A stretch of DNA of 64,000 nucleotides from Ruaniaceae bacterium KH17 (GTDB lineage: Bacteria > Actinomycetota > Actinomycetes > Actinomycetales > Actinomycetaceae), in contig FZQV01000007.1 in assembly GCA_900199505.1 (NCBI GenBank), positions 1-64,000 on the forward strand. Direction: 5' to 3'. The translations under genes and the position numbers were made by a program. This document shows, in pieces, positions 1-64,000 of this stretch. The notes below the pieces were generated by a model. The model had not been told where the DNA came from and made no database searches. It was given only the letters and a program-made list of their open reading frames with translations. Each line of letters begins with the position of its first letter. Within the stretch, counting starts at the first letter, position 1.

Positions 1-274
1 ACAGGACGTCCCACAAGATCCGCGAGACCTGCGAACGCACGACCGGCGAATCAGGTGACCTGCCCGCGGCGGCCTTCCCATCAGCGAGATCGAACTCGAG
101 CTGCCCATCGGCCCGCAAATGCTCGTGAGCCACATGCATCAACACCGCGAGCTCCGCATCCGAATGCGCCGTCCCGAGGTGCTCCAACACGACCTGGCGG
201 CCCTTGACCTTCGCCATGATCTGCACCGCCAAGTGACCCGACCCAGTCGGGACCTTGCGAATATACGGGCTCAC
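1..274 (-). CDS. IS1634-type transposase, N-terminal part (runs off the window)
   Basis: About 91 codons are visible from a GTG start at 274. The protein begins MSPYIRKVPTGSGHLAVQI and continues with a segment reading VVLEHLGTAHSDAEL. This opening is characteristic of IS1634/IS4-superfamily transposases, where it precedes the DDE catalytic core. The catalytic residues would lie to the left of base 1 and cannot be checked. The gene reads in the same direction as the permease it interrupts. The family call rests on pattern recognition of the N-terminus only. Confidence 0.6.
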   Translation of the reverse strand, partial: MSPYIRKVPTGSGHLAVQIMAKVKGRQVVLEHLGTAHSDAELAVLMHVAHEHLRADGQLEFDLADGKAAAGRSPDSPVVRSQVSRILWDVL

Positions 275-384
275 CCGCCGATTCTACCGGCCCCTTAGTA
301 ACCCGAGCAGCGATACTGAACCGCGGAAAATCAACGAAAACACGGGATAAATCAAACCAAATCAGACCCTGAGGTCCAACTCAG
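1..384 (-). mobile_element. Left-edge fragment of an IS1634-type insertion sequence
   Basis: The first 274 bases encode the start of a transposase. The roughly 110 bases upstream of it are AT-rich and carry no other gene. The neighbouring permease loses homology to its family at about base 384, where the short inverted repeat CTGAG/CTCAG (369-384) sits, so I place the element end there by inference. The other end lies outside the window, so terminal repeats and a target duplication cannot be compared. Confidence 0.55.
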
Positions 385-738
385 GTTTAATCGTGCAAAT
401 GCATAGGCGGCAAACGAACATGAGATCAGGTTCCCGATGATCGATCCGAGGACGACAACTCCGGAGTTCAATAGGAACGTTCCAAATGGTTGACCTAGAG
501 CGTTCCAGCCGTACGTGTAGTTCTCAATGTGAAACGTCCTCGGAATCAGGGACGGGTTAGAGAAGATCTGGCCATCAGGTCGAAGCGACGAGACGATCAT
601 CCACAGGATCGGGTATAAGCAGAGCGCCACAAAGGCGATCATGAGAACGTGGCGGAGAACCCTGCCGGCCGCCTTCCAACGCGAGTGTTTCGGTGTGAGA
701 GACACCTTGACAGGAGCGGTAAGAGAATCAGTCTTCAT
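352..738 (-). pseudogene. Sugar ABC transporter permease (MalG type), truncated by the insertion sequence
   Basis: A carbohydrate ABC permease of the MalG/CUT1 family normally has about 280 residues and six membrane helices. This frame has 128. It keeps the cytoplasmic N-terminus, the first helix (LMIAFVALCLYPILWMIVSS), the periplasmic loop with the family-typical NYTYGW segment and the second helix. It loses homology after YAFARLN, and the last nine or so residues are insertion-sequence DNA. The EAA loop that docks on the ATPase is missing, so this copy cannot assemble a working transporter. It starts at 738 inside the 3' end of malF (11-base overlap, translational coupling). The missing 3' half may exist on the far side of the insertion sequence, outside the window. 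Confidence 0.8.
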
Positions 739-1660
739 AGTGCACCCAGAATTTCGATAGCCAGAAGTTGATGGCGGTGAGAACACCGATGATGAGGACT
801 AGCAACCAAGCGAGCGCCGATGCGTAGCCCATCCGGAAGGCTTGGAAGCCCTCTTGATAGAGGTAGAGCGTGTAAAACAGCGTTGAATCAGCAGGGCCAC
901 CCGTACCGTTCGAGACAATGAACGCCTGGGTGAACGCCGAGAATGAGTTGATGACAGCGAGCACAAGGTTGAAGAAGATAATCGGTGTCAGAAGCGGAAC
1001 TGTAATGGACCGGAACTGGCGGAGCTTCCCGGCACCATCAGTCGAAGCCGCCTCGTAGTACTCACGCGGGATCTGCCGCAAACCGGCCAGGAAAATCACC
1101 ATTGGCGAGCCGAAGGTCCAGACGTGGAGCAGAATGATCGTTCCTAGCGCCGTGTCTGGATGGCCGATCCAACTGGTGGTTGAATCAAAACCCAGCGAGT
1201 TCAGCACGGTATTGAACAGACCCTCCGCGCCAAAAATCAGTCGCCACAGCGCGGCGATCGCGACCGAGGAACCGAGCAAGCTAGGCAGATAGAAGGCCGA
1301 ACGATAGAACGTCAGGCCACGCATCCCCGAGTCCAGCAAGAGGGCCAAACCGAGGGCTGCGATCAACTGCAGCGGGACCCCCACAGCAACATAGGTCAGC
1401 GTCACGATAATCGATTTGTGCAACCGAGTATCAGAGATCATCCGCTGGATATTGTCGAGGTCCGTGAACGTCGCGGGCTCCAGCAGATTGTAGTCAGTGA
1501 AGGACAAATAGAGAGACATGAGGATCGGGCCGATCAACAGCAGAAGTGCACCAAGGATCCACGGCGCCAAGAAGAACACGGCTGCCTTGTTGTCCGGGGT
1601 CTCCTGCCGTGCCGGTCGAGACTTTCCCTTGGAAAGGCTCCTCAACTCAGCAATACTCAC
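728..1660 (-). CDS. Sugar ABC transporter permease, MalF type
   Basis: This 310-residue inner-membrane permease of the CUT1 sugar uptake family has six predicted helices. The first follows a charged N-terminus of about 25 residues (AVFFLAPWILGALLLLIGPI). The EAA loop is clear near residue 210 (EYYEAASTDGAGKLRQF), the contact site for the cytoplasmic ATPase. The start is taken as GTG at 1660 because an ideal ribosome site, GAGGAGG, lies six bases upstream; ATG codons at 1675 and 1666 overlap that site. It is followed by malG with an 11-base overlap. No solute-binding protein or ATPase is adjacent, and the partner permease is truncated. A LacI regulator is divergent, and the uronate genes suggest oligosaccharide or aldouronate uptake, which is inference. 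Confidence 0.88.
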   Translation of the reverse strand: MSIAELRSLSKGKSRPARQETPDNKAAVFFLAPWILGALLLLIGPILMSLYLSFTDYNLLEPATFTDLDNIQRMISDTRLHKSIIVTLTYVAVGVPLQLIAALGLALLLDSGMRGLTFYRSAFYLPSLLGSSVAIAALWRLIFGAEGLFNTVLNSLGFDSTTSWIGHPDTALGTIILLHVWTFGSPMVIFLAGLRQIPREYYEAASTDGAGKLRQFRSITVPLLTPIIFFNLVLAVINSFSAFTQAFIVSNGTGGPADSTLFYTLYLYQEGFQAFRMGYASALAWLLVLIIGVLTAINFWLSKFWVHYED

Positions 1661-1747
1661 GCACATCCTCCTCATCGATGGTGGCGTCTCTTTGTCCCCG
1701 GCCCTCTTGTCGAGCTAGTCGCGAACGTTGATGATACGAATCACCAC

Positions 1748-1775
1748 GTTATACTCTCCTCTTGTGGGATGTCAA
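1748..1775 (-). promoter_or_regulatory. Predicted sigma-70-type promoter of the malF-malG pair
   Basis: Read on the minus strand, a perfect -35 box TTGACA (1775-1770) is followed after 16 bases by TATAAC (1753-1748). Transcription would begin near 1741. The AACGTT centre of a likely LacI-family operator (724-729 of the second kilobase, i.e. 1724-1729) lies just downstream, where a repressor would block the polymerase. Confidence 0.6.
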
Positions 1776-1805
1776 CGACGGATTCGAGTCGCGAATTATG
1801 GCGCC

Positions 1806-1826
1806 TATCACATTCTTCGTGTGATA
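1806..1826. promoter_or_regulatory. Inverted repeat TATCACA-N7-TGTGATA ahead of the LacI regulator
   Basis: Two perfect 7-base arms (1806-1812 and 1820-1826) surround a 7-base centre, 30 bases upstream of the LacI start. The site could be a dyad operator or a small hairpin in the leader. A TCACA/TGTGA dyad with a shorter spacer also precedes putA at 44079. Confidence 0.45.
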
Positions 1827-1855
1827 CCCATCACGCTTCCGAATCTGGCCCTCCA

Positions 1856-2893
1856 ATGAGCGATACGCCCACTAGCAATGACGTCGCGCGGCTCGCAGGT
1901 GTCGCGCAGTCCACCGTTTCCTATGTGTACACAGGGAAGGGCCGGATCTCAGAGTCGACGCGACAGCGGGTCCTTAAGGCAGCAGCGGAACTCAACTATC
2001 AGCCGAACGCCGGGGCTCAAGCGCTACGCAGTCGGCAATCCCGTGCGCTTGGACTAATGTACCCCGTTCGGAGGCTTGGCGATCAGCCTGGCCGACTTTG
2101 GTTCTTAACCGAAGTAGTGGCCGCCTGCCGTGAACGCGGCTACGACGCGATCGTTGTGACAGCGGATGAAGGTCCCGATGGTCTGAGGAGACTCGCGGAT
2201 ACGCGATTGTGTGACGGCCTGCTCGTCATGGAGGTCAAGGACCGCGAGCCGCTGACTGCGGCGAGTACTGAATTGCGCGTTCCGACCGTGTTCGTGGGCG
2301 TTCCAACTCAGCATGACACGGTGATGTGTGTGGCACGCGACTATACGAGAGCTGGAGCCCTTTCAGTCCAGAAGCTGCATGAGTCTGGGCTAACTAGCGT
2401 CGCCGTCCTCTCGCCAACTGAGCGATACCTGTACGAGCTGAACTTCCATAGTCGATTTGTCCGGGGTGCCCGTGACGAGGCAGCGCGGCGCGGTCTCTCA
2501 ATCACCGAGCATGCAACACCCGCGTCACTGCTGGGACTGTATGGCGCCGTCGGAGACATCATCAGCAGCACCACTCCTTACGACGCTATCCTGGCCAGCC
2601 CCGCTGTCAACATAGTCAGCACTGCCGAGGTCCTCCACTTGCACGGGTGTATGCCAGGAACGGACATCAGTCTCGCAGGAGTCTCGGACGATCATGAACC
2701 CATCATCGATCCCTCCGGTGTGGCGATCGCGCACGCGGTACTTGCCAGCACGGAGTTGGCACGGCAATCTGTCGCTCGGTTACTCGAACTTGTCAGTGAT
2801 TCGCCGGAGAAGCTCTTGGCAGGTGACGTAGACTTGATCGGCCCCGAATGGGTGCCGGGTTCAAGCCTCATCAACAAGAGCCTCGGGAGCTAA
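1856..2893 (+). CDS. LacI-family transcriptional regulator (sugar-responsive)
   Basis: This 345-residue regulator has a LacI helix-turn-helix at about residues 5-55 (NDVARLAGVAQSTVSYVYTG), a hinge helix (NAGAQALRSRQ) and a periplasmic-binding-protein-like effector domain to the C-terminus. The ATG at 1856 is chosen because the DNA-binding domain begins seven residues after it; the frame is open further upstream but without homology. No clear ribosome site precedes it. It is divergent from the malF-malG pair and probably controls it and perhaps uxuA, where related AACGTT motifs occur. The effector domain is more divergent than those of the two other LacI proteins here, and the ligand cannot be predicted. 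Confidence 0.88.
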   Translation: MSDTPTSNDVARLAGVAQSTVSYVYTGKGRISESTRQRVLKAAAELNYQPNAGAQALRSRQSRALGLMYPVRRLGDQPGRLWFLTEVVAACRERGYDAIVVTADEGPDGLRRLADTRLCDGLLVMEVKDREPLTAASTELRVPTVFVGVPTQHDTVMCVARDYTRAGALSVQKLHESGLTSVAVLSPTERYLYELNFHSRFVRGARDEAARRGLSITEHATPASLLGLYGAVGDIISSTTPYDAILASPAVNIVSTAEVLHLHGCMPGTDISLAGVSDDHEPIIDPSGVAIAHAVLASTELARQSVARLLELVSDSPEKLLAGDVDLIGPEWVPGSSLINKSLGS

Positions 2894-2940
2894 GGCGGGC
2901 CAAGCCTGGCTGGAGTTGACACGTTGCTTACTCGATGTGA

Positions 2941-3030
2941 AAACGTTACTACTGTGGTTTCATGCACATAGTCTTTGAGTCATGTGACGCGAGGCAGGTC
3001 TTGTGAGACTCCTATGGCAACGTTACTGCT
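2941..3030. promoter_or_regulatory. Two AACGTTACT(A/G)CTG repeats upstream of uxuA
   Basis: The 13-base motif AACGTTACTACTG occurs at about 2942 and again as AACGTTACTGCTG at about 3019. A TTGACA hexamer lies at 2916-2921. The AACGTT core is common in LacI-family operators and also occurs at 1724-1729 before malF. I read these as candidate operator half-sites; a convincing -10 box is not visible. Confidence 0.35.
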
Positions 3031-3093
3031 GAGGACGTCCACGCGACCGGGAGATCCGGCGCATTGACGAGAACGGGACAGGGTGGGAAGCCG

Positions 3094-3294
3094 ATGAGAC
3101 TCACGCTCGACGGGCTCGATGCCCGGGAGTCACTCAAACGAATGAAGGTCTCCACCTGCCTGAACCCGCGGGTCTTCGGCGTGGATCTCTGCGTCACGCC
3201 ACTCGCCGCGAAGACCAAAGACCCTCTCAAATCCCTGATCACCCTCAACAGCGCCCTCGGCGCCACGATCGAACGAGAAACGAGCACACGATGA
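3094..3294 (+). pseudogene. Fragment resembling a mannitol dehydrogenase/fructuronate reductase family protein
   Basis: A 66-codon frame ends with its stop overlapping the uxuA start (ATGA). Its centre reads [12 protein letters not shown], which resembles the MKVCTCLNPLHTAL segment around the catalytic lysine of long-chain mannitol dehydrogenase-family enzymes. The LHTALA part is missing, and a further stretch (VFGVDLC...KDPLKSLI) resembles the residues that follow in the family. I interpret it as an internally deleted remnant of a reductase once cotranscribed with uxuA. It could instead be a small leader peptide. The complete reductase is at 9082-10491. Confidence 0.4.
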
Positions 3295-4370
3295 AGATGA
3301 CCTTCCGCTGGTTCGGCGAGAGCTCCGATCCAATCCCACTGCAGTACATCCGCCAGATTCCTGGCATGACCGGGATCATGGGCGTACTCGATCACTACGC
3401 TGCTGGCGAGGTGTGGCCGGAAGAGGAGATCGCCGTTCTCATTGCACAAGTCAACGAGGCGGGCCTGGAATGCAAGGTGATCGAATCGGTCAACGTGCAC
3501 GAGGATATCAAGATGGGCCTGCCGAGCCGCGATGAGTACATTGCGAACTACTGTGAGACCCTCGAGAACCTCGCGAAGCACGGCATCGAAGTTGTGGTCT
3601 ACAACTTCATGCCTGTCTTCGACTGGCTGCGAACGGAGCTCTATTACGAGAACGAGGACGGTTCCACGTGCCTCTACTACGATCACGCCGACGTCGAAGG
3701 GCTCGGTCCCATGGAGATCGTCGAGCGGACGGCGCGAGACTCGGGCGGGCTCAGCCTTCCAGGCTGGGAGCCGGAGCGAATGGCCCGACTCGAAGAGGTC
3801 ATGGCAATCTACCGGGGAATCGGCCGCGAGGACCTGCGCGCGAACCACCGCTACTTCCTTGAAGGGATCATCCCCACCTGCGAGCGCGTGGGAATCACGA
3901 TGGCGGTACACCCCGATGACCCCGCCTGGGACATGTTTGGCATTCCCAGAATCGTCAACACCCGGGACGATCTGGACGCCGTCGTGAATCTGGTCGATTC
4001 TCCCGCAAACTCGCTGTGCGTGTGCGCGGGTTCGCTCGGTTCGAACCCCGAGAACGATGTGCCCGCGATCTTCCGCGAGTTCGGCCAGCGCGGCCGCATC
4101 GCCGCCGCCCACGTGCGCAACGTGAAGTGGCTCGGCGAGAAGCACTTTAAGGAAGCGGCGCATCTCTCCTCGGATGGCTCGCTGGATATGCAGGCGATCA
4201 TCGAGGCAATCCATGACACCTGCCCGGACGTCTACGTGCGCCCGGATCACGGCCGTTACATTTGGGGCGAGACCGGGCGCCCGGGCTACCCGCTGTACGA
4301 CCGTGCGCTCGGCGCGACCTACCTGCAGGGCCTCTTCGAATCGGTCACGAAGATCAAGGGGCGGGGATAG
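3291..4370 (+). CDS. uxuA: Mannonate dehydratase
   Basis: UxuA dehydrates D-mannonate to 2-keto-3-deoxy-D-gluconate in the cytosol, the last uronate-specific step of glucuronate breakdown. The 359-residue protein has family-typical length and landmarks: MTFRWFG at the start, [30 protein letters not shown] and HVRNVKW. These belong to the xylose-isomerase-like TIM barrel with a metal centre, and the end [13 protein letters not shown] supplies a conserved histidine. Start choice is the ATG at 3291 (MKMTFRW), matching family alignments; a second ATG lies two codons on. The 3' end overlaps that of the convergent LacI gene by 17 bases. Candidate LacI operators precede it. Confidence 0.95.
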
Positions 4371-5343
4371 CCGGACCTGTACTCCCGCGCACCACGAGAC
4401 GTGTGCGAAGCACGGCATGTTCCTGCTCGGCGGCTGCTCCATCCAACCGCTCGAACAGCGCCCTGGCGGAGTCCTCCCCCAGTTCAACTCCGGCAATGCG
4501 CACCGTGGTGAGCGGCGGGCTCGTCATCTGCGCCACCGGAATGTCATCGAAACCCACCACGCTGATCGCGCCCGGGACCGAGATTCCGTAGAGTCCAAGC
4601 CGCTGCACAAGCCCAATCGCCATGACGTCGTTATGTGCAATCACGGCCGTGGCCCCCGCCGCGATCACATCGTCAGCCGCATCTCCACCACCGTCAAACG
4701 TGGGATCAAACGGTCCCAGCACACACGCTGCCATGCCGTTCGCCGCAGCAAACTCGGCAACGCCCCGTGCCCGCTCGGCGGAGGCGACGCTCCGCTCCGG
4801 CCCGGCAAGATAGGCCACGCTGCGGTGCCCCAGCGCATGCACATGCCGAACTGCCTGCATGCTCCCGCCGTGGTCGTCGATCAAACGCGAGGGGACGCCG
4901 TCCGCCTCGCGATTCACGAGCACCACGGGAGTGCGCGCATCCACCGAGCGGATCTCATCCGTCTGTAGGCGCGTCCCACACAGCAGCAGGCCGTCCACCT
5001 GTGAGGCCAGCTGGCGCGCGGCATGCAGTTCTTCCCCCGGGTCCTCGCTCGTGTCCACGAGTAGCACCTGATAGTCGCGCTGTTTGGTGATCCGCTCCAC
5101 CCCCTTCACGATCGAGGCGAAGAACGGATTCTCAATGTCCGGAATCAGCAGGCCGATCGTCATCCGCCGACCGGTGATCAGCGACTGCGCCGCGTGATTC
5201 GGGCTATACCCTAGCTCCTCGGCCACCGCGAGGATCGTCTCCAGCGTCGCCGGCTTGACCTTGTCTGGGAAACGGTAGGCGCGCGAAACGGTCGACGGCG
5301 AGACCCCCGCATTCTTCGCCACATCCTTGATGTTTGCGCTCAT
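4354..5343 (-). CDS. LacI-family regulator cotranscribed with the GH115 glucuronidase
   Basis: This 329-residue repressor has an N-terminal LacI DNA-binding domain ([20 protein letters not shown], residues 4-23), a hinge helix ([11 protein letters not shown]) and an effector-binding domain with [14 protein letters not shown] and [13 protein letters not shown], both classical LacI/GalR landmarks. The start at 5343 is supported by the ribosome site GGGAGGAG six bases upstream. It follows the alpha-glucuronidase gene by 26 bases on the same strand and so is probably cotranscribed and autoregulated, responding to glucuronate or an aldouronic acid; the ligand is inferred from context. Its end overlaps that of uxuA. 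Confidence 0.92.
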
Positions 5344-5369
5344 CTCACGCTCCTCCCAGCTCGCGGGGC

Positions 5370-7388
5370 TCACTCTCCCTGGATAGCATCCATGGCCTCC
5401 CATAGCGCAAGGTTGTCAAGGTGCTTCTCGACCGTCATCAGGAGCCGGATGTCCCGTGTCTCCGGGGGATAGAGGGCCACGCGCTGCCAATCCACGTATT
5501 CGGGCCCATCGCCCACCACACGAATCGTGTGCATGAGGCTCTCCAAGAGCCACGCCGAATGGCTGAGATCCGCCTGGGCATCGTTCGCGTAGAACCCGTG
5601 CCACACGCCGTGCTCGGAGCCCCGCATCGCGGTGTCCCCCCCGAGGAAGGCACGCCGCGCGCGGCCGGCCTCATAGAAGGCATCCCAGTGCGCGCCGTCG
5701 GCCGCGAACGCCAGCGCGCGCATCGCATGCGCGGCACCGCGATAGGAGTGTTCGAGGATCCGAGACTGGAGTCCGAGCGTCTGCGCGAGCAGCCTGCGAG
5801 GATGGGTATCGAGGCCCGCGCCCACATGGTCGACGGCGTCCCGGTAGGTTGCGTAGTCCGCCGCCGCCCGGGCGCACATCTCCTCGAAGCTGCGTACTTG
5901 CTCGGCGAGGGAATCGTGCTGCATAAGCCACGCCACCCGTGAACTTGGCGCCTCAGGCTCCCGTAGGAATTGAGTGACGAGATCCCGGGTCACGCAGTTC
6001 GGCAACTGCTCCCCCGCCTTCTCGTCCCAGTGCGCGCCGTAAGCGACAGCGGTTGCGAAATACTCCCCGTACAGCCGCGCGACCTCGCGTGCTGCATCCT
6101 TCCCAAAGTGCCTCCGGACGAATGCACCACGGTGCGCGGCAACGTCCACCGCACCTTCGCGCCACAGCGCGGCAATCAGGTCGAGTGTGTAGGTGTGCGG
6201 CCGCACGGCTGAGCAGTTGATCAGCCAGGCATCGGTCATGCCGTGGGCAATCACCGATTCGAGTTCGCTTACCACCTTTTCGGTGGGGCTCGGCAGCATC
6301 GTCAGCGTGTACGCTGCCTGCAGGTCATAGAAAGACGCGTGGTAGTAAATGCCGTGGGCGCCCGCGCGCTCGCCGCCCTCGGGGAGTGCCGGAACGCGTG
6401 GGTTATGCGAGCCTTGCCGCCTGCTTACCATCCGCCCATAGCCGTTGTCTGCCCAAATCTTTACGACGTCGTCGGGCAAGGAAAGATGGCCGCCCCGGAA
6501 CAGCTCGAGCGTCTCGCCGTAGAGGTTCACCGCGCAGGCCGCACCAGGATCGTGTTCCTGGACCAGGTCGTATTGGAGCTTCAGGATCTTGCCGATCAGC
6601 GCCCCACGGTCCTCGTCCGTGTCATATCGCGGATCGTCGATCCAGAACGGCAGATCGCCCTGGCCACGGAAACCAAGGCTCCACATGGTGCGGCGGCCGG
6701 CGCGCGCCCGGATGGCCTCGAGCCACAGCTTCTCGAAGAGGTCTGGGTGCTCGTCGTAGGACGGGCGTAGTTCGGGATAGGCGTGGGAGAACATCTCGGC
6801 GCCGAGCGGCTCGGCGTGGTGCTGCGCCACCACGAGGCCGCGCCGATCCGCTTCCTCCTCGTAACGGCTGGTATCGAGCTGCCCGGTCCCCGGAATCACC
6901 ATGTTTCCGCCGAGCCGGAGTAGCGCCTCGAAGGCCATCCGCCACGGGCCGAGTTCGTCACCGTCGATCGCCCAGCCGAAGAACAGCACCTCGTCATTGA
7001 TGAACCAGCCGCGCAGCCGGATCGGGCTGGGGCGGGACTCCAGAGTGAACGCCGGATCGATCTGGAGGGTCTCGCGCGCAGCGATCTCCTGATCCATCCA
7101 GAACCAGAGATCGGCGATGCCGAGCAACTCCCGGCTGATCGCGTAGAGGCCGTAGACGAACCCGAGCTCGTCCGCCGCACGGATGTGGACGCCGTCGGCC
7201 TGGACATCGATCACATAGGCCTTGGGGGAACGTTCCAGATCCTCGTCGAGGACGACGGCGGCCCCCTCCTCGTCCGATGTCAGCGCCTTCCCGAGGTCCC
7301 GACTCAGGTCCGCCACTGCGGCGTGGACCGGCACGGTGCGCGCGATCTCGCACGCGGCGATGATCGTGGAGCTGCGCGTCAGCTGCAC
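5370..7388 (-). CDS. Glycoside hydrolase family 115 alpha-glucuronidase, probably cytoplasmic
   Basis: GH115 enzymes remove 4-O-methyl-D-glucuronic acid linked alpha-1,2 to xylose in glucuronoxylan or its fragments. The 672-residue protein shows the family core: an N-terminal domain ending in GFVYGLYAISRELLGI, then SRPSPIRLRGWFINDE, GGNMVIPGTGQ, VVAQHHAEPLGAEMF, TMWSLGFRGQGDLPFW, the IWADNGYGRM segment and GIYYHASFYDLQ. It is shorter than many GH115 members, which carry an extra C-terminal beta domain. No signal peptide is present, so it should act on imported aldouronic acids. The start is GTG at 7388 with the ribosome site GAGAGGTGG. It is divergent from a Gfo/Idh dehydrogenase. Confidence 0.85.
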   Translation of the reverse strand: MQLTRSSTIIAACEIARTVPVHAAVADLSRDLGKALTSDEEGAAVVLDEDLERSPKAYVIDVQADGVHIRAADELGFVYGLYAISRELLGIADLWFWMDQEIAARETLQIDPAFTLESRPSPIRLRGWFINDEVLFFGWAIDGDELGPWRMAFEALLRLGGNMVIPGTGQLDTSRYEEEADRRGLVVAQHHAEPLGAEMFSHAYPELRPSYDEHPDLFEKLWLEAIRARAGRRTMWSLGFRGQGDLPFWIDDPRYDTDEDRGALIGKILKLQYDLVQEHDPGAACAVNLYGETLELFRGGHLSLPDDVVKIWADNGYGRMVSRRQGSHNPRVPALPEGGERAGAHGIYYHASFYDLQAAYTLTMLPSPTEKVVSELESVIAHGMTDAWLINCSAVRPHTYTLDLIAALWREGAVDVAAHRGAFVRRHFGKDAAREVARLYGEYFATAVAYGAHWDEKAGEQLPNCVTRDLVTQFLREPEAPSSRVAWLMQHDSLAEQVRSFEEMCARAAADYATYRDAVDHVGAGLDTHPRRLLAQTLGLQSRILEHSYRGAAHAMRALAFAADGAHWDAFYEAGRARRAFLGGDTAMRGSEHGVWHGFYANDAQADLSHSAWLLESLMHTIRVVGDGPEYVDWQRVALYPPETRDIRLLMTVEKHLDNLALWEAMDAIQGE

Positions 7389-7511
7389 GGTGCCACCTCT
7401 CAGGGGAGTACTAGCGTTGCGATTTCTAGGCTACCTGGCGCCTCGACGATCCCGTGCTGCCACCACGGTGTCGATAGAATCGGCGGAGCACCCACGAGTC
7501 GAGGAGAGGCC

Positions 7512-8963
7512 ATGTCCGCCACTGGGCCCATCGATCAGAACCCCACGGCGCCCCACCCCGGCGCGAGCGAGGACCCCGATAGCCGGGTGATTCCGCGTTT
7601 TGCGCCGGTTCCGGAGGGTCGTGCCAAGAAGCGTTACGTGATCGTGGGGACGGGTCATCGCTCGGGGATGTACGTGGATGCGCTGATTCACGCGCAGGCC
7701 GAGGTGGGCGAGATCGTCGCCTGGGTGGATCCGAACAACACGCGCATCGGGTACTACGACGATCTCGTGCGTGAGGAGCTGGGCCTTGCTGCCGGGCTAC
7801 CTCGGTACACGCCCGAGGACCTTGAGCGCGCGATCACCGAGAATCGGGCCGATGCCGTCGTGATCACGTCGCCGGACCTCTGGCACGCGGGCTTGGCCAG
7901 CCGGGCACTGGCGACTGGAGTGAACGTCATCGTCGAGAAGCCCCTGACTACCACGGCGTTGGGCTGCAGAAGTATCGCGGACGCCGTCGGGGAGTATGGC
8001 GGTGACGTGCTGATGACCTTCAACTACCGCTATGCGCCGCGCAACTCGACCCTGCGCGAGGTGATTCGTTCCGGCGCGATCGGCGAGATCACGAGCGTGC
8101 ACTTCGAGTGGGCGCTGGACACGGTTCATGGGGCCGATTACTTCCGGCGCTGGCACCGGGAGCGCGAGAACTCCGGCACGCTCCTCATCCACAAGGCGGC
8201 GCACCACTTCGATCTCGTGAACTGGTGGATCGCCGATTCGCCCGTGCGTGTGTTCGCCTCGGCGGGACTGCGCTTCTACGGGGACGAGAACGCGCGGCGC
8301 CGCGGTATGGGCGAACGTCCCGAACGCGGCACCGGAGCCGAGGGCGATCCGTTCTCGCTCGATCTACATTCCGATCCCCGGCTCGAGGCGCTCTACCTGA
8401 ACGCCGAGCATGAGGACGGCTACCGCCGCGATCAGGATCCCTTCGCGCCGGGCGTGACCATCTACGACAACATGAGCGTGCTCGTGGACTACTCGCGCGG
8501 CGCCACGATGAGCTATTCCCTCAATGCGCATTCGCCGTGGGAGGGCTACCGGGTCACCGTTAATGGCACCGAGGGCCGGGCGGAACTCGAGGTTGTCGAG
8601 CGCGGCGCGGTGCTCCTCGATACCGAGGGCAACGCCGTCCTCGATCCCTCCGCAACTCCCGTGGACCAGCAGGCCGACCAGGTACGGCCGGAACGCGATC
8701 GGCTGGTCGTTCAGCGGCACTGGCAGCCGGCACATGAGGTCGAGATTCCAGCGGGAATCGGAGGCCATGGCGGCGGCGACCAGATCATGCTGATGGACGT
8801 CTTCCGTGCGGATCTCCGGCTTGAGGAGGACCCGCTGGGCCGAGCTGCGGACTGGGTCGACGGCGTGCGCGCCGTCGCCGTGGGTATCGCCGCCAATGAA
8901 TCAATCGCCACCGGCAACGCCGTCACGATCGCCGATCTCGACCTCGGGGTGGAGCTCGGCTGA
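7512..8963 (+). CDS. Gfo/Idh/MocA-family NAD(P)-dependent oxidoreductase
   Basis: This 483-residue dehydrogenase has a roughly 40-residue N-terminal extension, then a Rossmann fold with YVIVGTGHRSGMYVDAL, the substrate-handling VEKPLTTTALGC motif whose lysine is conserved in the family, and the dimeric beta-sheet domain containing HKAAHHFDLVNWW. Members oxidise or reduce cyclic sugars, inositols or sugar acids with NAD(P). An excellent ribosome site (GAGGAGAGG) supports the ATG at 7512. It is divergent from the GH115 gene across 123 bases that probably hold a shared regulatory region. The exact substrate is unknown; a role on glucuronate-containing sugars is inferred from the neighbours. Confidence 0.88.
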   Translation: MSATGPIDQNPTAPHPGASEDPDSRVIPRFAPVPEGRAKKRYVIVGTGHRSGMYVDALIHAQAEVGEIVAWVDPNNTRIGYYDDLVREELGLAAGLPRYTPEDLERAITENRADAVVITSPDLWHAGLASRALATGVNVIVEKPLTTTALGCRSIADAVGEYGGDVLMTFNYRYAPRNSTLREVIRSGAIGEITSVHFEWALDTVHGADYFRRWHRERENSGTLLIHKAAHHFDLVNWWIADSPVRVFASAGLRFYGDENARRRGMGERPERGTGAEGDPFSLDLHSDPRLEALYLNAEHEDGYRRDQDPFAPGVTIYDNMSVLVDYSRGATMSYSLNAHSPWEGYRVTVNGTEGRAELEVVERGAVLLDTEGNAVLDPSATPVDQQADQVRPERDRLVVQRHWQPAHEVEIPAGIGGHGGGDQIMLMDVFRADLRLEEDPLGRAADWVDGVRAVAVGIAANESIATGNAVTIADLDLGVELG

Positions 8964-9020
8964 CGCGCCGCGCGCCGGCACACACACGACCGACGCACTC
9001 CTCTCGACCCTTGTGCTGCT

Positions 9021-9081
9021 CACAATTGTGGCCGAAAACCCCGCCCAATCAGGCATGCAGCACACGTTCGCGAGGGGCGGG
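9021..9081. terminator. Possible bidirectional terminator between Gfo/Idh and uxuB
   Basis: The genes converge here. CCCGCCC (9040-9046) pairs with GGGCGGG (9075-9081), which abuts the uxuB stop codon. A perfect palindrome CACAATTGTG lies at 9021-9030. The loop of the GC stem is long (28 bases) and no T tract follows, so termination is only a suggestion. Confidence 0.3.
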
Positions 9082-10491
9082 TTAGGAGCGTTCAGCCGCG
9101 AGCTCGGCGGCGAGTTCGCGCACCTGGGCCGCGAGCGCGGAGTCCTCGGCGAGCTCGGGATCGAGCACGGCAAGTAGCGCCCGCACGGAATCCGGCTCGG
9201 CCGCGGCCTCCCGGACCTCGGCCTCCGAGCGATCCGCGGGAAGCTCGCCGGCCTGCGCCAGCGCCACCCACGCCGCGAGCGCCCGGAGTGCACCGGTCCC
9301 CTCGCGTCCGGCGGCCCGCTCCGCCTTCAGCACGGGCACGGCTCGAATCCGTAGCTTCATCACGCCGTCGAGCCCAATCTGGGCCACGAAGTGCTGGATC
9401 GAGGAGTTCTCGTAGCGAGAGCGCAGTGCCGCGCGGTACCCCGGCAGATCGAGGCCTTCGGCGGGCAGACTCCGGCACGCCTCGTCCCACAGTTCCTCGA
9501 CCCATCCGGAGATGGTGGGATCGGCAATCGCCTCGGCAATTGTGGTGCGCCCGCGCAATAGCCCGGTGTACGCCATCAACGAGTGGGTGCCGTTGAGGAG
9601 CCACAGCTTGCGCTGCTCGAATGGCTCGAGATCCGCTACAACGAGCGCGCCGACCTCCTCCCACCGCGGCCGCTCGCAGCGTAGGTTGTCGCTCAGGATC
9701 CAACTCGTGAAGGGCTCCGTCACCACCGGCGCGAGATCCTCCCAGCCGGTCGTCGCGGCCACGGCGGCGGTATCCGCCGGAGTGGTGGCCGGGGTAATCC
9801 GGTCGATCGACGTCCCCACATAGCTGACATCCGAGCGCACGTAGGAGAGCAGATCCGCGCTGCCCACATGCTCGGCGAGTGCGCTCAACGCGGCGCGCAT
9901 CAGCGTGCCGTTGTCCGGCAGGTTGTCACAGGGCACGATCGTGAACGGTCCGGTCCCGGCACGCCGCCGCGCCTCGAGCGCGAGCAGTGTCCTCGCCAGT
10001 GCCGTGCGTGGCGCCTGCGAAACGTCCAGCGTTGCCGCCCTCACGACGTCGCGCAGCATCGCCACGTCCTCGGCCACCCCGGGGGCGTCACGCGCGAGCC
10101 GCCCGGCGCCTTCGACCGTGTATCCGGCCTCCGTGATCGTGAGCGTGAGGAGTTCCGTCTCCGGCGCGGCAATTGTCTCCGCGAAGAGATCCATCCGCGC
10201 ACCGTCCGCCGCGTCCACGATCGAATCCATGATGCGGAACGAGTCACCGGCGTCGGACTTCTCGATCAGGGTGAACAGGCCATCCTGCTCCGCCAGCGGG
10301 ACTGCGGCCTCGGGGCTGCGGCCCGTGAACGCGCGGATGCCCCATTCGTTGCCGGCATCGACGACATCCGTGTACCAGGCCTGGTGCGCCCGGAAGAATG
10401 CTCCCAGCCCGAGATGCGCAATCCGCACCGGCGCGGGAGCGGCCGATGTCCCAGTGTGAGCCGCGAGGGCGGTCCTGGTGAGGCGGCTCAC
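9082..10491 (-). CDS. uxuB: Fructuronate reductase (mannitol dehydrogenase family)
   Basis: UxuB reduces D-fructuronate to D-mannonate with NADH. The 469-residue protein has the long-chain polyol dehydrogenase layout: an N-terminal Rossmann domain (RIAHLGLGAFFRAHQAWY), a central RITPATTP segment and the catalytic motif KLWLLNGTHSLMAY, whose lysine, asparagine and histidine match the family K-x4-N-x2-H signature. It starts with GTG at 10491, overlapping the uxaC stop by four bases (GTGA), so the two are translationally coupled. The order uxaC-uxuB together with uxuA reconstructs the glucuronate route. A tagaturonate reductase role cannot be excluded, because altronate dehydratase is also present at 26990. 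Confidence 0.92.
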   Translation of the reverse strand: MSRLTRTALAAHTGTSAAPAPVRIAHLGLGAFFRAHQAWYTDVVDAGNEWGIRAFTGRSPEAAVPLAEQDGLFTLIEKSDAGDSFRIMDSIVDAADGARMDLFAETIAAPETELLTLTITEAGYTVEGAGRLARDAPGVAEDVAMLRDVVRAATLDVSQAPRTALARTLLALEARRRAGTGPFTIVPCDNLPDNGTLMRAALSALAEHVGSADLLSYVRSDVSYVGTSIDRITPATTPADTAAVAATTGWEDLAPVVTEPFTSWILSDNLRCERPRWEEVGALVVADLEPFEQRKLWLLNGTHSLMAYTGLLRGRTTIAEAIADPTISGWVEELWDEACRSLPAEGLDLPGYRAALRSRYENSSIQHFVAQIGLDGVMKLRIRAVPVLKAERAAGREGTGALRALAAWVALAQAGELPADRSEAEVREAAAEPDSVRALLAVLDPELAEDSALAAQVRELAAELAAERS

Positions 10492-11894
10492 AGCTTGAAC
10501 ACCTTCCGCGGGAGGGCATCCACAAGGTCGACGGCGATGCTGGCCGCACGCTCTTCGGAGACCCGGCCTTCCCGGACCAGCCGGGCAAGGAAGGCCGAAT
10601 CGAGCCGCCGGGCCATGTCATGCCGCGCGGGGATTGAGAGGTAGGCACGGGTGTCGTCGATGAAGCCGGCGCTGCGGTAGAAGCCGGCGGTCTCGGTGAC
10701 GGCCTGGCGGAAGCGAAGCACCGCATCCGGCGCGTCGAGGAACCACCACGGGGCGCCGATGAACAGGCTCGGGTAGAAACCGGCGAGCGGCGCAACTTCG
10801 CGCGAATACACCGTCTCGTCCACCGCGAACAGCACGATGTGTAGATCCGGAGTGAGGCCGTACCGCTCCAGCATGGGGCGAAGATTCGCGGTGTACTCGG
10901 TCTGGATCGGAATGTCGTGGCCGGTGTCGGGGCCGAATCGGGAGAACGCCGAACTGGAATGGTTGCGCGAGACGCCGGGGTGGATTGTCATCACGAGACC
11001 ATCGCTGGCACTCATGCCGGCCATACGCAACAACATGTTTCCGCGGAACTCCCGTGCCCCGGCCGGGTCGAGCGTACCGGCAACGGCCCGAGCGTAGAGG
11101 GCGGCGGCGTCGTCGTCGGAAAGATCCACCGTGTACGGCTCCACCACGCCGTGATCAGCCGAGACCGCGCCGTTCTCCACGAAGTACGCGCGGCGCGACT
11201 CGAGGGCCTCCAGGTAGCCGGCAAAATCATCGGCTGGGCGGCCGACTACCGCGGTGAGTCGCTCCGCCCGCTCGGCGAACCCGGGGGCCGTCGGATCGAG
11301 GTAGGCGTCCGGCCGGAAGGTGGGCGTGACGCGGCCAGTGAAACTCGGGTCCGCCGCGAGCGCGCGGTGTGGTGCGAGATCATCCAACGGGTCGTCCGTG
11401 GTGGCCAGGAACTCGATTCCGAAGCGGTCGAAGAGCGCGCGCGGCCGGAAGTCCGGCTGCTCGATGCGCGCCACGATCTGGTCATACAGCGAATCGGCCG
11501 TCTCTGCGGACGGCTCCACCTCGAAGTCGAAAAGCGTCGCGAAGACGTGCGTGAGCCAGTAACCCGAAGCTGTTCCCGCGAAGAGATGCCAGTTCTCGGC
11601 AAAGTGTCGCCAGATCGCGCGGGGGTCTGCGCCCGTGCTCTTTCCCACATTGAGCGACTCCAACGGGATCCCCGAGGCGTGCAGGAGCCGGGTCACGTAG
11701 TGATCCTTGACGATCAGCAGCTCTGCGGGATCCGGGAACGGTTCGTCGTCGAGCAAGAGCCGCGGGTCCACGTGCCCGTGCGGGGAGATTATCGGCAGGC
11801 CCGCCACCTGGTTGTAGAGCCCTCGCGCGATCTCGCGCGTCGCCGGATCGGAGGGGAAAAGACGGTCATCTGAGAATATGAGCTTCGCTGCCAC
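10488..11894 (-). CDS. uxaC: Uronate isomerase (glucuronate/galacturonate isomerase)
   Basis: UxaC interconverts D-glucuronate and D-fructuronate (and galacturonate and tagaturonate) and belongs to the amidohydrolase superfamily. From the GTG at 11894 it has 468 residues, the usual length. It shows PIISPHGHVDPRLL, with the metal-binding H-x-H, followed by HYVTRLLHASG, FGIEFLATTDDPLDD, IHPGVSRNHS and GAPWWFLDAPD. The frame remains open upstream to 11987, but family proteins begin near FPSDPATREIARGLY, so the GTG is preferred. It is the first gene of the uxaC-uxuB pair and is divergent from the LacI-LarE fusion, with two strong palindromes in between. Confidence 0.94.
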   Translation of the reverse strand: MAAKLIFSDDRLFPSDPATREIARGLYNQVAGLPIISPHGHVDPRLLLDDEPFPDPAELLIVKDHYVTRLLHASGIPLESLNVGKSTGADPRAIWRHFAENWHLFAGTASGYWLTHVFATLFDFEVEPSAETADSLYDQIVARIEQPDFRPRALFDRFGIEFLATTDDPLDDLAPHRALAADPSFTGRVTPTFRPDAYLDPTAPGFAERAERLTAVVGRPADDFAGYLEALESRRAYFVENGAVSADHGVVEPYTVDLSDDDAAALYARAVAGTLDPAGAREFRGNMLLRMAGMSASDGLVMTIHPGVSRNHSSSAFSRFGPDTGHDIPIQTEYTANLRPMLERYGLTPDLHIVLFAVDETVYSREVAPLAGFYPSLFIGAPWWFLDAPDAVLRFRQAVTETAGFYRSAGFIDDTRAYLSIPARHDMARRLDSAFLARLVREGRVSEERAASIAVDLVDALPRKVFKL

Positions 11895-11927
11895 ACGCCT
11901 ATCGTCCAGATTTCTGGTCGCATCTGT

Positions 11928-11937
11928 CAACCGGTTG
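11928..11937. promoter_or_regulatory. Palindrome CAACCGGTTG, candidate LacI-family operator
   Basis: A perfect 10-base palindrome lies 34 bases upstream of the uxaC start and overlaps a TTGACA hexamer read on the minus strand (11930-11925). Central CG palindromes are typical of LacI/GalR operators. Binding here would cover the -35 region of uxaC. Confidence 0.55.
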
Positions 11938-11971
11938 CCACGAATTGGACTCTCGAGATCGAACACGCACG

Positions 11972-11985
11972 GGCAATCGATTGCC
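11972..11985. promoter_or_regulatory. Palindrome GGCAATCGATTGCC, candidate operator of the LacI-LarE gene
   Basis: A perfect 14-base palindrome with a central CG, the classical LacI/GalR operator geometry, lies 23 bases upstream of the preferred start of the fusion gene. Together with the palindrome at 11928 it suggests that the fusion protein represses both itself and uxaC-uxuB. No comparison with known operators was possible. Confidence 0.6.
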
Positions 11986-12008
11986 ATGTGATCGTTGCCG
12001 AATCTACG

Positions 12009-13898
12009 ATGTGCACCATGGATGATGCCGCCGGCCGTGGTGCCCGGCCCACGATCTACGACATTGCCCGGCTAGCGGGGGTCGCGCCATCGACGGTGTC
12101 CCGAACCTTCTCTCGCCCCGGCCGTGTCAATGCGCAGACGGCCGAGCGGATCCGGCAGATCGCCGACGAGATCGGTTACAACACCAACCCCCTTGCCCGC
12201 GCACTTCCCACCGGCCGCACGTCCCTGCTCGGCCTCGTGGTCGGCGATGTCACGAACCCGTTCTTCTTCGAGATTCAGCGCGGCGCCGAGGCGCGGGCCG
12301 CGAAATCTGGGTACACGCTACTGCTGGCGAACACCCGGGAGTCTCAGGTGACCGAACGCGACGCGATCGATCGGGTCATTCCGCTCGTGGAGGGCCTCAT
12401 CCTCGTCAGCACACGCATGCCCGATTCCGCGCTCCGGGTGGTGGCGAAACAGCGGCCAACTGTGGTCCTGAATCGTGCAATGCGCGACGTCCTCAACGTC
12501 ACGCCGGATAACCCGAGTGGAATACGAAGCGCGGTGACGCATCTCGCCGAACTCGGGCACACCTCGATCACGTATCTCGCCGGCCCCGACGCATCGTGGA
12601 GTAACGGGGTGCGCTGGCGAACGCTGCGGGACACCGCGGCCGAGCATGGCATTCGCGCGCGACGTCTCGGCCCCTTCTCCCCCACGTATGAAGGCGGCGC
12701 CACCGCCGCAACAGAGTTTCTTGAGAATCCCACCACCGCCGTCCTTGCTTTCAACGACCTGATGGCAATGGGAGCGATGACGACACTCACACAGAATGGT
12801 TTCCACATCCCGCGCGACGTCTCGATCGTGGGTATCGATGACATCTTTGCTTCGGCCCTGTGTAGCCCACCCCTCACCTCGATCGCGGCGCCGCTATACC
12901 AACTCGGCGGCATAGCGGCCCGGCTCCTCCTCGACGACATCCAGGCGTCCCACGAGGGCGCGCGCTCGCCCGTCCGGCCCACCGTGGTCCCGACCAAGCT
13001 GAACATCCGCGACTCGACCGGACCGGCCCCGGCCAACGCCCCCACACCGCACCCCTCGGACGAACTCAGCCCCGAGGTCGAGGAGCTCATCGCGCGTGTG
13101 GCGGAAGTGCTTGGCGAGCCCGGCAGGCTTGGGATCGCCTTCTCCGGTGGCGTGGATTCGGCGGTCCTGCTCGCCGTCGCCACGCGCATCCTTGGGCCGG
13201 ATCGGGTGCTCGCAATCCTCGGTGTCTCGCCCTCCTTGGCAACGCGCGAACGCCAGATCGCGCACGAGGTAGCCGCCGCAATCGGCGCACCGCTTGTCGA
13301 ACTGGAGACCCACGAGGGCGATTCGGAGCAGTACCGCGCCAATGGTCCGGATCGTTGCTTCCACTGCAAGGACGAGCTGTTCGCCCTCATCACGGAGCAG
13401 GTCGTGACCAAACATGGCCTCACCGCCGTCGCCTACGGCGAGAATGCCGACGACGTTCTAAGGCCCGACCGCCCCGGCGCCCAAGCCGCCACGAACCACC
13501 GCGTTCTGCGCCCCCTCGCCGCGGCCGGACTCACCAAGGAGGACGTGCGCACGATCGCCCGCGAACTCGGTCTCGCGGTCGCAGACAAGCCCGCGGCACC
13601 CTGCCTCGCCTCGCGCATCCCCCACTTTCAGGAGGTCACGCCCGAGAAGCTGGCACAGATCGACACAGCTGAACAGGCGGTCCGGGATCTCGGCTTCAGC
13701 GACGTGCGAGTGCGCCATCACGGCGACATCGCACGCATCGAGCTCCCCGATTCCGAGCTCTCGCGAGCCCTCCAGCCCGAGGTCCGTTCGGAACTCAACC
13801 GGTCTCTGCGCGCGATCGGGTTCCGTTATGTCACGATCGACGCCGCGGGCATCCAGTCCGGAGCCTTCACGCTCCCGCTGGTGGTGAAGAATGACTGA
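12009..13898 (+). CDS. larE: LacI-family regulator fused to LarE (nickel-pincer cofactor sulfur transferase)
   Basis: Residue numbers here count from the ATG at 12009. One uninterrupted frame of 629 codons holds two proteins. Residues 14-61 are a LacI DNA-binding domain (TIYDIARLAGVAPSTVSRTF) and residues 70-335 its effector domain (VTNPFFFEIQRGAE, VSIVGIDDIFASAL). After a linker of about 20 residues rich in proline and alanine, residues 355-629 are a complete LarE. It has the ATP-pyrophosphatase loop SGGVDS (379-384), a C-x2-C motif (450 and 453) and PCLASRIP with a cysteine (532) at the position expected for the sacrificial sulfur donor. LarE thiolates the pyridinium dicarboxylate mononucleotide made by LarB. 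Starts at 11988 (GTG) or 12018 are alternatives; no ribosome site is visible. It overlaps larB by eight bases. Confidence 0.9.
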   Translation: MCTMDDAAGRGARPTIYDIARLAGVAPSTVSRTFSRPGRVNAQTAERIRQIADEIGYNTNPLARALPTGRTSLLGLVVGDVTNPFFFEIQRGAEARAAKSGYTLLLANTRESQVTERDAIDRVIPLVEGLILVSTRMPDSALRVVAKQRPTVVLNRAMRDVLNVTPDNPSGIRSAVTHLAELGHTSITYLAGPDASWSNGVRWRTLRDTAAEHGIRARRLGPFSPTYEGGATAATEFLENPTTAVLAFNDLMAMGAMTTLTQNGFHIPRDVSIVGIDDIFASALCSPPLTSIAAPLYQLGGIAARLLLDDIQASHEGARSPVRPTVVPTKLNIRDSTGPAPANAPTPHPSDELSPEVEELIARVAEVLGEPGRLGIAFSGGVDSAVLLAVATRILGPDRVLAILGVSPSLATRERQIAHEVAAAIGAPLVELETHEGDSEQYRANGPDRCFHCKDELFALITEQVVTKHGLTAVAYGENADDVLRPDRPGAQAATNHRVLRPLAAAGLTKEDVRTIARELGLAVADKPAAPCLASRIPHFQEVTPEKLAQIDTAEQAVRDLGFSDVRVRHHGDIARIELPDSELSRALQPEVRSELNRSLRAIGFRYVTIDAAGIQSGAFTLPLVVKND

Positions 13899-14547
13899 CG
13901 TGTTCGACGTGGCCGAGCTCGACCTGGAGCGCGAGGAGCGCCGGGGCTACGGCGAGGCGGTCTACTGCGAGGCGAAGACCCCTGAGCAAGTCCGGGCCAT
14001 CGCCACGATGCTCCACAACGAGAACAAGCGCACCCTCTTCACCCGGGTCGGTCCCGCGCACCGCGACGCCATTACCGAGGCGATTCCGGACGCCGCGCAT
14101 GATGCGCAGGCGCGGCTCAGTTGGTGGCCCGCCGAGCTTCCCGAGCCCACGGGCCGGCCGGTCGCAGTCGCTTGTGCCGGCACCTCGGACATCCCGGTGG
14201 CGCGGGAGGCGTGGCTAACTGCGCGCTTCTACGGCCGCGAGGCCGAGCTGATCGTGGACGTGGGCGTGGCCGGGCTACACCGCATCTTGCGCCGCCTGGA
14301 CACGCTGAATGCCGCAGGATGCATCGTTGTCGTGGCCGGGATGGATGGCGCGCTACCGAGCGTGATCGCGGGCCTCGTCTCGGCGCCGGTCATCGCCTGC
14401 CCCACCTCGGTCGGGTATGGCGCGGCCTTTGAGGGCCTCGCGGCGCTCCTCGCGATGCTGAATGCCTGCGCGCCAGGAGTCGCCGTGGTGAACATCGACA
14501 ACGGCTACGGCTCCGGCCACATGGCCGCGCAGATCACCGAGCGCTAG
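13891..14547 (+). CDS. larB: LarB, pyridinium-3,5-biscarboxylate mononucleotide synthase
   Basis: LarB carboxylates and hydrolyses nicotinic acid adenine dinucleotide, the first step in making the nickel-pincer cofactor of lactate racemase. The 218-residue protein has a short N-terminal region (ERRGYGEAVYCEAKTPEQV) and then a domain related to PurE/AIR carboxylase: VAVACAGTSDIPVAREAW, VDVGVAGLHRIL, VVVAGMDGALPSVIAGL, VIACPTSVGYGAAF and NIDNGYGSGHMAA. The length is near the short end for the family. The ATG at 13891 lies inside the end of the LacI-LarE gene (eight-base overlap), which argues for coupled translation. Its end overlaps the convergent larA-like gene by four bases. Confidence 0.92.
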   Translation: MTDVFDVAELDLEREERRGYGEAVYCEAKTPEQVRAIATMLHNENKRTLFTRVGPAHRDAITEAIPDAAHDAQARLSWWPAELPEPTGRPVAVACAGTSDIPVAREAWLTARFYGREAELIVDVGVAGLHRILRRLDTLNAAGCIVVVAGMDGALPSVIAGLVSAPVIACPTSVGYGAAFEGLAALLAMLNACAPGVAVVNIDNGYGSGHMAAQITER

Positions 14548-15839
14548 CGGTTGTAGAGCCGATCGCGAGTGGACCACAGACCCGCTGACGGGGTCGAGAT
14601 AAAGAAGACCCGTTCGCCGTCGGGCATGGTGTTCCAGCCATCCGTCATCGTCTCGGGGTTGTAGCGGGCGAGCGCCTCCGCGGGATCGGCATACTGGTAG
14701 CCCACCGACTCGATCTCTTCTCGGGAGAGCCCACCGGGCGCGTATCGGATCGTGAACCGGCCCTCAGGGGAGCCATGGACCAGGTGCGCGGTGCCGTGCG
14801 GGATGTCCTGCATGTCCGCGCTCGTCGCGAAGAGTTCGAGCACCTCGGCCTTGGGGATGTAGCCGTACTTCCTGATCAGCGCGTCCACCTCCGGCTGCTC
14901 GCCGAAGCGCTCAACACCCGGCGCGATGATGAGGAGTTCGCCGCCGTCGGCCATCGCCATGCGGGTGCGATAGACGGCCTTGTTTGCCACCCAGGTGGCG
15001 CGAAACTCATCCGCCTGCATCACGGCAACGATCTTGTCCACCGGCTCATCGAACACCGTGATGTTCTGCACGCGGCTCAGCTTTGCCGCTTCGAGGTAAG
15101 TCTCCAGGTCATCGCCCACGAACACGCCGGTGTGAACCAGCATGCCCTCGTCGTTGTAGTCCATGACCACCTGAATGTAGGTGTCCGGAAGGTCCCCGAG
15201 GAAGTGCTCCTCGGCGTAGTTGAAGCAGTGCCGCACCGGCGCGATCAGGTTGCCGAGGTTGTTCTCAATCCCGTACACCGCGGAGGCCATGTGTGCCGCG
15301 CCCAGGGTGCGCTTGCCGCCGAGGCCAATGAAGTAGTTCTTGTTGTGGTTCGCGAAGCCGAGCACCTCGTGCGGCACCACGTGCCCGATGTTGAGGATCA
15401 GGTCCCACTGCTCGGTGACGGTCATCGTGTTCAGATCGATCGGCATCTCCCAGTTCACGAGGCCGCCGGTCTGCTCTTTCACAAACTCCGCCGGAACCGT
15501 GCCCACATGCGTGACGCCGTTCTTCCAATCATGCGGGTGGATGCAGTCCTGCGGGATCGAGCCAAACATCCACTCGTTGTCCGCCACGGTGTGCGGGACG
15601 TGCTGGCCGAGAGTGGGGATCACGTGCACCTCGGCTCCCATCTCCGTGAGCCGGTGGTAAAGGTACTCGGTCATCCAGCCCACCCCGGCATGCGCACGCG
15701 TGATATCCGGCGGCAGTAACAGCACGCGGCGGAGTTCGGCGATCGCGAGCCGCTCGCGCGATTCCTCGATCGTGCGGTCGAGGAGCCGCTCAATCTCGTC
15801 CCGCGTGATCAGATCGGCAGTGTGGTGAAACCATGGCAT
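14544..15839 (-). CDS. LarA-family nickel-dependent racemase/epimerase
   Basis: This 431-residue protein of the LarA/DUF2088 family racemises or epimerises 2-hydroxyacids through a hydride transfer on the nickel-pincer nucleotide. Cofactor residues are preserved: TLGQH at 76-80, VVPH with His157, Lys167 (NHNKNYF) and His183 (GAAHMAS). The spacings 157-167-183 equal the 174-184-200 spacing of Lactobacillus plantarum LarA, whose lysine holds the cofactor and whose last histidine binds nickel. The ATG at 15839 is used; a weaker ATG lies six codons upstream. It converges on larB and is divergent from a Gfo/Idh enzyme. Context suggests an aldonate C2-epimerase such as gluconate/mannonate rather than lactate racemase, which is inference. 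Confidence 0.88.
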   Translation of the reverse strand: MPWFHHTADLITRDEIERLLDRTIEESRERLAIAELRRVLLLPPDITRAHAGVGWMTEYLYHRLTEMGAEVHVIPTLGQHVPHTVADNEWMFGSIPQDCIHPHDWKNGVTHVGTVPAEFVKEQTGGLVNWEMPIDLNTMTVTEQWDLILNIGHVVPHEVLGFANHNKNYFIGLGGKRTLGAAHMASAVYGIENNLGNLIAPVRHCFNYAEEHFLGDLPDTYIQVVMDYNDEGMLVHTGVFVGDDLETYLEAAKLSRVQNITVFDEPVDKIVAVMQADEFRATWVANKAVYRTRMAMADGGELLIIAPGVERFGEQPEVDALIRKYGYIPKAEVLELFATSADMQDIPHGTAHLVHGSPEGRFTIRYAPGGLSREEIESVGYQYADPAEALARYNPETMTDGWNTMPDGERVFFISTPSAGLWSTRDRLYNR

Positions 15840-15956
15840 ACCCGAAGATTCGCACATTTCGCGGCTGAATTTAAGGAATTGCCAATAGTTGCCGCGCGCG
15901 AGATACCGCCTCCCGCTCGCGGTAGTCTGCTGAACAGCAGGTTCGAAGGAGACGAG

Positions 15957-17111
15957 ATGAAGGCTGTACGAATCGGAATGGTGGGCTGCGGTTTCGCTGC
16001 CGAACTACATGCGCGCTCACTCATCCGCGTGGCGGGGTATGACGCCCGCATCACCGCCGTTGCCGCGAACTCGACCCGGCGCGCGGCCTTCCAGGAGCGC
16101 TACCAGGTGCCCACCGGATACGACACCTATGAGGAACTGCTCTCGGATCCGGACGTGGACGTCGTCGACATCTGCACTCCCCCTGTGCTGCACGCCGGAA
16201 TGATCACACAGGCGCTGCGCGCGGGCAAGCATGTCATCTGCGAGAAGCCGCTCACCGGGTTCTTCGATGTGCCCGAGGTGGGGGCCGACGGCGTCGACCG
16301 CAAGGAAATGCTCGACGCCGTCGTTGCCGAGATGGCCGAGTTGCGCGGCGTGCTTGAGGAAACGGGCCTGACGTTCTGCTACGCCGAGAACTACGTCTAC
16401 ATTCCCTCGGTGCAGAAGAGCCGTGAGCTCATCGAGGCCACCGACGCACGGATCTTGATGATGCGCGGCGAGGAGGCGCACAGCGGATCACATGCGCCGC
16501 ATGCCGCCGAGTGGCGACACTCGGGCGGTGGCGCACTGATCCGGCAAGGCTGCCATCCGCTCTCCGCCCTGCTGTACCTGAAGCGCGCAGAGGCGCGATC
16601 GCGTGGGGTCGAGATCGCCGTCGACTCCGTGATCGCCGATTGCGCCCGAATCACGCCCACTCTTCCGAGCGATCGGCGCGGCTACATCGACGCGGATCCG
16701 ATCGACGTCGAGGACTACGCCACGGTGGTTCTGGCCTTCAGCGATGGCACGCGTGGCGTGGTGCAGGCGGGCGACTTCGTGGTTGGGGGTTCTCGCAACC
16801 AGATCGAGGTGTTCACCGATCACAGTGTCTACCTCTGCCCGATCAGCCCGAACAATGCGATGCAGGTGTACCACTCGGAGCAGCCGGAGGATGTCTACAT
16901 CGCCGAGAAGGTGGGCACCACGTCCGGATGGCAGTTCATATCGCTCGACGAGATGCTCGCGCGCGGCTACGTGGGCGAGATGCAGGACTTCGTGGAGGCG
17001 ATCGCGGAGGGCCGCACCCCCGAGTCGGATTTTGACCTTGCCTACGACTCCACGGTGGCGATGTACGCGGCGTATCTCGCGGCACACACCGGCGAGCGCA
17101 CCCGGGTGTAG
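15957..17111 (+). CDS. Gfo/Idh/MocA-family oxidoreductase
   Basis: This 384-residue sugar or sugar-acid dehydrogenase has a Rossmann domain (VRIGMVGCGFAAELHARSL), DVDVVDICTPPVLHAGM, the family lysine in VICEKPLTGFF, and a C-terminal domain with EEAHSGSHAPHAAEWR and RQGCHPLSALLYL, the latter containing the histidine usual at the active site. The ATG at 15957 follows the ribosome site AAGGAG. It is divergent from the larA-like gene, which places it in the lar/uronate group. The substrate is unknown; oxidation of a product of the LarA-type epimerase is one possibility. Confidence 0.88.
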   Translation: MKAVRIGMVGCGFAAELHARSLIRVAGYDARITAVAANSTRRAAFQERYQVPTGYDTYEELLSDPDVDVVDICTPPVLHAGMITQALRAGKHVICEKPLTGFFDVPEVGADGVDRKEMLDAVVAEMAELRGVLEETGLTFCYAENYVYIPSVQKSRELIEATDARILMMRGEEAHSGSHAPHAAEWRHSGGGALIRQGCHPLSALLYLKRAEARSRGVEIAVDSVIADCARITPTLPSDRRGYIDADPIDVEDYATVVLAFSDGTRGVVQAGDFVVGGSRNQIEVFTDHSVYLCPISPNNAMQVYHSEQPEDVYIAEKVGTTSGWQFISLDEMLARGYVGEMQDFVEAIAEGRTPESDFDLAYDSTVAMYAAYLAAHTGERTRV

Positions 17112-17258
17112 CGGCGGATGGGCAGGAATAGGAGCAGAACCAGACCCACAACGCGTTCTGGGTCGAAGCTTGCTCCACTAAGTGCACCGCTGAGAGCGCC
17201 GGCTCCATAGCAGGACCTTCGCGACAGATTACCCGCGACTGTCAGATACGGTTGAGGC

Positions 17259-18038
17259 ATGCCCCGTCGCCGCCGTAATCCCGCCTGGCTACCCAACCAG
17301 CACGGCGCGTGGGCCATGATGGCGATCCCCATCGTGATCGGCATCGGGATTGCAGGGCCAGCGCCCGTCCATATCCCACTCACGCTCGCATGGTTGGCCG
17401 CTTTCATGGCGTTCCAGGCGGGCTCGGTGTGGCTGAAATCCCGCCGCAAAGCACGCTTCCGCACTCCGGTTCTCACCTACGCCGCGATCGCCGTGCCGCC
17501 CGGCCTCGTTCTTCTCGTGATGCGCCCGGAACTGCTGTGGTGGGGCATCCCCTTCGCGCCACTCGTGACGATCGCGATCTGGGCCGCGTGGACCCGTAAC
17601 GATCGCGGCCTCGCCAACGACATCGCCACGATCCTCGCCACCAGCCTGATGATCCCCGTGGCGTTTCATGCCGTTCATCCGCCCGACGACGCCTCCTGGC
17701 CCTGGGTGTGGATCGTCACCGCCGTCGTGGCCGCGGCCTTCCTCGGAACCATCCCGCACGTGAAGGCGCTGATCCGAGAGCGCACCAACCCCGCTTATGC
17801 CCGGTTCTCGATCGGGTACCACACAGCGCTGGCGGCCGCCATCGTGATCCTCACGGCACTCGGCGTGTTCGAGCGTGCCCTCCTCGGCGGCTGGGTCCTC
17901 GCGCTCACCTGGATCCTGCTGGCAGCACGGGCATATTGGATGCCGCGCCACCAGCAGCAGGTGGCGCTCTACACACCGATCCAGATCGGCGTCGTCGAGC
18001 TTGTCCTCAGCGTTCTGCTGGCGGTCTCTGTGCTGTAA
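17259..18038 (+). CDS. YwiC-like integral membrane protein
   Basis: This 259-residue protein has about seven hydrophobic helices. It begins with basic residues and the family-typical PNQHGAWAMMAIPIVIG. Further landmarks are WLAAFMAFQAGSVWLKSRR, RNDRGLANDIATI, and KALIRERTNPAYARFSIGYH. It matches the YwiC-like family found in Actinobacteria and Bacilli, whose function is not established; a link to anaerobic or redox physiology has only been suggested from gene neighbourhoods. It stands alone, 147 bases after the Gfo/Idh gene and before an FGGY kinase. Confidence 0.8.
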   Translation: MPRRRRNPAWLPNQHGAWAMMAIPIVIGIGIAGPAPVHIPLTLAWLAAFMAFQAGSVWLKSRRKARFRTPVLTYAAIAVPPGLVLLVMRPELLWWGIPFAPLVTIAIWAAWTRNDRGLANDIATILATSLMIPVAFHAVHPPDDASWPWVWIVTAVVAAAFLGTIPHVKALIRERTNPAYARFSIGYHTALAAAIVILTALGVFERALLGGWVLALTWILLAARAYWMPRHQQQVALYTPIQIGVVELVLSVLLAVSVL

Positions 18039-18163
18039 TCCGGCATGCTCAATGGCGCATCCAGCGCCACGCTCGAGTGAGACGAGCCTGCGCGTACCCG
18101 GCGAACGCCCTAATCTGGAGGATGCACGGTCCCATCCCACCCTCCGCCGCCGAAGGACCCGAT

Positions 18164-19669
18164 ATGACCCAGCCAAATGAACTGCCCGAAGCGCAATCTG
18201 TCGAGCTCGCGCAGGCGATCGAGCCACTCGTGCTCGCGCTCGATATTGGCTCCGGATCCACCCGCTGCTGCCTCTACGACGGATACGCACGTCCCATCAA
18301 GAAGCGCTCATTCAAGGCCGATCATCTCTTCACCGAGAGCACCGACGGCACCGCCGAGATCGATGCCGATCAGGTGGTGGCCGAGGTCGCCCACCTCATC
18401 TCGCAGACGGTTGAGGGCCTCGCCCCAGGCTCGATCGCCGCGATCGCGATGGACACGTTCGCCTCCTCGCTCGTGTGTGTGGACGCCCACGGCGATGCGC
18501 TGACACCGTGCTTCACCTACGCCGATGGCCGCTCGGCGGCACACCTTGCCCAACTCCGGGAGCGGCTCGATGAGACGGCGGTCCACCAGCGCATCGGAGC
18601 CAGGCTCCACACGAGCTACCATGCCCCTCGGCTGCTGTGGTTGCGCGATGAGTTCCCGGACGTGTGGGCGAGAACCACGAGGTTTCTCTCGATCGGCGAG
18701 TATGTCTATGCACAACTCGCCGGGATCGAAGGCGCCGCCACCTCCACGATGGCCTGGGCCGGAGTCCTGAACCGCCACACACACTCACTCGACGAGGAAC
18801 TGCTTGGAGCCGCGGGCGTCAGTAGCAGCAGATTCGCCCCCGTGGTCGATCCGGATGAGCCCATCACCGAGGTGGACCCGGAGGTGGCGCGGCGCTGGCC
18901 GGCCCTTGCCGGTGCCGCATGGTTCCCGGCGATCCCGGACGGCTACTCCTCAAACCTCGGGGTGGGCGCCGATTCGCCGTCGGTGGCAGCCATGTCCGCC
19001 GCCACATCCGGCGCGGTGCGCGTGATCGTGCCGGGAACCCCGCAGGTGCTGCCGTCGGGACTGTGGTCGTACTCGGTCTCCCGTGGCGCCTCCATCGTAG
19101 GTGGCGCCTTGAACGACGTCGGCCGAGTGATGCTGTGGCTCGAGCGGACATTTGCTCCGGCCACCCCGGAGGAGATCGACGTGACGCTGCGCGCGGAGCC
19201 ACAGGCCGGCACCCCGCTGGTGCTGCCCTTCCTCACCGGAGAACGCGCCACGGGCTGGGCGGGCAATGCGCGGGCGATCGTCACCGGTGTCTCGTCATCC
19301 TCGAGCACCCTCGATTTCTGGCGTGGAGCCTGCGAGGGTGTCGCAATCTCGTACGCCCGCGTGTTCGAGCAGTTGCGGCTCGTGAGCCCGCAGCTGCAAC
19401 GCGTGATCGCGTCCGGTGGCGTCACCCAGCACTATCCCGGATTGATGGACATCGTGGCGCAGGCCTTCGGTTTCCCGGTGCAGGTGGTGAACGTCAAGCG
19501 CGTCACGATGCGCGGTGCCGCCGTGATGGCGCTGGCTACCCTCACCCCGGATCAGCCCATGGCGCGCATCCCCGAGACGGCGCTCACCGAGCCGGATCCG
19601 GCCCAGGCCGCCTACTACACCCGGCTTCGCCAGCGCTTCGATGACGCCTACGAGCGCAACATCAGCTAA
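18164..19669 (+). CDS. FGGY-family carbohydrate kinase, gluconokinase-like (copy 1)
   Basis: This 501-residue cytoplasmic ATP-dependent sugar kinase has the two-domain FGGY fold: the N-terminal phosphate loop LALDIGSGSTRCCLYD (residues 23-38), then AMDTFASSLVCVD, CFTYADGRS, the C-terminal SAATSGAVRVIV, GGALNDVGRVMLWLE, LPFLTGERATGW and the ATP-site VIASGGVTQHYP. The ATG at 18164 follows a GAAGGA ribosome site. Its closest relative in the window is the kinase at 25508, with which it shares most of these motifs. The likely substrate is an aldonate or ketose derived from the uronate genes; gluconate is my preferred guess. Its stop overlaps that of the convergent aminotransferase by four bases. 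Confidence 0.87.
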   Translation: MTQPNELPEAQSVELAQAIEPLVLALDIGSGSTRCCLYDGYARPIKKRSFKADHLFTESTDGTAEIDADQVVAEVAHLISQTVEGLAPGSIAAIAMDTFASSLVCVDAHGDALTPCFTYADGRSAAHLAQLRERLDETAVHQRIGARLHTSYHAPRLLWLRDEFPDVWARTTRFLSIGEYVYAQLAGIEGAATSTMAWAGVLNRHTHSLDEELLGAAGVSSSRFAPVVDPDEPITEVDPEVARRWPALAGAAWFPAIPDGYSSNLGVGADSPSVAAMSAATSGAVRVIVPGTPQVLPSGLWSYSVSRGASIVGGALNDVGRVMLWLERTFAPATPEEIDVTLRAEPQAGTPLVLPFLTGERATGWAGNARAIVTGVSSSSSTLDFWRGACEGVAISYARVFEQLRLVSPQLQRVIASGGVTQHYPGLMDIVAQAFGFPVQVVNVKRVTMRGAAVMALATLTPDQPMARIPETALTEPDPAQAAYYTRLRQRFDDAYERNIS

Positions 19670-20733
19670 CGCTTCGACAGTTCGGTGAGGAGTTCGATCA
19701 CGATGTCGTTCGCCTCGGGCTCGCCGATCGAGATCCGCACGCCCTCGCTCCCGAATCCGCGCACCAAGATCCCACGACGGTTCGCCGCCTCGACGAAGCT
19801 CGGAGTGCTCGCGCCGAGCTCGAGCCAGAAGAAGTTGCCCTGCGCATCCGGCACGTCCCACCCAGCCGCGCGCACGGCACCCAGCACCCGCTCGCGCTCG
19901 GCCACGGTCTCGGCGACCGTCTCCAACGCCGAATCGCTCACGCTCAGCGCGGCGATCGCGGCCTGTTGCGCGAGCGTGTTGACGCCAAACGGCGTCCCAG
20001 CGGCACGAACCGGCGCGAGCACGCCAGGATCACCGATCGCATAGCCCACGCGCAGGCCCGCCAGTCCGTATGCCTTCGAGAACGTCCGCAACGTCACCAG
20101 ATTCGGGTACTCGCCGAGGAGCGCCTTGCCGTCCACGGCGTCGTCGGCCCGAACGTACTCGATGTACGCCTCATCGAGCGCCACAAGAACCGAGTTGGGG
20201 ACCGCGCCAAGGAACTCGCGCAGCTCGGCCTCGCTGAGAGTGGGGCCTGTGGGGTTGTTCGGCGAGCAGAGGATGATCACTTTGGTGCGCGTGGTGGCCG
20301 CGGCGGCGAGCGCCGGGAGATCGTGGCGACCGTCCGGCCGAAGCGGCACCGGCACACCGGTGGCGCCGGTGACCTGCACGCAGATCGGGTACGCCTCGAA
20401 GGAACGCCACGGGAAGATCACCTCGTCGCCCTCTGCGCAGTACGCCTGCAGCAGATCCTCGATCACGGCCACCGAACCATTCCCGACGGCGATCTGCTCG
20501 GTCCGCACACCGTGGAAGGTGGCGATCGCCTCGGTGAGCGCGGTCATCGCCATGTCCGGATAGCGGTTCACAATGCTGGCGGCGCCCGCAAGCGCGGCGA
20601 GCACCGCGGGCGGCGTGGGCGCTGGGTTCTCGTTGGAGGAGAGCTTCCACATCTGCCGGCCGTCCGGGCGCGCACCGGGGACGTAGGCGGGCAGTGAGCT
20701 GAGGGCCGCGCGGGCCTTTGGTGTGTGAGTCAC
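19666..20733 (-). CDS. Histidinol-phosphate aminotransferase-like (HisC/aromatic aminotransferase)
   Basis: This 355-residue class I/II pyridoxal-phosphate aminotransferase shows KLSSNENPAPTPPAV near the N-terminus, VGNGSVAVIEDLL, CSPNNPTGP, ALDEAYIEY and the lysine of the cofactor aldimine in TFSKAYGLAGLRVGYA, then VRISIG near the end. These are HisC-family landmarks. In actinobacteria this subgroup includes both HisC and the aromatic aminotransferase Pat, and no other histidine genes are nearby, so a phenylalanine/tyrosine role is possible. It starts with GTG at 20733. Confidence 0.87.
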   Translation of the reverse strand: MTHTPKARAALSSLPAYVPGARPDGRQMWKLSSNENPAPTPPAVLAALAGAASIVNRYPDMAMTALTEAIATFHGVRTEQIAVGNGSVAVIEDLLQAYCAEGDEVIFPWRSFEAYPICVQVTGATGVPVPLRPDGRHDLPALAAAATTRTKVIILCSPNNPTGPTLSEAELREFLGAVPNSVLVALDEAYIEYVRADDAVDGKALLGEYPNLVTLRTFSKAYGLAGLRVGYAIGDPGVLAPVRAAGTPFGVNTLAQQAAIAALSVSDSALETVAETVAERERVLGAVRAAGWDVPDAQGNFFWLELGASTPSFVEAANRRGILVRGFGSEGVRISIGEPEANDIVIELLTELSKR

Positions 20734-20794
20734 ACCCCAAGCATGTCACCGCGCCCCCTCGCCCCCTCGCCCCTTCCACCCTGTGGCCCTCAAA

Positions 20795-20858
20795 CTTGTG
20801 CTCTAGGTGCACAGTGTGAGGGCTAACACCTCACCTGAACATGCACCTAGTGCACAAG
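20795..20858. repeat. Large imperfect inverted repeat
   Basis: CTTGTGCTCTAGGTGCA (20795-20811) pairs with TGCACCTAGTGCACAAG (20842-20858) at 16 of 17 positions, and GTGAGG/CCTCAC arms pair inside it. It lies between the divergent aminotransferase and holin-like genes. It could form a cruciform or an RNA hairpin in either direction. Confidence 0.6.
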
Positions 20859-20922
20859 CCCGGGAGAGGGCGGGCGGGGCGGGTATCAGCTGCCATTCAG
20901 GTAGGCATGGAAGAATGGCGGC

Positions 20923-21312
20923 ATGGCACTCATCATCCGCGTCGCCGTCAACTCGCTCGCAATCTGGCTGACCACGCTCATCCTGCCCGGGCTCGAGATC
21001 GTTCACCAGACTGACGAGGGCTGGAAACAGGTGGGCGTGGTGCTCGTCGTCGGCCTCATCTTCACGATCCTCAACGCGATCGTGAAGCCGATCATCCAGT
21101 TGTTCTCGATCCCGTTCCTACTCCTCACTTTTGGGCTCTTCGCGTTCGTGATCAACGCAATCATGCTGCTACTCACCGATTGGGTGAGCGGGCTGATCGG
21201 GTGGGGTCTCTCGGTGGAGAACTTTGGTTGGGCGCTCCTCGGCGCAATCGTGATCTCGCTGATCGCGATGGTGCTCAACTCGCTCGCGCCCATTCCGAAG
21301 ACGCCTCGCTAG
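20923..21312 (+). CDS. Phage holin family 4-like membrane protein
   Basis: This 129-residue protein has four hydrophobic helices: ALIIRVAVNSLAIWLTTLIL, VGVVLVVGLIFTILNAIVKPI, FLLLTFGLFAFVINAIMLLL and FGWALLGAIVISLIAMVLN. The NAIVKPI...PF..LTFGLF pattern defines the phage_holin_4_2 domain, which is common on ordinary bacterial chromosomes without prophages. The function is unknown. No phage gene surrounds it, so it should not be read as a lysis gene. Its end overlaps the convergent hydrolase gene by four bases. Confidence 0.85.
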   Translation: MALIIRVAVNSLAIWLTTLILPGLEIVHQTDEGWKQVGVVLVVGLIFTILNAIVKPIIQLFSIPFLLLTFGLFAFVINAIMLLLTDWVSGLIGWGLSVENFGWALLGAIVISLIAMVLNSLAPIPKTPR

Positions 21313-22775
21313 AACACGGCATCCCGCACCTTCCCCACGAGCAGCTCAGGGAGCGAGGGGCTCAACTCGTTGCGCTCGAACTGATACGTGTACAGCCGCG
21401 CCTCGCCCTCGCCACCCCAGCCGGCCACCTCGCCAATCGCGGCGCTCATCCGATCGAGTTGCGGCGAGTTCCCTTGCTCCGCCACCTTCTCGAGAAGCTG
21501 CGCATAGTTCTCATGACTGTGCGCCCAGCTCGCCGGAACTTCCGGATCGAAGACCAGCGTCACATGCCGCTCGCTTGGGGTGTTCGCGAGCCCATCCACG
21601 GGCGGCACGATGTCGTTGATGTCCTCGAGGTGGAGCGCGAGGACATCGTTGGGGATTGAGTCGAACTGGCCCACAGGCGAGCCCACGGTGACGATCGCGT
21701 CGATCTGATACTCCTTTCGCAACTCGGGGTTCGAGGCCAGTGCCGCAGCCACGATCCCGCCCTGCGAATGCCCGATCATGGTGATCGATTCGCCCGCCTG
21801 GATCGGTGCGGCCTTCAGGATGGCGGCCACTCCCGCAAGCAGCTCGCTCGAGAGCCCCGCGGTCATCTCGAGATTCGATTCCCAGTCCTGCGGATTGCTC
21901 CCGCCCATCAGCGTCTGCGTGCCGGGTATCAGCACGGTCCACGCGCGCGAACCATCCGCCCGCGTGGTGCTCGCAAGCGAGACCTGCCCGTTATCCTCGT
22001 TCAGCGAGCGGGTCACCTCGATCCACCGGATCGCCTCCGGCAGGCCGCCGATGCGTTCGATCACGGCCGTGTCCATCTCGCCGGTGGGCGCCCCCGCCAC
22101 CGGCACCTGCCGCACAGTCACGGTCTGGACCGCCCGAACGAGATTCAGCCACGCGAGGAGCAGGAGCGCGGCACCCTGCACGGGTGCCCGCCCGGCCGTG
22201 CCTTGCGGGCCATCGCGAGTCTCCACGACGCCGTCGGGCGGACCAAACAGCGCTTGCAGCCGCAGCCCGAGCGCACGCATGTCCTGCTGCAGTTCGATGC
22301 CGTTGGCTCCCGCCTCCTGCGCGTCCCAGATTCGCTTGAGTTCGGCCATCAACTGCGCCACCTCGATCGCCTTCGTGGCGTCCTTGATGAAGGGGCCGAA
22401 CCAGCCGACGGCGTTGGCTTGGATCCCGTTGCGGGACTGCTCCTCCATCACGCGAGTGAGCGTCCACTCCGCCTCGGTGTAAATCTCGCGCGCCGTGCTG
22501 AGCGAGTCCGCAAGATCCGCAGTGGCGTTGCCCAGCGGCACGAGCCCGGCGGGCCCGAAGTTGGCGTTCTGGAGCGAGGCGCGCAGAACCCCGTACGTCA
22601 ACGGCGCCCGCATGCTGAAGGCGTCGGCGATTCCCACCGAACAGTTCAGCCAGAGCTGGGCCTTCTGCGCGCTCGCCGTGGCAATGGCGGCCGCCGCAGC
22701 GAGCCGGTCCAGCTCGTCGGCGTAGAACGCGGTGCACTCGTCGAGCGGATACACATTCACCCAGTCATCGCTCAT
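21309..22775 (-). CDS. Alpha/beta hydrolase paired with a small WXG-like protein
   Basis: The 488-residue protein has a helical N-terminal half (about residues 10-200, with AAAAAIATASAQ and many heptad-like alanine stretches) and a lipase-like C-terminal half. The nucleophile elbow is ITMIGHSQGGIVAAAL (serine in GHSQG), followed by IDAIVTVGSPVGQ and EDINDIVPPVDG, with a likely catalytic histidine in WAHSHENYAQL. There is no signal peptide or membrane helix apart from one hydrophobic stretch (GAALLLLAWLNLV). The ATG at 22775 overlaps the stop of the upstream small protein (ATGA), so the two are coupled. The combination resembles actinobacterial DUF1023-type hydrolases that follow WXG100 genes. 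Substrate unknown. Confidence 0.72.
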   Translation of the reverse strand: MSDDWVNVYPLDECTAFYADELDRLAAAAAIATASAQKAQLWLNCSVGIADAFSMRAPLTYGVLRASLQNANFGPAGLVPLGNATADLADSLSTAREIYTEAEWTLTRVMEEQSRNGIQANAVGWFGPFIKDATKAIEVAQLMAELKRIWDAQEAGANGIELQQDMRALGLRLQALFGPPDGVVETRDGPQGTAGRAPVQGAALLLLAWLNLVRAVQTVTVRQVPVAGAPTGEMDTAVIERIGGLPEAIRWIEVTRSLNEDNGQVSLASTTRADGSRAWTVLIPGTQTLMGGSNPQDWESNLEMTAGLSSELLAGVAAILKAAPIQAGESITMIGHSQGGIVAAALASNPELRKEYQIDAIVTVGSPVGQFDSIPNDVLALHLEDINDIVPPVDGLANTPSERHVTLVFDPEVPASWAHSHENYAQLLEKVAEQGNSPQLDRMSAAIGEVAGWGGEGEARLYTYQFERNELSPSLPELLVGKVRDAVF

Positions 22776-22999
22776 GGCAGGCTCACTTCCGCCGCATACC
22801 GTGCCATCAGCCATTCGGCGTGCGCGAGCTGCCGCTGCGCCGCCACGACGTGACCCACCAAGTCCTCCTTGGTGGCCACAAACGCCCGCGCGCCCGGCCC
22901 CCGCCAGACCACGGGACCCACACTTCCCAAGTGGACGACGACGTCGTCCAACTCCTGCTGTGCACGGCGGAGTGCCGCGACACCTTCGTACGGATTCAT
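22772..22999 (-). CDS. Small WXG100-like helical protein
   Basis: This 75-residue protein starts at the ATG at 22999, which follows a strong ribosome site (GGAGGTGAT). It is predicted to be two amphipathic helices around a turn that reads VVWRGPGARAFVA, matching the W-x-G turn of WXG100/ESX proteins. It is shorter than the usual 95-100 residues. It overlaps the hydrolase gene by four bases. In Actinobacteria WXG proteins are exported by type VII systems or form the N-terminal part of secreted effectors; no secretion gene is nearby, so export is speculative. Confidence 0.6.
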   Translation of the reverse strand: MNPYEGVAALRRAQQELDDVVVHLGSVGPVVWRGPGARAFVATKEDLVGHVVAAQRQLAHAEWLMARYAAEVSLP

Positions 23000-23063
23000 C
23001 CGATCACCTCCATGAGGCGACGCTACGAAAGGCGACGGGCACGGCGCACTGATGAACACGAGT

Positions 23064-23123
23064 GCCTGTGGATACGCTCCCCTCGCGCGGTGTGGATAGA
23101 GATACGCCAGCCCGTTCAGCGGG
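23064..23123. repeat. Dispersed repeat of about 57 bases, copy 1
   Basis: The stretch from GCCTGTGGATAC through GCCAGCCCGTTCAG recurs at 50007-50066 with only a few substitutions and one inserted base. Both copies have the same orientation on the plus strand. It lies upstream of the WXG-like gene here and overlaps the end of pdxT there. No coding frame is conserved between them. Confidence 0.6.
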
Positions 23124-23184
23124 CGAGTGGGCGCCACCCAGCCGCCGTCACCGAGTCCCCGAGGACCTCCCGCGTACCTTGTCC

Positions 23185-23300
23185 ACTCACGTGAGTGGCA
23201 AAAGTCCGCAACCACGAGCAGAACCGTGCATTTCGCACTCACGTGAGTGGCAAAAGTCCGCAACCACGGGCAGAACCGTGCATTTCGCACTCGCGTGAGT
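23185..23300. repeat. 52-base tandem repeat with ACTCACGTGAGT palindromes
   Basis: The 12-base palindrome ACTCACGTGAGT lies at 23185-23196 and 23237-23248, and a variant ACTCGCGTGAGT at 23289-23300, an exact 52-base period. Between palindromes the unit GGCAAAAGTCCGCAACCACG is nearly identical. It ends about 50 bases before the ilvA start. A related inverted copy lies at 36181-36260. Confidence 0.8.
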
Positions 23301-23351
23301 GGCAAAAGTCCGTTCGGCGGCGCCACTTGCGCGCCGTGGGAGAATCCCTGT

Positions 23352-24587
23352 GTGACTACTGCCGCGATCTCCGCCGCCGCGCGCGTGCTCAAGCCAATCG
23401 TCCGCGAGACGCCGCTCGAGCCGTGCGCGCGCCTCTCCCAACTCCTGCAGCAGCCCGTGTACCTGAAGCGCGAGGACATCCAACTCGGCCGCTCGTATAA
23501 GGTTCGTGGCGCCTACAACTTCATCTCCTCGCTCACGGACGCGCAGCGCAACCGGGGAGTCGTGACGGCATCCGCCGGGAACCACGCGCAGGGAGTCGCC
23601 TTCGCCTGCCGCCGCCTGCGCACCAACGGCACGATCTACCTGCCCTCCTCGACGCCGCGCCAGAAGCGCGCGCGGATCGCGGACATCGGCGGGCGCTGGA
23701 TCGAGCAGGTGATCAGTGGCTCGATCTTCGATGACACCCAGTCCGCCGCGCTCGAACACGCGCGGGAGCAGGGCTCGGTCTACGTTCCCGCGTTCAACGA
23801 TCCCGCCATCATCGCCGGCCAGGGCACCGTGGCCGTGGAGATTCTCGAGCAACACACCGAGCCGATTGACACCATCATCGTGCCCGTGGGCGGCGCCGGC
23901 CTACTCGCCGGCGTAGCTACCTGGGTGTCCGAGAAGTCGCCGAGTACGCGCATCGTGGCGGTGGAACCGGAGGGCGCAAAGTCGCTGGCGGCGGCACTCG
24001 CCGCGGGCGAGCCCGTTCATCTGGATAAGGTCGATTCCTTCGTCGACGGCGCCGCCGTGGCCCAGGTGGGGGAGGTCCCGTTTGGCGTCGTGAAGGATCT
24101 GCCGATCTACCTCGCCTCCGTGCCCGAGGGCGCGCTGTGCACCGAGATGCTGGAGCTCTACCAGACCGACGGCATCATCGCCGAGCCCGCCGGTGCCCTC
24201 GCCACCGCCGCCCTGAAGCGCCTGCCGTTCAAGCCGCAGGGGCCCGTGGTGTGCATCGTCTCCGGCGGCAACAACGACGTCTCGCGGTACTCGGACATCC
24301 TCGAACGCTCGCTCGTGCACGAAGGCCTGCGGCACTACTTCCTCGTCACCTTCCCGCAACAACCGGGAGCCCTGCGCCACTTCCTCGATGACGTGCTCGC
24401 CGAGGGCGAGGACATCGTGCTCTTCGAGTACATGAAGAAGACCAGCCGCGAGACCGGCCCCGCCCTCGTGGGCATCGACCTGCCCGCGCGAGTGCACCTC
24501 ACGGGACTCATGGAGCGTATGGACGCGAGTCCCCTGCAGATCGAGAAGATATCCCCGGACTCGGACCTCTTCACCTTCCTGCGGTGA
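23352..24587 (+). CDS. ilvA: Threonine ammonia-lyase (threonine dehydratase)
   Basis: This 411-residue pyridoxal-phosphate enzyme deaminates threonine to 2-oxobutanoate for isoleucine synthesis. The cofactor lysine lies in LGRSYKVRGAYNF, then SAGNHAQGVAFAC, PVGGAGLLAGVATWV and the glycine-rich phosphate site VSGGNNDVSRY. About 85 C-terminal residues form one ACT-like regulatory domain (YFLVTFPQQPGALRHFLDDV), so this is the shorter biosynthetic type with one regulatory domain. The start is the GTG at 23352 with GGGAGA upstream. The upstream tandem repeats may influence its expression. It stands alone. Confidence 0.92.
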   Translation: MTTAAISAAARVLKPIVRETPLEPCARLSQLLQQPVYLKREDIQLGRSYKVRGAYNFISSLTDAQRNRGVVTASAGNHAQGVAFACRRLRTNGTIYLPSSTPRQKRARIADIGGRWIEQVISGSIFDDTQSAALEHAREQGSVYVPAFNDPAIIAGQGTVAVEILEQHTEPIDTIIVPVGGAGLLAGVATWVSEKSPSTRIVAVEPEGAKSLAAALAAGEPVHLDKVDSFVDGAAVAQVGEVPFGVVKDLPIYLASVPEGALCTEMLELYQTDGIIAEPAGALATAALKRLPFKPQGPVVCIVSGGNNDVSRYSDILERSLVHEGLRHYFLVTFPQQPGALRHFLDDVLAEGEDIVLFEYMKKTSRETGPALVGIDLPARVHLTGLMERMDASPLQIEKISPDSDLFTFLR

Positions 24588-25013
24588 ATGGCTTTGGGTC
24601 GCGCGATCCCACGCCGCCCCACACGGTTCTTCGGCACGCACTCTCGGCTGTGCCTACATAACGCGAGTCGATCCGCGCACTCGGAGCCATCATCGGGCGT
24701 CCGAACGTTCGATGTGACGATACCCCCGACTATCGGGAAGCCGAATGTCCAGAAAGTGTACGTCCGGGTTCCTGATGATTGGGGCAGGGCCTGGAGTGTA
24801 CGTCCGGGTTCCCGATAACTGGGCGTCATTGCACGTATCGACTCCAGAAAATCCCAATCGAACGAAACGGCACCCGATAGCCCTCTCCGGCCATCCCCAG
24901 CCTTGTCCCTATGCCGGATCCACGGAAAGAACGGTCATTGGATATTGGCCACCAGCACGTGCCCTCGCAGGAAATCCCTGGACCATGTCAGCGGGTAGTG
25001 GCAGAGTGGCCGC
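24588..25013. other. Intergenic region with a 40-base direct repeat
   Basis: I see no credible gene here. The 17-base string GTGTACGTCCGGGTTCC occurs at 24756 and again at 24796, followed each time by similar CGATAA/TGATGA and TGGG. A palindrome CGAACGTTCG is at 24702-24711. The short repeat may be a binding site or a decayed element. Confidence 0.5.
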
Positions 25014-25445
25014 ATGGTCCGTGAGTTTCAAGTGACGTTCGATGCCGCCGATCCCCGAGCGCTCGGCGAGTTCTGGTGCGAAGTACTTGGGTACGTGCGC
25101 GAGGCCCCGCCGGACAAGGCGTCCTGGCCCGAGCAGCTTGAGTACTGGGGCGTGCCAGAGGAAGAGTGGAACTCCCGCAACGCGATCGTCGATCCCGAGG
25201 GCACCGGCCCGCGGATCTTCTTCCAGCGTGTTCCCGAAGGCAAGGTTGCGAAAAACCGCGTCCACCTCGACGTCCGAGCAGCCCCCGGGCTCCGTGGCGA
25301 GGAGCGGATGAGCGAGTTGCGCGCCCGCGCGAAGTGGCTCGTCCGGAAGGGCGCTACGATCCTGAAGGAGTTCCCGCCCGACGGCGTCGAGTACGGTTTC
25401 ATCGTCATGCAGGACCCCGAGGGCAACGAGTTCTGCCTCGACTGA
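25014..25445 (+). CDS. VOC-family (glyoxalase-like) protein
   Basis: This 143-residue protein has the paired beta-alpha-beta-beta-beta modules of the vicinal oxygen chelate superfamily: FQVTFDAADPRALGEFWCEVLGY in the first half, RVHLDVRA in the second, and the closing MQDPEGNEFCLD that supplies the metal-ligand glutamate in many members. Such proteins include glyoxalases, dioxygenases and drug-binding proteins; the reaction cannot be named. It lies alone between ilvA and an FGGY kinase. Confidence 0.83.
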   Translation: MVREFQVTFDAADPRALGEFWCEVLGYVREAPPDKASWPEQLEYWGVPEEEWNSRNAIVDPEGTGPRIFFQRVPEGKVAKNRVHLDVRAAPGLRGEERMSELRARAKWLVRKGATILKEFPPDGVEYGFIVMQDPEGNEFCLD

Positions 25446-25507
25446 CCCTCGGAATCCCCTCGTAATCGGGGCGGCTCCGGCGCCGGACTGGGTAGACTCG
25501 GAAGACT

Positions 25508-26986
25508 ATGGCCGAAGCCTTTTCCGTGAAGCTCTCGCAGGCGCGAGCCCCCTTTGTTCTCGCGCTCGATGTGGGCTCCACCGCGTCCCGAGGCGGGCTT
25601 TTCGACGCCACCGGCCGCCCCATCATTGGCACGCGAATCAAGGTGGATCACGACTTCACCACCTCCCAGAGCGGCCGCAGCGAGATCTCGCCGGACGCCG
25701 TCGTCGATGAGGTCGCGGCGATCATCGACGCGATCGCGGCTCCCAAGTTCACCGGGCAGATTGCTGCGGTAGGCCTCGATACCTTCTCCAGCGCCGTCGT
25801 CGGTGTGGATGATGGCGATGCGATCACCCCCTGTTTCACCTATGCGGACTCACGCCCGCGCGAAGACGTCCTCACGCTGCGGCGCACCACGGACGAGGCC
25901 GCGCTGCAGCGCCGCACCGGCACGCGTTTCCACTCCTCGTACCTTCCGGCGCGGTTGCACTGGCTTCGCAGGACAGATCCCGACACGTTCGATCTCGCCT
26001 CCACCTGGATGTCGCTCGGCGAGTACGTCTACGAACAACTACTCGGAGTCCACGGCGTCTCGATGGCCTCTGCGGCGTGGACGGGACTACTCAACCGGCA
26101 CACCGGCGAGTGGGATCCGGAGACCCTCGCGCTCGCGGGCATCACGCCCAGCCACCTCGCACCCATATTGCCGGGTGACGCCACCTTCACGACCCCCCGC
26201 GATGTGGCGAAGCGGTGGCCCGCGCTGTCCGACGCCGCCTGGGTCCCCTCGGTGCCCGACGGCCTGGCTGCAACCCTCGGCCCGGGCACGAACGCACGCA
26301 CGATCACACTCGGGTCCTCAACCTCGGGAGCAATGCGGGTCTTGGTTGACGGCGTCCCCCCTGACGTCCCGGACGGTCTGTGGGCATATCGCGTCCATGA
26401 GGAGAAGACCCTCCTGGGTGGCGCCTTGAACGACGTCGGGCGAATGGTCACCTGGCTCGACTCGACACTCAGCCTGCCGAGCAAGGCAGTCCGTGAGTCC
26501 TGGATGCACGGCCGCCCCAACCCGGCAAGCCCGATCGTGCTGCCGTTCCTCACCGGTGAGCGTTCGACCGGATGGCGTAGCGACGCGCGCGCGGTGGTGT
26601 TCGATCTCGGCGAGAACTCGGACCCGGCCGCGATCTACCGCGGCACGATCGAGGGCATCGCAATGACCTACCGGCGCGTGGCCGAACAGATGGCCGAGGT
26701 GACCGGCGAGTCCGACGGCATCATTGCCACGGGTGGTATCACGCAGTCATTCCCGTCGTGGTTGCAGGTGCTTGCTAACGTGCTCGGTACTCCCGTGACG
26801 CCCAAGGCGATGAAGCGCTCCACTCTGCGCGGCGCGGCGCTTCTCGCACTGGACCAAGTGGCACCGGATGTGGAGCGCGCTGTGCACGAGGCCGCCGATC
26901 CCGTGACCCCCAACCGTGCGTGGGTGGCCGAGTACAATGCGCGCTACGAGCGCTTCTGCGAGCTCTACGAGACGCTGTTCGGGTAG
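25508..26986 (+). CDS. FGGY-family carbohydrate kinase (copy 2)
   Basis: This 492-residue sugar kinase has the phosphate loop LALDVGSTASRGGLFD, GLDTFSSAVVGVDD, CFTYADSRP, SSTSGAMRVLV, GGALNDVGRMVTWLD, LPFLTGERSTGW and IATGGITQSFP. The same motifs in the same order occur in the kinase at 18164, so the two are paralogues. It stops three bases before the convergent uxaA stop. The gene content suggests one kinase for an aldonate and one for a ketose or other sugar acid; which is which is not visible. Confidence 0.87.
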   Translation: MAEAFSVKLSQARAPFVLALDVGSTASRGGLFDATGRPIIGTRIKVDHDFTTSQSGRSEISPDAVVDEVAAIIDAIAAPKFTGQIAAVGLDTFSSAVVGVDDGDAITPCFTYADSRPREDVLTLRRTTDEAALQRRTGTRFHSSYLPARLHWLRRTDPDTFDLASTWMSLGEYVYEQLLGVHGVSMASAAWTGLLNRHTGEWDPETLALAGITPSHLAPILPGDATFTTPRDVAKRWPALSDAAWVPSVPDGLAATLGPGTNARTITLGSSTSGAMRVLVDGVPPDVPDGLWAYRVHEEKTLLGGALNDVGRMVTWLDSTLSLPSKAVRESWMHGRPNPASPIVLPFLTGERSTGWRSDARAVVFDLGENSDPAAIYRGTIEGIAMTYRRVAEQMAEVTGESDGIIATGGITQSFPSWLQVLANVLGTPVTPKAMKRSTLRGAALLALDQVAPDVERAVHEAADPVTPNRAWVAEYNARYERFCELYETLFG

Positions 26987-26989
26987 CCG

Positions 26990-28477
26990 CTACAGCACAA
27001 GCCCCTGCACCCACGGAACGAATTCCTGCGTGCCGTACCCAAGCCCTTCGCTGCAGGGCCGCTCCCCCGATGCAACATCGAGGATCCGGTTGTAGATTTC
27101 GAGCCCCTTCTCCTCAAGCGACACGCCGTCGGTCAGGATGTCGCCCGCATTGATGTCCATGTCCTCGGGCATGCGCTCATATAAGGCCGAGTTGGTGGAG
27201 ATCTTGATGACGGGCGTCAGCGCATACCCCAATGCTGAGCCGCGGCCAGTCGTGAAGCACACCACGTGCGCTCCTCCCGCAATCAGCCCCGTCACGGAGA
27301 CCGGATCGTAACCGGGAGTGTCCATGAAACCGAGACCGTGCGTGGTGATTGGCTCGGCATACTCGTAGGCGGCCGAGAGTGGGGCGTGCCCGCTCTTCGC
27401 GACTGCCCCGAGTGACTTCTCCAGGATCGTGGTGATGCCGCCAGCCTTGTTCCCTGGCGACGGGTTGTTGTCGAGGCTGTCGCCAGTAATCTCGGCGTCG
27501 CCCTCCCAACGCGTCACGAAGCCTTGCAGTTTCGTCCGGACATCGTTGTCGACGGCGCGCGCCAAGAGAAGGTCTTCCGCACCGTAAATCTCGGGCGTCT
27601 CCGCCAAAACCGAGCTACCACCCGCCGCAACGAGGAGATCGGAAGCCACGCCAAGTGCCGGATTCGCCGTGATGCCAGACCATCCGTCCGACCCACCGCA
27701 GTTCGTTCCCAGGATCAGTTCGCTCACGCTGATTGGCTCGCGCCTCACATGGGAGATCTCGGCGGCCAACTCTCGCACCGCCTCGATACCTGCGTTGACG
27801 GTTGCGCGGCTACCGCCATGCTCCTGAATCGCTAGCTGACGGATCGGCAAATCGTCACGGCGCGGAATCTCGGCGATGAAATCCGTCATCTGGTTGACCT
27901 CGCACCCCAGCGACACCACGAGGACGCCACCCACATTGGCGTGCCCGGCGTAGCCGGCAAGCGTTCGGCGCAATCGCTCAAGGCTGCTCCCCGCGTTCAT
28001 TCCACAGCCGGTCTGGTGTGTCACGGGGACGACGGCGTCCACGTCCGAGAACTCGTCCAGCAGACCCATACTGTCGACTGCGCCCGCGATCTGCTGGCAG
28101 ACGGTAGCGGAGCAGTTCACCGTTGAGACGACGGCAACGACGTTGCGCGTCGCGGCCCGGCCGTCACTGCGCCGGTAGCCCATGAAGGTGGTCCGCTCGG
28201 GCAGCACCGGGGAGAACGAGGTGCGGGCATCGGCGTCGGACTCGGGGGCCTCGTGTTCGCCGTATTCGAGGTTGTGGGAGTGGACGTGATCGCCCTCGGC
28301 AATGTCATGAGTTGCGTATCCGATGACGTGGCCGTACTTGTGGACGGGATCGCCGGCCTTCACTGCGCGCACGGCGACCTTGTGCCCCACCGGGACCGCA
28401 CCACCTTCGGCGACAGCCACGCCCACGTCATCGCGCGGGCCCAACACGTGGATGGTCGAATCGGCGTCGTGTTCCAT
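26990..28477 (-). CDS. uxaA: Altronate dehydratase
   Basis: UxaA dehydrates D-altronate to 2-keto-3-deoxygluconate, the galacturonate counterpart of UxuA. From the ATG at 28477 the protein has 495 residues. An N-terminal SAF domain of about 80 residues (VPVGHKVAVRAVKAGDPVHKYG) is followed by the dehydratase domain: GYRRSDGRAATRN, VSTVNCSATVC, HQTGCGMN, LGCEVNQM, GTNCGGSDGWSG, NPSPGNKAGGITT and CFTTGRGSALGY. Conserved cysteines are probable metal ligands. No UxaB is recognised nearby, so UxuB or an outside enzyme must supply altronate. Galactarate dehydratase is a related alternative. Confidence 0.9.
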   Translation of the reverse strand: MEHDADSTIHVLGPRDDVGVAVAEGGAVPVGHKVAVRAVKAGDPVHKYGHVIGYATHDIAEGDHVHSHNLEYGEHEAPESDADARTSFSPVLPERTTFMGYRRSDGRAATRNVVAVVSTVNCSATVCQQIAGAVDSMGLLDEFSDVDAVVPVTHQTGCGMNAGSSLERLRRTLAGYAGHANVGGVLVVSLGCEVNQMTDFIAEIPRRDDLPIRQLAIQEHGGSRATVNAGIEAVRELAAEISHVRREPISVSELILGTNCGGSDGWSGITANPALGVASDLLVAAGGSSVLAETPEIYGAEDLLLARAVDNDVRTKLQGFVTRWEGDAEITGDSLDNNPSPGNKAGGITTILEKSLGAVAKSGHAPLSAAYEYAEPITTHGLGFMDTPGYDPVSVTGLIAGGAHVVCFTTGRGSALGYALTPVIKISTNSALYERMPEDMDINAGDILTDGVSLEEKGLEIYNRILDVASGERPCSEGLGYGTQEFVPWVQGLVL

Positions 28478-28634
28478 AGAAGGGCTCCCTTGGTTCCGCA
28501 ACGGACAGAGTCCGAACTCGGTACAAGTGTGCCCTCCTGCGCGTCAGAGCCGCGAGCAGATCCTCGTCACATGTGACCAGTTCCGCGCTCCGGGGGATGT
28601 GGTTCCGCGCGAGAAGGTGCGAGAATCGAACATC

Positions 28635-29561
28635 GTGAGTGTACGCCGGGACCTGAGTGCATACGCATGGCTGTCCATCGCTGCCGCCGTCGTCACGATC
28701 GCCCTGAAAGCGGGCGCGTGGGCACTCACCGGATCGGTCGGCCTCCTCTCGGATGCGGCCGAATCCCTCGTGAACTTGGCGGCGGGCGTCGTCGCCCTGA
28801 TCGCGCTGAAGGCGATTGCCCGCCCGGCCGATTCGACCTATACCTATGGCCGTTCGAAGGCCGAGTATTTCTCGGCGGCGGTCGAGGGCATGATGATCTT
28901 CTTCGCCGCGGGTGCCATCCTCATCCTCTCCGTAGAGCGCTTCATCAACCCACGACCGCTGGAGAACGTGGGGGTGGGCCTCGTCATCTCGATCGTGGCG
29001 GCGATCGTGAACGGCGGTGTCGGCTACGTCCTGCTGCGTGCGGGCAAGCGGCACCGCTCAATCACCCTCACGGCGGACGCGAAACACCTCTTCACGGACG
29101 TCCTCACCTCCGTGGGTGTGGTGCTCGGCGTCTTCCTGGTGGCCCTCACGGGGTGGGAGCGGCTCGACCCAATTGTTGGCTTCGCCGTCGGCGTGAACAT
29201 CGTGATCACGGGCGCGAAGCTCATGGTCGAGTCCGTGCGCGGCCTGATGGATCGCACTCTCCCGGACGAGGAGAATGCGGTCGTCGTGGGGGTGCTGCAA
29301 TCCCACGCGGCCGACGACGTCCAGTTCCACGGTCTGCAAACTCGCGTTGCAGGGCGCGAAAAGTTCGCGAACCTTGACGTGCTCGTGCCGGGGAGCTGGA
29401 CCGTGGCCGAGGGGCACCGTTTCGTGGAGCAGATCGAGGCCGAGCTTGAGTCTGCACTGCCCGGGCTCGTGGTGGTCACGCACATCGAGCCGATCGAGGA
29501 TCCGGCCTCCTACGATGACATCCCGCAGGGCCAGATCCCAATCCCGGGCACCCCTGACTAG
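28635..29561 (+). CDS. Cation diffusion facilitator (CDF) metal exporter
   Basis: This 308-residue protein is a divalent metal/proton antiporter of the inner membrane. Six helices are visible. Helix II carries GLLSDAAESLVNLAAG with the S-D-A-x2 metal-site pattern and helix V SLTADAKHLFTDVLTS-like HLFTD. A cytoplasmic C-terminal domain (about residues 210-300) ends in HIEPIEDP. The GTG at 28635 (SVRRDLSAYAW) is selected because the first helix begins soon after; the open frame upstream lacks homology. It is divergent from uxaA. Zinc, iron or manganese is possible. Confidence 0.85.
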   Translation: MSVRRDLSAYAWLSIAAAVVTIALKAGAWALTGSVGLLSDAAESLVNLAAGVVALIALKAIARPADSTYTYGRSKAEYFSAAVEGMMIFFAAGAILILSVERFINPRPLENVGVGLVISIVAAIVNGGVGYVLLRAGKRHRSITLTADAKHLFTDVLTSVGVVLGVFLVALTGWERLDPIVGFAVGVNIVITGAKLMVESVRGLMDRTLPDEENAVVVGVLQSHAADDVQFHGLQTRVAGREKFANLDVLVPGSWTVAEGHRFVEQIEAELESALPGLVVVTHIEPIEDPASYDDIPQGQIPIPGTPD

Positions 29562-29566
29562 CCAGT

Positions 29567-29618
29567 CTTGCTTGATCTCGTACGTCTCAAGCCCGCGAGA
29601 CTGACGAAATCAAGCAAG
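29567..29618. repeat. Hairpin after the CDF gene (TACGTCTC hairpin family)
   Basis: CTTGCTTGATCTCGT (29567-29581) pairs with ACGAAATCAAGCAAG (29604-29618), one mismatch, around a core TACGTCTCAAGCCCGCGAGA. The core matches hairpins at 30185 and 51894. Located just after a stop codon, it may act as a terminator although no T run follows. Confidence 0.65.
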
Positions 29619-29652
29619 AGTGTTCCCAATGCCGTCGCCGCGGGCTGGCCCA

Positions 29653-29778
29653 TGCGTCATTCTGCGTGGAGCCGAAGGCCCAATCGCAGAGTCCGGAAAC
29701 CCACGTGGCTTTCGGAGCACGGATCATCTCGACTCGCTCCGCTCGCTAAATCCAAACCGCACCGCGCAGGATGACGCG
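29653..29778. repeat. REP-like element, CGTCATTCTGCG type (copy 1)
   Basis: GCGTCATTCTGCG (29654-29666) faces CGCAGGATGACGC (29765-29777) at the ends of a 125-base segment with internal CTCGCTCCGCTCGC. Copies of the same end motif flank the segments at 43797-43914 and begin at 30707. It resembles repetitive extragenic palindromes and lies between two genes that converge. Confidence 0.55.
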
Positions 29779-29784
29779 TGAAAC

Positions 29785-30168
29785 TCAGTCGCCCCAGAGG
29801 CCAACGCCGATCATGAACGCCGTGAACGCGGCGGCGTAGCAGACCAGGAGCATGCCAAGCGCGTGGCTGATCCCGGCGAACCAACGGCCCTCCTCCATCA
29901 GGCGCACACCCTCGACCGACGCCGCCGAGAACGTGGTGTACCCGCCGAGGAATCCCACCGCGAGCAGCGCGTAAGCGGTCATCGCGTGCGGGTTGTAGTC
30001 CTGCATTGTCCACGCCAGCACGATCCCGATCAGGAACGAGCCGGTCACGTTCACCGTGAGCGTGCCGAGCGGGAAGCCGGTGTGGTTGCGGCGGGCGATC
30101 GCGCCATCAACCATGAAGCGGACGACGGCGCCCAACCCGCCACCGAGTGCAACCAACAGTGGGGTCAT
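29785..30168 (-). CDS. crcB: Fluoride channel CrcB/Fluc, subunit 1
   Basis: This 127-residue membrane protein has four helices and exports fluoride. Landmarks are GGGLGAVVRFMVDG, PLGTLTVNVTGSFLIGIV with the conserved asparagine, and GFLGGYTTFSAASVEG, which contains the G-Y-T-T-F-S pore segment. Start at the ATG at 30168. It is followed upstream by a second crcB at 30260 on the same strand, so the pair may form a heterodimeric channel. A 20-base-arm hairpin lies between them. Confidence 0.92.
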   Translation of the reverse strand: MTPLLVALGGGLGAVVRFMVDGAIARRNHTGFPLGTLTVNVTGSFLIGIVLAWTMQDYNPHAMTAYALLAVGFLGGYTTFSAASVEGVRLMEEGRWFAGISHALGMLLVCYAAAFTAFMIGVGLWGD

Positions 30169-30184
30169 CCGCGCCCACCTCCCA

Positions 30185-30246
30185 CGAGCCGTGCATGATC
30201 TCGTACGTCTCGAGCCCGTGAGGCAGACGAGATCATGCACGGCTCG
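30185..30246. repeat. Perfect 20-base-arm hairpin between the two crcB genes
   Basis: CGAGCCGTGCATGATCTCGT (30185-30204) is exactly complementary to 30227-30246, with the loop ACGTCTCGAGCCCGTGAGGCAG. The same core occurs at 29567 and, decayed, at 51894. The hairpin sits between two cotranscribed genes and could reduce read-through. Confidence 0.75.
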
Positions 30247-30259
30247 AGCGAGGTGCCAC

Positions 30260-30688
30260 TCATGCCGCCCGCCTCCCACGCATGGCGCGGCCGAGACGCC
30301 GCCCGAGCCAGAGGCCAATCGCGGCGAGCGCCAACCCTCCAAGCACACTGCCGGCGGTGTACGCGAACCACCGGACGGGGTCCCCGAGGAGCCCAAGAAA
30401 CACCACGTGACTGGCGAACGACGAATACGTCGTGAACCCGCCCAGGAAGCCCGTGCCGAGGGTGAGTCGAACGGCGCGGAGGCGACCGTCGTCGGGCCCG
30501 AGAACCCAGAGCGTCCCGAGCAGAAGTCCCATCAGGAGCGATCCGAGCAGATTCGCGACGGCGATCGGCAAGTACTGATCGGACATCACCTCGAGCAGGC
30601 CCCAGCGCGAGAGCGCACCACATGCCCCGCCGAGGAACACGAGCGCGAGCAAGCGGGGCTGGAGGTGCGCGGGCCGTGTCACCCGCAC
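30260..30688 (-). CDS. crcB: Fluoride channel CrcB/Fluc, subunit 2
   Basis: This 142-residue membrane protein has four helices: LLALVFLGGACGALSRWGLL, AVANLLGSLLMGLLLGTLWVLG (conserved asparagine), GTGFLGGFTTYSSFASHV with the fluoride-pore G-F-T-T-Y-S motif, and a last helix ending in basic residues. It precedes the second crcB and differs in length and pore residue from it, as seen in heterodimeric Fluc pairs. No fluoride riboswitch was recognised upstream. Confidence 0.92.
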   Translation of the reverse strand: MRVTRPAHLQPRLLALVFLGGACGALSRWGLLEVMSDQYLPIAVANLLGSLLMGLLLGTLWVLGPDDGRLRAVRLTLGTGFLGGFTTYSSFASHVVFLGLLGDPVRWFAYTAGSVLGGLALAAIGLWLGRRLGRAMRGRRAA

Positions 30689-30706
30689 AACGCTACTCCT
30701 CTCACG

Positions 30707-30895
30707 TCGTCATCCTGGGCGGAGCCGAGCAGAGCGCGAAGCTACTACCCGAGGAACTCGCTGAAAAACGTACACCAGTCACTCAAAACAGCCCCACAGG
30801 GCGCCAAAAAGACGACTGGTGTACGGATCTCAGCGGACTACTCGACCCATGCGCGCCCCTGGACCCTGCGCACTCCGCGCAGGCTGGCGGGATGA
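30707..30895. repeat. REP-like element with an internal hairpin
   Basis: CGTCATCCTGGGCGGAGC at 30707-30724 and CCTGGACCCTGCGCACTCCG near 30858 resemble the two ends of the element at 43797. Inside, CGTACACCAGTC (30769-30780) pairs perfectly with GACTGGTGTACG (30814-30825), and CGCTGA/TCAGCG extend the stem (30759-30764, 30830-30835). It fills the space between crcB and the stress-protein gene. Confidence 0.5.
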
Positions 30896-30909
30896 GCGGA
30901 TCGGCGCGA

Positions 30910-31443
30910 TTACGCGCCCCAGGGGCGCTTGGTGAACCAATCCACCACGGCGAGCGGCACCACGAGCACGGGCCGGTGCTGGTGGTGGCTCAGGTGCAGC
31001 GCCACGGAGCCCTCCACGAATTGCCGCACGCGCGCGCCGAGCCCGGGCACGCGCGTTCCCACCACGATTGCCGAGGCGTCCACGGCGCGGGCGAGGTGTG
31101 TGAGGGAGCGGTCCACGCGGCCCGCGAGATAGTGGAACTCCCACTCGACATCCGTCAGAACGCCGCCCAACTGTTCCAGCAGCGCGGCTTCGGTGCGCTG
31201 CCAGGTGTCATCGGCGACGTCGGGCTCGATGGACACGTGCCGCACCGAGCCGTCCGGGAACTCTTCGACCGTGGTGCGCTGCGTGTCCACGTACGCACAC
31301 ACGAGGCGCACCCCAAGCGCGCGCGCCCAGGACGCGGCGGTGATCGGCACGAGCTCGTTCTGCCCGGGCGTGACACCCACGACGATCGGGCTACCGGAGA
31401 ACTCGGTCAGCCGCGCTGGCGATGGTTGCGGGACGTCCTTCAT
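30910..31443 (-). CDS. Universal stress protein family
   Basis: This 177-residue cytoplasmic protein has one UspA domain. IVVGVTPGQNELVPITAASWA opens the fold, and the nucleotide-site pattern VVGTRVPGLGARVRQFVEGS followed by HRPVLVVP closes it (G-x2-G-x9-G-S type, ATP-binding subclass). It lies alone between the crcB region and the por operon. Role in stress survival is inferred from the family only. Confidence 0.8.
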   Translation of the reverse strand: MKDVPQPSPARLTEFSGSPIVVGVTPGQNELVPITAASWARALGVRLVCAYVDTQRTTVEEFPDGSVRHVSIEPDVADDTWQRTEAALLEQLGGVLTDVEWEFHYLAGRVDRSLTHLARAVDASAIVVGTRVPGLGARVRQFVEGSVALHLSHHQHRPVLVVPLAVVDWFTKRPWGA

Positions 31444-31503
31444 GACGGAATTCTGCCACTCTCGGGGCCTCCCCCGCAGGGGATTGGCCGCTCGAGCCTG
31501 CGC

Positions 31504-33120
31504 CTAGACCTCCTCGGGCACCATCTCGATCGCACCGCACGGGCATTCCTCAGCGCAGATGCCACAGCCCTTGCAGTAGTCGTACTTGAACTCGTACTCC
31601 CCCGGCTCCAGCTTGGTCACCGCGTTGTCTGGGCACACCCCGAAGCAGTTATCGCAGCCGAAGCAGTTGCCGCAGCTCATGCATCGACGCGCCTCGAACA
31701 GCGCCGAATCCTCATCGAGCCCTGCCACGACTTCGTCGAAGGTTCCGGCCCGCCGCGGCCCCTCGAGCCGCTCGCGCACGATGTGCGGCGCATCCGAGTA
31801 GTACCAGGTGTTGAGCTTGTCGGAGGTGGCGAGCGCATGCTTCGGCTCGGGCTGGTAGAGGGTGCCGCGCAGGAAGGCGTCAATGTGCCGCGCCGCCTTC
31901 TTTCCATGCCCGACGGCGACCGTGACGGTCCGCTCAGAGGGCACCATGTCGCCACCCGCGAAGACGCCCGGGCGCCCCGTCATCATGCCCCGATCGACTT
32001 CGACAACGCCGTCGTCGATTGTCACCAGTGGATCGTGTTCGATGAGTGAGAGGTCCGCTTCCTGCCCGAGCGCCAGCACGAGCGAATCGGCTTCAAGCTC
32101 CTCATACTCGCCCGTGGGCTGCGGGAACCCGGACTCGTCGAGTGCCATCTTCTCGACCATCATCTTCGCCTCGTCCACGTGCTTCACGGTGGACAGCCAG
32201 CGCATCATGATGCCCTCTTCCTCGGCCTCGATGACCTCGGAATCGTGGGCGGGCATCTTCTCGCGGGTGCGGCGGTAGACGATGATCGCTTCTTCCGCTC
32301 CGAGACGCTTGGCGGTGCGCGCGGCGTCGATCGCGGTGTTTCCGCCGCCGTAGATCACCACGCGGCGTCCGAGCATGGGGGCCTCGCCGGTCTCCACGTC
32401 CCGCAGGAGCGAGATCGCATCGAGGATCTTCGCGGACTCGCCCGCGGGGATGTAGGCCCGCTTCCCAATGTGCGCGCCCACGGCGAGGAACACGGCGTCG
32501 AACTCTTCGGCTTCGGCCGCCAGGTTCTCGACCTTGGTGTTGAGTTGGACCTCAACCCCCATGTCCGTGATCCGCTTCATCTCGGCGTCAAGAATCTCGC
32601 GCGGGAGGCGGTAGGCGGGGATACCAAAGCGCATCATGCCGCCGATCATCGGCCCGGCTTCCTTCACCGTGACCGTGTGGCCCATGCGGCGTAGGTGGTA
32701 GGCCGCGCTCATACCGGACGGCCCGGCGCCGATGATCAGCACGCGCTTGCCAGTGTCCGCGGCGAGCCGCTCCACCGTCCAGCCTTCGTCGATCGCCTTG
32801 TCACCCAGGAAGCGCTCGACGGCGTTGATGCCCACGGCCTCGTCGAGCTCGGCCCGGTTGCACGCCGTCTGGCAGGGGTGGTAGCACACGCGACCCATGA
32901 TCGCGGGGAACGGGTTATCCCGCATGAGCACGCGCCACGCGCCTTCGTAGTTGCCCTCTTCCGCTTCGGAGAGCCAGGCCTGGATGTTTTCGCCGGCGGG
33001 GCAGGCGTTGTTGCACGGCGGCAGGAGATTGACGTAGGTCGGCCGTTCGGTGCGCCACGAGCCGGTCTGGTTCGCCAGCGACGAGCCAACATCAAGTGTG
33101 ATCGCGAAGGGCTTTCCCAT
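31504..33120 (-). CDS. GltD-like FAD/NAD(P) oxidoreductase with a C-terminal 2x[4Fe-4S] ferredoxin domain
   Basis: This 538-residue flavoprotein is the last gene of the por operon. Residues 30-125 are the cysteine-rich Fer4_20 domain (CNNACPAGENIQAW, CYHPCQTACNR). Then comes an FAD site GKRVLIIGAGPSGMSAAYHL, an NAD(P) site RRVVIYGGGNTAIDAAR and PGVFAGGDMV. The C-terminal 60 residues form a ferredoxin with cysteine clusters CMSCGNCFGCDNCFGVCP and CKGCGICAEECPCG. That domain replaces the separate delta subunit (PorD) of four-subunit oxidoreductases. The enzyme should pass electrons between the oxidoreductase and NAD(P)H. It begins two bases after the porB stop. Confidence 0.88.
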   Translation of the reverse strand: MGKPFAITLDVGSSLANQTGSWRTERPTYVNLLPPCNNACPAGENIQAWLSEAEEGNYEGAWRVLMRDNPFPAIMGRVCYHPCQTACNRAELDEAVGINAVERFLGDKAIDEGWTVERLAADTGKRVLIIGAGPSGMSAAYHLRRMGHTVTVKEAGPMIGGMMRFGIPAYRLPREILDAEMKRITDMGVEVQLNTKVENLAAEAEEFDAVFLAVGAHIGKRAYIPAGESAKILDAISLLRDVETGEAPMLGRRVVIYGGGNTAIDAARTAKRLGAEEAIIVYRRTREKMPAHDSEVIEAEEEGIMMRWLSTVKHVDEAKMMVEKMALDESGFPQPTGEYEELEADSLVLALGQEADLSLIEHDPLVTIDDGVVEVDRGMMTGRPGVFAGGDMVPSERTVTVAVGHGKKAARHIDAFLRGTLYQPEPKHALATSDKLNTWYYSDAPHIVRERLEGPRRAGTFDEVVAGLDEDSALFEARRCMSCGNCFGCDNCFGVCPDNAVTKLEPGEYEFKYDYCKGCGICAEECPCGAIEMVPEEV

Positions 33121-33121
33121 G

Positions 33122-34171
33122 TCAGTTCTCCATCAGGGCAGTTGTCGAGGCCGGGTAGGCCGGGATCGTCGAGTCGTCGAGCAGGCCGTACCGCACGATG
33201 TTGCGATCGGCCATCGCCTGGAGCCTGCCGATCACGTCCTCGTCGCGCTGCGGCTTGAAGAGGTGTGCGAAGCGCCGTTGCAGCTTCAGATACTCTTCCA
33301 CCTGCACCTGGCGTCGAATCTTCGTGGAGGCAACCACCTCGCCATGCTCGGCTTCGAATACGGGGAAGAGTCCGGACTCGGCAGCGAGCCGGGCGAGCTT
33401 GATCGTGTCCTGCGACGCGGAGCCCCAGCCGAGCGGGCAGGGCACCATCACGTGCAGGTAACGGGCACCACGCATACTCATCGCGCGCTTCACCTTGTAC
33501 TCGAGGTCCCGCAGGTCGGCCACAGTTGCCGTGGCCACGTAGGGGATCTCGTGCGCCATGGCGATCCGCGGCACGTCCTTCCCCTGACCGAACACGTTGC
33601 CGGGGTGCTCACCCACAGCCTGCGTGGTCGCCGTGCGGGCAGCGGGCGGCGTTGCTCCGGAGCGCTGCACGCCGGTGTTCATATACGCCTCGTTGTCGTA
33701 GCAGACGTAGAGGACGTCATCGTTCCGCTCGAACATGCCCGAGAGGCAGGCGAAGCCGATATCCACCGTGCCGCCGTCGCCGCCTTGCGCGAGCACGCGG
33801 ATGTCCTCGCGGCCCTTCGCCTTCAGCGCGGCCTGCACACCGGTCGCAACGGCGGGTGCGTTTCCGAACAGGGAGTGCAGCCACGGCAGCTGCCACGACG
33901 TCTCAGGGTACGGAGTCGAGAACACCTCGAGGCAACCGGTGGCGTTGACCGCCATCAGCTTGCCCTCCGCCGAGGCGATCGCGGCATCCACCACGTAGCG
34001 GGCGCCGAGCGCCTCCCCGCACCCTTGGCAGGCGCGGTGGCCCGAGGTGAGCGCATTGGCGCGTTCCTCATCGGACTGGAAGGATCGCAGTTCCACCGGA
34101 ACGAGCCTGTTGCCGACGGCGAACGAGCCCACCTGATAGAACTTCAGCTTTTCGTTGGAGATCGTTGTCAT
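33122..34171 (-). CDS. porB: 2-oxoacid:ferredoxin oxidoreductase, beta (TPP) subunit
   Basis: This 349-residue protein binds thiamine diphosphate and [4Fe-4S]. It shows GHRACQGCGEALGARYVVDA, ATGCLEVFSTPYP, VLAQGGDGGTVDIGFACLSG with the magnesium/TPP motif GDG, and YVCYDNEAYMNTGVQRSG, which are typical of pyruvate-type enzymes. GWGSASQDTIKLA follows. It sits between porA (13 bases upstream) and the flavoprotein gene. Pyruvate is the most likely substrate, but 2-oxoisovalerate or oxoglutarate cannot be excluded. Confidence 0.9.
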   Translation of the reverse strand: MTTISNEKLKFYQVGSFAVGNRLVPVELRSFQSDEERANALTSGHRACQGCGEALGARYVVDAAIASAEGKLMAVNATGCLEVFSTPYPETSWQLPWLHSLFGNAPAVATGVQAALKAKGREDIRVLAQGGDGGTVDIGFACLSGMFERNDDVLYVCYDNEAYMNTGVQRSGATPPAARTATTQAVGEHPGNVFGQGKDVPRIAMAHEIPYVATATVADLRDLEYKVKRAMSMRGARYLHVMVPCPLGWGSASQDTIKLARLAAESGLFPVFEAEHGEVVASTKIRRQVQVEEYLKLQRRFAHLFKPQRDEDVIGRLQAMADRNIVRYGLLDDSTIPAYPASTTALMEN

Positions 34172-34184
34172 TGCGTCCGTCCTC

Positions 34185-35438
34185 TCAGTGAGCCGTGGCC
34201 CGGCCGATGCCCACGTCGCGGATAAGGTTCTCGGCGATGGGGCCGGATCTGCGTGCGTTGCGCTCGCGTTCCAGCTCCTTCTCGACGAGTTCCTTGTCGA
34301 GATCCAGGAAACTGAAGTGTTCGAGCGTTCCCGCCAGAACGTCGTCGATCATGCCGTGGAGCGAGGCCTTTGTGATGGGACGCCCACCAAGACCCGCAGC
34401 CACTTCCCAGTTCGGGATCAGGTTGGGCGAGAGCGCGGCGCGGCAGTGCGCGGCCACGATGCCGCCAAGTCCCACGGAGAAGGCTTTCTCGACGGCGATG
34501 AACCGCTTCGCGTTCGCCAATACCTCGCGCACGGCATCCAGCGGGAAGGGCCGGAATGAGGAAATGCCGAGGGCGCCGATCTTCTCGCCGCGTTCGCGCC
34601 GCTCGTCCACGGTGTCCTTGATCGTGCCGAGCACGGAACCGAGCGCCACGATGATGGTCTCGGCGTCGTCGCACTTGTAGGGGCGGACCAAGCCGCCGGA
34701 GTCGCGTCCGAAGTGCTCCGCGAAGGACGCCGCGACCTGCGGGATCAGCTCAAGGGCCTCCATCTGCTTGTGGTGGGCCAAGTACTTGACTTCGGTGAAT
34801 GCCTCAGGCCCCACCATTGCGCCGATCGAGACGGGATCATCCAGATCGAGCGACTGGCGTGGAATGTAGGGCGGTAGCCAGGACTGCACCTGCTCCTCGG
34901 TGGGAACGTCCACTTCCTCCATAGCGTGGGTGAGGATGAAGCCGTCCATGCAGACCATCACCGGAATCGAGAGTTCCTCGGCGATCCGGAAGGCCTGGAC
35001 GTGCAGATCGGCGGCTTCTTGATTCGTCTCGGCGAAAAGCTGCAGCCAACCGGAGTCACGCTGGGACATCGAGTCGGAGTGGTCGTTCCAGATGTTGATG
35101 GGGCCGCCGATGGCGCGGTTGGCAACGGTCATCACGATCGGCAGGCCGAGGCCCGCGGCGTTGTAGACGGCCTCAACCATGTAGAGCAGGCCTTGGGACG
35201 CCGTCGCGGTGTAGGTGCGAGCGCCGGTGGCGGAGGATCCGATCGCCACGGACATCGCGGCGAACTCGCTCTCCACGTTCACGTACTGTGCGTTGGGGAG
35301 CTCACCGCGCTTGACGATCGCCGAGAGCCCTTCGACGATGTGAGTTTGCGGAGAGATCGGGTAGGCGCAGATGACCTCGGGGTGGCAGGCGGCAACGGCG
35401 CGGGCGACGGCGATAGAGCCTTCGAGTTGTTCACGCAT
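34185..35438 (-). CDS. porA: 2-oxoacid:ferredoxin oxidoreductase, alpha subunit
   Basis: This 417-residue subunit provides the pyrimidine-binding and domain-II parts of the enzyme. Motifs: AYPISPQTHIVEGLS, YVNVESEFAAMSVAIG, GARTYTATASQGLLYMVE, GLPIVMTVANRAIGGPINIWNDHSD and MVCMDGFILTHAME. The ISPQTHI threonine and the RAIGGP.N segment match pyruvate:ferredoxin oxidoreductases. It overlaps porG by eight bases. Confidence 0.92.
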   Translation of the reverse strand: MREQLEGSIAVARAVAACHPEVICAYPISPQTHIVEGLSAIVKRGELPNAQYVNVESEFAAMSVAIGSSATGARTYTATASQGLLYMVEAVYNAAGLGLPIVMTVANRAIGGPINIWNDHSDSMSQRDSGWLQLFAETNQEAADLHVQAFRIAEELSIPVMVCMDGFILTHAMEEVDVPTEEQVQSWLPPYIPRQSLDLDDPVSIGAMVGPEAFTEVKYLAHHKQMEALELIPQVAASFAEHFGRDSGGLVRPYKCDDAETIIVALGSVLGTIKDTVDERRERGEKIGALGISSFRPFPLDAVREVLANAKRFIAVEKAFSVGLGGIVAAHCRAALSPNLIPNWEVAAGLGGRPITKASLHGMIDDVLAGTLEHFSFLDLDKELVEKELERERNARRSGPIAENLIRDVGIGRATAH

Positions 35439-36003
35439 TGGCGGGTTCCTTGGCGATCAGATCGTAGGCGGCTTGGGCAGCGGCCGCGTTGGCGGCGGCG
35501 AGTTTCTCGGGGAACTTGTGGCGCAATGCGTGGCCGATCGCGTCCACGCGGAAGCGCCCGGTGAGCGCTGAGAGTGCGCCGAGCAACACCACGTTGGGTA
35601 CGGGACGGCCGATATGCTCACGCGCGATGTCGGTGGCCGGGACCGTCACGATCCGGCTGGGATCGCGGCCCTCGAGCAAGTCATTCAGGCCAAGGTCCGC
35701 AATTGTCTTCGTGGAGTTGATGACGACGTAGCCCTCGGGTTTGAGGCCCGCAAAAACATCAGCCTGTTGTAGCAACGTGGCGTCCTGGACGATCAGGGCG
35801 TCCGGGGCGAGAATCGGCTCACGCGTGCGAATCTCGTTATCGGAGATTCGACAGTAGGAGACGACCGGGGCACCGGTGCGCTCCGAACCAAACGATGGGA
35901 ATGCTTGCACATGATGGCCGTCTTCGAACGCTGCGAGTGACAGCAACTCTGCTGCAGTTACGACACCCTGTCCGCCTCGGCCGTGAATCCGGACCTCGAA
36001 CAT
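35431..36003 (-). CDS. porG: 2-oxoacid:ferredoxin oxidoreductase, gamma subunit
   Basis: This 190-residue subunit carries the gamma-domain signature FEVRIHGRGGQGVVTAAELLS and ends with GLLGALSALTGRF-like VVLLGALSALTGRFRVDAIG. It is the first gene of the operon porG-porA-porB-flavoprotein, all on the minus strand with overlaps or gaps under 15 bases. The 450-base region upstream probably holds the promoter. Confidence 0.9.
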   Translation of the reverse strand: MFEVRIHGRGGQGVVTAAELLSLAAFEDGHHVQAFPSFGSERTGAPVVSYCRISDNEIRTREPILAPDALIVQDATLLQQADVFAGLKPEGYVVINSTKTIADLGLNDLLEGRDPSRIVTVPATDIAREHIGRPVPNVVLLGALSALTGRFRVDAIGHALRHKFPEKLAAANAAAAQAAYDLIAKEPANA

Positions 36004-36455
36004 AGGACCAAGGTAACCCGCGTCACATCGCGATTCCTGGGGTCAAAGTCCCACGTTCTTGACAGACTTGTGAATCCCGACTAAAGAACCCTTTACGTTG
36101 CGTAATTGCTATTTCGCCGATCCGTACATCACGCCCCCAGCCCGCGCCTCACCACTCCCCGGACCCCTCCCGGCCTTCTGCCACCCACGTGAGTGGCAGA
36201 TGAACGCGATCCGTGCCCGTCGTGAGCATTTGGCACTCACGTGAGTGCGAAATGCCCACGCGACTGTTTCTCGCCGGAAACATCGAGGAAACGGCCCACC
36301 CATTCAATGGGTCTCGTCCTCACAACGTAACGAATCGGACAAATTGCTGACTTGCTGGGCAGAAAGTCCCAGGCACCAGTAATATGTCACTGAAGCGCAG
36401 TGGCTCAGGTCACAGCGCGGAAGATCCAATGAGGCATCCCGGAAGGAAACTACAC
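36004..36455. other. Divergent regulatory region between the por and liv operons
   Basis: No gene is seen. The stretch holds an inverted relative of the 52-base repeat (36181-36260, with ACTCACGTGAGT at 36234-36245), and a perfect 15-base palindrome ACCCATTCAATGGGT at 36298-36312, a candidate operator. A TAATAT hexamer at 36380 could be a -10 box for livK, but no good -35 matches it. Confidence 0.5.
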
Positions 36456-37625
36456 ATGTTCTCACGTTCATCCAGTCACAAGCGCCGCGCACTGTCGCTG
36501 AGCGCGGTGGCCGCATCGGCGGCACTGATCCTCGCCGGTTGTGGCGGCGGACTCGGCGGCGAAGGCGGCGGCAACTCCGCCGATGGCCCCGTCAAGTTCG
36601 GCATGCTCGCCCCATTCTCGGGTTCGGAGGCCGCGTTCGGTGACTACATGAAGTTCGGCGCCCAGCTCGCGATCAACGAGATCAATGCCGACGGCGGCAT
36701 CAACGGCCGGGACATTGAACTCGTCACCGAGGACGACGGTTGCGACGCCACGCAGGCAACCGCGGCAGCGCAGAAGCTCGTGAGCGCAGGCGTCCACGGC
36801 TCCGTTGGCGGGTACTGCTCCGGTGCCACACAGCCCACGCTCCCGATCTTCAAGGACGCGGGTATCGCCATGGTGATCCCTGCGGCGAACTCCACGCAGC
36901 TCGTGGGCAAGGGCGCGTTCATGATCAACGGCACCGGCACGCAGCAGGCCGGGGCAGCGGTTGCCTACGCCGCGAAGATTGGCGCACAGGCCATCGTTCT
37001 GATCGATGACAACACCGACTATTCGGTGGACCTCGCGAACCAGGTCGAGGAGCAGAAGGGTGACCTCAACATCGTCGGCCGCGAGTCCGTCAACCCGCAG
37101 GAGAAGGACTTCTCGGCGAACATCACCAGCGCGCTCAACAAGAACCCGGACTTCATCATCTGGACCGGCTACTACCAGGCTGGCGGCCTCCTGATCAATC
37201 AGTTCCGCCAGGCAGGGTACGACGGCGAGATCCTCGTCGGCGACGGCTCGGTAGATGCGCAGCTCGCAGCCATCGCGGGCGATTCTGCGATCCAGAATGT
37301 TGTTGGCACATTCACGCGCACCCCGGACATGCTCGAGGGTGGCGAGCAGTGGGTTGCCGACTACAAGGAGCTCGCTGGTTCGGACCCCGGCCCCTACTCG
37401 ATGCAGACATACGAGGCGGTCCAGGTCCTCGCGCACGCGATGACCGAGGCTGGCGGCACCGAGTATGACGCCGTCATCGAGGCACTGAAAGAGATCGATG
37501 GCTTCCCGCTCCTCTCCGGTGACCTGACCTTCGCCGAGGACGGTTCACGTGAGGGCGGCGGCTTCGTGATCGTCGCGCCCACCGGCGAGGGCGGCACGTT
37601 CGTGCTGCACGACGACCTCAGCTAA
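36456..37625 (+). CDS. livK: Branched-chain amino acid ABC transporter, solute-binding lipoprotein
   Basis: This 389-residue lipoprotein has a basic signal peptide and the lipobox LILAGC (modified cysteine at 29). The mature part is a type I periplasmic-binding-protein fold: VKFGMLAPFSGSEAAFG, GGINGRDIELVTEDDGCD, SVGGYCSGATQP, YSMQTYEAVQVLAHAM. It is the first gene of livK-H-M-G-F. The ATG at 36456 follows the ribosome site GGAAGG. The ligand may be leucine, isoleucine, valine or a related compound. Confidence 0.92.
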   Translation: MFSRSSSHKRRALSLSAVAASAALILAGCGGGLGGEGGGNSADGPVKFGMLAPFSGSEAAFGDYMKFGAQLAINEINADGGINGRDIELVTEDDGCDATQATAAAQKLVSAGVHGSVGGYCSGATQPTLPIFKDAGIAMVIPAANSTQLVGKGAFMINGTGTQQAGAAVAYAAKIGAQAIVLIDDNTDYSVDLANQVEEQKGDLNIVGRESVNPQEKDFSANITSALNKNPDFIIWTGYYQAGGLLINQFRQAGYDGEILVGDGSVDAQLAAIAGDSAIQNVVGTFTRTPDMLEGGEQWVADYKELAGSDPGPYSMQTYEAVQVLAHAMTEAGGTEYDAVIEALKEIDGFPLLSGDLTFAEDGSREGGGFVIVAPTGEGGTFVLHDDLS

Positions 37626-37630
37626 TCGCA

Positions 37631-37660
37631 ATGGGGCCGCCCGTCAACGGGTGGCCCCAT
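37631..37660 (+). promoter_or_regulatory. Stem-loop between livK and livH
   Basis: ATGGGGCCGCCCGT pairs with ACGGGTGGCCCCAT around a 2-base centre. No T run follows, so it is more likely to protect the livK message or to attenuate the downstream genes than to stop transcription fully. This would give more binding protein than permease. Confidence 0.65.
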
Positions 37661-37682
37661 TCATTCCAAGGGAGGTATCCAC

Positions 37683-38576
37683 GTGGCACAACTGATCTGG
37701 AACGGACTATTCGTCGGCTCGTTCTATGCGCTCGTCGCTCTCGGCTACAGCATGGTCTACGGCATCATCAAGCTGCTGAACTTCGCGCACGGTGACATCT
37801 ACATGCTCGGCTCGTTCATCGCCTTCGTGATCCTCGGTGCCTTCACCGGCCTGCTCGGAGTCGGCTCGATCCCCGTCTTGCTCCTGGTCCTCCTGATCAC
37901 CATGCTCCTGACGGGAGGGATCGGCGTCGCGATCGAACGAGTCGCGTACCGGCCCCTTCGAACGGCGCCTCGACTTGCGGCCCTCATCACCGCCGTCGGC
38001 GTCTCCTTCACCCTGGAGTACACGATCCGCCAGATCTTCGGCGCGAGCCCCAAAGTGTTCCCGGTGCGCCTCCAAGGCAACCCCATGGAGATTCTCGGCG
38101 CTCGCATCTCGATGCCCCAGATCATCCTGATGCTCGTCGCTGCCGTGCTGATGTTCGTGCTACAGCGCTACATCATGCACTCGCGTGAAGGCCGCGCGAT
38201 GCGCGCCATCGCGCTCGACCAGCGCGCGTCGCTCCTGATGGGCGTGAACGTCAACCGGGTGATCTCCCGCACCTTCTTCATTGGCTCGGCCCTCGCTGGT
38301 GCGGCGGGTGTGATGGCCGCGGCCTACTACGGCACGATCGACTTCCTGATGGGGTTCGTGATCGGCTTGAAAGCCTTCACGGCGGCCGTGATCGGCGGCA
38401 TCGGGAATCTCTACGGCGCCATGCTTGGCGGCCTGGTGCTGGGACTCCTTGAGTCCTTCGGCACCTCGTGGTTTGGCGGCCAATGGCGTGATGTGTTCGC
38501 GTTCGGCTTCCTGATCCTGTTCCTCGTCTTTAAGCCCACCGGCATCCTCGGTGAGCGCGTGGTGGAGAGGGTGTAG
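37683..38576 (+). CDS. livH: Branched-chain amino acid ABC transporter permease
   Basis: This 297-residue permease has eight or so helices. It opens with QLIWNGLFVGSFYALVALGYSMVYGIIKLLNFAHGDIYMLG, here quoted only in part as family landmark LLNFAHGDIYMLG, and has the EAA-like loop REGRAMRAIALDQRASLLMGVN that contacts the ATPases. A GGAGG ribosome site precedes the GTG at 37683. It is followed three bases later by livM. Confidence 0.92.
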   Translation: MAQLIWNGLFVGSFYALVALGYSMVYGIIKLLNFAHGDIYMLGSFIAFVILGAFTGLLGVGSIPVLLLVLLITMLLTGGIGVAIERVAYRPLRTAPRLAALITAVGVSFTLEYTIRQIFGASPKVFPVRLQGNPMEILGARISMPQIILMLVAAVLMFVLQRYIMHSREGRAMRAIALDQRASLLMGVNVNRVISRTFFIGSALAGAAGVMAAAYYGTIDFLMGFVIGLKAFTAAVIGGIGNLYGAMLGGLVLGLLESFGTSWFGGQWRDVFAFGFLILFLVFKPTGILGERVVERV

Positions 38577-38579
38577 CTC

Positions 38580-39710
38580 ATGTCCATCGAGTCTCGTCTC
38601 AAGGCGCCGGAACCGTACTTCGATCGGCCCAAGCCCGTCACCGGAATCCTCGCGCCGCAGACCTTCATGCGCACCCTCGCGCTTGTGCTCTTCGTGGTGG
38701 CACTGTCGATCCCCTTCATCACGGTGAACCCGTACGTCATCTCTATCTTGACTTCAGCGCTCATCTACATCGTGCTCGCGATGGGCCTGAACGTCGTCGT
38801 CGGATATGCCGGCCTGCTGGACCTCGGGTATGTGGCCTTCATGGCGGTGGGCGCCTACATGAGCGGCATCCTCGCCACCAAGTTCCAGATGTCGATGATC
38901 CAGACCATGCCGTTCGTGATCCTCGCGTGCGTTGTGGCCGGAATCATCATCGGTGGGCCCACGCTGAGGCTGCGCAGCGATTACCTCGCAATCGTGACGC
39001 TCGGATTTGGTGAGATCATCCGGATCACGGCCAACAACATCTCGATCACCGGCGGGCCTTCGGGCATCCACGGCATCCCCGCCTGGTCTTTCTTCGGCTG
39101 GTCGATGGCGAACGGCCTCACGATCGGCAACATCCACTTCCCGCAGAAGATCCTCTTCTACTACTTCGTGCTAATCATCTGTGTGGGTGCGGGAACCGTG
39201 TGCGTCACGCGGCTCGGCAAGGGCAAGCTCGGCCGCGCGTGGAAGTCCGTGCGCGATGACGAGGACGTCTCCGAGGCGATGGGCATCAACGGCTACAAGA
39301 CCAAGCTGCTGGCGTACATCATCGGCGCGGTGTGGGGCGGCTTCGCCGGCATCCTGATGGGTGCGCACCTCACGGCGATCTCGCCGAACAGCTTCGAGTT
39401 CCTCTATTCGGCGTTGGTCCTCATGGCCGTGGTCCTCGGCGGCATGGGCTCCACCCCGGGTGTGATCATCGGTGCATTGTTCGTCTCGCTGGCCCCCGAG
39501 CTTCTGCGTGAGTTCTCCGAATGGCGCTTCCTGATGTTCGGCGTGCTGCTGGTGGTGGCGATGATCTTCCGCCCGAGCGGGATCTGGCCCGCAAACGCCG
39601 TCTTGCCGTTCCTGAAGAAACGAGAGGTTCCGCAAGGTGCGGTGGTGGCCGCACCGGCCGATCCATCACTCCTGGAGAGTGAAGAACTCAGTGAGGAGGA
39701 GGGACGATGA
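38580..39710 (+). CDS. livM: Branched-chain amino acid ABC transporter permease
   Basis: This 376-residue permease has about ten helices after a 35-residue cytoplasmic N-terminus. Landmarks are NVVVGYAGLLDLGYVAFMAVG, LRLRSDYLAIVTLGFGEIIRI, GKLGRAWKSVRDDEDVSEAMGIN (the ATPase-coupling loop) and GGMGSTPGVIIGA. The stop codon overlaps the livG start by four bases (ATGA). Confidence 0.92.
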   Translation: MSIESRLKAPEPYFDRPKPVTGILAPQTFMRTLALVLFVVALSIPFITVNPYVISILTSALIYIVLAMGLNVVVGYAGLLDLGYVAFMAVGAYMSGILATKFQMSMIQTMPFVILACVVAGIIIGGPTLRLRSDYLAIVTLGFGEIIRITANNISITGGPSGIHGIPAWSFFGWSMANGLTIGNIHFPQKILFYYFVLIICVGAGTVCVTRLGKGKLGRAWKSVRDDEDVSEAMGINGYKTKLLAYIIGAVWGGFAGILMGAHLTAISPNSFEFLYSALVLMAVVLGGMGSTPGVIIGALFVSLAPELLREFSEWRFLMFGVLLVVAMIFRPSGIWPANAVLPFLKKREVPQGAVVAAPADPSLLESEELSEEEGR

Positions 39711-40522
39711 GCGAGGCCCTCACCAACGCCAGCGAGTTCGAGACCGCCACACGCGGCCGGACCCTCCTCGAAGTGAACGACCTGCGGCTTGTCTTCGGCG
39801 GCATCAAGGCCGTGGACGGGCTCTCGTTCTCAGTTCATGAGGGCGAAATCGTCTCGGTGATCGGGCCGAACGGCGCCGGCAAGACGAGCGCATTCAACTG
39901 CATCTCCGGCTTCTACCGGCCCACCTCCGGAACGATCACGTTCGACGGCGAGCCCATCACCAGGAAGAAGCCCTCATACATCACGCAGAAGGGCATGGCG
40001 CGCACGTTCCAGAACGTCCGGTTGTTCCGCGAGATGAACGTGCTGGACAACGTGAAGACCGCGATGCACTCACATCTGAAGCAGAACGTTATTGACGCGA
40101 TGCTGCACACGCCGCGCTACCTGAAGAGCGAGAAGCAGTGCACGATCGATGCGCAGGGCTGGCTCGATTTTGTTGGGTTCAGGTCCGACGACGAACTGGT
40201 CGTCACGCAGTTGCCTTACGGTGAGCAGCGCCGCGTCGAGATAGCGCGCGCCTTGGCTTCGCAGCCGAAGCTCCTGCTCCTCGACGAGCCGGGCGCGGGT
40301 CTGAACCACAACGAGAAGATCGAGCTGATGAACCTGATTCGCAAGATTAGGGACCTCGGCGTCGGCATCGTGCTGATTGAGCACGACATGGGACTGGTCA
40401 TGCAGATCTCCGAGCGCATCGTGGTGATGAACTACGGCAAGGAGATCGCGGACGGTACCCCAGCGCAGATCAAGGCCGATCCCGCCGTGATCGCGGCATA
40501 TCTCGGGGAGGGCGACGAATGA
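39707..40522 (+). CDS. livG: Branched-chain amino acid ABC transporter ATP-binding protein
   Basis: This 271-residue ATPase has Walker A GPNGAGKTS, the Q-loop region KGMARTFQNVRLF, a signature-like LPYGEQRRVEIARALA (the usual LSGGQ reads LPYGEQ, as in many LivG proteins), Walker B LLLLDEPGAGLN and the H-loop LIEHDMGLVM. Its C-terminal LivG extension ends in AYLGEGDE. It overlaps livF by four bases. Confidence 0.93.
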   Translation: MSEALTNASEFETATRGRTLLEVNDLRLVFGGIKAVDGLSFSVHEGEIVSVIGPNGAGKTSAFNCISGFYRPTSGTITFDGEPITRKKPSYITQKGMARTFQNVRLFREMNVLDNVKTAMHSHLKQNVIDAMLHTPRYLKSEKQCTIDAQGWLDFVGFRSDDELVVTQLPYGEQRRVEIARALASQPKLLLLDEPGAGLNHNEKIELMNLIRKIRDLGVGIVLIEHDMGLVMQISERIVVMNYGKEIADGTPAQIKADPAVIAAYLGEGDE

Positions 40523-41229
40523 GCACGCTACGGCTTGAGAACATCGAGCTCTACTACAACCGGGTCCACGCGCTGCGCGATCTCTCGATCGAGGTGAACG
40601 AGGGCGAGATCGTCTCGCTGCTCGGGAACAACGGTGCCGGGAAGACCTCCACCCTCTCGATGCTCTCCGGACTCGTGCGGCCGAAGAGCGGCACGGCGAT
40701 GTGGGGCGATCTGGATCTCACGAAGCTGAACCCGTGGGACCTGGTGGACGCGGGACTGATCCATGTGCCGGAGGGCCGCCGGATTCTCTCGACGATGACC
40801 GTGCACGAGAACCTGCTGCTTGGCGGGTACCTCGTGAAGGATCAGAACCTGATCGACGAGCGGGTGGCATACGCGTACGAACTGATGCCGCGGCTCCTGG
40901 AGCGCAAGACCCAACAAGGCGGCACTCTCTCGGGTGGTGAGCAGCAGATGCTCGCGATCGGGCGCGCGCTGGTCTCGGGGCCGAAGCTGCTGCTTCTTGA
41001 TGAGCCATCGATGGGCCTGGCGCCGCTGATCGTGCGGCAGGTGATGGACATCGTGCGCACGGTGGCCGAGCAGGGCACCACGGTGCTGCTGGTGGAGCAG
41101 AACGCGAAGGCCGCGTTGAAGATCGCGGACCGCGCGTACGTGCTCGAGTCCGGGCACGTGACTCTCTCGGGCCCGGCCGCCGAGCTCGCCGATGACCCGA
41201 AGGTGATCGCCGCCTACCTCGGCACGTAG
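40519..41229 (+). CDS. livF: Branched-chain amino acid ABC transporter ATP-binding protein
   Basis: This 236-residue ATPase is the partner of LivG. Walker A is GNNGAGKTS, the signature LSGGEQQMLAIGRAL, Walker B LLLLDEPSMGLAP and the switch histidine is replaced by glutamine in LLVEQNAKAAL, which is normal for LivF. It is the last gene of the operon and is followed 20 bases later by a perfect 15-base-arm hairpin. Confidence 0.93.
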   Translation: MSTLRLENIELYYNRVHALRDLSIEVNEGEIVSLLGNNGAGKTSTLSMLSGLVRPKSGTAMWGDLDLTKLNPWDLVDAGLIHVPEGRRILSTMTVHENLLLGGYLVKDQNLIDERVAYAYELMPRLLERKTQQGGTLSGGEQQMLAIGRALVSGPKLLLLDEPSMGLAPLIVRQVMDIVRTVAEQGTTVLLVEQNAKAALKIADRAYVLESGHVTLSGPAAELADDPKVIAAYLGT

Positions 41230-41248
41230 CGCGCCACTAACACCTATG

Positions 41249-41294
41249 GGAGCAGGATTCGACCCACGACGCGTCAACCGTCGAATCCTGCTCC
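41249..41294 (+). terminator. Hairpin after livF (GACGCGTC hairpin family)
   Basis: GGAGCAGGATTCGAC (41249-41263) pairs perfectly with GTCGAATCCTGCTCC (41280-41294); the loop contains GACGCGTC. ATTTGT follows. A decayed copy with the same ends and core lies at 50681-50726 upstream of pdxT. It probably ends the liv transcript. Confidence 0.6.
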
Positions 41295-41506
41295 ATTTGT
41301 GCTTCCTACGACGGCCCCGCGCCCTTCGCCTCGGCGCGCCGTGTGAGAGACCTCCACCCAGATCGCCACCACCATCCCCCCGCCAGAGCAGCACGCACAT
41401 GGCTGAAGGACACCGGAGTCACGAATTGGGACCTTCGCCCCCTTCACGACCGGGGTGAACGCCGTCGGGAACGGGGTCCGCACCAGCCGTCCGGAATTGC
41501 TCGGTC

Positions 41507-41540
41507 CAATCCCCTCCCGCAATCCGAGCGGAAGGGATTG
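41507..41540 (+). promoter_or_regulatory. Stem-loop just before the EF-G-like gene
   Basis: CAATCCC (41507-41513) pairs with GGGATTG (41534-41540), and CCGC with GCGG inside. It ends 10 bases before the ATG, next to the ribosome site AGAGAG, so it might affect translation. The remaining 41295-41506 shows no gene. Confidence 0.4.
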
Positions 41541-41550
41541 AATAGAGAGC

Positions 41551-43710
41551 ATGAACTCACAGTCGAGTAGCGGGGCCGCGGCCCCCGAAGTGCGAAATGT
41601 TGTCCTCGTTGGCCCGGGCGGATCCGGGAAGACCACGCTGATCGAGACCCTGCTGAACAAGCTCGGCGTCATCACGCGCGTGGGCCGCGTGGAGGACGGG
41701 AATACCGTCACCGATTTCGAAGAGGTCGAGAAGAACCTTCACTATTCGGTGAACCTCGCGGTCGCCTCCGTGGACATCTCCGATCCCGCGCTCGTCGGCG
41801 ACAACGGCACCGTGCGCCTGAACCTCCTGGACTCCCCCGGCAACCCGGACTTCGTGGGCGAACTGCGCGCCGGACTGCGCGGCGCGGATGCCGCACTCTT
41901 CGTCATCTCCGCCACCGACGGCGTGGACGGCGCCACCCGGCGAATCTGGAACGAGTGCGCGGCCGCGGGGGCGCCACGCGCGATCGTGGTGACCGACGTC
42001 GATGAGGAGAACACCGATTTCGAGGCCACCCTTGCGGAGCTTCAGGACGCATTCGGCGACGGCGTCCACGCCCTCTATCTCCCCTACCAGGTGCAGGATC
42101 CCGCCACGGCGCGGGTCATCTCGATCACCCGCGCGAAGATCATGGACGGCTTTGGGGCAGACGTGACCCTCTCGCCGCTCGCCGATCATGACGTGGACAA
42201 GATCGACGAGATGCGGGCGAATCTCATCGAATCGGTAATCACCGAGGCCGGCGATGAGGACCTTATGGAGCACTACCTCGAGGGCGAGGAAGTGGACTTC
42301 TCGAAGCTCTCTGCGGACCTCGCGGTGGCGATCGGTAACGCCGAGTTCTACCCGGTCCTGCCGGTCGTGGCGACCACCGGACTCGGCCTCTCACAGCTCC
42401 TGCGCGTGCTCTGCATCGGCTTCCCCACACCAGCCGATCACGTCCTGCCCACGATCTATTCCCCCGCCGGCGCCGAGCGAGAGCCGCTCCACCACAGCGT
42501 GGACGAGCCCCTCGTGGGCGCCGTCATCAAGACCATCACGGACCCCTTCGTGGGCCGAATTTCCGTGGTGCGCATCTACTCCGGCCGCATCAAGGCGGAC
42601 CAGATGGTGCACATCTCGGGCCGCTCCAACCAGTTCCAGGGCCTGGCCGCGGGCGCCGAGTGGCATGCGGACCACGACGAGGAAGAGAAGGTGGGCGCGC
42701 TCGGGCGGCCGCTCGGCAACCGACAGGAGCCGATCACCGAGGCCGCTGCCGGCGAGATCATCACCATCGCGCGCTTGTCCAAAGCCGAGACCGGCGACAC
42801 CATCTCGGACCCGGCCAACCCCGCCGTCATCACGCCATGGGACCGGCCAATGCCACTCTTCCCGACGGCGATCAAGGCCGCCAAGCAGGCGGATGAGGGC
42901 AAGCTGATGCAGAACTTGCAGCGTCTCCAGGCCGAGGACCCAACGGTGCGTGTGGAGGTGGACCCCACCACCGGCCAGCTTCTGCTGTGGACGATGGGCG
43001 AGCAGCACCTCGCGGTGATGCTGGAGCGGCTGAAGCAACGCGCCGACGTCGCCGTCACCAGTGAGCCAGTTCTGGTGGCACTTCGCGAAACCCTTCAGGG
43101 CGAGGCCGACGTGCTGGGCCGCCACGTGAAGCAGTCGGGCGGGCACGGCCAGTACGCCGTCGTGAACATGCGTTTCGCGCCGCTCGCGCAGGGAGAGGGA
43201 TTCCAGTTCGTGGACGAGGTGGTGGGTGGCGCGGTGCCGCGCCAGTTCATTCCTTCGGTCGAGAAGGGCCTCGTGAACCAGATGGCCAAGGGCATCACCG
43301 GCTATCCGATGGTGGACATCAAGGCCACGCTCTACCACGGCAAGGCGCACTCGGTGGACTCCTCGGACGCCGCGTTCCAGATGGCCGGGGCGCTCGCGTT
43401 GCAGGAAGCCGCGAAGTCCGCTGGCGTCGCGATTCTCGAGCCCGTGGATCGGGTCGAGGTCACGTGCGATGACGAATACGTGGGTGGCGTGATGTCAGAT
43501 CTGTCCACTCGGCGCGGCCGGGTGACGGGCACCGAGCAGTCCGACTCCGGGCGCACCACGGTCACCGCCGATGTGCCCGCATTCGAGCTGATCCGGTACG
43601 CCACCGCGCTGCGCTCGATCGCCCGCGGCACGGGCACGTTCACACGTGAATACATCGCGCATGAGCCGGCGCCCGCGCACCTCACGGACAAGCTCATCGC
43701 GGGGGCGTAG
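41551..43710 (+). CDS. Elongation factor G-like GTPase (EF-G2 type)
   Basis: This 719-residue translational GTPase homologue has G1 LVGPGGSGKTTLIETLL, where EF-G has a different loop, G3 LLDSPGNPDFVG, and domains II-V to the end (AIKAAKQADEGKLMQNLQRL, HVKQSGGHGQYAVV, KGLVNQMAKGITGYPMVDIK, GRVTGTEQSD). The G4 motif of canonical EF-G (NKMD) reads VTDVDEE here, as in the actinobacterial EF-G-like group, which is distinct from the essential FusA. Ribosome-related function is likely but not established. It is monocistronic. Confidence 0.88.
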   Translation: MNSQSSSGAAAPEVRNVVLVGPGGSGKTTLIETLLNKLGVITRVGRVEDGNTVTDFEEVEKNLHYSVNLAVASVDISDPALVGDNGTVRLNLLDSPGNPDFVGELRAGLRGADAALFVISATDGVDGATRRIWNECAAAGAPRAIVVTDVDEENTDFEATLAELQDAFGDGVHALYLPYQVQDPATARVISITRAKIMDGFGADVTLSPLADHDVDKIDEMRANLIESVITEAGDEDLMEHYLEGEEVDFSKLSADLAVAIGNAEFYPVLPVVATTGLGLSQLLRVLCIGFPTPADHVLPTIYSPAGAEREPLHHSVDEPLVGAVIKTITDPFVGRISVVRIYSGRIKADQMVHISGRSNQFQGLAAGAEWHADHDEEEKVGALGRPLGNRQEPITEAAAGEIITIARLSKAETGDTISDPANPAVITPWDRPMPLFPTAIKAAKQADEGKLMQNLQRLQAEDPTVRVEVDPTTGQLLLWTMGEQHLAVMLERLKQRADVAVTSEPVLVALRETLQGEADVLGRHVKQSGGHGQYAVVNMRFAPLAQGEGFQFVDEVVGGAVPRQFIPSVEKGLVNQMAKGITGYPMVDIKATLYHGKAHSVDSSDAAFQMAGALALQEAAKSAGVAILEPVDRVEVTCDDEYVGGVMSDLSTRRGRVTGTEQSDSGRTTVTADVPAFELIRYATALRSIARGTGTFTREYIAHEPAPAHLTDKLIAGA

Positions 43711-43796
43711 CCAGTCCCGTCATCGTCTGCGTGGAATGGGCGCACTCCTCGGGCGTTTGGCGAGGCCGAGACGAAACGCCGCGCCTAGTCCCGCCT

Positions 43797-43914
43797 TCGT
43801 CATTCTGCGCGAAATGAGCGCAGCGAATGCAGTCGCAGAATCCAGGTCGTGAGTCGGATCCAACGTGCGTTCCTGGATCCTGCGACTCCGCGTCGCTCCG
43901 CGCAGGATGACGAA
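43797..43914. repeat. REP-like cruciform element, CGTCATTCTGCG type (copy 2)
   Basis: TTCGTCATTCTGCGCG (43797-43812) pairs with CGCGCAGGATGACGAA (43899-43914). A nested pair AGTCGCAGAATCCAGG (43831-43846) and CCTGGATCCTGCGACT (43872-43887) lies inside. Each pair has one mismatch that would be a G-T wobble in RNA. A further half (GCGCAGGGTGACGAGG) follows at 43931. The same ends occur at 29653 and 30707. Confidence 0.65.
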
Positions 43915-44078
43915 GCGAGCGAGCGGCTTCGCGCAGGGTGACGAGGAGGCGGGGCTACGCGCAGAGGATGAGGGGTGCCTTGCGCCGTCTTGGCGCGGGA
44001 AAGCAACTATGCGCGGATGACCGGAAGCGGGCCTCGCGCGCCCCCGAAAAGTGGCCGTTCTGCACCCGAAACAGCGCG

Positions 44079-44094
44079 ATCACATTTGTGTGAT
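44079..44094. promoter_or_regulatory. Dyad ATCACA-N4-TGTGAT upstream of putA
   Basis: A perfect 6-base-arm dyad lies 73 bases before the putA start, next to an AT-rich TGTATTAC that could be a -10 region. It is a candidate site for a proline-responsive or GntR-type regulator; no regulator gene is adjacent. Confidence 0.45.
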
Positions 44095-44166
44095 GTATTA
44101 CTGGCGGAAGGATGAAAGAATGTTCTCAGCGCCACACGGTGGGAGTCTTGGACGAGGAGGTTCGCA

Positions 44167-47100
44167 ATGACCACAACGGATCTTAGGGAGATTGGCACCC
44201 GTGCGATTGAGCGCGCGCGGCGCTGGTCGATCGAGGCCAATGACTTCCCTGTCGAGTACTCGGCGAAGTTGCTCTCCGAGGTCCTGAAGGACCCGGACGG
44301 CCTCGACTTCACCGTCCGCTTCGTCGACGGCGTCGTGCGCCCTGAGGACACGAGCGTTGCGGCCCGCAACCTGGCCAAGTTGGGCTCGAGCCGGGTGAAC
44401 TTCCTGCCCTGGTACCTCGGCGCCGGGATGAAGGCCGGCGGCCTCGCTACTCGGGTGCTGCCGGCGGTTGCCGTGCCCGCGGCCCGGCGCGTGTTCCGCG
44501 CGATGGTGGGCGATCTCGTTGTGGACGCCACGGATTCAACGCTCGGCCCCGCCCTCGCGAAGATCCGCGCGGCGGGCAACAAGATCAACGTGAATCTCCT
44601 CGGCGAAGCGGTCCTCGGAGACGCCGAAGCGAAGAAGCGCTTGGATCTGAACCGGAAGCTCCTCGCGCGCGACGACGTGGACTACATTTCGCTCAAAGTC
44701 TCGGCCGTGACCGGTCCCCACAACCCGTGGGGATTCGACGAGGTCGTTGCCCATGCCATGGAGCAGTTGCTGCCGTTCTATCGCGAAGCCGCAGCGGCGT
44801 CGTCGGCGAAGTTCATCAACTTGGACATGGAGGACTATAAGGACCTCGAGCTCACACTCACCGTGTTCATGCGGTTGCTCGATGACCCGGCGCTGAAGAA
44901 CTACCGCGCCGGAATCGTGATTCAGGCGTACCAGCCGGATGGGCTCGGGGCGATGATCCGGTTGCAGGAATGGGCCGCTCGGCGCGTTGCCGAGGGCGGC
45001 TCCCCCATCAAGGTGCGGCTCGTGAAGGGCGCGAACCTCGCAATGGAGCGCGTGGATTCCGAGGTGCACGATTGGCCGCTCACCACGTGGCCGAGCAAGC
45101 AGGATTCGGACACCAACTACAAGCGCGTGCTCAACTGGGCGCTCACGCCGGAGCGCACGGCGAACATCTCGATCGGCGTGGCCGGGCAGAACCTGTTCGA
45201 CATCGCGTTCGCGTGGGAACTCGCGCAGGCACGCGGAGTCACCGATGGCGTCGAGTTCGAGATGCTCGCGGGCATGGCAACGGGCCAGGCGGAAGTTGTC
45301 CGCAAGGAAGTGGGATCGCTGCTGCTGTATGTGCCGGTGGTGAACCCCTCGGAGTTCGATGTGGCGATCGCCTATCTCGTACGGCGCCTCGAAGAGAACG
45401 CGATGAGCGACAACTTCATGTCCGGCGTTTTCGACATCGGCACCAATGACGCGATCTTCGTGCGCGAGCGCGATCGTTTCCTCGCCGCGCTGGAGAACCT
45501 CGACGATTCCGTGCCGGTCCCGAACCGCACCCAGGACCGCGGTGCCACCGGGCCCGCTGCTCCGAGGGCGGCATCGCCGCAGGTCTTCGTGAATACCCCG
45601 GACACGGACCCGGTACTCCCCGCCAACCGGGCGTGGGCGAAGCAGATCATCGGCCGGATCGCGGATTCGCAGCTCGGAATCGAGCTCGCGGATGCCTCGA
45701 TCGTGAACTCGATCAAGGGCATCGATGAAGCCGTTCAGCGGGCCGTGGGCGCCGCCGAGGGCTGGGCCGCGATGCCCGCCGCCGAGCGCGCCGAGATCCT
45801 CCACCGTGTGGGCGCCGAATTGGAGGCACGCCGCGCGGACCTGCTCGAGGTGGCCGCGTCCGAGACCGGCAAGACCCTCGATCAGGGAGATCCTGAGGTC
45901 TCCGAGGCGATCGACTTCGCACACTACTATGCGTTCCAGTCGCTGGAGTTGGAGAAGGTCGACGGCGCCCGGTTCGTCCCCTCGAAACTCACCGTGGTGA
46001 CCCCGCCGTGGAACTTCCCGCTGGCGATCCCGGCCGGCGGCGTACTCGCCGCGCTGGCCTCCGGCTCGTCCGTGATCCTGAAGCCGGCAACTCCGGCGCG
46101 GCGCTGTGGTGCGCTTCTCGCCGAGATCATGTGGGACGCGGGCGTGCCGCGGGACGTGCTGCAACTCGTCAACACCCCGAAGCGAAACGTGGGCCAGCGC
46201 CTCGTCTCGCACCCAAAGGTGGACCGGCTGATCCTCACCGGCTCGTACGAGACTTCGAAGCTCTTCCGCTCGTGGCGCACGGACCTTCCGATGCTCGCCG
46301 AGACTTCGGGCAAGAACGCGATCATCGTGACCCCCTCGGCGGATCCGGACCTCGCCGTGAAGGACATCATCTACTCGGCGTTTGGGCACGCGGGCCAGAA
46401 GTGCTCGGCGGCCTCGCTGGTGGTGCTGGTGGGTTCGGCGGGTACGTCGAAGCGGATTCACAACCAGTTGGTCGACGGCGTTCGCTCACTTCGGGTGGCC
46501 TGGCCCTCCGATCCCTCATCCCAGATGGGACCGGTGGTGGTGCCTGGGGACACGAAGCTGCAGAGCGGCCTCACCACGCTCGATCCCGGCCAAACCTGGG
46601 TGCTCAAGCCCGAGCAACTCGATGACTCGGGCGCGCTCTGGTCGCCCGGGCTGCGCGCGGGTGTCGAACCCGGCAGCGAATACCACCTCACGGAGTACTT
46701 TGGGCCGATCCTTGGCGTCATGCGCGCGGAGACGCTCGAGGAAGCGATCGAGATTGTGAACGCCGTCGACTACGGCCTCACCTCCGGCATCCACTCGCTC
46801 GACATCGACGAGGTCCAGACCTGGCTCTCCACGATCCAGGCCGGGAACCTCTACGTGAACCGCGTGACTACCGGTGCGATCGTGCAGCGCCAGCCCTTCG
46901 GCGGCTGGAAGCGCTCGGCTGTGGGCGCGGGGACCAAGGCCGGTGGGCCGAGCTACCTGTTCGGTCTCGGCAATTGGGAGCCGGCGGAGTCCACCGCGAA
47001 GGCCCCGGCGGGAATCGGTTCACTCCCGTTGAGTGTGCGGATGCTGGCGCAGGCCGCCCAGCGTGTGCTCGACGGCGATCAGCTGGCGTGGTACATGCAG

Positions 47101-47625
47101 GCGCTCGGTTCGGACATGGCCGCGTGGGAGTCCGAGTTCGGGGTCTCGCACGACCCGACCGGGCTGTCAGTTGAGCGAAACGTGCTTCGCTACCGGCCCA
47201 CACCCGTGGTTGTCCGTGCCGAAGCCGGCGCCTCCCTCGCGGAACTACTCCGGGTGGTGAGCGCGGGCCTGCTCGCGGGTTCGCACATGATCATCTCTTC
47301 GGGGATCGAACTCTCCGCCGGGATCCTTGAGGAGCTGAACCTGCCGGAGCTGTCCGTGCTCGATCAGACCGACGCCGAGTGGCTGGAGTTCGCGGCCAAC
47401 TGGGCCGGGCATGACGTGATCGGTGGGCGGGTTCGGTACATCGGGACTGCGCCGAAGAACACCTCCGACGCCGTCGGCGGCTCGCCGGACATCGCGATCT
47501 GGTCGCATGCGGTGACTCAGGCCGGGCGCGTGGAGCTGATTCCGTTCCTGCGCGAGCAAGCGGTTTCGATCACGGCACACCGCTTTGGCACCCCGTTCAA
47601 GGACTTCATCAACGCCGAGATCTAG
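44167..47625 (+). CDS. putA: Bifunctional proline dehydrogenase/L-glutamate gamma-semialdehyde dehydrogenase
   Basis: This 1152-residue protein oxidises proline to glutamate in two steps. The FAD-dependent proline dehydrogenase barrel covers about residues 90-430 (DYISLKVSAVTGP, INLDMEDYKDLELT, GIVIQAYQPD, RLVKGANLAMERVD, EFEMLAGMA). The NAD-dependent aldehyde dehydrogenase covers about 480-960, with VTPPWNFPLAIPAGG, LTGSYETSKLF, the glutamate of LAETSGKNAII, the cysteine nucleophile in GHAGQKCSAASL and EYFGPILGV. A C-terminal domain of about 180 residues completes it. No N-terminal DNA-binding domain exists, so it is not a self-regulating PutA. Monocistronic, with a hairpin 78 bases after the stop. 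Confidence 0.93.
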   Translation: MTTTDLREIGTRAIERARRWSIEANDFPVEYSAKLLSEVLKDPDGLDFTVRFVDGVVRPEDTSVAARNLAKLGSSRVNFLPWYLGAGMKAGGLATRVLPAVAVPAARRVFRAMVGDLVVDATDSTLGPALAKIRAAGNKINVNLLGEAVLGDAEAKKRLDLNRKLLARDDVDYISLKVSAVTGPHNPWGFDEVVAHAMEQLLPFYREAAAASSAKFINLDMEDYKDLELTLTVFMRLLDDPALKNYRAGIVIQAYQPDGLGAMIRLQEWAARRVAEGGSPIKVRLVKGANLAMERVDSEVHDWPLTTWPSKQDSDTNYKRVLNWALTPERTANISIGVAGQNLFDIAFAWELAQARGVTDGVEFEMLAGMATGQAEVVRKEVGSLLLYVPVVNPSEFDVAIAYLVRRLEENAMSDNFMSGVFDIGTNDAIFVRERDRFLAALENLDDSVPVPNRTQDRGATGPAAPRAASPQVFVNTPDTDPVLPANRAWAKQIIGRIADSQLGIELADASIVNSIKGIDEAVQRAVGAAEGWAAMPAAERAEILHRVGAELEARRADLLEVAASETGKTLDQGDPEVSEAIDFAHYYAFQSLELEKVDGARFVPSKLTVVTPPWNFPLAIPAGGVLAALASGSSVILKPATPARRCGALLAEIMWDAGVPRDVLQLVNTPKRNVGQRLVSHPKVDRLILTGSYETSKLFRSWRTDLPMLAETSGKNAIIVTPSADPDLAVKDIIYSAFGHAGQKCSAASLVVLVGSAGTSKRIHNQLVDGVRSLRVAWPSDPSSQMGPVVVPGDTKLQSGLTTLDPGQTWVLKPEQLDDSGALWSPGLRAGVEPGSEYHLTEYFGPILGVMRAETLEEAIEIVNAVDYGLTSGIHSLDIDEVQTWLSTIQAGNLYVNRVTTGAIVQRQPFGGWKRSAVGAGTKAGGPSYLFGLGNWEPAESTAKAPAGIGSLPLSVRMLAQAAQRVLDGDQLAWYMQALGSDMAAWESEFGVSHDPTGLSVERNVLRYRPTPVVVRAEAGASLAELLRVVSAGLLAGSHMIISSGIELSAGILEELNLPELSVLDQTDAEWLEFAANWAGHDVIGGRVRYIGTAPKNTSDAVGGSPDIAIWSHAVTQAGRVELIPFLREQAVSITAHRFGTPFKDFINAEI

Positions 47626-47703
47626 CCCGCTCCGCCGGTTGAGCGAGGGCGAAGCTCGGACCGAAACCTCGCACGCCTCCTGGTGACAGGAAGCCTGAAC
47701 TAA

Positions 47704-47743
47704 CGTGGTTGAGTTGCTCAGGATCGTGAGCAACTCAACCACG
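47704..47743 (+). terminator. Perfect 17-base-arm hairpin after putA
   Basis: CGTGGTTGAGTTGCTCA (47704-47720) pairs exactly with TGAGCAACTCAACCACG (47727-47743) around the loop GGATCG. No T run follows. It is the best candidate for a putA 3' end. Confidence 0.6.
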
Positions 47744-47889
47744 AAACCGCACTAGATCCCGAGGACGGCTTTCGCGATCGAGGAGTAGATGACGAGCTCC
47801 GCGGCATTTGGGAACGCGATTGTGAGACGGGCTGTTGCACGGTTCACGCATCATCTTGGCACTCAGCGAACGCTCAGCGTTCATACGGC

Positions 47890-48084
47890 GCCAAGTTCCT
47901 GCGGTCCCAGCTACCGCGGGAAGCCCGCGAGGAACTGCCGGAGGCGGATGACCTCGCGTGGGATGAATTCGGCAATCGTGAAGCCGACGACGTCGCGGAC
48001 CTGCTCTGTTTCCTCGCGAGCGACAAGTCGGGCTACATCACCGGCGCCCTGATGGACGTGACGGGCGGCAAGCTCGCCACGTAG
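47890..48084 (+). pseudogene. C-terminal remnant of a short-chain dehydrogenase/reductase
   Basis: An open frame running into the TAG at 48082 encodes READDVADLLCFLASDKS and GYITGALMDVTGGKLAT. This is the characteristic end of SDR enzymes (EDVA...FLASD.ASYITG...DGG). No N-terminal NAD site or catalytic Y-x3-K is found upstream in any frame, and 47744-47890 holds no other gene. I call it a decayed fragment. Confidence 0.65.
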
Positions 48085-48124
48085 AACCCACGCCTGGCCT
48101 ACGACGCTGCAGCTCCCTAACGCA

Positions 48125-48682
48125 TCATAGTGGTGCACTAACCAGGCACCACGAGCATGACTCAGGTCCAAGGCCTCGTGCCACGGCGGCATCGTAGAGC
48201 TGATGCGCGATCCGCTCGGCGAACTTCGACTCCGCTGAGCTGACGGGGCCGACCTCGTAATGACTGCTGTTACGAATCCGCCGGAGTCGATCGAACCGTT
48301 GGGCAGCCGAGTCACCTGCCGGGCCATCGATCACAGGATAGAGGAACAACCCGAGCGCCTGGTGCTGACCGGGACCATTTGTCGTACGGAACCCATACGC
48401 AGCGAGCATCGCTTCCCCAATGTCGTGGGCTGCGTCGTAGGCCACGTCGAGCTTCACGCTGTCACTTGTCAGGAACTCGAGCTGACCGATGCGCTCCACA
48501 GCAACCGCCAAGAAAGACGCGGCACGAGACTCGTCTGGGGGCAACGGGCTGAGCCGCCTCGTCGCGACGAGTTCATCCAGAGCCGCTATCTGCTCACTTG
48601 TGAGCTCTATTGCGCCATGGGTCTTCCCCAATGACAGGGAGAATCGGGTTCGATCGGACTTGCTCAAGAAAATCCGAGTCAC
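48125..48682 (-). CDS. HEPN-domain protein (candidate toxin of a HEPN/MNT pair)
   Basis: This 185-residue all-helical protein has VAYDAAHDIGEAMLAAYGF and the RRIRNSSHYE segment that carries the R-x4-6-H motif of HEPN ribonucleases. It ends with an extra helix and two cysteines (SCSWC). The GTG at 48682 is supported by a GAGGAGG ribosome site five bases upstream, although this makes an 89-base overlap with the nucleotidyltransferase gene; a TTG at 48631 is an alternative. In such pairs the MNT protein inactivates the HEPN RNase, often by adenylylation. Whether this pair still acts is unknown. Confidence 0.72.
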   Translation of the reverse strand: MTRIFLSKSDRTRFSLSLGKTHGAIELTSEQIAALDELVATRRLSPLPPDESRAASFLAVAVERIGQLEFLTSDSVKLDVAYDAAHDIGEAMLAAYGFRTTNGPGQHQALGLFLYPVIDGPAGDSAAQRFDRLRRIRNSSHYEVGPVSSAESKFAERIAHQLYDAAVARGLGPESCSWCLVSAPL

Positions 48683-49193
48683 GAGCTACCTCCTCGCGGC
48701 TGAGGATAGTCGGGTTCACGGGCCGATGGACGCGTTCCTCCACGCGGTCGCACGCCGCATAAGTCTCTTCGGGGCTCGGGTCTCCAATCATCATTACGTC
48801 GATGTCGTTCGGGGCCGCGCCGAGAACACCACTCGCCCTCGCCGCGAAAGAGCCATAGAAAAACGCGCGTTCAATGCCGCCGACCGAGGCGAACTCTTCC
48901 GCAAGCAGCGGCACCGGGCCCGTCGCGAAGCTCAAGATCTGCCGCAGAGGAGCCACCAGCGGGCTCTCAGGATTCGCGCTAACGAGCCGCGCGCGGCCCA
49001 CCTGCCGTTCCACCAGAATTCTCGCACCAACAAGCCGCGCTACCTCGCGATGTGCGGTCGCATACGCAAGACCAGCTCGTCCAGCAAGATCAGAGAGAAC
49101 GAGCTCGTCGTCCGTCAGCAAGACCGTCGAGAGCAACTGCGCCTGACCTTCCGAACGGAAGAGCGGCGCGAGAAGCGGTGCCTCAGTTCTCAT
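48594..49193 (-). CDS. Winged-helix plus nucleotidyltransferase (MNT) antitoxin-like protein
   Basis: This 199-residue protein has an N-terminal winged helix-turn-helix of about 80 residues (LSDLAGRAGLAYATAHREVARL, VERQVGRARLV) and a minimal nucleotidyltransferase domain with FFYGSFAARASG and PNDIDVMMIGD, the G-S-x-D-x-D catalytic pattern. It lies upstream of and overlaps the HEPN gene. The DNA-binding domain suggests that the pair regulates itself. Confidence 0.78.
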   Translation of the reverse strand: MRTEAPLLAPLFRSEGQAQLLSTVLLTDDELVLSDLAGRAGLAYATAHREVARLVGARILVERQVGRARLVSANPESPLVAPLRQILSFATGPVPLLAEEFASVGGIERAFFYGSFAARASGVLGAAPNDIDVMMIGDPSPEETYAACDRVEERVHRPVNPTILSREEVARDSDFLEQVRSNPILPVIGEDPWRNRAHK

Positions 49194-49233
49194 TCAATGG
49201 AGATCAATATTTACTAAATCGATCGTCAACATG

Positions 49234-49830
49234 CTACTTCCCGTAGGTGAGGACCGGGATCGCGCCGATCGCACACATTCCCGCGCACACGTTGACCGGC
49301 CCCACGAACGTGAACCCGCGAGCCTTCAGCGCCTTTGCTGCGGCGTCGGAGGCCGGGGTCGTCACCGGAATCTCCAGCCGCCGCGCCTTCTCCAACGGCT
49401 TGCCCGCCTTCTTCGCGGGGATCGAGTGCTCCCAGATCAGCCCCGCGACGCCGTCGGTATAGGTGGACCGAAGCTCCACGGCAGCCCGTGCATTTGTGCG
49501 CGCGGCCTGCACCTTCAGGCGATTGCGGATGATCCGCTCGTCGAGTAGCGCGCGCTCCACGTCGTCGTCGGTCCAAGCGGCCAGCACGTCGATGTCGAAG
49601 CCCTCGAATACCTCGCGGATCCCCTCGCGCCGCCGCAGGATCGTCAGCCACGAGAGCCCCGACTGGAACACCTCGAGCATCAGCCGCTCGAACACCCCCG
49701 CCTCGTCGCGGACCTCCTGGCCCCACTCCGAGTCGAAGTACTCGCGCATCAACTCCGGCTGGTTGGCCCACTGCGGGCGGCGCACGCCGTCATCGCACTC
49801 GATCAGGGCAAACGGATCGCGAATCATCAT
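49234..49830 (-). CDS. tag: DNA-3-methyladenine glycosylase I, zinc-free variant
   Basis: This 198-residue base-excision enzyme removes 3-methyladenine. It keeps EYFDSEWG, the glutamate and tryptophan of MLEVFQSGLSWLTILRRRE, ERALLDERIIRNRLKVQAARTNARA and AAAKALKARGFTFVGPV. The four zinc ligands of Escherichia coli Tag (Cys4, His17, His175, Cys179) are all absent: proline, phenylalanine and non-ligand residues take their places. The fold and pocket should remain. It is monocistronic. Confidence 0.88.
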   Translation of the reverse strand: MMIRDPFALIECDDGVRRPQWANQPELMREYFDSEWGQEVRDEAGVFERLMLEVFQSGLSWLTILRRREGIREVFEGFDIDVLAAWTDDDVERALLDERIIRNRLKVQAARTNARAAVELRSTYTDGVAGLIWEHSIPAKKAGKPLEKARRLEIPVTTPASDAAAKALKARGFTFVGPVNVCAGMCAIGAIPVLTYGK

Positions 49831-50006
49831 GCCATTCTCCTCTCAGTTGGGGGCCGCGCGGGAGCTATGACTGCACCCCCGCGCGACCGGCGAGGCTCCG
49901 CAGCGCTGACGTGGCATGGACCGGGACTGCTTACCCACCGGGCCGCGAAACCTCATCTCCCGAAGCTAGAGCCCGACGGCGCCCTCCCGCACTCCCGAAT
50001 TTCCGC

Positions 50007-50066
50007 GCCTGTGGATACAGTCCCCTCGCGCGGTGTGGATACAGCTACGCCAGCCCGTTCAGGCGG
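50007..50066. repeat. Dispersed repeat of about 57 bases, copy 2
   Basis: From GCCTGTGGATAC to GCCAGCCCGTTCAG this repeats the segment at 23064-23123. It ends inside the last codons of pdxT, so the repeat contributes the pdxT stop region. The 228 bases between tag and pdxT hold no other gene. Confidence 0.6.
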
Positions 50067-50649
50067 CGCCGACGGAAGCGAGCAGGAGCTCGTGCACCCG
50101 CGAATCCCCCGAGATCTCCGGGTGGAAGGCGGTCGCGATACGCGAGCCGTAGCGAACCGCCACGGGGTGCTCGGCGCCGTCGGGGCCGGCCGCCGTCGCG
50201 AGCACTTCCACCGAAGAGTCCCACGCCTCCACCCACGGCGCGCGGATGAAGGTGGCGTGCATGGTGGAGCCGTCGGGGACCCAGGTGAGCGAGACTTCGG
50301 AGGAGTCCACTTGGCGGCCGAACGCGTTGCGGCGCACGGTCATCGGGATCGCGCCGAGCGTCTGCTGACCCTCGATGCCGTCCACGAGATCGCGGGCGAG
50401 CATGATCATGCCCGCGCACGAGCCGAGCACGGGGAGGCCGGCCTCGATCCGCTCGATCAGCGGGTCCCGAAGGTCGAAGGCGCGGAGCAGCTTGTCGATC
50501 GTGGTGGATTCGCCCCCAGGAATGACCAGGCTGTCGATGGCCTCCAGTTCCGAACGCCGTCGGACTGGAATGACGTCCGCTCCGAGGCTGGCGAGAACCG
50601 CAGCGTGCTCGCGCACATCGCCTTGGAGCGCCAGGACTCCTGCCTTCAT
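50059..50649 (-). CDS. pdxT: Pyridoxal 5'-phosphate synthase glutaminase subunit
   Basis: This 196-residue class I glutamine amidotransferase feeds ammonia to PdxS. The catalytic cysteine is in PVLGSCAGMIMLA, and the histidine-glutamate pair in IATAFHPEISGD. LVIPGGESTTIDKLL forms the oxyanion hole. It lies downstream of pdxS on the same strand, 152 bases away, separated by hairpin repeats. Confidence 0.95.
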   Translation of the reverse strand: MKAGVLALQGDVREHAAVLASLGADVIPVRRRSELEAIDSLVIPGGESTTIDKLLRAFDLRDPLIERIEAGLPVLGSCAGMIMLARDLVDGIEGQQTLGAIPMTVRRNAFGRQVDSSEVSLTWVPDGSTMHATFIRAPWVEAWDSSVEVLATAAGPDGAEHPVAVRYGSRIATAFHPEISGDSRVHELLLASVGAA

Positions 50650-50680
50650 GTGATCCCCTCTCGCGCCATCTCCGCCTATC

Positions 50681-50726
50681 GGAGCAAGAATCGACTCAAG
50701 ACGCGTCGTGCGTCCATTCCTGCTCC
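50681..50726. repeat. Decayed GACGCGTC-family hairpin
   Basis: GGAGCAAGAATCGACTCAAG and CATTCCTGCTCC flank GACGCGTC. The ends and core match the perfect hairpin at 41249-41294, but the arms here have several mismatches. Confidence 0.5.
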
Positions 50727-50740
50727 ACTTCCGCCACTGG

Positions 50741-50792
50741 GGCGGGGTTCCGCCGACTGGGCGGGGTTCCGCCGACTGGGCGGGGTTCCGCC
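50741..50792 (-). repeat. Three tandem mini-hairpins between pdxS and pdxT
   Basis: GGCGGGGTTCCGCC occurs at 50741-50754, 50760-50773 and 50779-50792, an exact 19-base period. Each unit can fold as GGCGG-GGTT-CCGCC (or the complement in the transcript). They start 10 bases after the pdxS stop and may trim or protect the mRNA, setting the PdxS:PdxT ratio. Confidence 0.75.
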
Positions 50793-50801
50793 GTCGAGCA
50801 G

Positions 50802-51698
50802 TTACCAGCCGCGCTCGGCGAGGCGGTGCGGTTCGGGGACGTCGTCCACGTTGATGCCCACCATGGCCTCGCCCAGGCCACGCGAGACGTCCGCGATGAC
50901 CGAGGGATCATCGTAGAACGTGGTCGCCTTGACGATGGCGGCCGCGCGCGAGGCGGGGTCGCCGGACTTGAAGATACCGGAGCCCACGAACACGCCTTCG
51001 GCGCCGAGCTGCATCATCATCGCGGCGTCCGCGGGGGTGGCGATGCCGCCGGCAGTAAAGAGCACCACGGGGAGCTTGCCGGTCGTGGCGATCTCGCGCA
51101 CGAGGGGCAGCGGCGCCTGGAGCTCCTTCGCCGCCACGTACAGCTCGTCCTCGGGCAGCGAGGTGAGGTGCGCGATCTCGGCGCGGATCTTGCGCATGTG
51201 GGTGGTGGCGTTGGAGACGTCGCCGGTGCCGGCCTCACCCTTGGAGCGGATCATGGCCGCGCCTTCGGAGATGCGCCGCAGCGCCTCGCCCAGGTTGGTA
51301 GCGCCGCACACGAATGGCACGGTGAAGTTCCACTTGTCGATGTGGTGCGTGTAGTCGGCGGGGGTGAGGACCTCGGACTCGTCGATGTAGTCAACTCCGA
51401 GCGATTCGAGCACCTGCGCCTCGACGAAGTGCCCAATCCGCGCCTTCGCCATGACGGGGATGGAGACGGCATCAATGATCCCGGCGATCAAGTCGGGGTC
51501 ACTCATCCGTGCCACGCCGCCCTGCGCGCGGATGTCCGCGGGCACGCGCTCGAGCGCCATCACGGCCACGGCGCCGGCATCCTCGGCGATCTTCGCCTGC
51601 TCGGGCGTGACCACGTCCATGATCACGCCGCCCTTGAGCATCTCGGCCATGCCGCGCTTGACCAGGTCGGTTCCTCGCTGGGGGCTGTTCTCGCTCAT
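50802..51698 (-). CDS. pdxS: Pyridoxal 5'-phosphate synthase lyase subunit
   Basis: This 298-residue protein makes pyridoxal phosphate from ribose 5-phosphate, glyceraldehyde 3-phosphate and ammonia. Landmarks: [31 protein letters not shown] (quoted as [16 protein letters not shown]), [33 protein letters not shown] with a catalytic lysine, [28 protein letters not shown] and [13 protein letters not shown]. It is the first gene of the pdxS-pdxT unit. Confidence 0.96.
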
Positions 51699-52060
51699 TG
51701 ACGTTCCTCGTGCTCGGCGCCCCGCTCCGTGCGGGACTCTCAGGACTTACATCCTAGAACGTCGTCGGGCACCTGCTTGAAAGCCGCCCACAACCCGGGC
51801 ACCCGCCCAGTGTTCCCCGCCGTTGCCACACCCTCCCAAACTCGTGCCCTTGGCCGGCAGCAGGCGTCGACTGGGGCCGAGGGCACCGCTTCATAGCCGT
51901 GCATGATTTGATACGTCTCATGCCCGTGGGACGTACCAGATGTGACACAGCTAGCCTCGCGTCTCTGTACGTGTGCTGTAGGTGCACGTTCTCGGGTGGT
52001 TGGGGACTCTTCAGCGTGCCCACAGCACCAGTTTGGTGAGCTCGACGGCGATCGGTCAGC
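51699..52060. other. Intergenic region upstream of pdxS with a decayed hairpin
   Basis: No gene is seen. At 51894-51953 a TAGCCGTGCATGATTTGATA stretch, TACGTCTC core and ACACAGCTA end mirror the perfect hairpin at 30185-30246 with many mismatches. The pdxS promoter should lie near 51700-51760. Confidence 0.5.
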
Positions 52061-52714
52061 TCAGCGGTGGAGGTCCAGATCGTTGACGAGCACGTCGGCA
52101 TGCGCGGCGCCAGCGATGATGCGCTGCGCGTTCGGCTCGTCCACGGTGGCCACCCATTCCCGGGCGAAGTCCGGGGCCTTGCCGAACTGCACGTGGCGAG
52201 CGATCAAGCGTTCCTGCCGGACGACGTCGGCCACATCCCTAAACCACACCTCGTCCAGCGCTTCGCGAACCTCGGGCCACGGCTCGGCGTCATCGAGGAG
52301 GTAATTGCCTTCGGTGATGATCACGCGTGTCTCGGGGAGAACGGGGATGGCGCCGGCCACGGGCTGCTCGATCCGGCGGTCGAACTCGGGGGCGTAGACG
52401 ATCGTGGAGGTTTCGGTGCGGATCCGGCGCAAGAGTGCGAGGTAGCCGTGGGCATCGAAGGTGTCGATCGCGCCCTTTCGCTCCCGCCGCCCGAGGCGCA
52501 CGAGTTCGGCGTCGGCGAGGTGGTAGCCGTCCATCGGCACCCATGCGGCGCCGGGGATTGTGCGGGCGAGCGCCTCCGCGAGCGCCGACTTCCCCGAACC
52601 TGGGCATCCCACGATCCCGATGATCACGCGCTCGCCGGGCTGGGCGGCCAGAAGCGCCTCGGCCCGCGCCACGAGGCTCGGCAAAGAGCTGATCTCACGT
52701 GGTGCGAGGCTCAC
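52061..52714 (-). CDS. P-loop nucleoside/nucleotide kinase family protein (uridine kinase-like)
   Basis: This 217-residue protein has Walker A IVGCPGSGKSALAEALA (residues 35-51), MDGYHLADAEL, the RKGAIDTFDAHGYLALLRR segment, VYAPEFDRRIEQPV and ITEGNYLLDD. These are typical of fructose/nucleoside-type kinases related to uridine kinase and pantothenate kinase. The substrate is unknown. Its start overlaps the stop of the upstream gene by four bases. Confidence 0.83.
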   Translation of the reverse strand: MSLAPREISSLPSLVARAEALLAAQPGERVIIGIVGCPGSGKSALAEALARTIPGAAWVPMDGYHLADAELVRLGRRERKGAIDTFDAHGYLALLRRIRTETSTIVYAPEFDRRIEQPVAGAIPVLPETRVIITEGNYLLDDAEPWPEVREALDEVWFRDVADVVRQERLIARHVQFGKAPDFAREWVATVDEPNAQRIIAGAAHADVLVNDLDLHR

Positions 52715-53568
52715 GACGATTCGTCCATTCCATCCTTAAGTCGCGACACTTGGATACTTACCGCAATCACCAGACCCCGCGCGACATCGGCATGAAGTCC
52801 CTCCGGAACCCACCATTCGGCAGGCTCGTCGGCGCCGCCCGACCGCGTGGAGCCCAGCACCCCCATAGCCTCGAGCGAGTTCATCCGGCGTGTAGCAATA
52901 CGCCGCGCGAGGTCACACATAAACTCGGAGTCGATCTCTAGCTCGTCGAGTGTCGCCCCCGAGCGGACACCCAGAGCTCCCGCCAAGCGTGAGTTCAGTT
53001 CGACCGAGGCAAGCTTCTCCCATAGTGGCTGCTCCCCCATGCCGTCGCCGGTCACGATCAGAGCCACGTAGTGTGCGAGGAACATTCCGGCGAGGTCTAG
53101 CGGCGGCTGTGGCGAGTCGAGCCACTCGGCTGCCGTCTCCCCCGGGCGTACTCGCACCCCCTTCACTTCGATGAGGTTCGCCGTCTGTAGCGCCTCCCAC
53201 CACGCGGTGAGCTCATCCGATTCGCGCATTGTCGTAATCCTCCGGGGGATCCTCGCCGCCGGGTCAGCCTTTCCGGCCTCGAAGGCGCGCTGCTCCGCGG
53301 GCGACATCGACTTTGCAGATCCCTCGAGCGCGAGCCCGATCAGCGCGGCAACGTGTGCAATGTCCGCCCTCTTCACCGCGCCAGTCTCGGTCACGGCCGT
53401 GCCCGCGCCGATCCACTCCAGCAGTGGCCGCACCCCCTCGACAATTCGCGTGCTTGCGAGGACCGCGGCGCGGGTGGCATCCGGGACGGCTGACCTCTCC
53501 TCAATCACCGCCATCAACTCGCTCAAGAGGTCTGCGCCACCGAGGCCACCCAGTAACTCGCCCTCCAC
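52711..53568 (-). CDS. Hypothetical protein, 285 residues
   Basis: I do not recognise this family. The protein is soluble, acidic and predicted mainly helical. It has segments AWWEALQTANLIEVKGVRV and DLAGMFLAHYVALIV and no signal peptide or membrane helix. It overlaps the kinase gene by four bases (translational coupling) and lies 48 bases after another unknown gene, so the three may form one operon. A link to kinase activity is only positional. Confidence 0.6.
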   Translation of the reverse strand: MEGELLGGLGGADLLSELMAVIEERSAVPDATRAAVLASTRIVEGVRPLLEWIGAGTAVTETGAVKRADIAHVAALIGLALEGSAKSMSPAEQRAFEAGKADPAARIPRRITTMRESDELTAWWEALQTANLIEVKGVRVRPGETAAEWLDSPQPPLDLAGMFLAHYVALIVTGDGMGEQPLWEKLASVELNSRLAGALGVRSGATLDELEIDSEFMCDLARRIATRRMNSLEAMGVLGSTRSGGADEPAEWWVPEGLHADVARGLVIAVSIQVSRLKDGMDESS

Positions 53569-53616
53569 GAGCGCATGCGCCTCTTCCCAACTTTCCTGAG
53601 CGCCGTCGCGCGAGAG

Positions 53617-54639
53617 TTAGAAGTGAAGGTAGTCGTCGAGGGAGGAGATGATCATGTCGATGACGTCATCGGCAGCGGGGTCCCCCGGATCGATGGTCTC
53701 GTGAACCATGTCCACGAAGAACGGGATGTCCGCGGGGTCGGTGAGGTCCAGGCCGTCTCCGCGCGCCTGCAGGAAGAGCGTCCGCATCACTTTCCGCGCA
53801 TTCGTCACGCCGTCCGCCGTTACCCCCGGCGCCCCCTCGAGCCACGCGGCGAAGTCCCGGATTGCGGCGCGGTCCCCCAACGTGAGTCTCGGCCCCGGTG
53901 GGGGTGGCGGATTCTGCTCGACGCCGATCACTCCAAACACGCTCATCCGTGGGGCGGGCGGTGGGCTGGCCACGGAACGGCGTTGCGGGGCACCTGGTGC
54001 GAGGAGCGCGCGCGAGGTTTCCTTCACGCTGGACCCCTCGGCGTCGGCGATGGCTTGCAGCGCACCAGCAACCGCAAGGAGCACCCCGTGGAGCGCGGCC
54101 TTCCCTCCGTAGCGAACAATCAAGGCGTGGCTCGGATCGGGGTGATCGCTATCGCGGATGGTCAGGAGGAGATCCCGGGCAGCCGAACGAGGGAAAACGT
54201 ACACCTTAGGGGCATAAGCAGTTGCGAGAGCCGGGGCGAGATCGGCGTCCGCGAACCACTCTTGGAGGAGACCCGTTCCGATCCCAATCACGTGGGAGAT
54301 GGCGGCGATCGTTTTGGTCTCGTTGATCGGGATCGCTTCGGCCAGATCGTGAGCCGCGGCTTCATCGCCGCCGGCAATTGCATCCGCGAACCGGCGGAGC
54401 ACCTCAAGCGCGTTCTCGCGGTGCTTCCCGATCGGAGTTGAGAGCTCCATGTTGTGGCGTTCGACGGCGCGCGCCATCGCGGCGTTCAGTGCGTCGAGGT
54501 CCTCGAGGTCATCGAATCCTTCGTCAGCGAGGAGTGGTTCAAGTTCCTTCATCAAATCGGCGGCCATGCCGGGTTTGTGCACGATGCCGTTGGCCTTCAT
54601 GAATGCTTGGAGTTCCGGGTCATCGAAGACGTCGTTCAT
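53617..54639 (-). CDS. Hypothetical protein, 340 residues
   Basis: I do not recognise the family. The N-terminal 90 residues are highly acidic (ADEGFDDLEDLDALNAAMA), the middle is helical (AISHVIGIGTGLLQEWFADA), a proline-rich linker (EQNPPPPPGPRL) follows, and the C-terminal 100 residues end in VIDMIISSLDDYLHF. It is the first gene of a probable three-gene unit with 52711 and 52061 and begins 57 bases after the hipA terminator hairpin. Confidence 0.6.
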   Translation of the reverse strand: MNDVFDDPELQAFMKANGIVHKPGMAADLMKELEPLLADEGFDDLEDLDALNAAMARAVERHNMELSTPIGKHRENALEVLRRFADAIAGGDEAAAHDLAEAIPINETKTIAAISHVIGIGTGLLQEWFADADLAPALATAYAPKVYVFPRSAARDLLLTIRDSDHPDPSHALIVRYGGKAALHGVLLAVAGALQAIADAEGSSVKETSRALLAPGAPQRRSVASPPPAPRMSVFGVIGVEQNPPPPPGPRLTLGDRAAIRDFAAWLEGAPGVTADGVTNARKVMRTLFLQARGDGLDLTDPADIPFFVDMVHETIDPGDPAADDVIDMIISSLDDYLHF

Positions 54640-54695
54640 GCCCCAAGGCTACCGGTGCCGAGGTGTCGTGCAGGCGCCGTTGCGCCAGAACATGT

Positions 54696-54749
54696 TTGGG
54701 GCGCTCTCGTCCCTTTATGCGCTCAGATAGAGGGACGAGCGCGCCCCAA
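54696..54749. terminator. Hairpin at the end of hipA
   Basis: TTGGGGCGCTCTCGTCCCT (54696-54714) pairs with AGGGACGAGCGCGCCCCAA (54731-54749) at 18 of 19 positions, directly after the hipA stop codon at 54750. It probably ends the hipBA transcript before the hypothetical gene at 54639. Confidence 0.6.
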
Positions 54750-55967
54750 CTACCCCGCGAACCTGGCCGCGGCGGCGCGAACCTGCTCGGCGACCGGTGC
54801 AACAAACTCCGGCACTTCCACCTCGACGAGTGCAGACTGAACGCTCGTCGCAACGTTGCGAATCTCAGTGCGAGCGCCGTCCTCACTCATTCCCCACGAT
54901 GCCGCCTCGCGCATAAGGTGATCCAACGTAATGTGGCGTAGCCCGCGTTGCCCGGCAACACTCATACCGAAGTCGCTGAAGCGAGGGTTCACATAGAACA
55001 CCGGCGCCACGTCGTAGGCGGGCGCGATCGAGAACAGGCCGTCTCGAAGAAGCAGCGAATAGTTCTTTGCGTGCGCGTCCCCGTTCCCGATGATGAGGTT
55101 GAACGTCACGAGCCTCAGAAGTGCATCGCGGAAGAGACCAGGATCCGCGGACTCCAGGCCGGGCCCGATCGCGACACGACGTAGGCGACCCGGCTCCTCA
55201 TAAGAGGACTCATACTTCTCCAGTGGCCTGATTCCCAGTGCCTGTGCGAAGTCCTCCTGGTGCAGGCGGTCACCCCTGGCACGGTCATAGCGTTCGACGA
55301 CGATCGCAAGCCGATCCCCAAACCTCTCCAAGGTGGATTTTGCGCCGGGAACTCCGGCAGCGCGCGCGAGCTCAAGCGACCAGTGCTCGAACTCGACGAT
55401 CCTGGGAATTGGAGCGGAGGGCTCGATCGGCTCCGGCTTGATGATGTGTGTGGATGGGGCGCCGGCGGCGGGCCACGCCCACCCAGCCTCCGTGCGGGTC
55501 AGTAGTAGCTTGCTCTGAACGCCACCCAGCGAGGCGGTGATGGCCTCACCCTCAGGTGCACTCAGCGTCGGAAGGTCCTCTACCAAACCGATGACCTCGT
55601 CGTCGGGCAAGGGCTTGAGATGTCCGGTGGGAGGGGCACTCTCGGGGGTTAGTTGCACCGCCCCTGCACACTCGTAGCCGATGTGCCGGAGCAGGCCGAA
55701 CGCGTCACCTGGGCGAACGCCGTTCTGGCGCTCTAGTTGCGCTCGAAGCGCTCCTTCAGGGAGCAGGTTCTCAAGATACGTCTCGATGGCGGGTCCATCG
55801 ATTCGCTTCGGCCCCAACGGGAGCGAATACGAGAGCACGCGTGCTCCATCACCCCAGCGGGCGCGGGCCTCGGCCGCGAATCGCAGGCGCGGCCGGCCAG
55901 AACGGAGTCGCTCCACCTCACCAACGTGCTCATCGTGGAGCCACAGGTTGAGGATGTCTTGGCTCAT
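54750..55967 (-). CDS. hipA: HipA-family serine/threonine kinase toxin
   Basis: This 405-residue kinase has the N-terminal couple_hipA domain (LWLHDEHVGEVERL, LSYSLPLGPKRIDGPAIETYLENLLPEG in part) and a kinase core: GGVQSKLLL, HIIKPEP with the ATP-binding lysine, VVERYDRARG, the catalytic aspartate in IGNGDAHAKNYS, and the metal-binding APAYDVAP. In Escherichia coli HipA phosphorylates glutamyl-tRNA synthetase and causes persistence. It overlaps hipB by four bases (55964-55967). Toxicity here is inferred. Confidence 0.9.
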   Translation of the reverse strand: MSQDILNLWLHDEHVGEVERLRSGRPRLRFAAEARARWGDGARVLSYSLPLGPKRIDGPAIETYLENLLPEGALRAQLERQNGVRPGDAFGLLRHIGYECAGAVQLTPESAPPTGHLKPLPDDEVIGLVEDLPTLSAPEGEAITASLGGVQSKLLLTRTEAGWAWPAAGAPSTHIIKPEPIEPSAPIPRIVEFEHWSLELARAAGVPGAKSTLERFGDRLAIVVERYDRARGDRLHQEDFAQALGIRPLEKYESSYEEPGRLRRVAIGPGLESADPGLFRDALLRLVTFNLIIGNGDAHAKNYSLLLRDGLFSIAPAYDVAPVFYVNPRFSDFGMSVAGQRGLRHITLDHLMREAASWGMSEDGARTEIRNVATSVQSALVEVEVPEFVAPVAEQVRAAAARFAG

Positions 55968-56215
55968 TGCGGGTCCTCGACCGTAACGTGCGCTCCGCGG
56001 GGGACGATGATCAGCTCGTACCCGCCACGGGCGACGGCGTCCCACACGGTCTTCGAGGAAACCGCCTCGCCGCGCTCCATCCGGGAGATAGTGGGCCGGG
56101 AACTGTTGATCGCAGCGGACATCTGCTGTTGGTCGAGTCCGGCGTCCTTCCGCTGCTGAGCCAACGCCGCGCCCAATGACACAAGCGAACGGGCTCGGTA
56201 CCACGGGCGCCTCAT
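55964..56215 (-). CDS. hipB: HipB-like helix-turn-helix antitoxin
   Basis: This 83-residue protein has a Cro/C1-type helix-turn-helix (LDQQQMSAAINSSRPTISRMERGE, about residues 27-50) and a short beta-rich C-terminus. It precedes and overlaps hipA, the usual hipBA order. It should bind its own promoter, where TTGATTCAA-type sites are present. Confidence 0.88.
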   Translation of the reverse strand: MRRPWYRARSLVSLGAALAQQRKDAGLDQQQMSAAINSSRPTISRMERGEAVSSKTVWDAVARGGYELIIVPRGAHVTVEDPQ

Positions 56216-56217
56216 AT

Positions 56218-56288
56218 TTGATTCAACTCCTCATCTGGGTGTGATTGATCATTTCTGATTCATCTTACCTTCTGGACGAAATGAATCA
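56218..56288. promoter_or_regulatory. Candidate HipB operators
   Basis: Three related sites occur: the palindrome TTGATTCAA (56218-56226, overlapping the hipB leader), TGATTCAT (56256-56263) and its inverse ATGAATCA (56281-56288). They are spaced across the AT-rich 70 bases upstream of hipB, fitting autorepression. Confidence 0.55.
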
Positions 56289-56320
56289 AGAGTGAGTCAC
56301 AGCAAACTTGCCCGAGCAGA

Positions 56321-56635
56321 CTAGAACGTGACGGCGGTGCCGGTGCACGCCACGAGGAGCATGTTGCCATCGCCGATCGATGAGTAGTCGAGCTGGATTC
56401 CGACGACCCCTGTTGCACCCATCTGCTGAGCGCGCTGACCCATCTCGGCGAGCGCGGACTCGCGCGCTTTGATCAGCTCGTCCTCGTAGCCCTGTGAACG
56501 CCCGCCCACGAGATTGCGGAACCCAGCACCGATGTCCTTGAACATGTTGATGCCCGCCACGGCTTCGCCGGAGACCAACCCGAGGTAGTTCGTGATGGGG
56601 TGGCCCTCGACGGTGTGGGACGTGGTCATGAACAT
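56321..56635 (-). CDS. YbjQ-family (DUF74) protein
   Basis: This 104-residue protein belongs to the YbjQ/heavy-metal-binding-domain family: TNYLGLVSGEAVAGINMFKD, GGRSQGYEDELIKARESALAEM and the conserved GATGVVGIQLDYSSIG. Structures of relatives show a pentameric beta barrel; function is unknown. It is divergent from the small membrane protein gene at 56729. Confidence 0.88.
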   Translation of the reverse strand: MFMTTSHTVEGHPITNYLGLVSGEAVAGINMFKDIGAGFRNLVGGRSQGYEDELIKARESALAEMGQRAQQMGATGVVGIQLDYSSIGDGNMLLVACTGTAVTF

Positions 56636-56728
56636 GAGCGATTTCCTTCCGGTGTGCGGGCGGCCGCAACACTGCGACGTGCCTTTACTCTACGGCGCGG
56701 GCTCAGGTGCTGGCGCTACGGTGGAGGC

Positions 56729-57046
56729 ATGTCATTGAGCGTCTTGGTGTTTATCTTTCTCGTCGTAGGCGTTGCTCTCATTGGCGGGATCGCTGCTATC
56801 GCGTTCTGGTTCGCGACGTCGTCGCGGCGCGGGCGCCCGGCGAAGGAGACCCCCGAGCAGTACCTCGCGCGCACATTCGATGGGCGCCCACATGTGGTCA
56901 CCTATGGCGACATTCCGCTGCCAAGCCAGGAGGCCGTCGTCGGCGAGGCTTATGCCCGTGGGTACCAGCTCGTTCAGGTGGCCACGGTGGAGGGACAGCC
57001 GCAGCCGACTCTCTACTTCGAGCGAATCCAGACGCAGAGCGCCTGA
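56729..57046 (+). CDS. Small membrane-anchored protein (DUF5703-like)
   Basis: This 105-residue protein begins at an ATG with GGTGGAGG upstream. One N-terminal helix (VLVFIFLVVGVALIGGIAAIAFWF) anchors a 75-residue soluble part with ETPEQYLARTFDGRP and AYARGYQLVQVATVEG. It resembles the DUF5703 family of Actinobacteria; function unknown. Confidence 0.65.
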   Translation: MSLSVLVFIFLVVGVALIGGIAAIAFWFATSSRRGRPAKETPEQYLARTFDGRPHVVTYGDIPLPSQEAVVGEAYARGYQLVQVATVEGQPQPTLYFERIQTQSA

Positions 57047-57071
57047 GAGGAACGCGCGCCCACGGTTGGCG

Positions 57072-57356
57072 CTAGCGCGGGCGGTAGGCGTCCGCGCGGT
57101 GCTCCACATAGACCACGAGGATGATCAGCCGATCGTCATGGATCTCGTACATGACCCGGTATGGTCCGCGCCTGGCACCCCACAATCCTTCCAACTCGCG
57201 CTGTAGTGGCTTGCCGACTCGTCGGGGGTACCGCGCGAGGTCTCCATAGACGAACTCGATGATCGCAGGCACGATCCGCGGAGGTACCCGTTGCAGACCC
57301 CTCCGCGCCGAGCCCGCGAACTCAACCGTGTAGATCCGGTCAGAGCCGTCGCTCAA
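57072..57356 (-). CDS. relE: RelE-family mRNA interferase toxin
   Basis: This 94-residue toxin has YTVEFAGSARRGLQRVPPRI, LEGLWGARRGPYRVMYEI and VVYVEHRADAYRPR, the RelE/ParE fold with the arginine and terminal tyrosine typical of RelE ribosome-dependent endonucleases. It overlaps its antitoxin gene by four bases. Confidence 0.9.
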   Translation of the reverse strand: MSDGSDRIYTVEFAGSARRGLQRVPPRIVPAIIEFVYGDLARYPRRVGKPLQRELEGLWGARRGPYRVMYEIHDDRLIILVVYVEHRADAYRPR

Positions 57357-57634
57357 GCGGACCTCCTCGGCACCCCGAACTCAGCGCGAATGTCATCCTC
57401 TCCGAAGGTGGTGCCGTCTTCGAGCTCACGCCGAGCTTCGGCGACATCATCCGCTGTACCGGGCCGCGAGAGCCAGAAGAGCGTCTCTTGGAGCGACTCC
57501 CACTCATCAATCCCGATCAGGACGGCGGCCGGCGTGCCGTTCTTGGTGATCGTCACTTGCTCGCGAGTGAAAGCAACTGCGTCAACGAACTCGTTGAGCT
57601 TGTCCTTGACCTTGGAGATGGGAAGAGTCTGCAT
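57353..57634 (-). CDS. Phd/YefM-family antitoxin
   Basis: This 93-residue antitoxin has the Phd DNA-binding N-terminus (LPISKVKDKLNEFVDAVAFT, ITKNGTPAAVLIGIDEWESLQET) and a disordered C-terminus that would wrap RelE. The ATG at 57634 follows GGAGG. It is the first gene of the pair. Confidence 0.9.
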   Translation of the reverse strand: MQTLPISKVKDKLNEFVDAVAFTREQVTITKNGTPAAVLIGIDEWESLQETLFWLSRPGTADDVAEARRELEDGTTFGEDDIRAEFGVPRRSA

Positions 57635-57638
57635 GCCT

Positions 57639-57683
57639 CCAGAATAGACCTGAATAGAAGTCTTAGAAAGGCCTCTATTCTGG
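57639..57683. promoter_or_regulatory. Operator of the Phd/RelE pair
   Basis: CCAGAATAG (57639-57647) and CTATTCTGG (57675-57683) are perfect inverted repeats, with another GAATAG at 57652 between them. They overlap the expected promoter and leader of the antitoxin gene. Confidence 0.6.
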
Positions 57684-57905
57684 CTCCTTGAGTCAGTTTT
57701 CAGTGTCATGACTCAAGTGGACCAGACTCTCGATCGCCGCCGCTAGGGCCTGCTGGAATCTGTGGATAACCCTCGGCACGAACCAGTAATGCGAGTCTTT
57801 TGGGCGAATTGAATGAGTCGCACGCTCGCGAGATTCATCAGGTCCAACGAGAGTGCCGACGGTGAGAATCGGTCCGCAAGAGCGTCACTCCTGCACGGAT
57901 TCGCG

Positions 57906-58352
57906 TCAACGGGTGACCGTGCGGCCAAACTCCGTGAGTTGCTCCAGCGCTGCCGCGTACTTCGCGCGTAGCCGCTCCTGCGTGTCGGGCGGGAGCGCAC
58001 CCAGCCGTACCGGATCGGTGTTGTCGGCGATGTCCGCCCGCTTGACCGCGAGCGCCAGCGGATCCGCCGCCACGCGCCGGTAGTAGTCGGCCTTCGCCTC
58101 ACCGGCCCGCTTCGTCACGGCGTCCACTGCGGCAGAGATCTGCGGCGGGAATCTCTCGGCAAGTTCGGCAAGTGTCACCGCGGTGTCCTCGACGATGTCG
58201 TGCAACCACGCGACCACCACCGCCCCCGGATCTCCCGAGACTCGCTCGGCCACGCGCCGCGGATGCTCGATGTACGCGGCCCCAGACTTATCGACCTGCC
58301 CCTCGTGCGCCGCCTCAGCAATCCCCTGCGCGGCTGCAATCAACTCATCCAT
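57906..58352 (-). CDS. HD-domain (p)ppGpp hydrolase-like protein
   Basis: This 148-residue metal-dependent phosphohydrolase has YIEHPRRVAERV, VVVAWLHDIVEDTAVTLAEL (the H-D pair) and VKRADIADNTDP, the conserved pattern of the SpoT/MESH1 hydrolase domain. No synthetase domain is attached. It may degrade (p)ppGpp or related nucleotides. The 270 bases downstream to the antitoxin leader hold no gene; a lone DnaA-box-like TGTGGATAA is at 57761. Confidence 0.8.
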   Translation of the reverse strand: MDELIAAAQGIAEAAHEGQVDKSGAAYIEHPRRVAERVSGDPGAVVVAWLHDIVEDTAVTLAELAERFPPQISAAVDAVTKRAGEAKADYYRRVAADPLALAVKRADIADNTDPVRLGALPPDTQERLRAKYAAALEQLTEFGRTVTR

Positions 58353-58564
58353 GAGCCCTCCTCCATTCCCGAAGAATCTGTCGTCTGACTCAAGTCAATC
58401 AGCCACCACTGACACGGCCACTCCCCGAACAGCATGTTGACGATCCGAGCCAATCCCGACGGCGCTCGGTCCCGTTCCGGGCTCGACCCGCCGCGCGGTA
58501 CTCTCTTTCGACTATTGCATTAGTTATGTTTATTGCGAATGATGGAAGGTGGAAGGGAACCAAC

Positions 58565-59020
58565 ATGACACCTCCAGTCATCACAGCAATGCGCCCAAGC
58601 GAGCAGGACATCACCATGGCAGTCAACGCGCTTCCACACATTAAGGAGTACCTCGCGGACCACGCTAACCCAGAGGTTCGACTCATCGTTGATGACGATC
58701 CCCAGGAGACGCTCACGGTGCCGCGGGGAGCGGTCGAACTACTCGCGCGCATTCTTGTTCACATGGCCAGAGGGCACGGGGTCTCCGTCGTTCCCGCGCA
58801 CGCCGAGCTGACAACACAGCAGGCGGCGGAGCTACTCAATGTCAGTCGGCCCTTCGTTATCGGCCTGCTGGATGCTGGCGAATTCGACTATCGGCGCGTC
58901 GGAAAGCACCGTCGCATCAAGGCAGATTCGCTCATGTCTTACATGGCGCATGATGACAGCAAGCGCCGCGGAGCTGCGGACGAACTGACCCGCCTCGGGC
59001 AGGAGATGGGGTTGATCTAG
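58565..59020 (+). CDS. Excisionase-type helix-turn-helix antitoxin, apparently without a toxin
   Basis: This 151-residue protein has an N-terminal half that is helical (DITMAVNALPHIKEYLADH) with the segment VRLIVDDDPQETLTVPRGAVELL, and a C-terminal excisionase/MerR-like HTH: LTTQQAAELLNVSRPFVIGLL and RRVGKHRRIKADSLM. Such proteins are normally followed by a PIN-domain toxin. Here the next 107 bases hold no toxin before the hsdR end. The ATG at 58565 follows GGAAGG. Confidence 0.75.
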   Translation: MTPPVITAMRPSEQDITMAVNALPHIKEYLADHANPEVRLIVDDDPQETLTVPRGAVELLARILVHMARGHGVSVVPAHAELTTQQAAELLNVSRPFVIGLLDAGEFDYRRVGKHRRIKADSLMSYMAHDDSKRRGAADELTRLGQEMGLI

Positions 59021-59127
59021 CGGGAGATCGACGGAGGCGATTCTTGTGGATGCCAAGTCCACGCAAGTCCACCAACCCAACCCCACGACGTTCGCTACCT
59101 TTGGAAGGCCGCGTCCGCGGGCTGGGC

Positions 59128-62085
59128 CTAAGCAGCCTCCGCGGCGAGCTCGTGGAAAGCCTTCGCGATGGCGAGGATCAAGGTTGTGCGCCCGGGGGCG
59201 TCGGACCAGAAGTAGTCCGCGATCACCTTGTTCGCGTTCTGGTTGTCGGCGACGGCGTCAACCACGGCCTCGTCGAAGTCGGGGCTCTCGGCGAACTGCT
59301 TGACACTGTTCACCCTCGCCTGCTGAACGAGCGCCTCGTTCTCCAGCATCCGCTCGATGAGCCCGCGGACAAACGACTCCGGCTGTGACGCCGTGAACTC
59401 CTCGGCGCCAAACAGATCATTGAGCCTGTCGATCACTTCCTGGAGCGCCACGAGCTTCGGGTCCCGCTTCTCTGCCGAACCCGCCTCGGTCATACCCTTG
59501 AGCCCAACCTTTTCACCGAGCCCCAGGTCGGTCGTGCCCTTGTCGATCTGCCGCACCGCAACGAGCGAAAGTGACGAGAGGTCAATGTCATCAGCATGGG
59601 TCCGGTCATGCAGCCGCTTGGCGAGTAGCCGGTAGAAGATCGATCGCTTCTCCAAGTCGGCACTGCCGTAATCAACGATCTGGCTCATGAAGTCGTACAC
59701 ACGCACGAAGCTGCCGAGGTCCTTAGTGAACATCGCCAGCGCATCCAACTCGGCTTTGTCGTCGGCCAGAACCGCATTGGTCCTGCGGGCAGTGAATCGC
59801 TGCACCGCAGGCGCGAACGCGGAATCGAGCGCCTGGTTCCCCTTCTTCTTCACCCATGCATCGGCCACAGCATCGATATCACCGGACTCATAGATCCCTG
59901 CCGCGTCCAGCTTGGAAGCGGTGTCGTGGACAAGGTTCGGGTCGGTCGCGGTCTCCAGGAACGCGTCGGTGAAGTACGGCTCAAAATCAGCTTGGATCTG
60001 CTCTGGCACGTTCACGAAGTCCACGATCATCGTCGTGTCCTTCACCTGTCCCGACGGCGTTCGGTACGTTCGGTTCAGCCGCGAGAGGGTCTGCACGGTC
60101 GTCACCCCGGAGAGCCGGCGGTCAACATACATCGCACACAGTAGCGGCTGGTCGAAGCCGGTCTGGAACTTGTTGGCAACGATCATCACCTTGTACGCGT
60201 CACCCCGGAACGCCGTGCGCAGGTCGCCCGCGCCGGGATTCATCGAAGCCTCCGTTGCGTCCTCGATGCCGTACTCGACGTCGCTGATCGAACCAGAGAA
60301 CGCGACAAGGGTCCCGATGTCGTAGCCCTTGAAGGCGACGTACTTGTCGATCTCCCGCTTGTAGCGGATGGCCGCGAGCCGCGAGTCCGCCACAACCATT
60401 GCCTTGGCATGGCCTTCGAGTAGCCCCGCGACGTTCTCGCGGAAGTGCTCCACAATCAGCGCGGACTTCTGGGCGATGGTCTGAGGGTTGAGTTTGACCC
60501 AGCGCTTGACGCGCATCGTCGCCTCGGCCTCATCCACCTCGACCTCAGACTCAGCGGTCCCAGCAACGTTGAACGCCATCTGGAACGAGTGGTAACCGCG
60601 CAGCACATCGAGGATGTAGTTCTCCTCGATCGCCTGCTTCATCGAGTAGATGTGGAACGGCACCGGGAGCCCATCAAATGAGCCCTCTGGCACCCGCCCG
60701 AACAACTCCAGCGTCTTGGCCTTCGGAGTCGCCGTGAACGCGAAGTAGGAGATGTTGTCCGACGACGCCCGCTCACTTGCCTCCGCCGCAAGCAACGCCT
60801 CAACGTCAATCTCGCCGCCATCCTCAACGGCGGAAATCTCCTCGGCAGTCAGCACAGCCTTGAGTTCGGAAGCTGTGCGACCGGTCTGCGACGAGTGCGC
60901 CTCATCGGCAATCACCGCGAACCGCTTGCCCTTTAGCCCAGAGCTCTTGCGAATCTCCGCCATCACGAAGCCGAACGTCTGGATCGTGCAGACGATGATC
61001 AGCTTCCCGCTGGTGAGGGCTTTGGCGAGAAGCCCCGACTTCGAGGTGGCGCCCTGCTTGCGGGCCTCATCAATGTCGATCGCCGCCACGATCCCGGCGT
61101 AAGCCTGCCCCTGCTGGGCGCTGGCGTCGATCTGCTTGATGGCGTCCTGAAGCTGGGCATCAAGCACGTTGCGGTCGGTGATCACGATAACCGAATCGAA
61201 GACCTTCTCGTTCTCGACCTGAAGCCGGGCGAGGCGGTGCGCGGTCCACGCAATCGAGTTTGTCTTCCCCGAGCCAGCGGAGTGCTGGATGAGATAGCGG
61301 TGACCTGGGCCTTCGGCGGCGACGGCCTCGGTCAGCTTCGTCACCACATCCCACTGATGGAAGCGCGGGAACAGAAGCGTGGACTTCTTCACCTTCGCGC
61401 CGGAGATCGGATCGAGCTCCTCCTTGGTCTCCAGATGCAGGAAGCGGCCGATGATCCCCAGCCAAGTGTCGCGCTGAAGAATCTCTTCCCAGAGGTAGGC
61501 CGTCGCCGATTTCCCGCCGACAGCTGGTGGGTTACCCGCGCCTCCATCGAGAGTGCCGCGGTTAAACGGCAGGAAGTGTGTCTTCTCGCCGGCCAGCTTG
61601 GTGGTCATCCACACCTCGTCGTTGGACACGGCGAAGTGAACGAGTGCACGTGTCCCGAAACCGAACAACGGCTGAGGCTTGCCCGTGGCAGGGTCCTTCA
61701 CCGGACGAGCAATCTTGTACTGAGTGATCGCATCCTTCACCGACTGCGTGAAATCGGTCTTCAACTCCAGTGTCGCCACAGGAAGGCCATTGACGAATAA
61801 CACCAAGTCGAGCGAGTGGTTGGTCGCGGTCGAGTAGTGCACCTGCCGCATCACCCGGACACGCACCTTCTCGTACCGCTCAACCGTGACCGGGTTCAGG
61901 GTCGACTCCGGCTTGAACTGGCACATATCGAAGCGAGCCGAGATGTGAGCGAAACCCTTGCGTAGCACGTTCAGCGTGCCGCCGCCGGACTCCAACGGCG
62001 TGTCGAGGACCTTCACCAGCCTGTCGAGAACCTGCGCCCGCTGCTGCTCCTCCCGAGCCGAGCCCGCCGTGACCACCTTCGCCAA
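59128..62085 (-). CDS. hsdR: Type I restriction enzyme R subunit, cut off from its first codons by an amber stop
   Basis: HsdR cleaves DNA after ATP-driven translocation by the HsdRMS complex. The remaining frame (985 codons from a TTG at 62085) holds the nuclease domain (VATLELKTDFTQSVKDAI, the E-x-K), helicase motif I HSAGSGKTNSIAW, motif II VIADEAHSSQTG, FAFTATPKAKTLELFG, IVANKFQTGFDQPLL and TLSRLNRTYR, and the C-terminal helical domain. The natural GTG start at 62244 is followed ten codons later by TAG (62214-62212), after which 42 more codons of matching sequence lead into this frame. The missing first part makes the protein probably inactive. No HsdM is in the window. Confidence 0.85.
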   Translation of the reverse strand: MAKVVTAGSAREEQQRAQVLDRLVKVLDTPLESGGGTLNVLRKGFAHISARFDMCQFKPESTLNPVTVERYEKVRVRVMRQVHYSTATNHSLDLVLFVNGLPVATLELKTDFTQSVKDAITQYKIARPVKDPATGKPQPLFGFGTRALVHFAVSNDEVWMTTKLAGEKTHFLPFNRGTLDGGAGNPPAVGGKSATAYLWEEILQRDTWLGIIGRFLHLETKEELDPISGAKVKKSTLLFPRFHQWDVVTKLTEAVAAEGPGHRYLIQHSAGSGKTNSIAWTAHRLARLQVENEKVFDSVIVITDRNVLDAQLQDAIKQIDASAQQGQAYAGIVAAIDIDEARKQGATSKSGLLAKALTSGKLIIVCTIQTFGFVMAEIRKSSGLKGKRFAVIADEAHSSQTGRTASELKAVLTAEEISAVEDGGEIDVEALLAAEASERASSDNISYFAFTATPKAKTLELFGRVPEGSFDGLPVPFHIYSMKQAIEENYILDVLRGYHSFQMAFNVAGTAESEVEVDEAEATMRVKRWVKLNPQTIAQKSALIVEHFRENVAGLLEGHAKAMVVADSRLAAIRYKREIDKYVAFKGYDIGTLVAFSGSISDVEYGIEDATEASMNPGAGDLRTAFRGDAYKVMIVANKFQTGFDQPLLCAMYVDRRLSGVTTVQTLSRLNRTYRTPSGQVKDTTMIVDFVNVPEQIQADFEPYFTDAFLETATDPNLVHDTASKLDAAGIYESGDIDAVADAWVKKKGNQALDSAFAPAVQRFTARRTNAVLADDKAELDALAMFTKDLGSFVRVYDFMSQIVDYGSADLEKRSIFYRLLAKRLHDRTHADDIDLSSLSLVAVRQIDKGTTDLGLGEKVGLKGMTEAGSAEKRDPKLVALQEVIDRLNDLFGAEEFTASQPESFVRGLIERMLENEALVQQARVNSVKQFAESPDFDEAVVDAVADNQNANKVIADYFWSDAPGRTTLILAIAKAFHELAAEAA

Positions 62086-62211
62086 CTCGTCAGGCTGCGC
62101 ATCCGCCAGCCAGCCGAAGATGTCTTCGGGGAAAAGCGCCCGCCCACGGTCATAGCCGGAGTCGTTCGGCGAGCAGAGCCAACCATTCGCGGCGAGGTGC
62201 TCGGCAATCTC

Positions 62212-62244
62212 CTACTCGAACTTGATCTCGTTGTAATCAGCCAC
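62212..62244 (-). pseudogene. Severed 5' end of hsdR with in-frame TAG
   Basis: Read from GTG at 62244, the frame gives VADYNEIKFE followed by TAG, then EIAEHLAANGWLCSPNDSGY in the same frame. Relatives read FE-(E/D)-EIAEHL here, so one G-to-T change in a glutamate codon explains the stop. The GTG overlaps the vapC stop. Confidence 0.75.
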
Positions 62245-62663
62245 TAGATAACCACGACGTCGAGCTGGGGATACCGGGCAGAGAACTTACGATCCAGGGT
62301 TGTCAACGAGGCCGACGACGCGAGGGCGAATGCCGCGAGATAGTCGTCAGTCCACAGTTTGTGACTGTGATCGTCAACTGCGGAGAGGCTACGGAACTCA
62401 GCAGTCATCCCAATCGGCTCATCGCACCAGATGAATCGTTCGTCGGACAGCAACTGATCCAGGGTCGCCCACGCCTGCTGCCGGGTGAGGACATCATCCT
62501 CAAGGACGGCAGGGATTGTCAGAAGACGCAGTAGCCCCATCCCGGCAACCCGGCACACCATCAGCGGTGTCGACGCCGATTCCAGCCACTCTTGTGCCCG
62601 ATCATGTGCAGCGTGACCGTCCCATGTCAGCGCGAGGAGCGGGCCGACGTCGAGCAGAGTCAC
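62244..62663 (-). CDS. vapC: VapC-family PIN-domain ribonuclease toxin
   Basis: This 139-residue PIN protein has acidic residues at LLDVGPLLAL, in a middle E of GMTAEFRS, at WTDDYLAAFALA and at TTLDRKF, the set of metal ligands of this fold. It overlaps vapB by four bases, and its stop overlaps the old hsdR start, so the module sits in the restriction operon. Confidence 0.87.
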   Translation of the reverse strand: MTLLDVGPLLALTWDGHAAHDRAQEWLESASTPLMVCRVAGMGLLRLLTIPAVLEDDVLTRQQAWATLDQLLSDERFIWCDEPIGMTAEFRSLSAVDDHSHKLWTDDYLAAFALASSASLTTLDRKFSARYPQLDVVVI

Positions 62664-62911
62664 CCGAGGCCACCGCGGCGCATGTCATCCGCTTCTTCTT
62701 CGGCGGCCAGGATTGCGTCGATCTCGTCTTGGGTCTTACGCGGCCCGGTCGACTTAACAAGAGGGAACGAAACCCGCCGCCCCTGTTGAGGCCTGCCGAT
62801 CTCTGTGGAGACGGCGCGTTCGAACAGCTCCTTGAGCGATTCACCGCGCGTCGCGGCCCGAGCCTTGGCAGCCCGCATCAGCTCGTCAGGCAAATCAACG
62901 GTCGTACGCAT
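62660..62911 (-). CDS. vapB: VapB-family ribbon-helix-helix antitoxin
   Basis: This 83-residue antitoxin opens with the ribbon-helix-helix MRTTVDLPDELMRAAKARAA and ends in a flexible acidic tail (QDEIDAILAAEEEADDM) that should block VapC. It begins 17 bases after the hsdS stop. Confidence 0.87.
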   Translation of the reverse strand: MRTTVDLPDELMRAAKARAATRGESLKELFERAVSTEIGRPQQGRRVSFPLVKSTGPRKTQDEIDAILAAEEEADDMRRGGLG

Positions 62912-62928
62912 AAAAGCATATTACCAGT

Positions 62929-63505
62929 CTAGGAAGCGGATCGTACGTCGATTTGCCCAGTAACCGCAGCCGTAATCAGCGCCGACCGCCGTTCCTTGGC
63001 CAGCTCGATAAGCCGTTCAGCCTCGGCAATAAGCCTGTCCATCTTCGCGACCTGCTCATCCAGAGACTCTCCTATGGCTCGTTGCTCATCCAGTGGAGGC
63101 ACCACGATCGGAAGCCTGAGAAAGGTCTCCGGGTAGAGTCGCAAACGAGACTCCCAGATGCCGCGGGAGTGACGAGTCATCTCCATAACATACGGCCGTG
63201 ATCGGTATAAATAGTCAAAGTACGTCGGGTCGATCTCGGCACCGTCGCGGGGCCGATAGACCCCGTAGGCGGGGCTAACGACGCCCGATAACGGCGACAT
63301 CCCGAACGCCCCCATCCATGCCCACATCGTATTAATCACCAGATCGCCGGGCGTAACGAGCCGATAGCCTTCGAGGCTCTCGGACTCGATCATGTTGACG
63401 TTCTTCTCCGACCTCCGCGTAATACCCGTGAGGTGCGAGACCGTGAGCAGCTCTTCGTTGCCATCCGTGGACAACTCGGTTGCTTCAAAGAACAGTTCCT
63501 TATTC
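62929..63505 (-). pseudogene. hsdS: Type I restriction enzyme S subunit, C-terminal half only
   Basis: HsdS normally has two target-recognition domains (400 or more residues). Only the second remains: ELFFEATELSTDGNEELLTV, GDLVINTMWAWMGAFG, SRPYVMEMTRHSRGIWES and PPLDEQRAIGESLDEQ, followed by the long conserved coiled coil (AEAERLIELAKERRSALIT). The first recognition domain is missing, replaced directly by a ParE-like toxin gene in another frame. A TTG at 63474 could start a 181-residue half protein. Confidence 0.75.
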
Positions 63506-63806
63506 CGGGCTCGCCGCCAGTGGGCCGGCGTCGATCATGCGCGTATGCGATCACGATCAGCTCGCGGCCCTGCACAAAGTACACAACACCGTACGGGAAG
63601 CCATCAACACTCTTGCGCCGGACAATGGGGAGGTTGTGACGCTCGTGCGATAGCGGCGCCGCTTCCGGCCACTCACGTATGGAGTCGACGGCGGCTTCGA
63701 GTGAGTCAGCCAACCGGTCTCCCAGCCCAGCCCACTGATCGTCATACCAAACGAGAGCGTCAAGGTACTCGGCACGCGCAGCGGGATGTACACGCCATGC
63801 CAGCAT
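63390..63806 (-). CDS. ParE/RelE-family toxin with a chimeric 3' end
   Basis: The first 95 or so residues are a ParE-like toxin (MLAWRVHPAARAEYLDALVWY, WPEAAPLSHERHNLPIVRRK, GVVYFVQGRELIVIAYAHDRRRP). Family members stop soon after this motif. Here the frame runs on for about 40 codons out of phase into the hsdS fragment. A single-base shift near 63525 would give HWRRAR, closer to the usual end. It follows the addiction-module antitoxin by three bases. Confidence 0.7.
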   Translation of the reverse strand: MLAWRVHPAARAEYLDALVWYDDQWAGLGDRLADSLEAAVDSIREWPEAAPLSHERHNLPIVRRKSVDGFPYGVVYFVQGRELIVIAYAHDRRRPTGGEPGIRNCSLKQPSCPRMATKSCSRSRTSRVLRGGRRRTST

Positions 63807-63809
63807 GGG

Positions 63810-64000
63810 TTACCCCCGGCGCGATGCAAGCATCATTCGAGCCATTCGGCGAGTCTCCTCACCGTCAACAAGCTCCACCTCGCCCGCAACGACCTCTGCC
63901 ACGCGACGAGCAATCTCCTCATTCCAGGCAGCATCGATCTCGCCTTGATCACGATCACCATCCGGTTGATGAGCTGCCACCGCTCCCTCGCGCACTTCGG
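63810..64000 (-). CDS. Addiction-module antitoxin (partial at the window edge)
   Basis: The visible 61 codons end the gene: GEIDAAWNEEIARRVAEVVAGEVELVDGEE in essence is the signature of the CHP02574-type addiction module proteins (quoted as DAAWNEEIARRVAEV). Family members have about 75 residues, so the start lies at or beyond base 64000. It pairs with the ParE-like toxin downstream. Confidence 0.7.
   Translation of the reverse strand, partial: EVREGAVAAHQPDGDRDQGEIDAAWNEEIARRVAEVVAGEVELVDGEETRRMARMMLASRRG

Follow-up and report, generated by a model that had tools for sequence, protein, structure and literature searches.

The hsdR gene of Ruaniaceae bacterium KH17 is best explained, with a probability of roughly 0.86, as a recent nonsense pseudogene lying in what remains of a fourth Type I restriction-modification system. 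A functional system of this type has an uninterrupted hsdR, an HsdS with two target-recognition domains (TRDs), and an hsdM. In the window, by which we mean the whole stretch of 64,000 nucleotides analysed here (positions 1 to 64,000 of contig FZQV01000007.1), hsdR is interrupted by an in-frame TAG at codon 11 and hsdS is represented by a half only, and the cognate hsdM was found neither in the neighbourhood nor in the rest of the genome. HsdR acts only within a complex with M and S.

Results

The hsdR frame (59128..62244, minus strand) starts with GTG at 62244-62242, and minus-strand translation confirms the amber stop that the sequence-only reading had placed at its codon 11 (62214-62212). 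Translation from 62244 gives VADYNEIKFE*EIAEHLAANGWLCSPNDSGYDR..., and then continues uninterrupted to the stop at 59130-59128, which leaves 1,027 codons open downstream of the TAG. The HSDR_N, SWI2_SNF2, ResIII, and T1R_D3-like domains all score above the Pfam cut-offs in the product and identify it as a Type I HsdR, and PADLOC labels it REase_I. The earlier claim that the frame matches HsdR on both sides of the TAG was also borne out, by alignment with relatives, and the frame is not a chance one. D146, E160, K162, and Q175, which we take to be the nuclease residues, the first three presumably with catalytic roles, are invariant across 50 aligned HsdR sequences including the KH17 copy. Against solved structures, KH17 HsdR aligned only locally and weakly, with EcoR124 HsdR, and these matches did not assign residues 12-53 to a fold. 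The gene exists as one copy in the 2.72-Mb, 72-contig draft genome.

The codon at 62212..62214 is a sense codon in every relative read. Among public genomes, 56 of 79 relative loci were read at codon 11 and none has a stop there, a count in which one locus (L074) is misplaced by an insertion and the register is uncertain in distant rows (e.g., L081, L084, L087, L088, and L105); the same holds for all of a further 11, one of which (L154) duplicates the L070 record. The three closest relatives (L031, L096, and L032), whose HsdR is 81-87% identical to that of KH17 over the available parts, have Gln at this position, so the GAG (Glu) codon that had been expected from the KH17 sequence is not favoured. 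Lys, Arg, Glu, Thr, and others occur elsewhere, and this variability shows that the site tolerates change and that the damage comes from the stop, not from the loss of a critical residue. A relative close enough to date the TAG was not found among one genome of the genus, which sets the scope for dating both the stop and the deletion described below, one IMG/VR locus at 66% identity, and PLSDB plasmid matches of 67% at best. The IMG/VR locus (L192) is a contig of the viral collection that carries a relative of hsdR.

The body of hsdR is well preserved. In the alignment of 50 sequences, KH17 HsdR is altered at 1 of the 170 columns that are invariant in the 49 relatives, and when each of those 49 was left out in turn, it differed at 0 to 9 invariant columns; the fragments L096 and L049 were left out of this count, and an open-frame/motif filter removed L053 and L085, of which a recheck found the former open over its entire match and the latter truly broken. 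The ratio of nonsynonymous to synonymous private changes on the KH17 branch is 13:76, compared with 8:34, 18:83, and 27:65 on three other branches, showing no excess of amino-acid changes, and the pairwise dN/dS against the closest relative is 0.09. When unconstrained change was simulated, as few altered invariant residues appeared in ~1.7% of 300 runs at 1% substitution and in zero runs at 2%. Constraint on hsdR has either been lifted very recently (~1% neutral change or less in the simulation) or is still in force, and the invariant-column, branch, and simulation tests together exclude an old pseudogene. The absence of decay in the remainder of hsdR makes the losses caused by the TAG and by the deletion both look recent. 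It counts against the remnant reading, however, that a well-preserved body is equally expected of a gene still in use.

The half hsdS (62929..63534, minus strand), recognised by homology and PADLOC, is a 201-aa frame with its first possible start, TTG, at 63474, and comprises one TRD and the C-terminal conserved region. Its product resembles the N-terminal half of certain PADLOC profiles but the C-terminal half of others, and it can be matched to either half of the HsdS of relatives. Homology to the HsdS of relatives starts at a PxxW motif (PAHW...), beside 63528, and the homology of a ParE-like toxin frame (63390..63806, minus strand; profile and homologues) stops at the same point, with ...AHDRRRP. 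The normal C-terminus of the toxin is replaced by out-of-frame hsdS sequence, and the [GN]YW motif and short tail with which the frame continues in all seven parE homologues examined (of nine found, its own copy excluded) are missing in KH17. These breakpoints place a junction of parE with hsdS, in different frames, at 63522..63534 (no strand assigned), presumably the scar of a deletion. The sequence-only reading was right that the adjacent specificity gene is broken, but it understated the damage: hsdM is gone as well, which makes the whole system a remnant.

The contig runs on past the window to 92,116 bases, and no hsdM was found between the window end and unrelated chromosomal genes, where the sole gene is an HTH/antitoxin-like one beside parE. 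A search of the whole genome with the hsdM of L096, the closest relative locus, returned three matches only, at 30-33% identity. Each match falls in a separate Type I locus (contigs C58, C26, and C46) that contains HsdM-, HsdS-, and HsdR-like genes. The fourth HSDR_N match of the genome is the hsdR described here. Since the three other loci have their own M, S, and R, and a cognate hsdM is absent, the locus appears to be what is left of a fourth system.

Between the half hsdS and hsdR lie genes for a ribbon-helix-helix (VapB-like) antitoxin (62660..62911) and a PIN-domain (VapC-like) toxin (62244..62663), both on the minus strand and assigned by Pfam. The GTG start of hsdR overlaps the TAG stop of vapC (TAGTG), which suggests that the translation of the two genes is coupled. 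Among 52 relatives, hsdS and hsdR are at most 42 bases apart in 32 and separated by extra sequence in 13, with the spacing not determined in 7; the inserts encode GmrSD, GIY-YIG/DUF4357, DUF3800, KAP NTPase, DUF4268, nucleotidyltransferase, and other proteins. The vapBC pair of KH17 occupies the same slot as these extra genes. In L096, two small genes in the slot resemble an antitoxin-toxin pair by eye and have no Pfam match. A cluster of toxin-antitoxin genes, including vapBC and parE, extends over 54750-59020 and 62244-63806 of the window; its other members are hipB-hipA (56215-54750), a ParE-like gene with Phd/YefM (57072-57649), and a gene for a lone HTH_17 protein (58526-59020).

Discussion

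The ancestral gene order was probably hsdM-hsdS-vapBC-hsdR. A single deletion that fused parE to hsdS would explain why hsdM, the 5' half of hsdS, and the tail of parE are all missing, and in a separate event codon 11 of hsdR became TAG, presumably by a single-base change. The earlier proposal that a point change broke the restriction subunit holds for the interruption itself, and its single-base origin is plausible. Ribosomes that start at the hsdR GTG, probably by coupling to vapC, would yield a peptide of 10 residues, and full-length HsdR, if made, would find no cognate M2S complex. Two M subunits and one S form the methylase, according to the review PMC3874165. Without a cognate M2S complex, the locus is expected to carry out neither restriction nor modification of DNA. 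Selection of the stop owing to the broken hsdS, as had been suggested, and simple loss of constraint are not separable here.

An assembly or base-calling error at codon 11, with an intact hsdR in the living strain, is the strongest competitor of the pseudogene reading and is nevertheless unlikely. The undamaged body of hsdR and the 72-contig draft state of the assembly would suit such an error, but codon 11 lies in no tandem repeat that would promote one, and even an intact hsdR would not revive a locus devoid of hsdM and half of hsdS. The junction of parE with hsdS may also be an assembly artefact.

It is considerably less probable that the stop serves expression control, with readthrough or a downstream restart supplying low or truncated, still working HsdR. 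Such control would agree with the conserved body and with the position of D146, E160, and K162, which fall downstream of, and would be retained by, restart candidates up to codon 135. Against it, all 45 tRNA genes detected in the genome with a covariance model have sense anticodons and none has the CTA anticodon of an amber suppressor, and the relatives lack the stop (0/56 and 0/11); these results support neither amber-suppression recoding nor the controlled readthrough that the sequence-only reading had entertained. The next in-frame starts after the TAG are TTG at codon 54 and GTG at codon 57, ahead of which no ribosome-binding-site-like sequence was evident by eye, and a restart at TTG54 would remove residues 12-53, including G21, W22, G30, Y31, D32, and W45, which are at least 90% conserved. 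Any HsdR produced in this way would, moreover, miss its M2S partner.

We regard as very improbable that the half HsdS and HsdR function in trans with the HsdM of another locus. N-terminally deleted EcoDXXI HsdS is active as a homodimer, as stated in PMC3874165, which lends the idea some appeal, but the other HsdMs of KH17 share only ~25-33% identity with the expected HsdM, a divergence that led us to reject trans-complementation by them, and hsdR would still contain its stop. No more credible is the notion that the HsdR body is kept for a use other than classical restriction, in which a trace readthrough or restart product would act with the half HsdS at a level held low by vapC coupling and the stop. 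A phase-variable hsdR switch, also raised in the sequence-only reading, is the least credible of all: recombination in hsdS can make Type I loci phase-variable, as described in the literature, but the codon-11 site has no simple tandem or inverted repeat and the genome no second or silent hsdR copy, and this candidate was discarded.

The pseudogene reading is in line with the fate of hsdR elsewhere. Among the relatives, hsdR is broken by frame changes or stops in L085, L064, L054, G056 (L011/L024), and the second copy of G036 (L023/L030). The L085 gene is spread over three frames and contains inserted sequence, and G036 (C4) has an intact hsdR beside the broken copy, whose frame changes and is interrupted by two TAG codons. 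In Staphylococcus aureus, PMC13216270 gives stop-gained or frameshifted hsdR in 4% of complete genomes, from wild strains, and loss-of-function rates of 0.2% for hsdM and 0.9% for hsdS. Because breakage of hsdR recurs in relatives and reaches 4% in S. aureus, the KH17 finding appears to be ordinary gene loss. The main consequence is for annotation, where the locus should be entered as a defunct Type I remnant and not counted as the fourth functional barrier against foreign DNA. KH17 would be one more example of a variant deficient in restriction, seemingly at an early stage after the loss, and its parE-hsdS fusion would illustrate one route by which methylase genes are removed.

The loci of L031, L032, and L096 have hsdM and hsdS upstream of hsdR; in L096 and L032, additional genes separate hsdS from hsdR. 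Unlike KH17, they have complete hsdM and hsdS and no stop at codon 11, with the L096 contig covering the first part of hsdR only. NgoAV and the deleted EcoDXXI resemble KH17 in their one-TRD HsdS halves, but both are active enzymes according to PMC3874165, whereas no cognate HsdM was found for the KH17 half. The hsdR mutants of S. aureus show the same natural loss as KH17, but hsdM and hsdS are rarely hit in that species (PMC13216270), whereas the KH17 locus has lost hsdM and half of hsdS too. Natural loss of hsdR is already reported to be common in S. aureus. The KH17 stop, lying in a remnant of a system, most likely represents an ordinary and recent gene death, not a new form of control.
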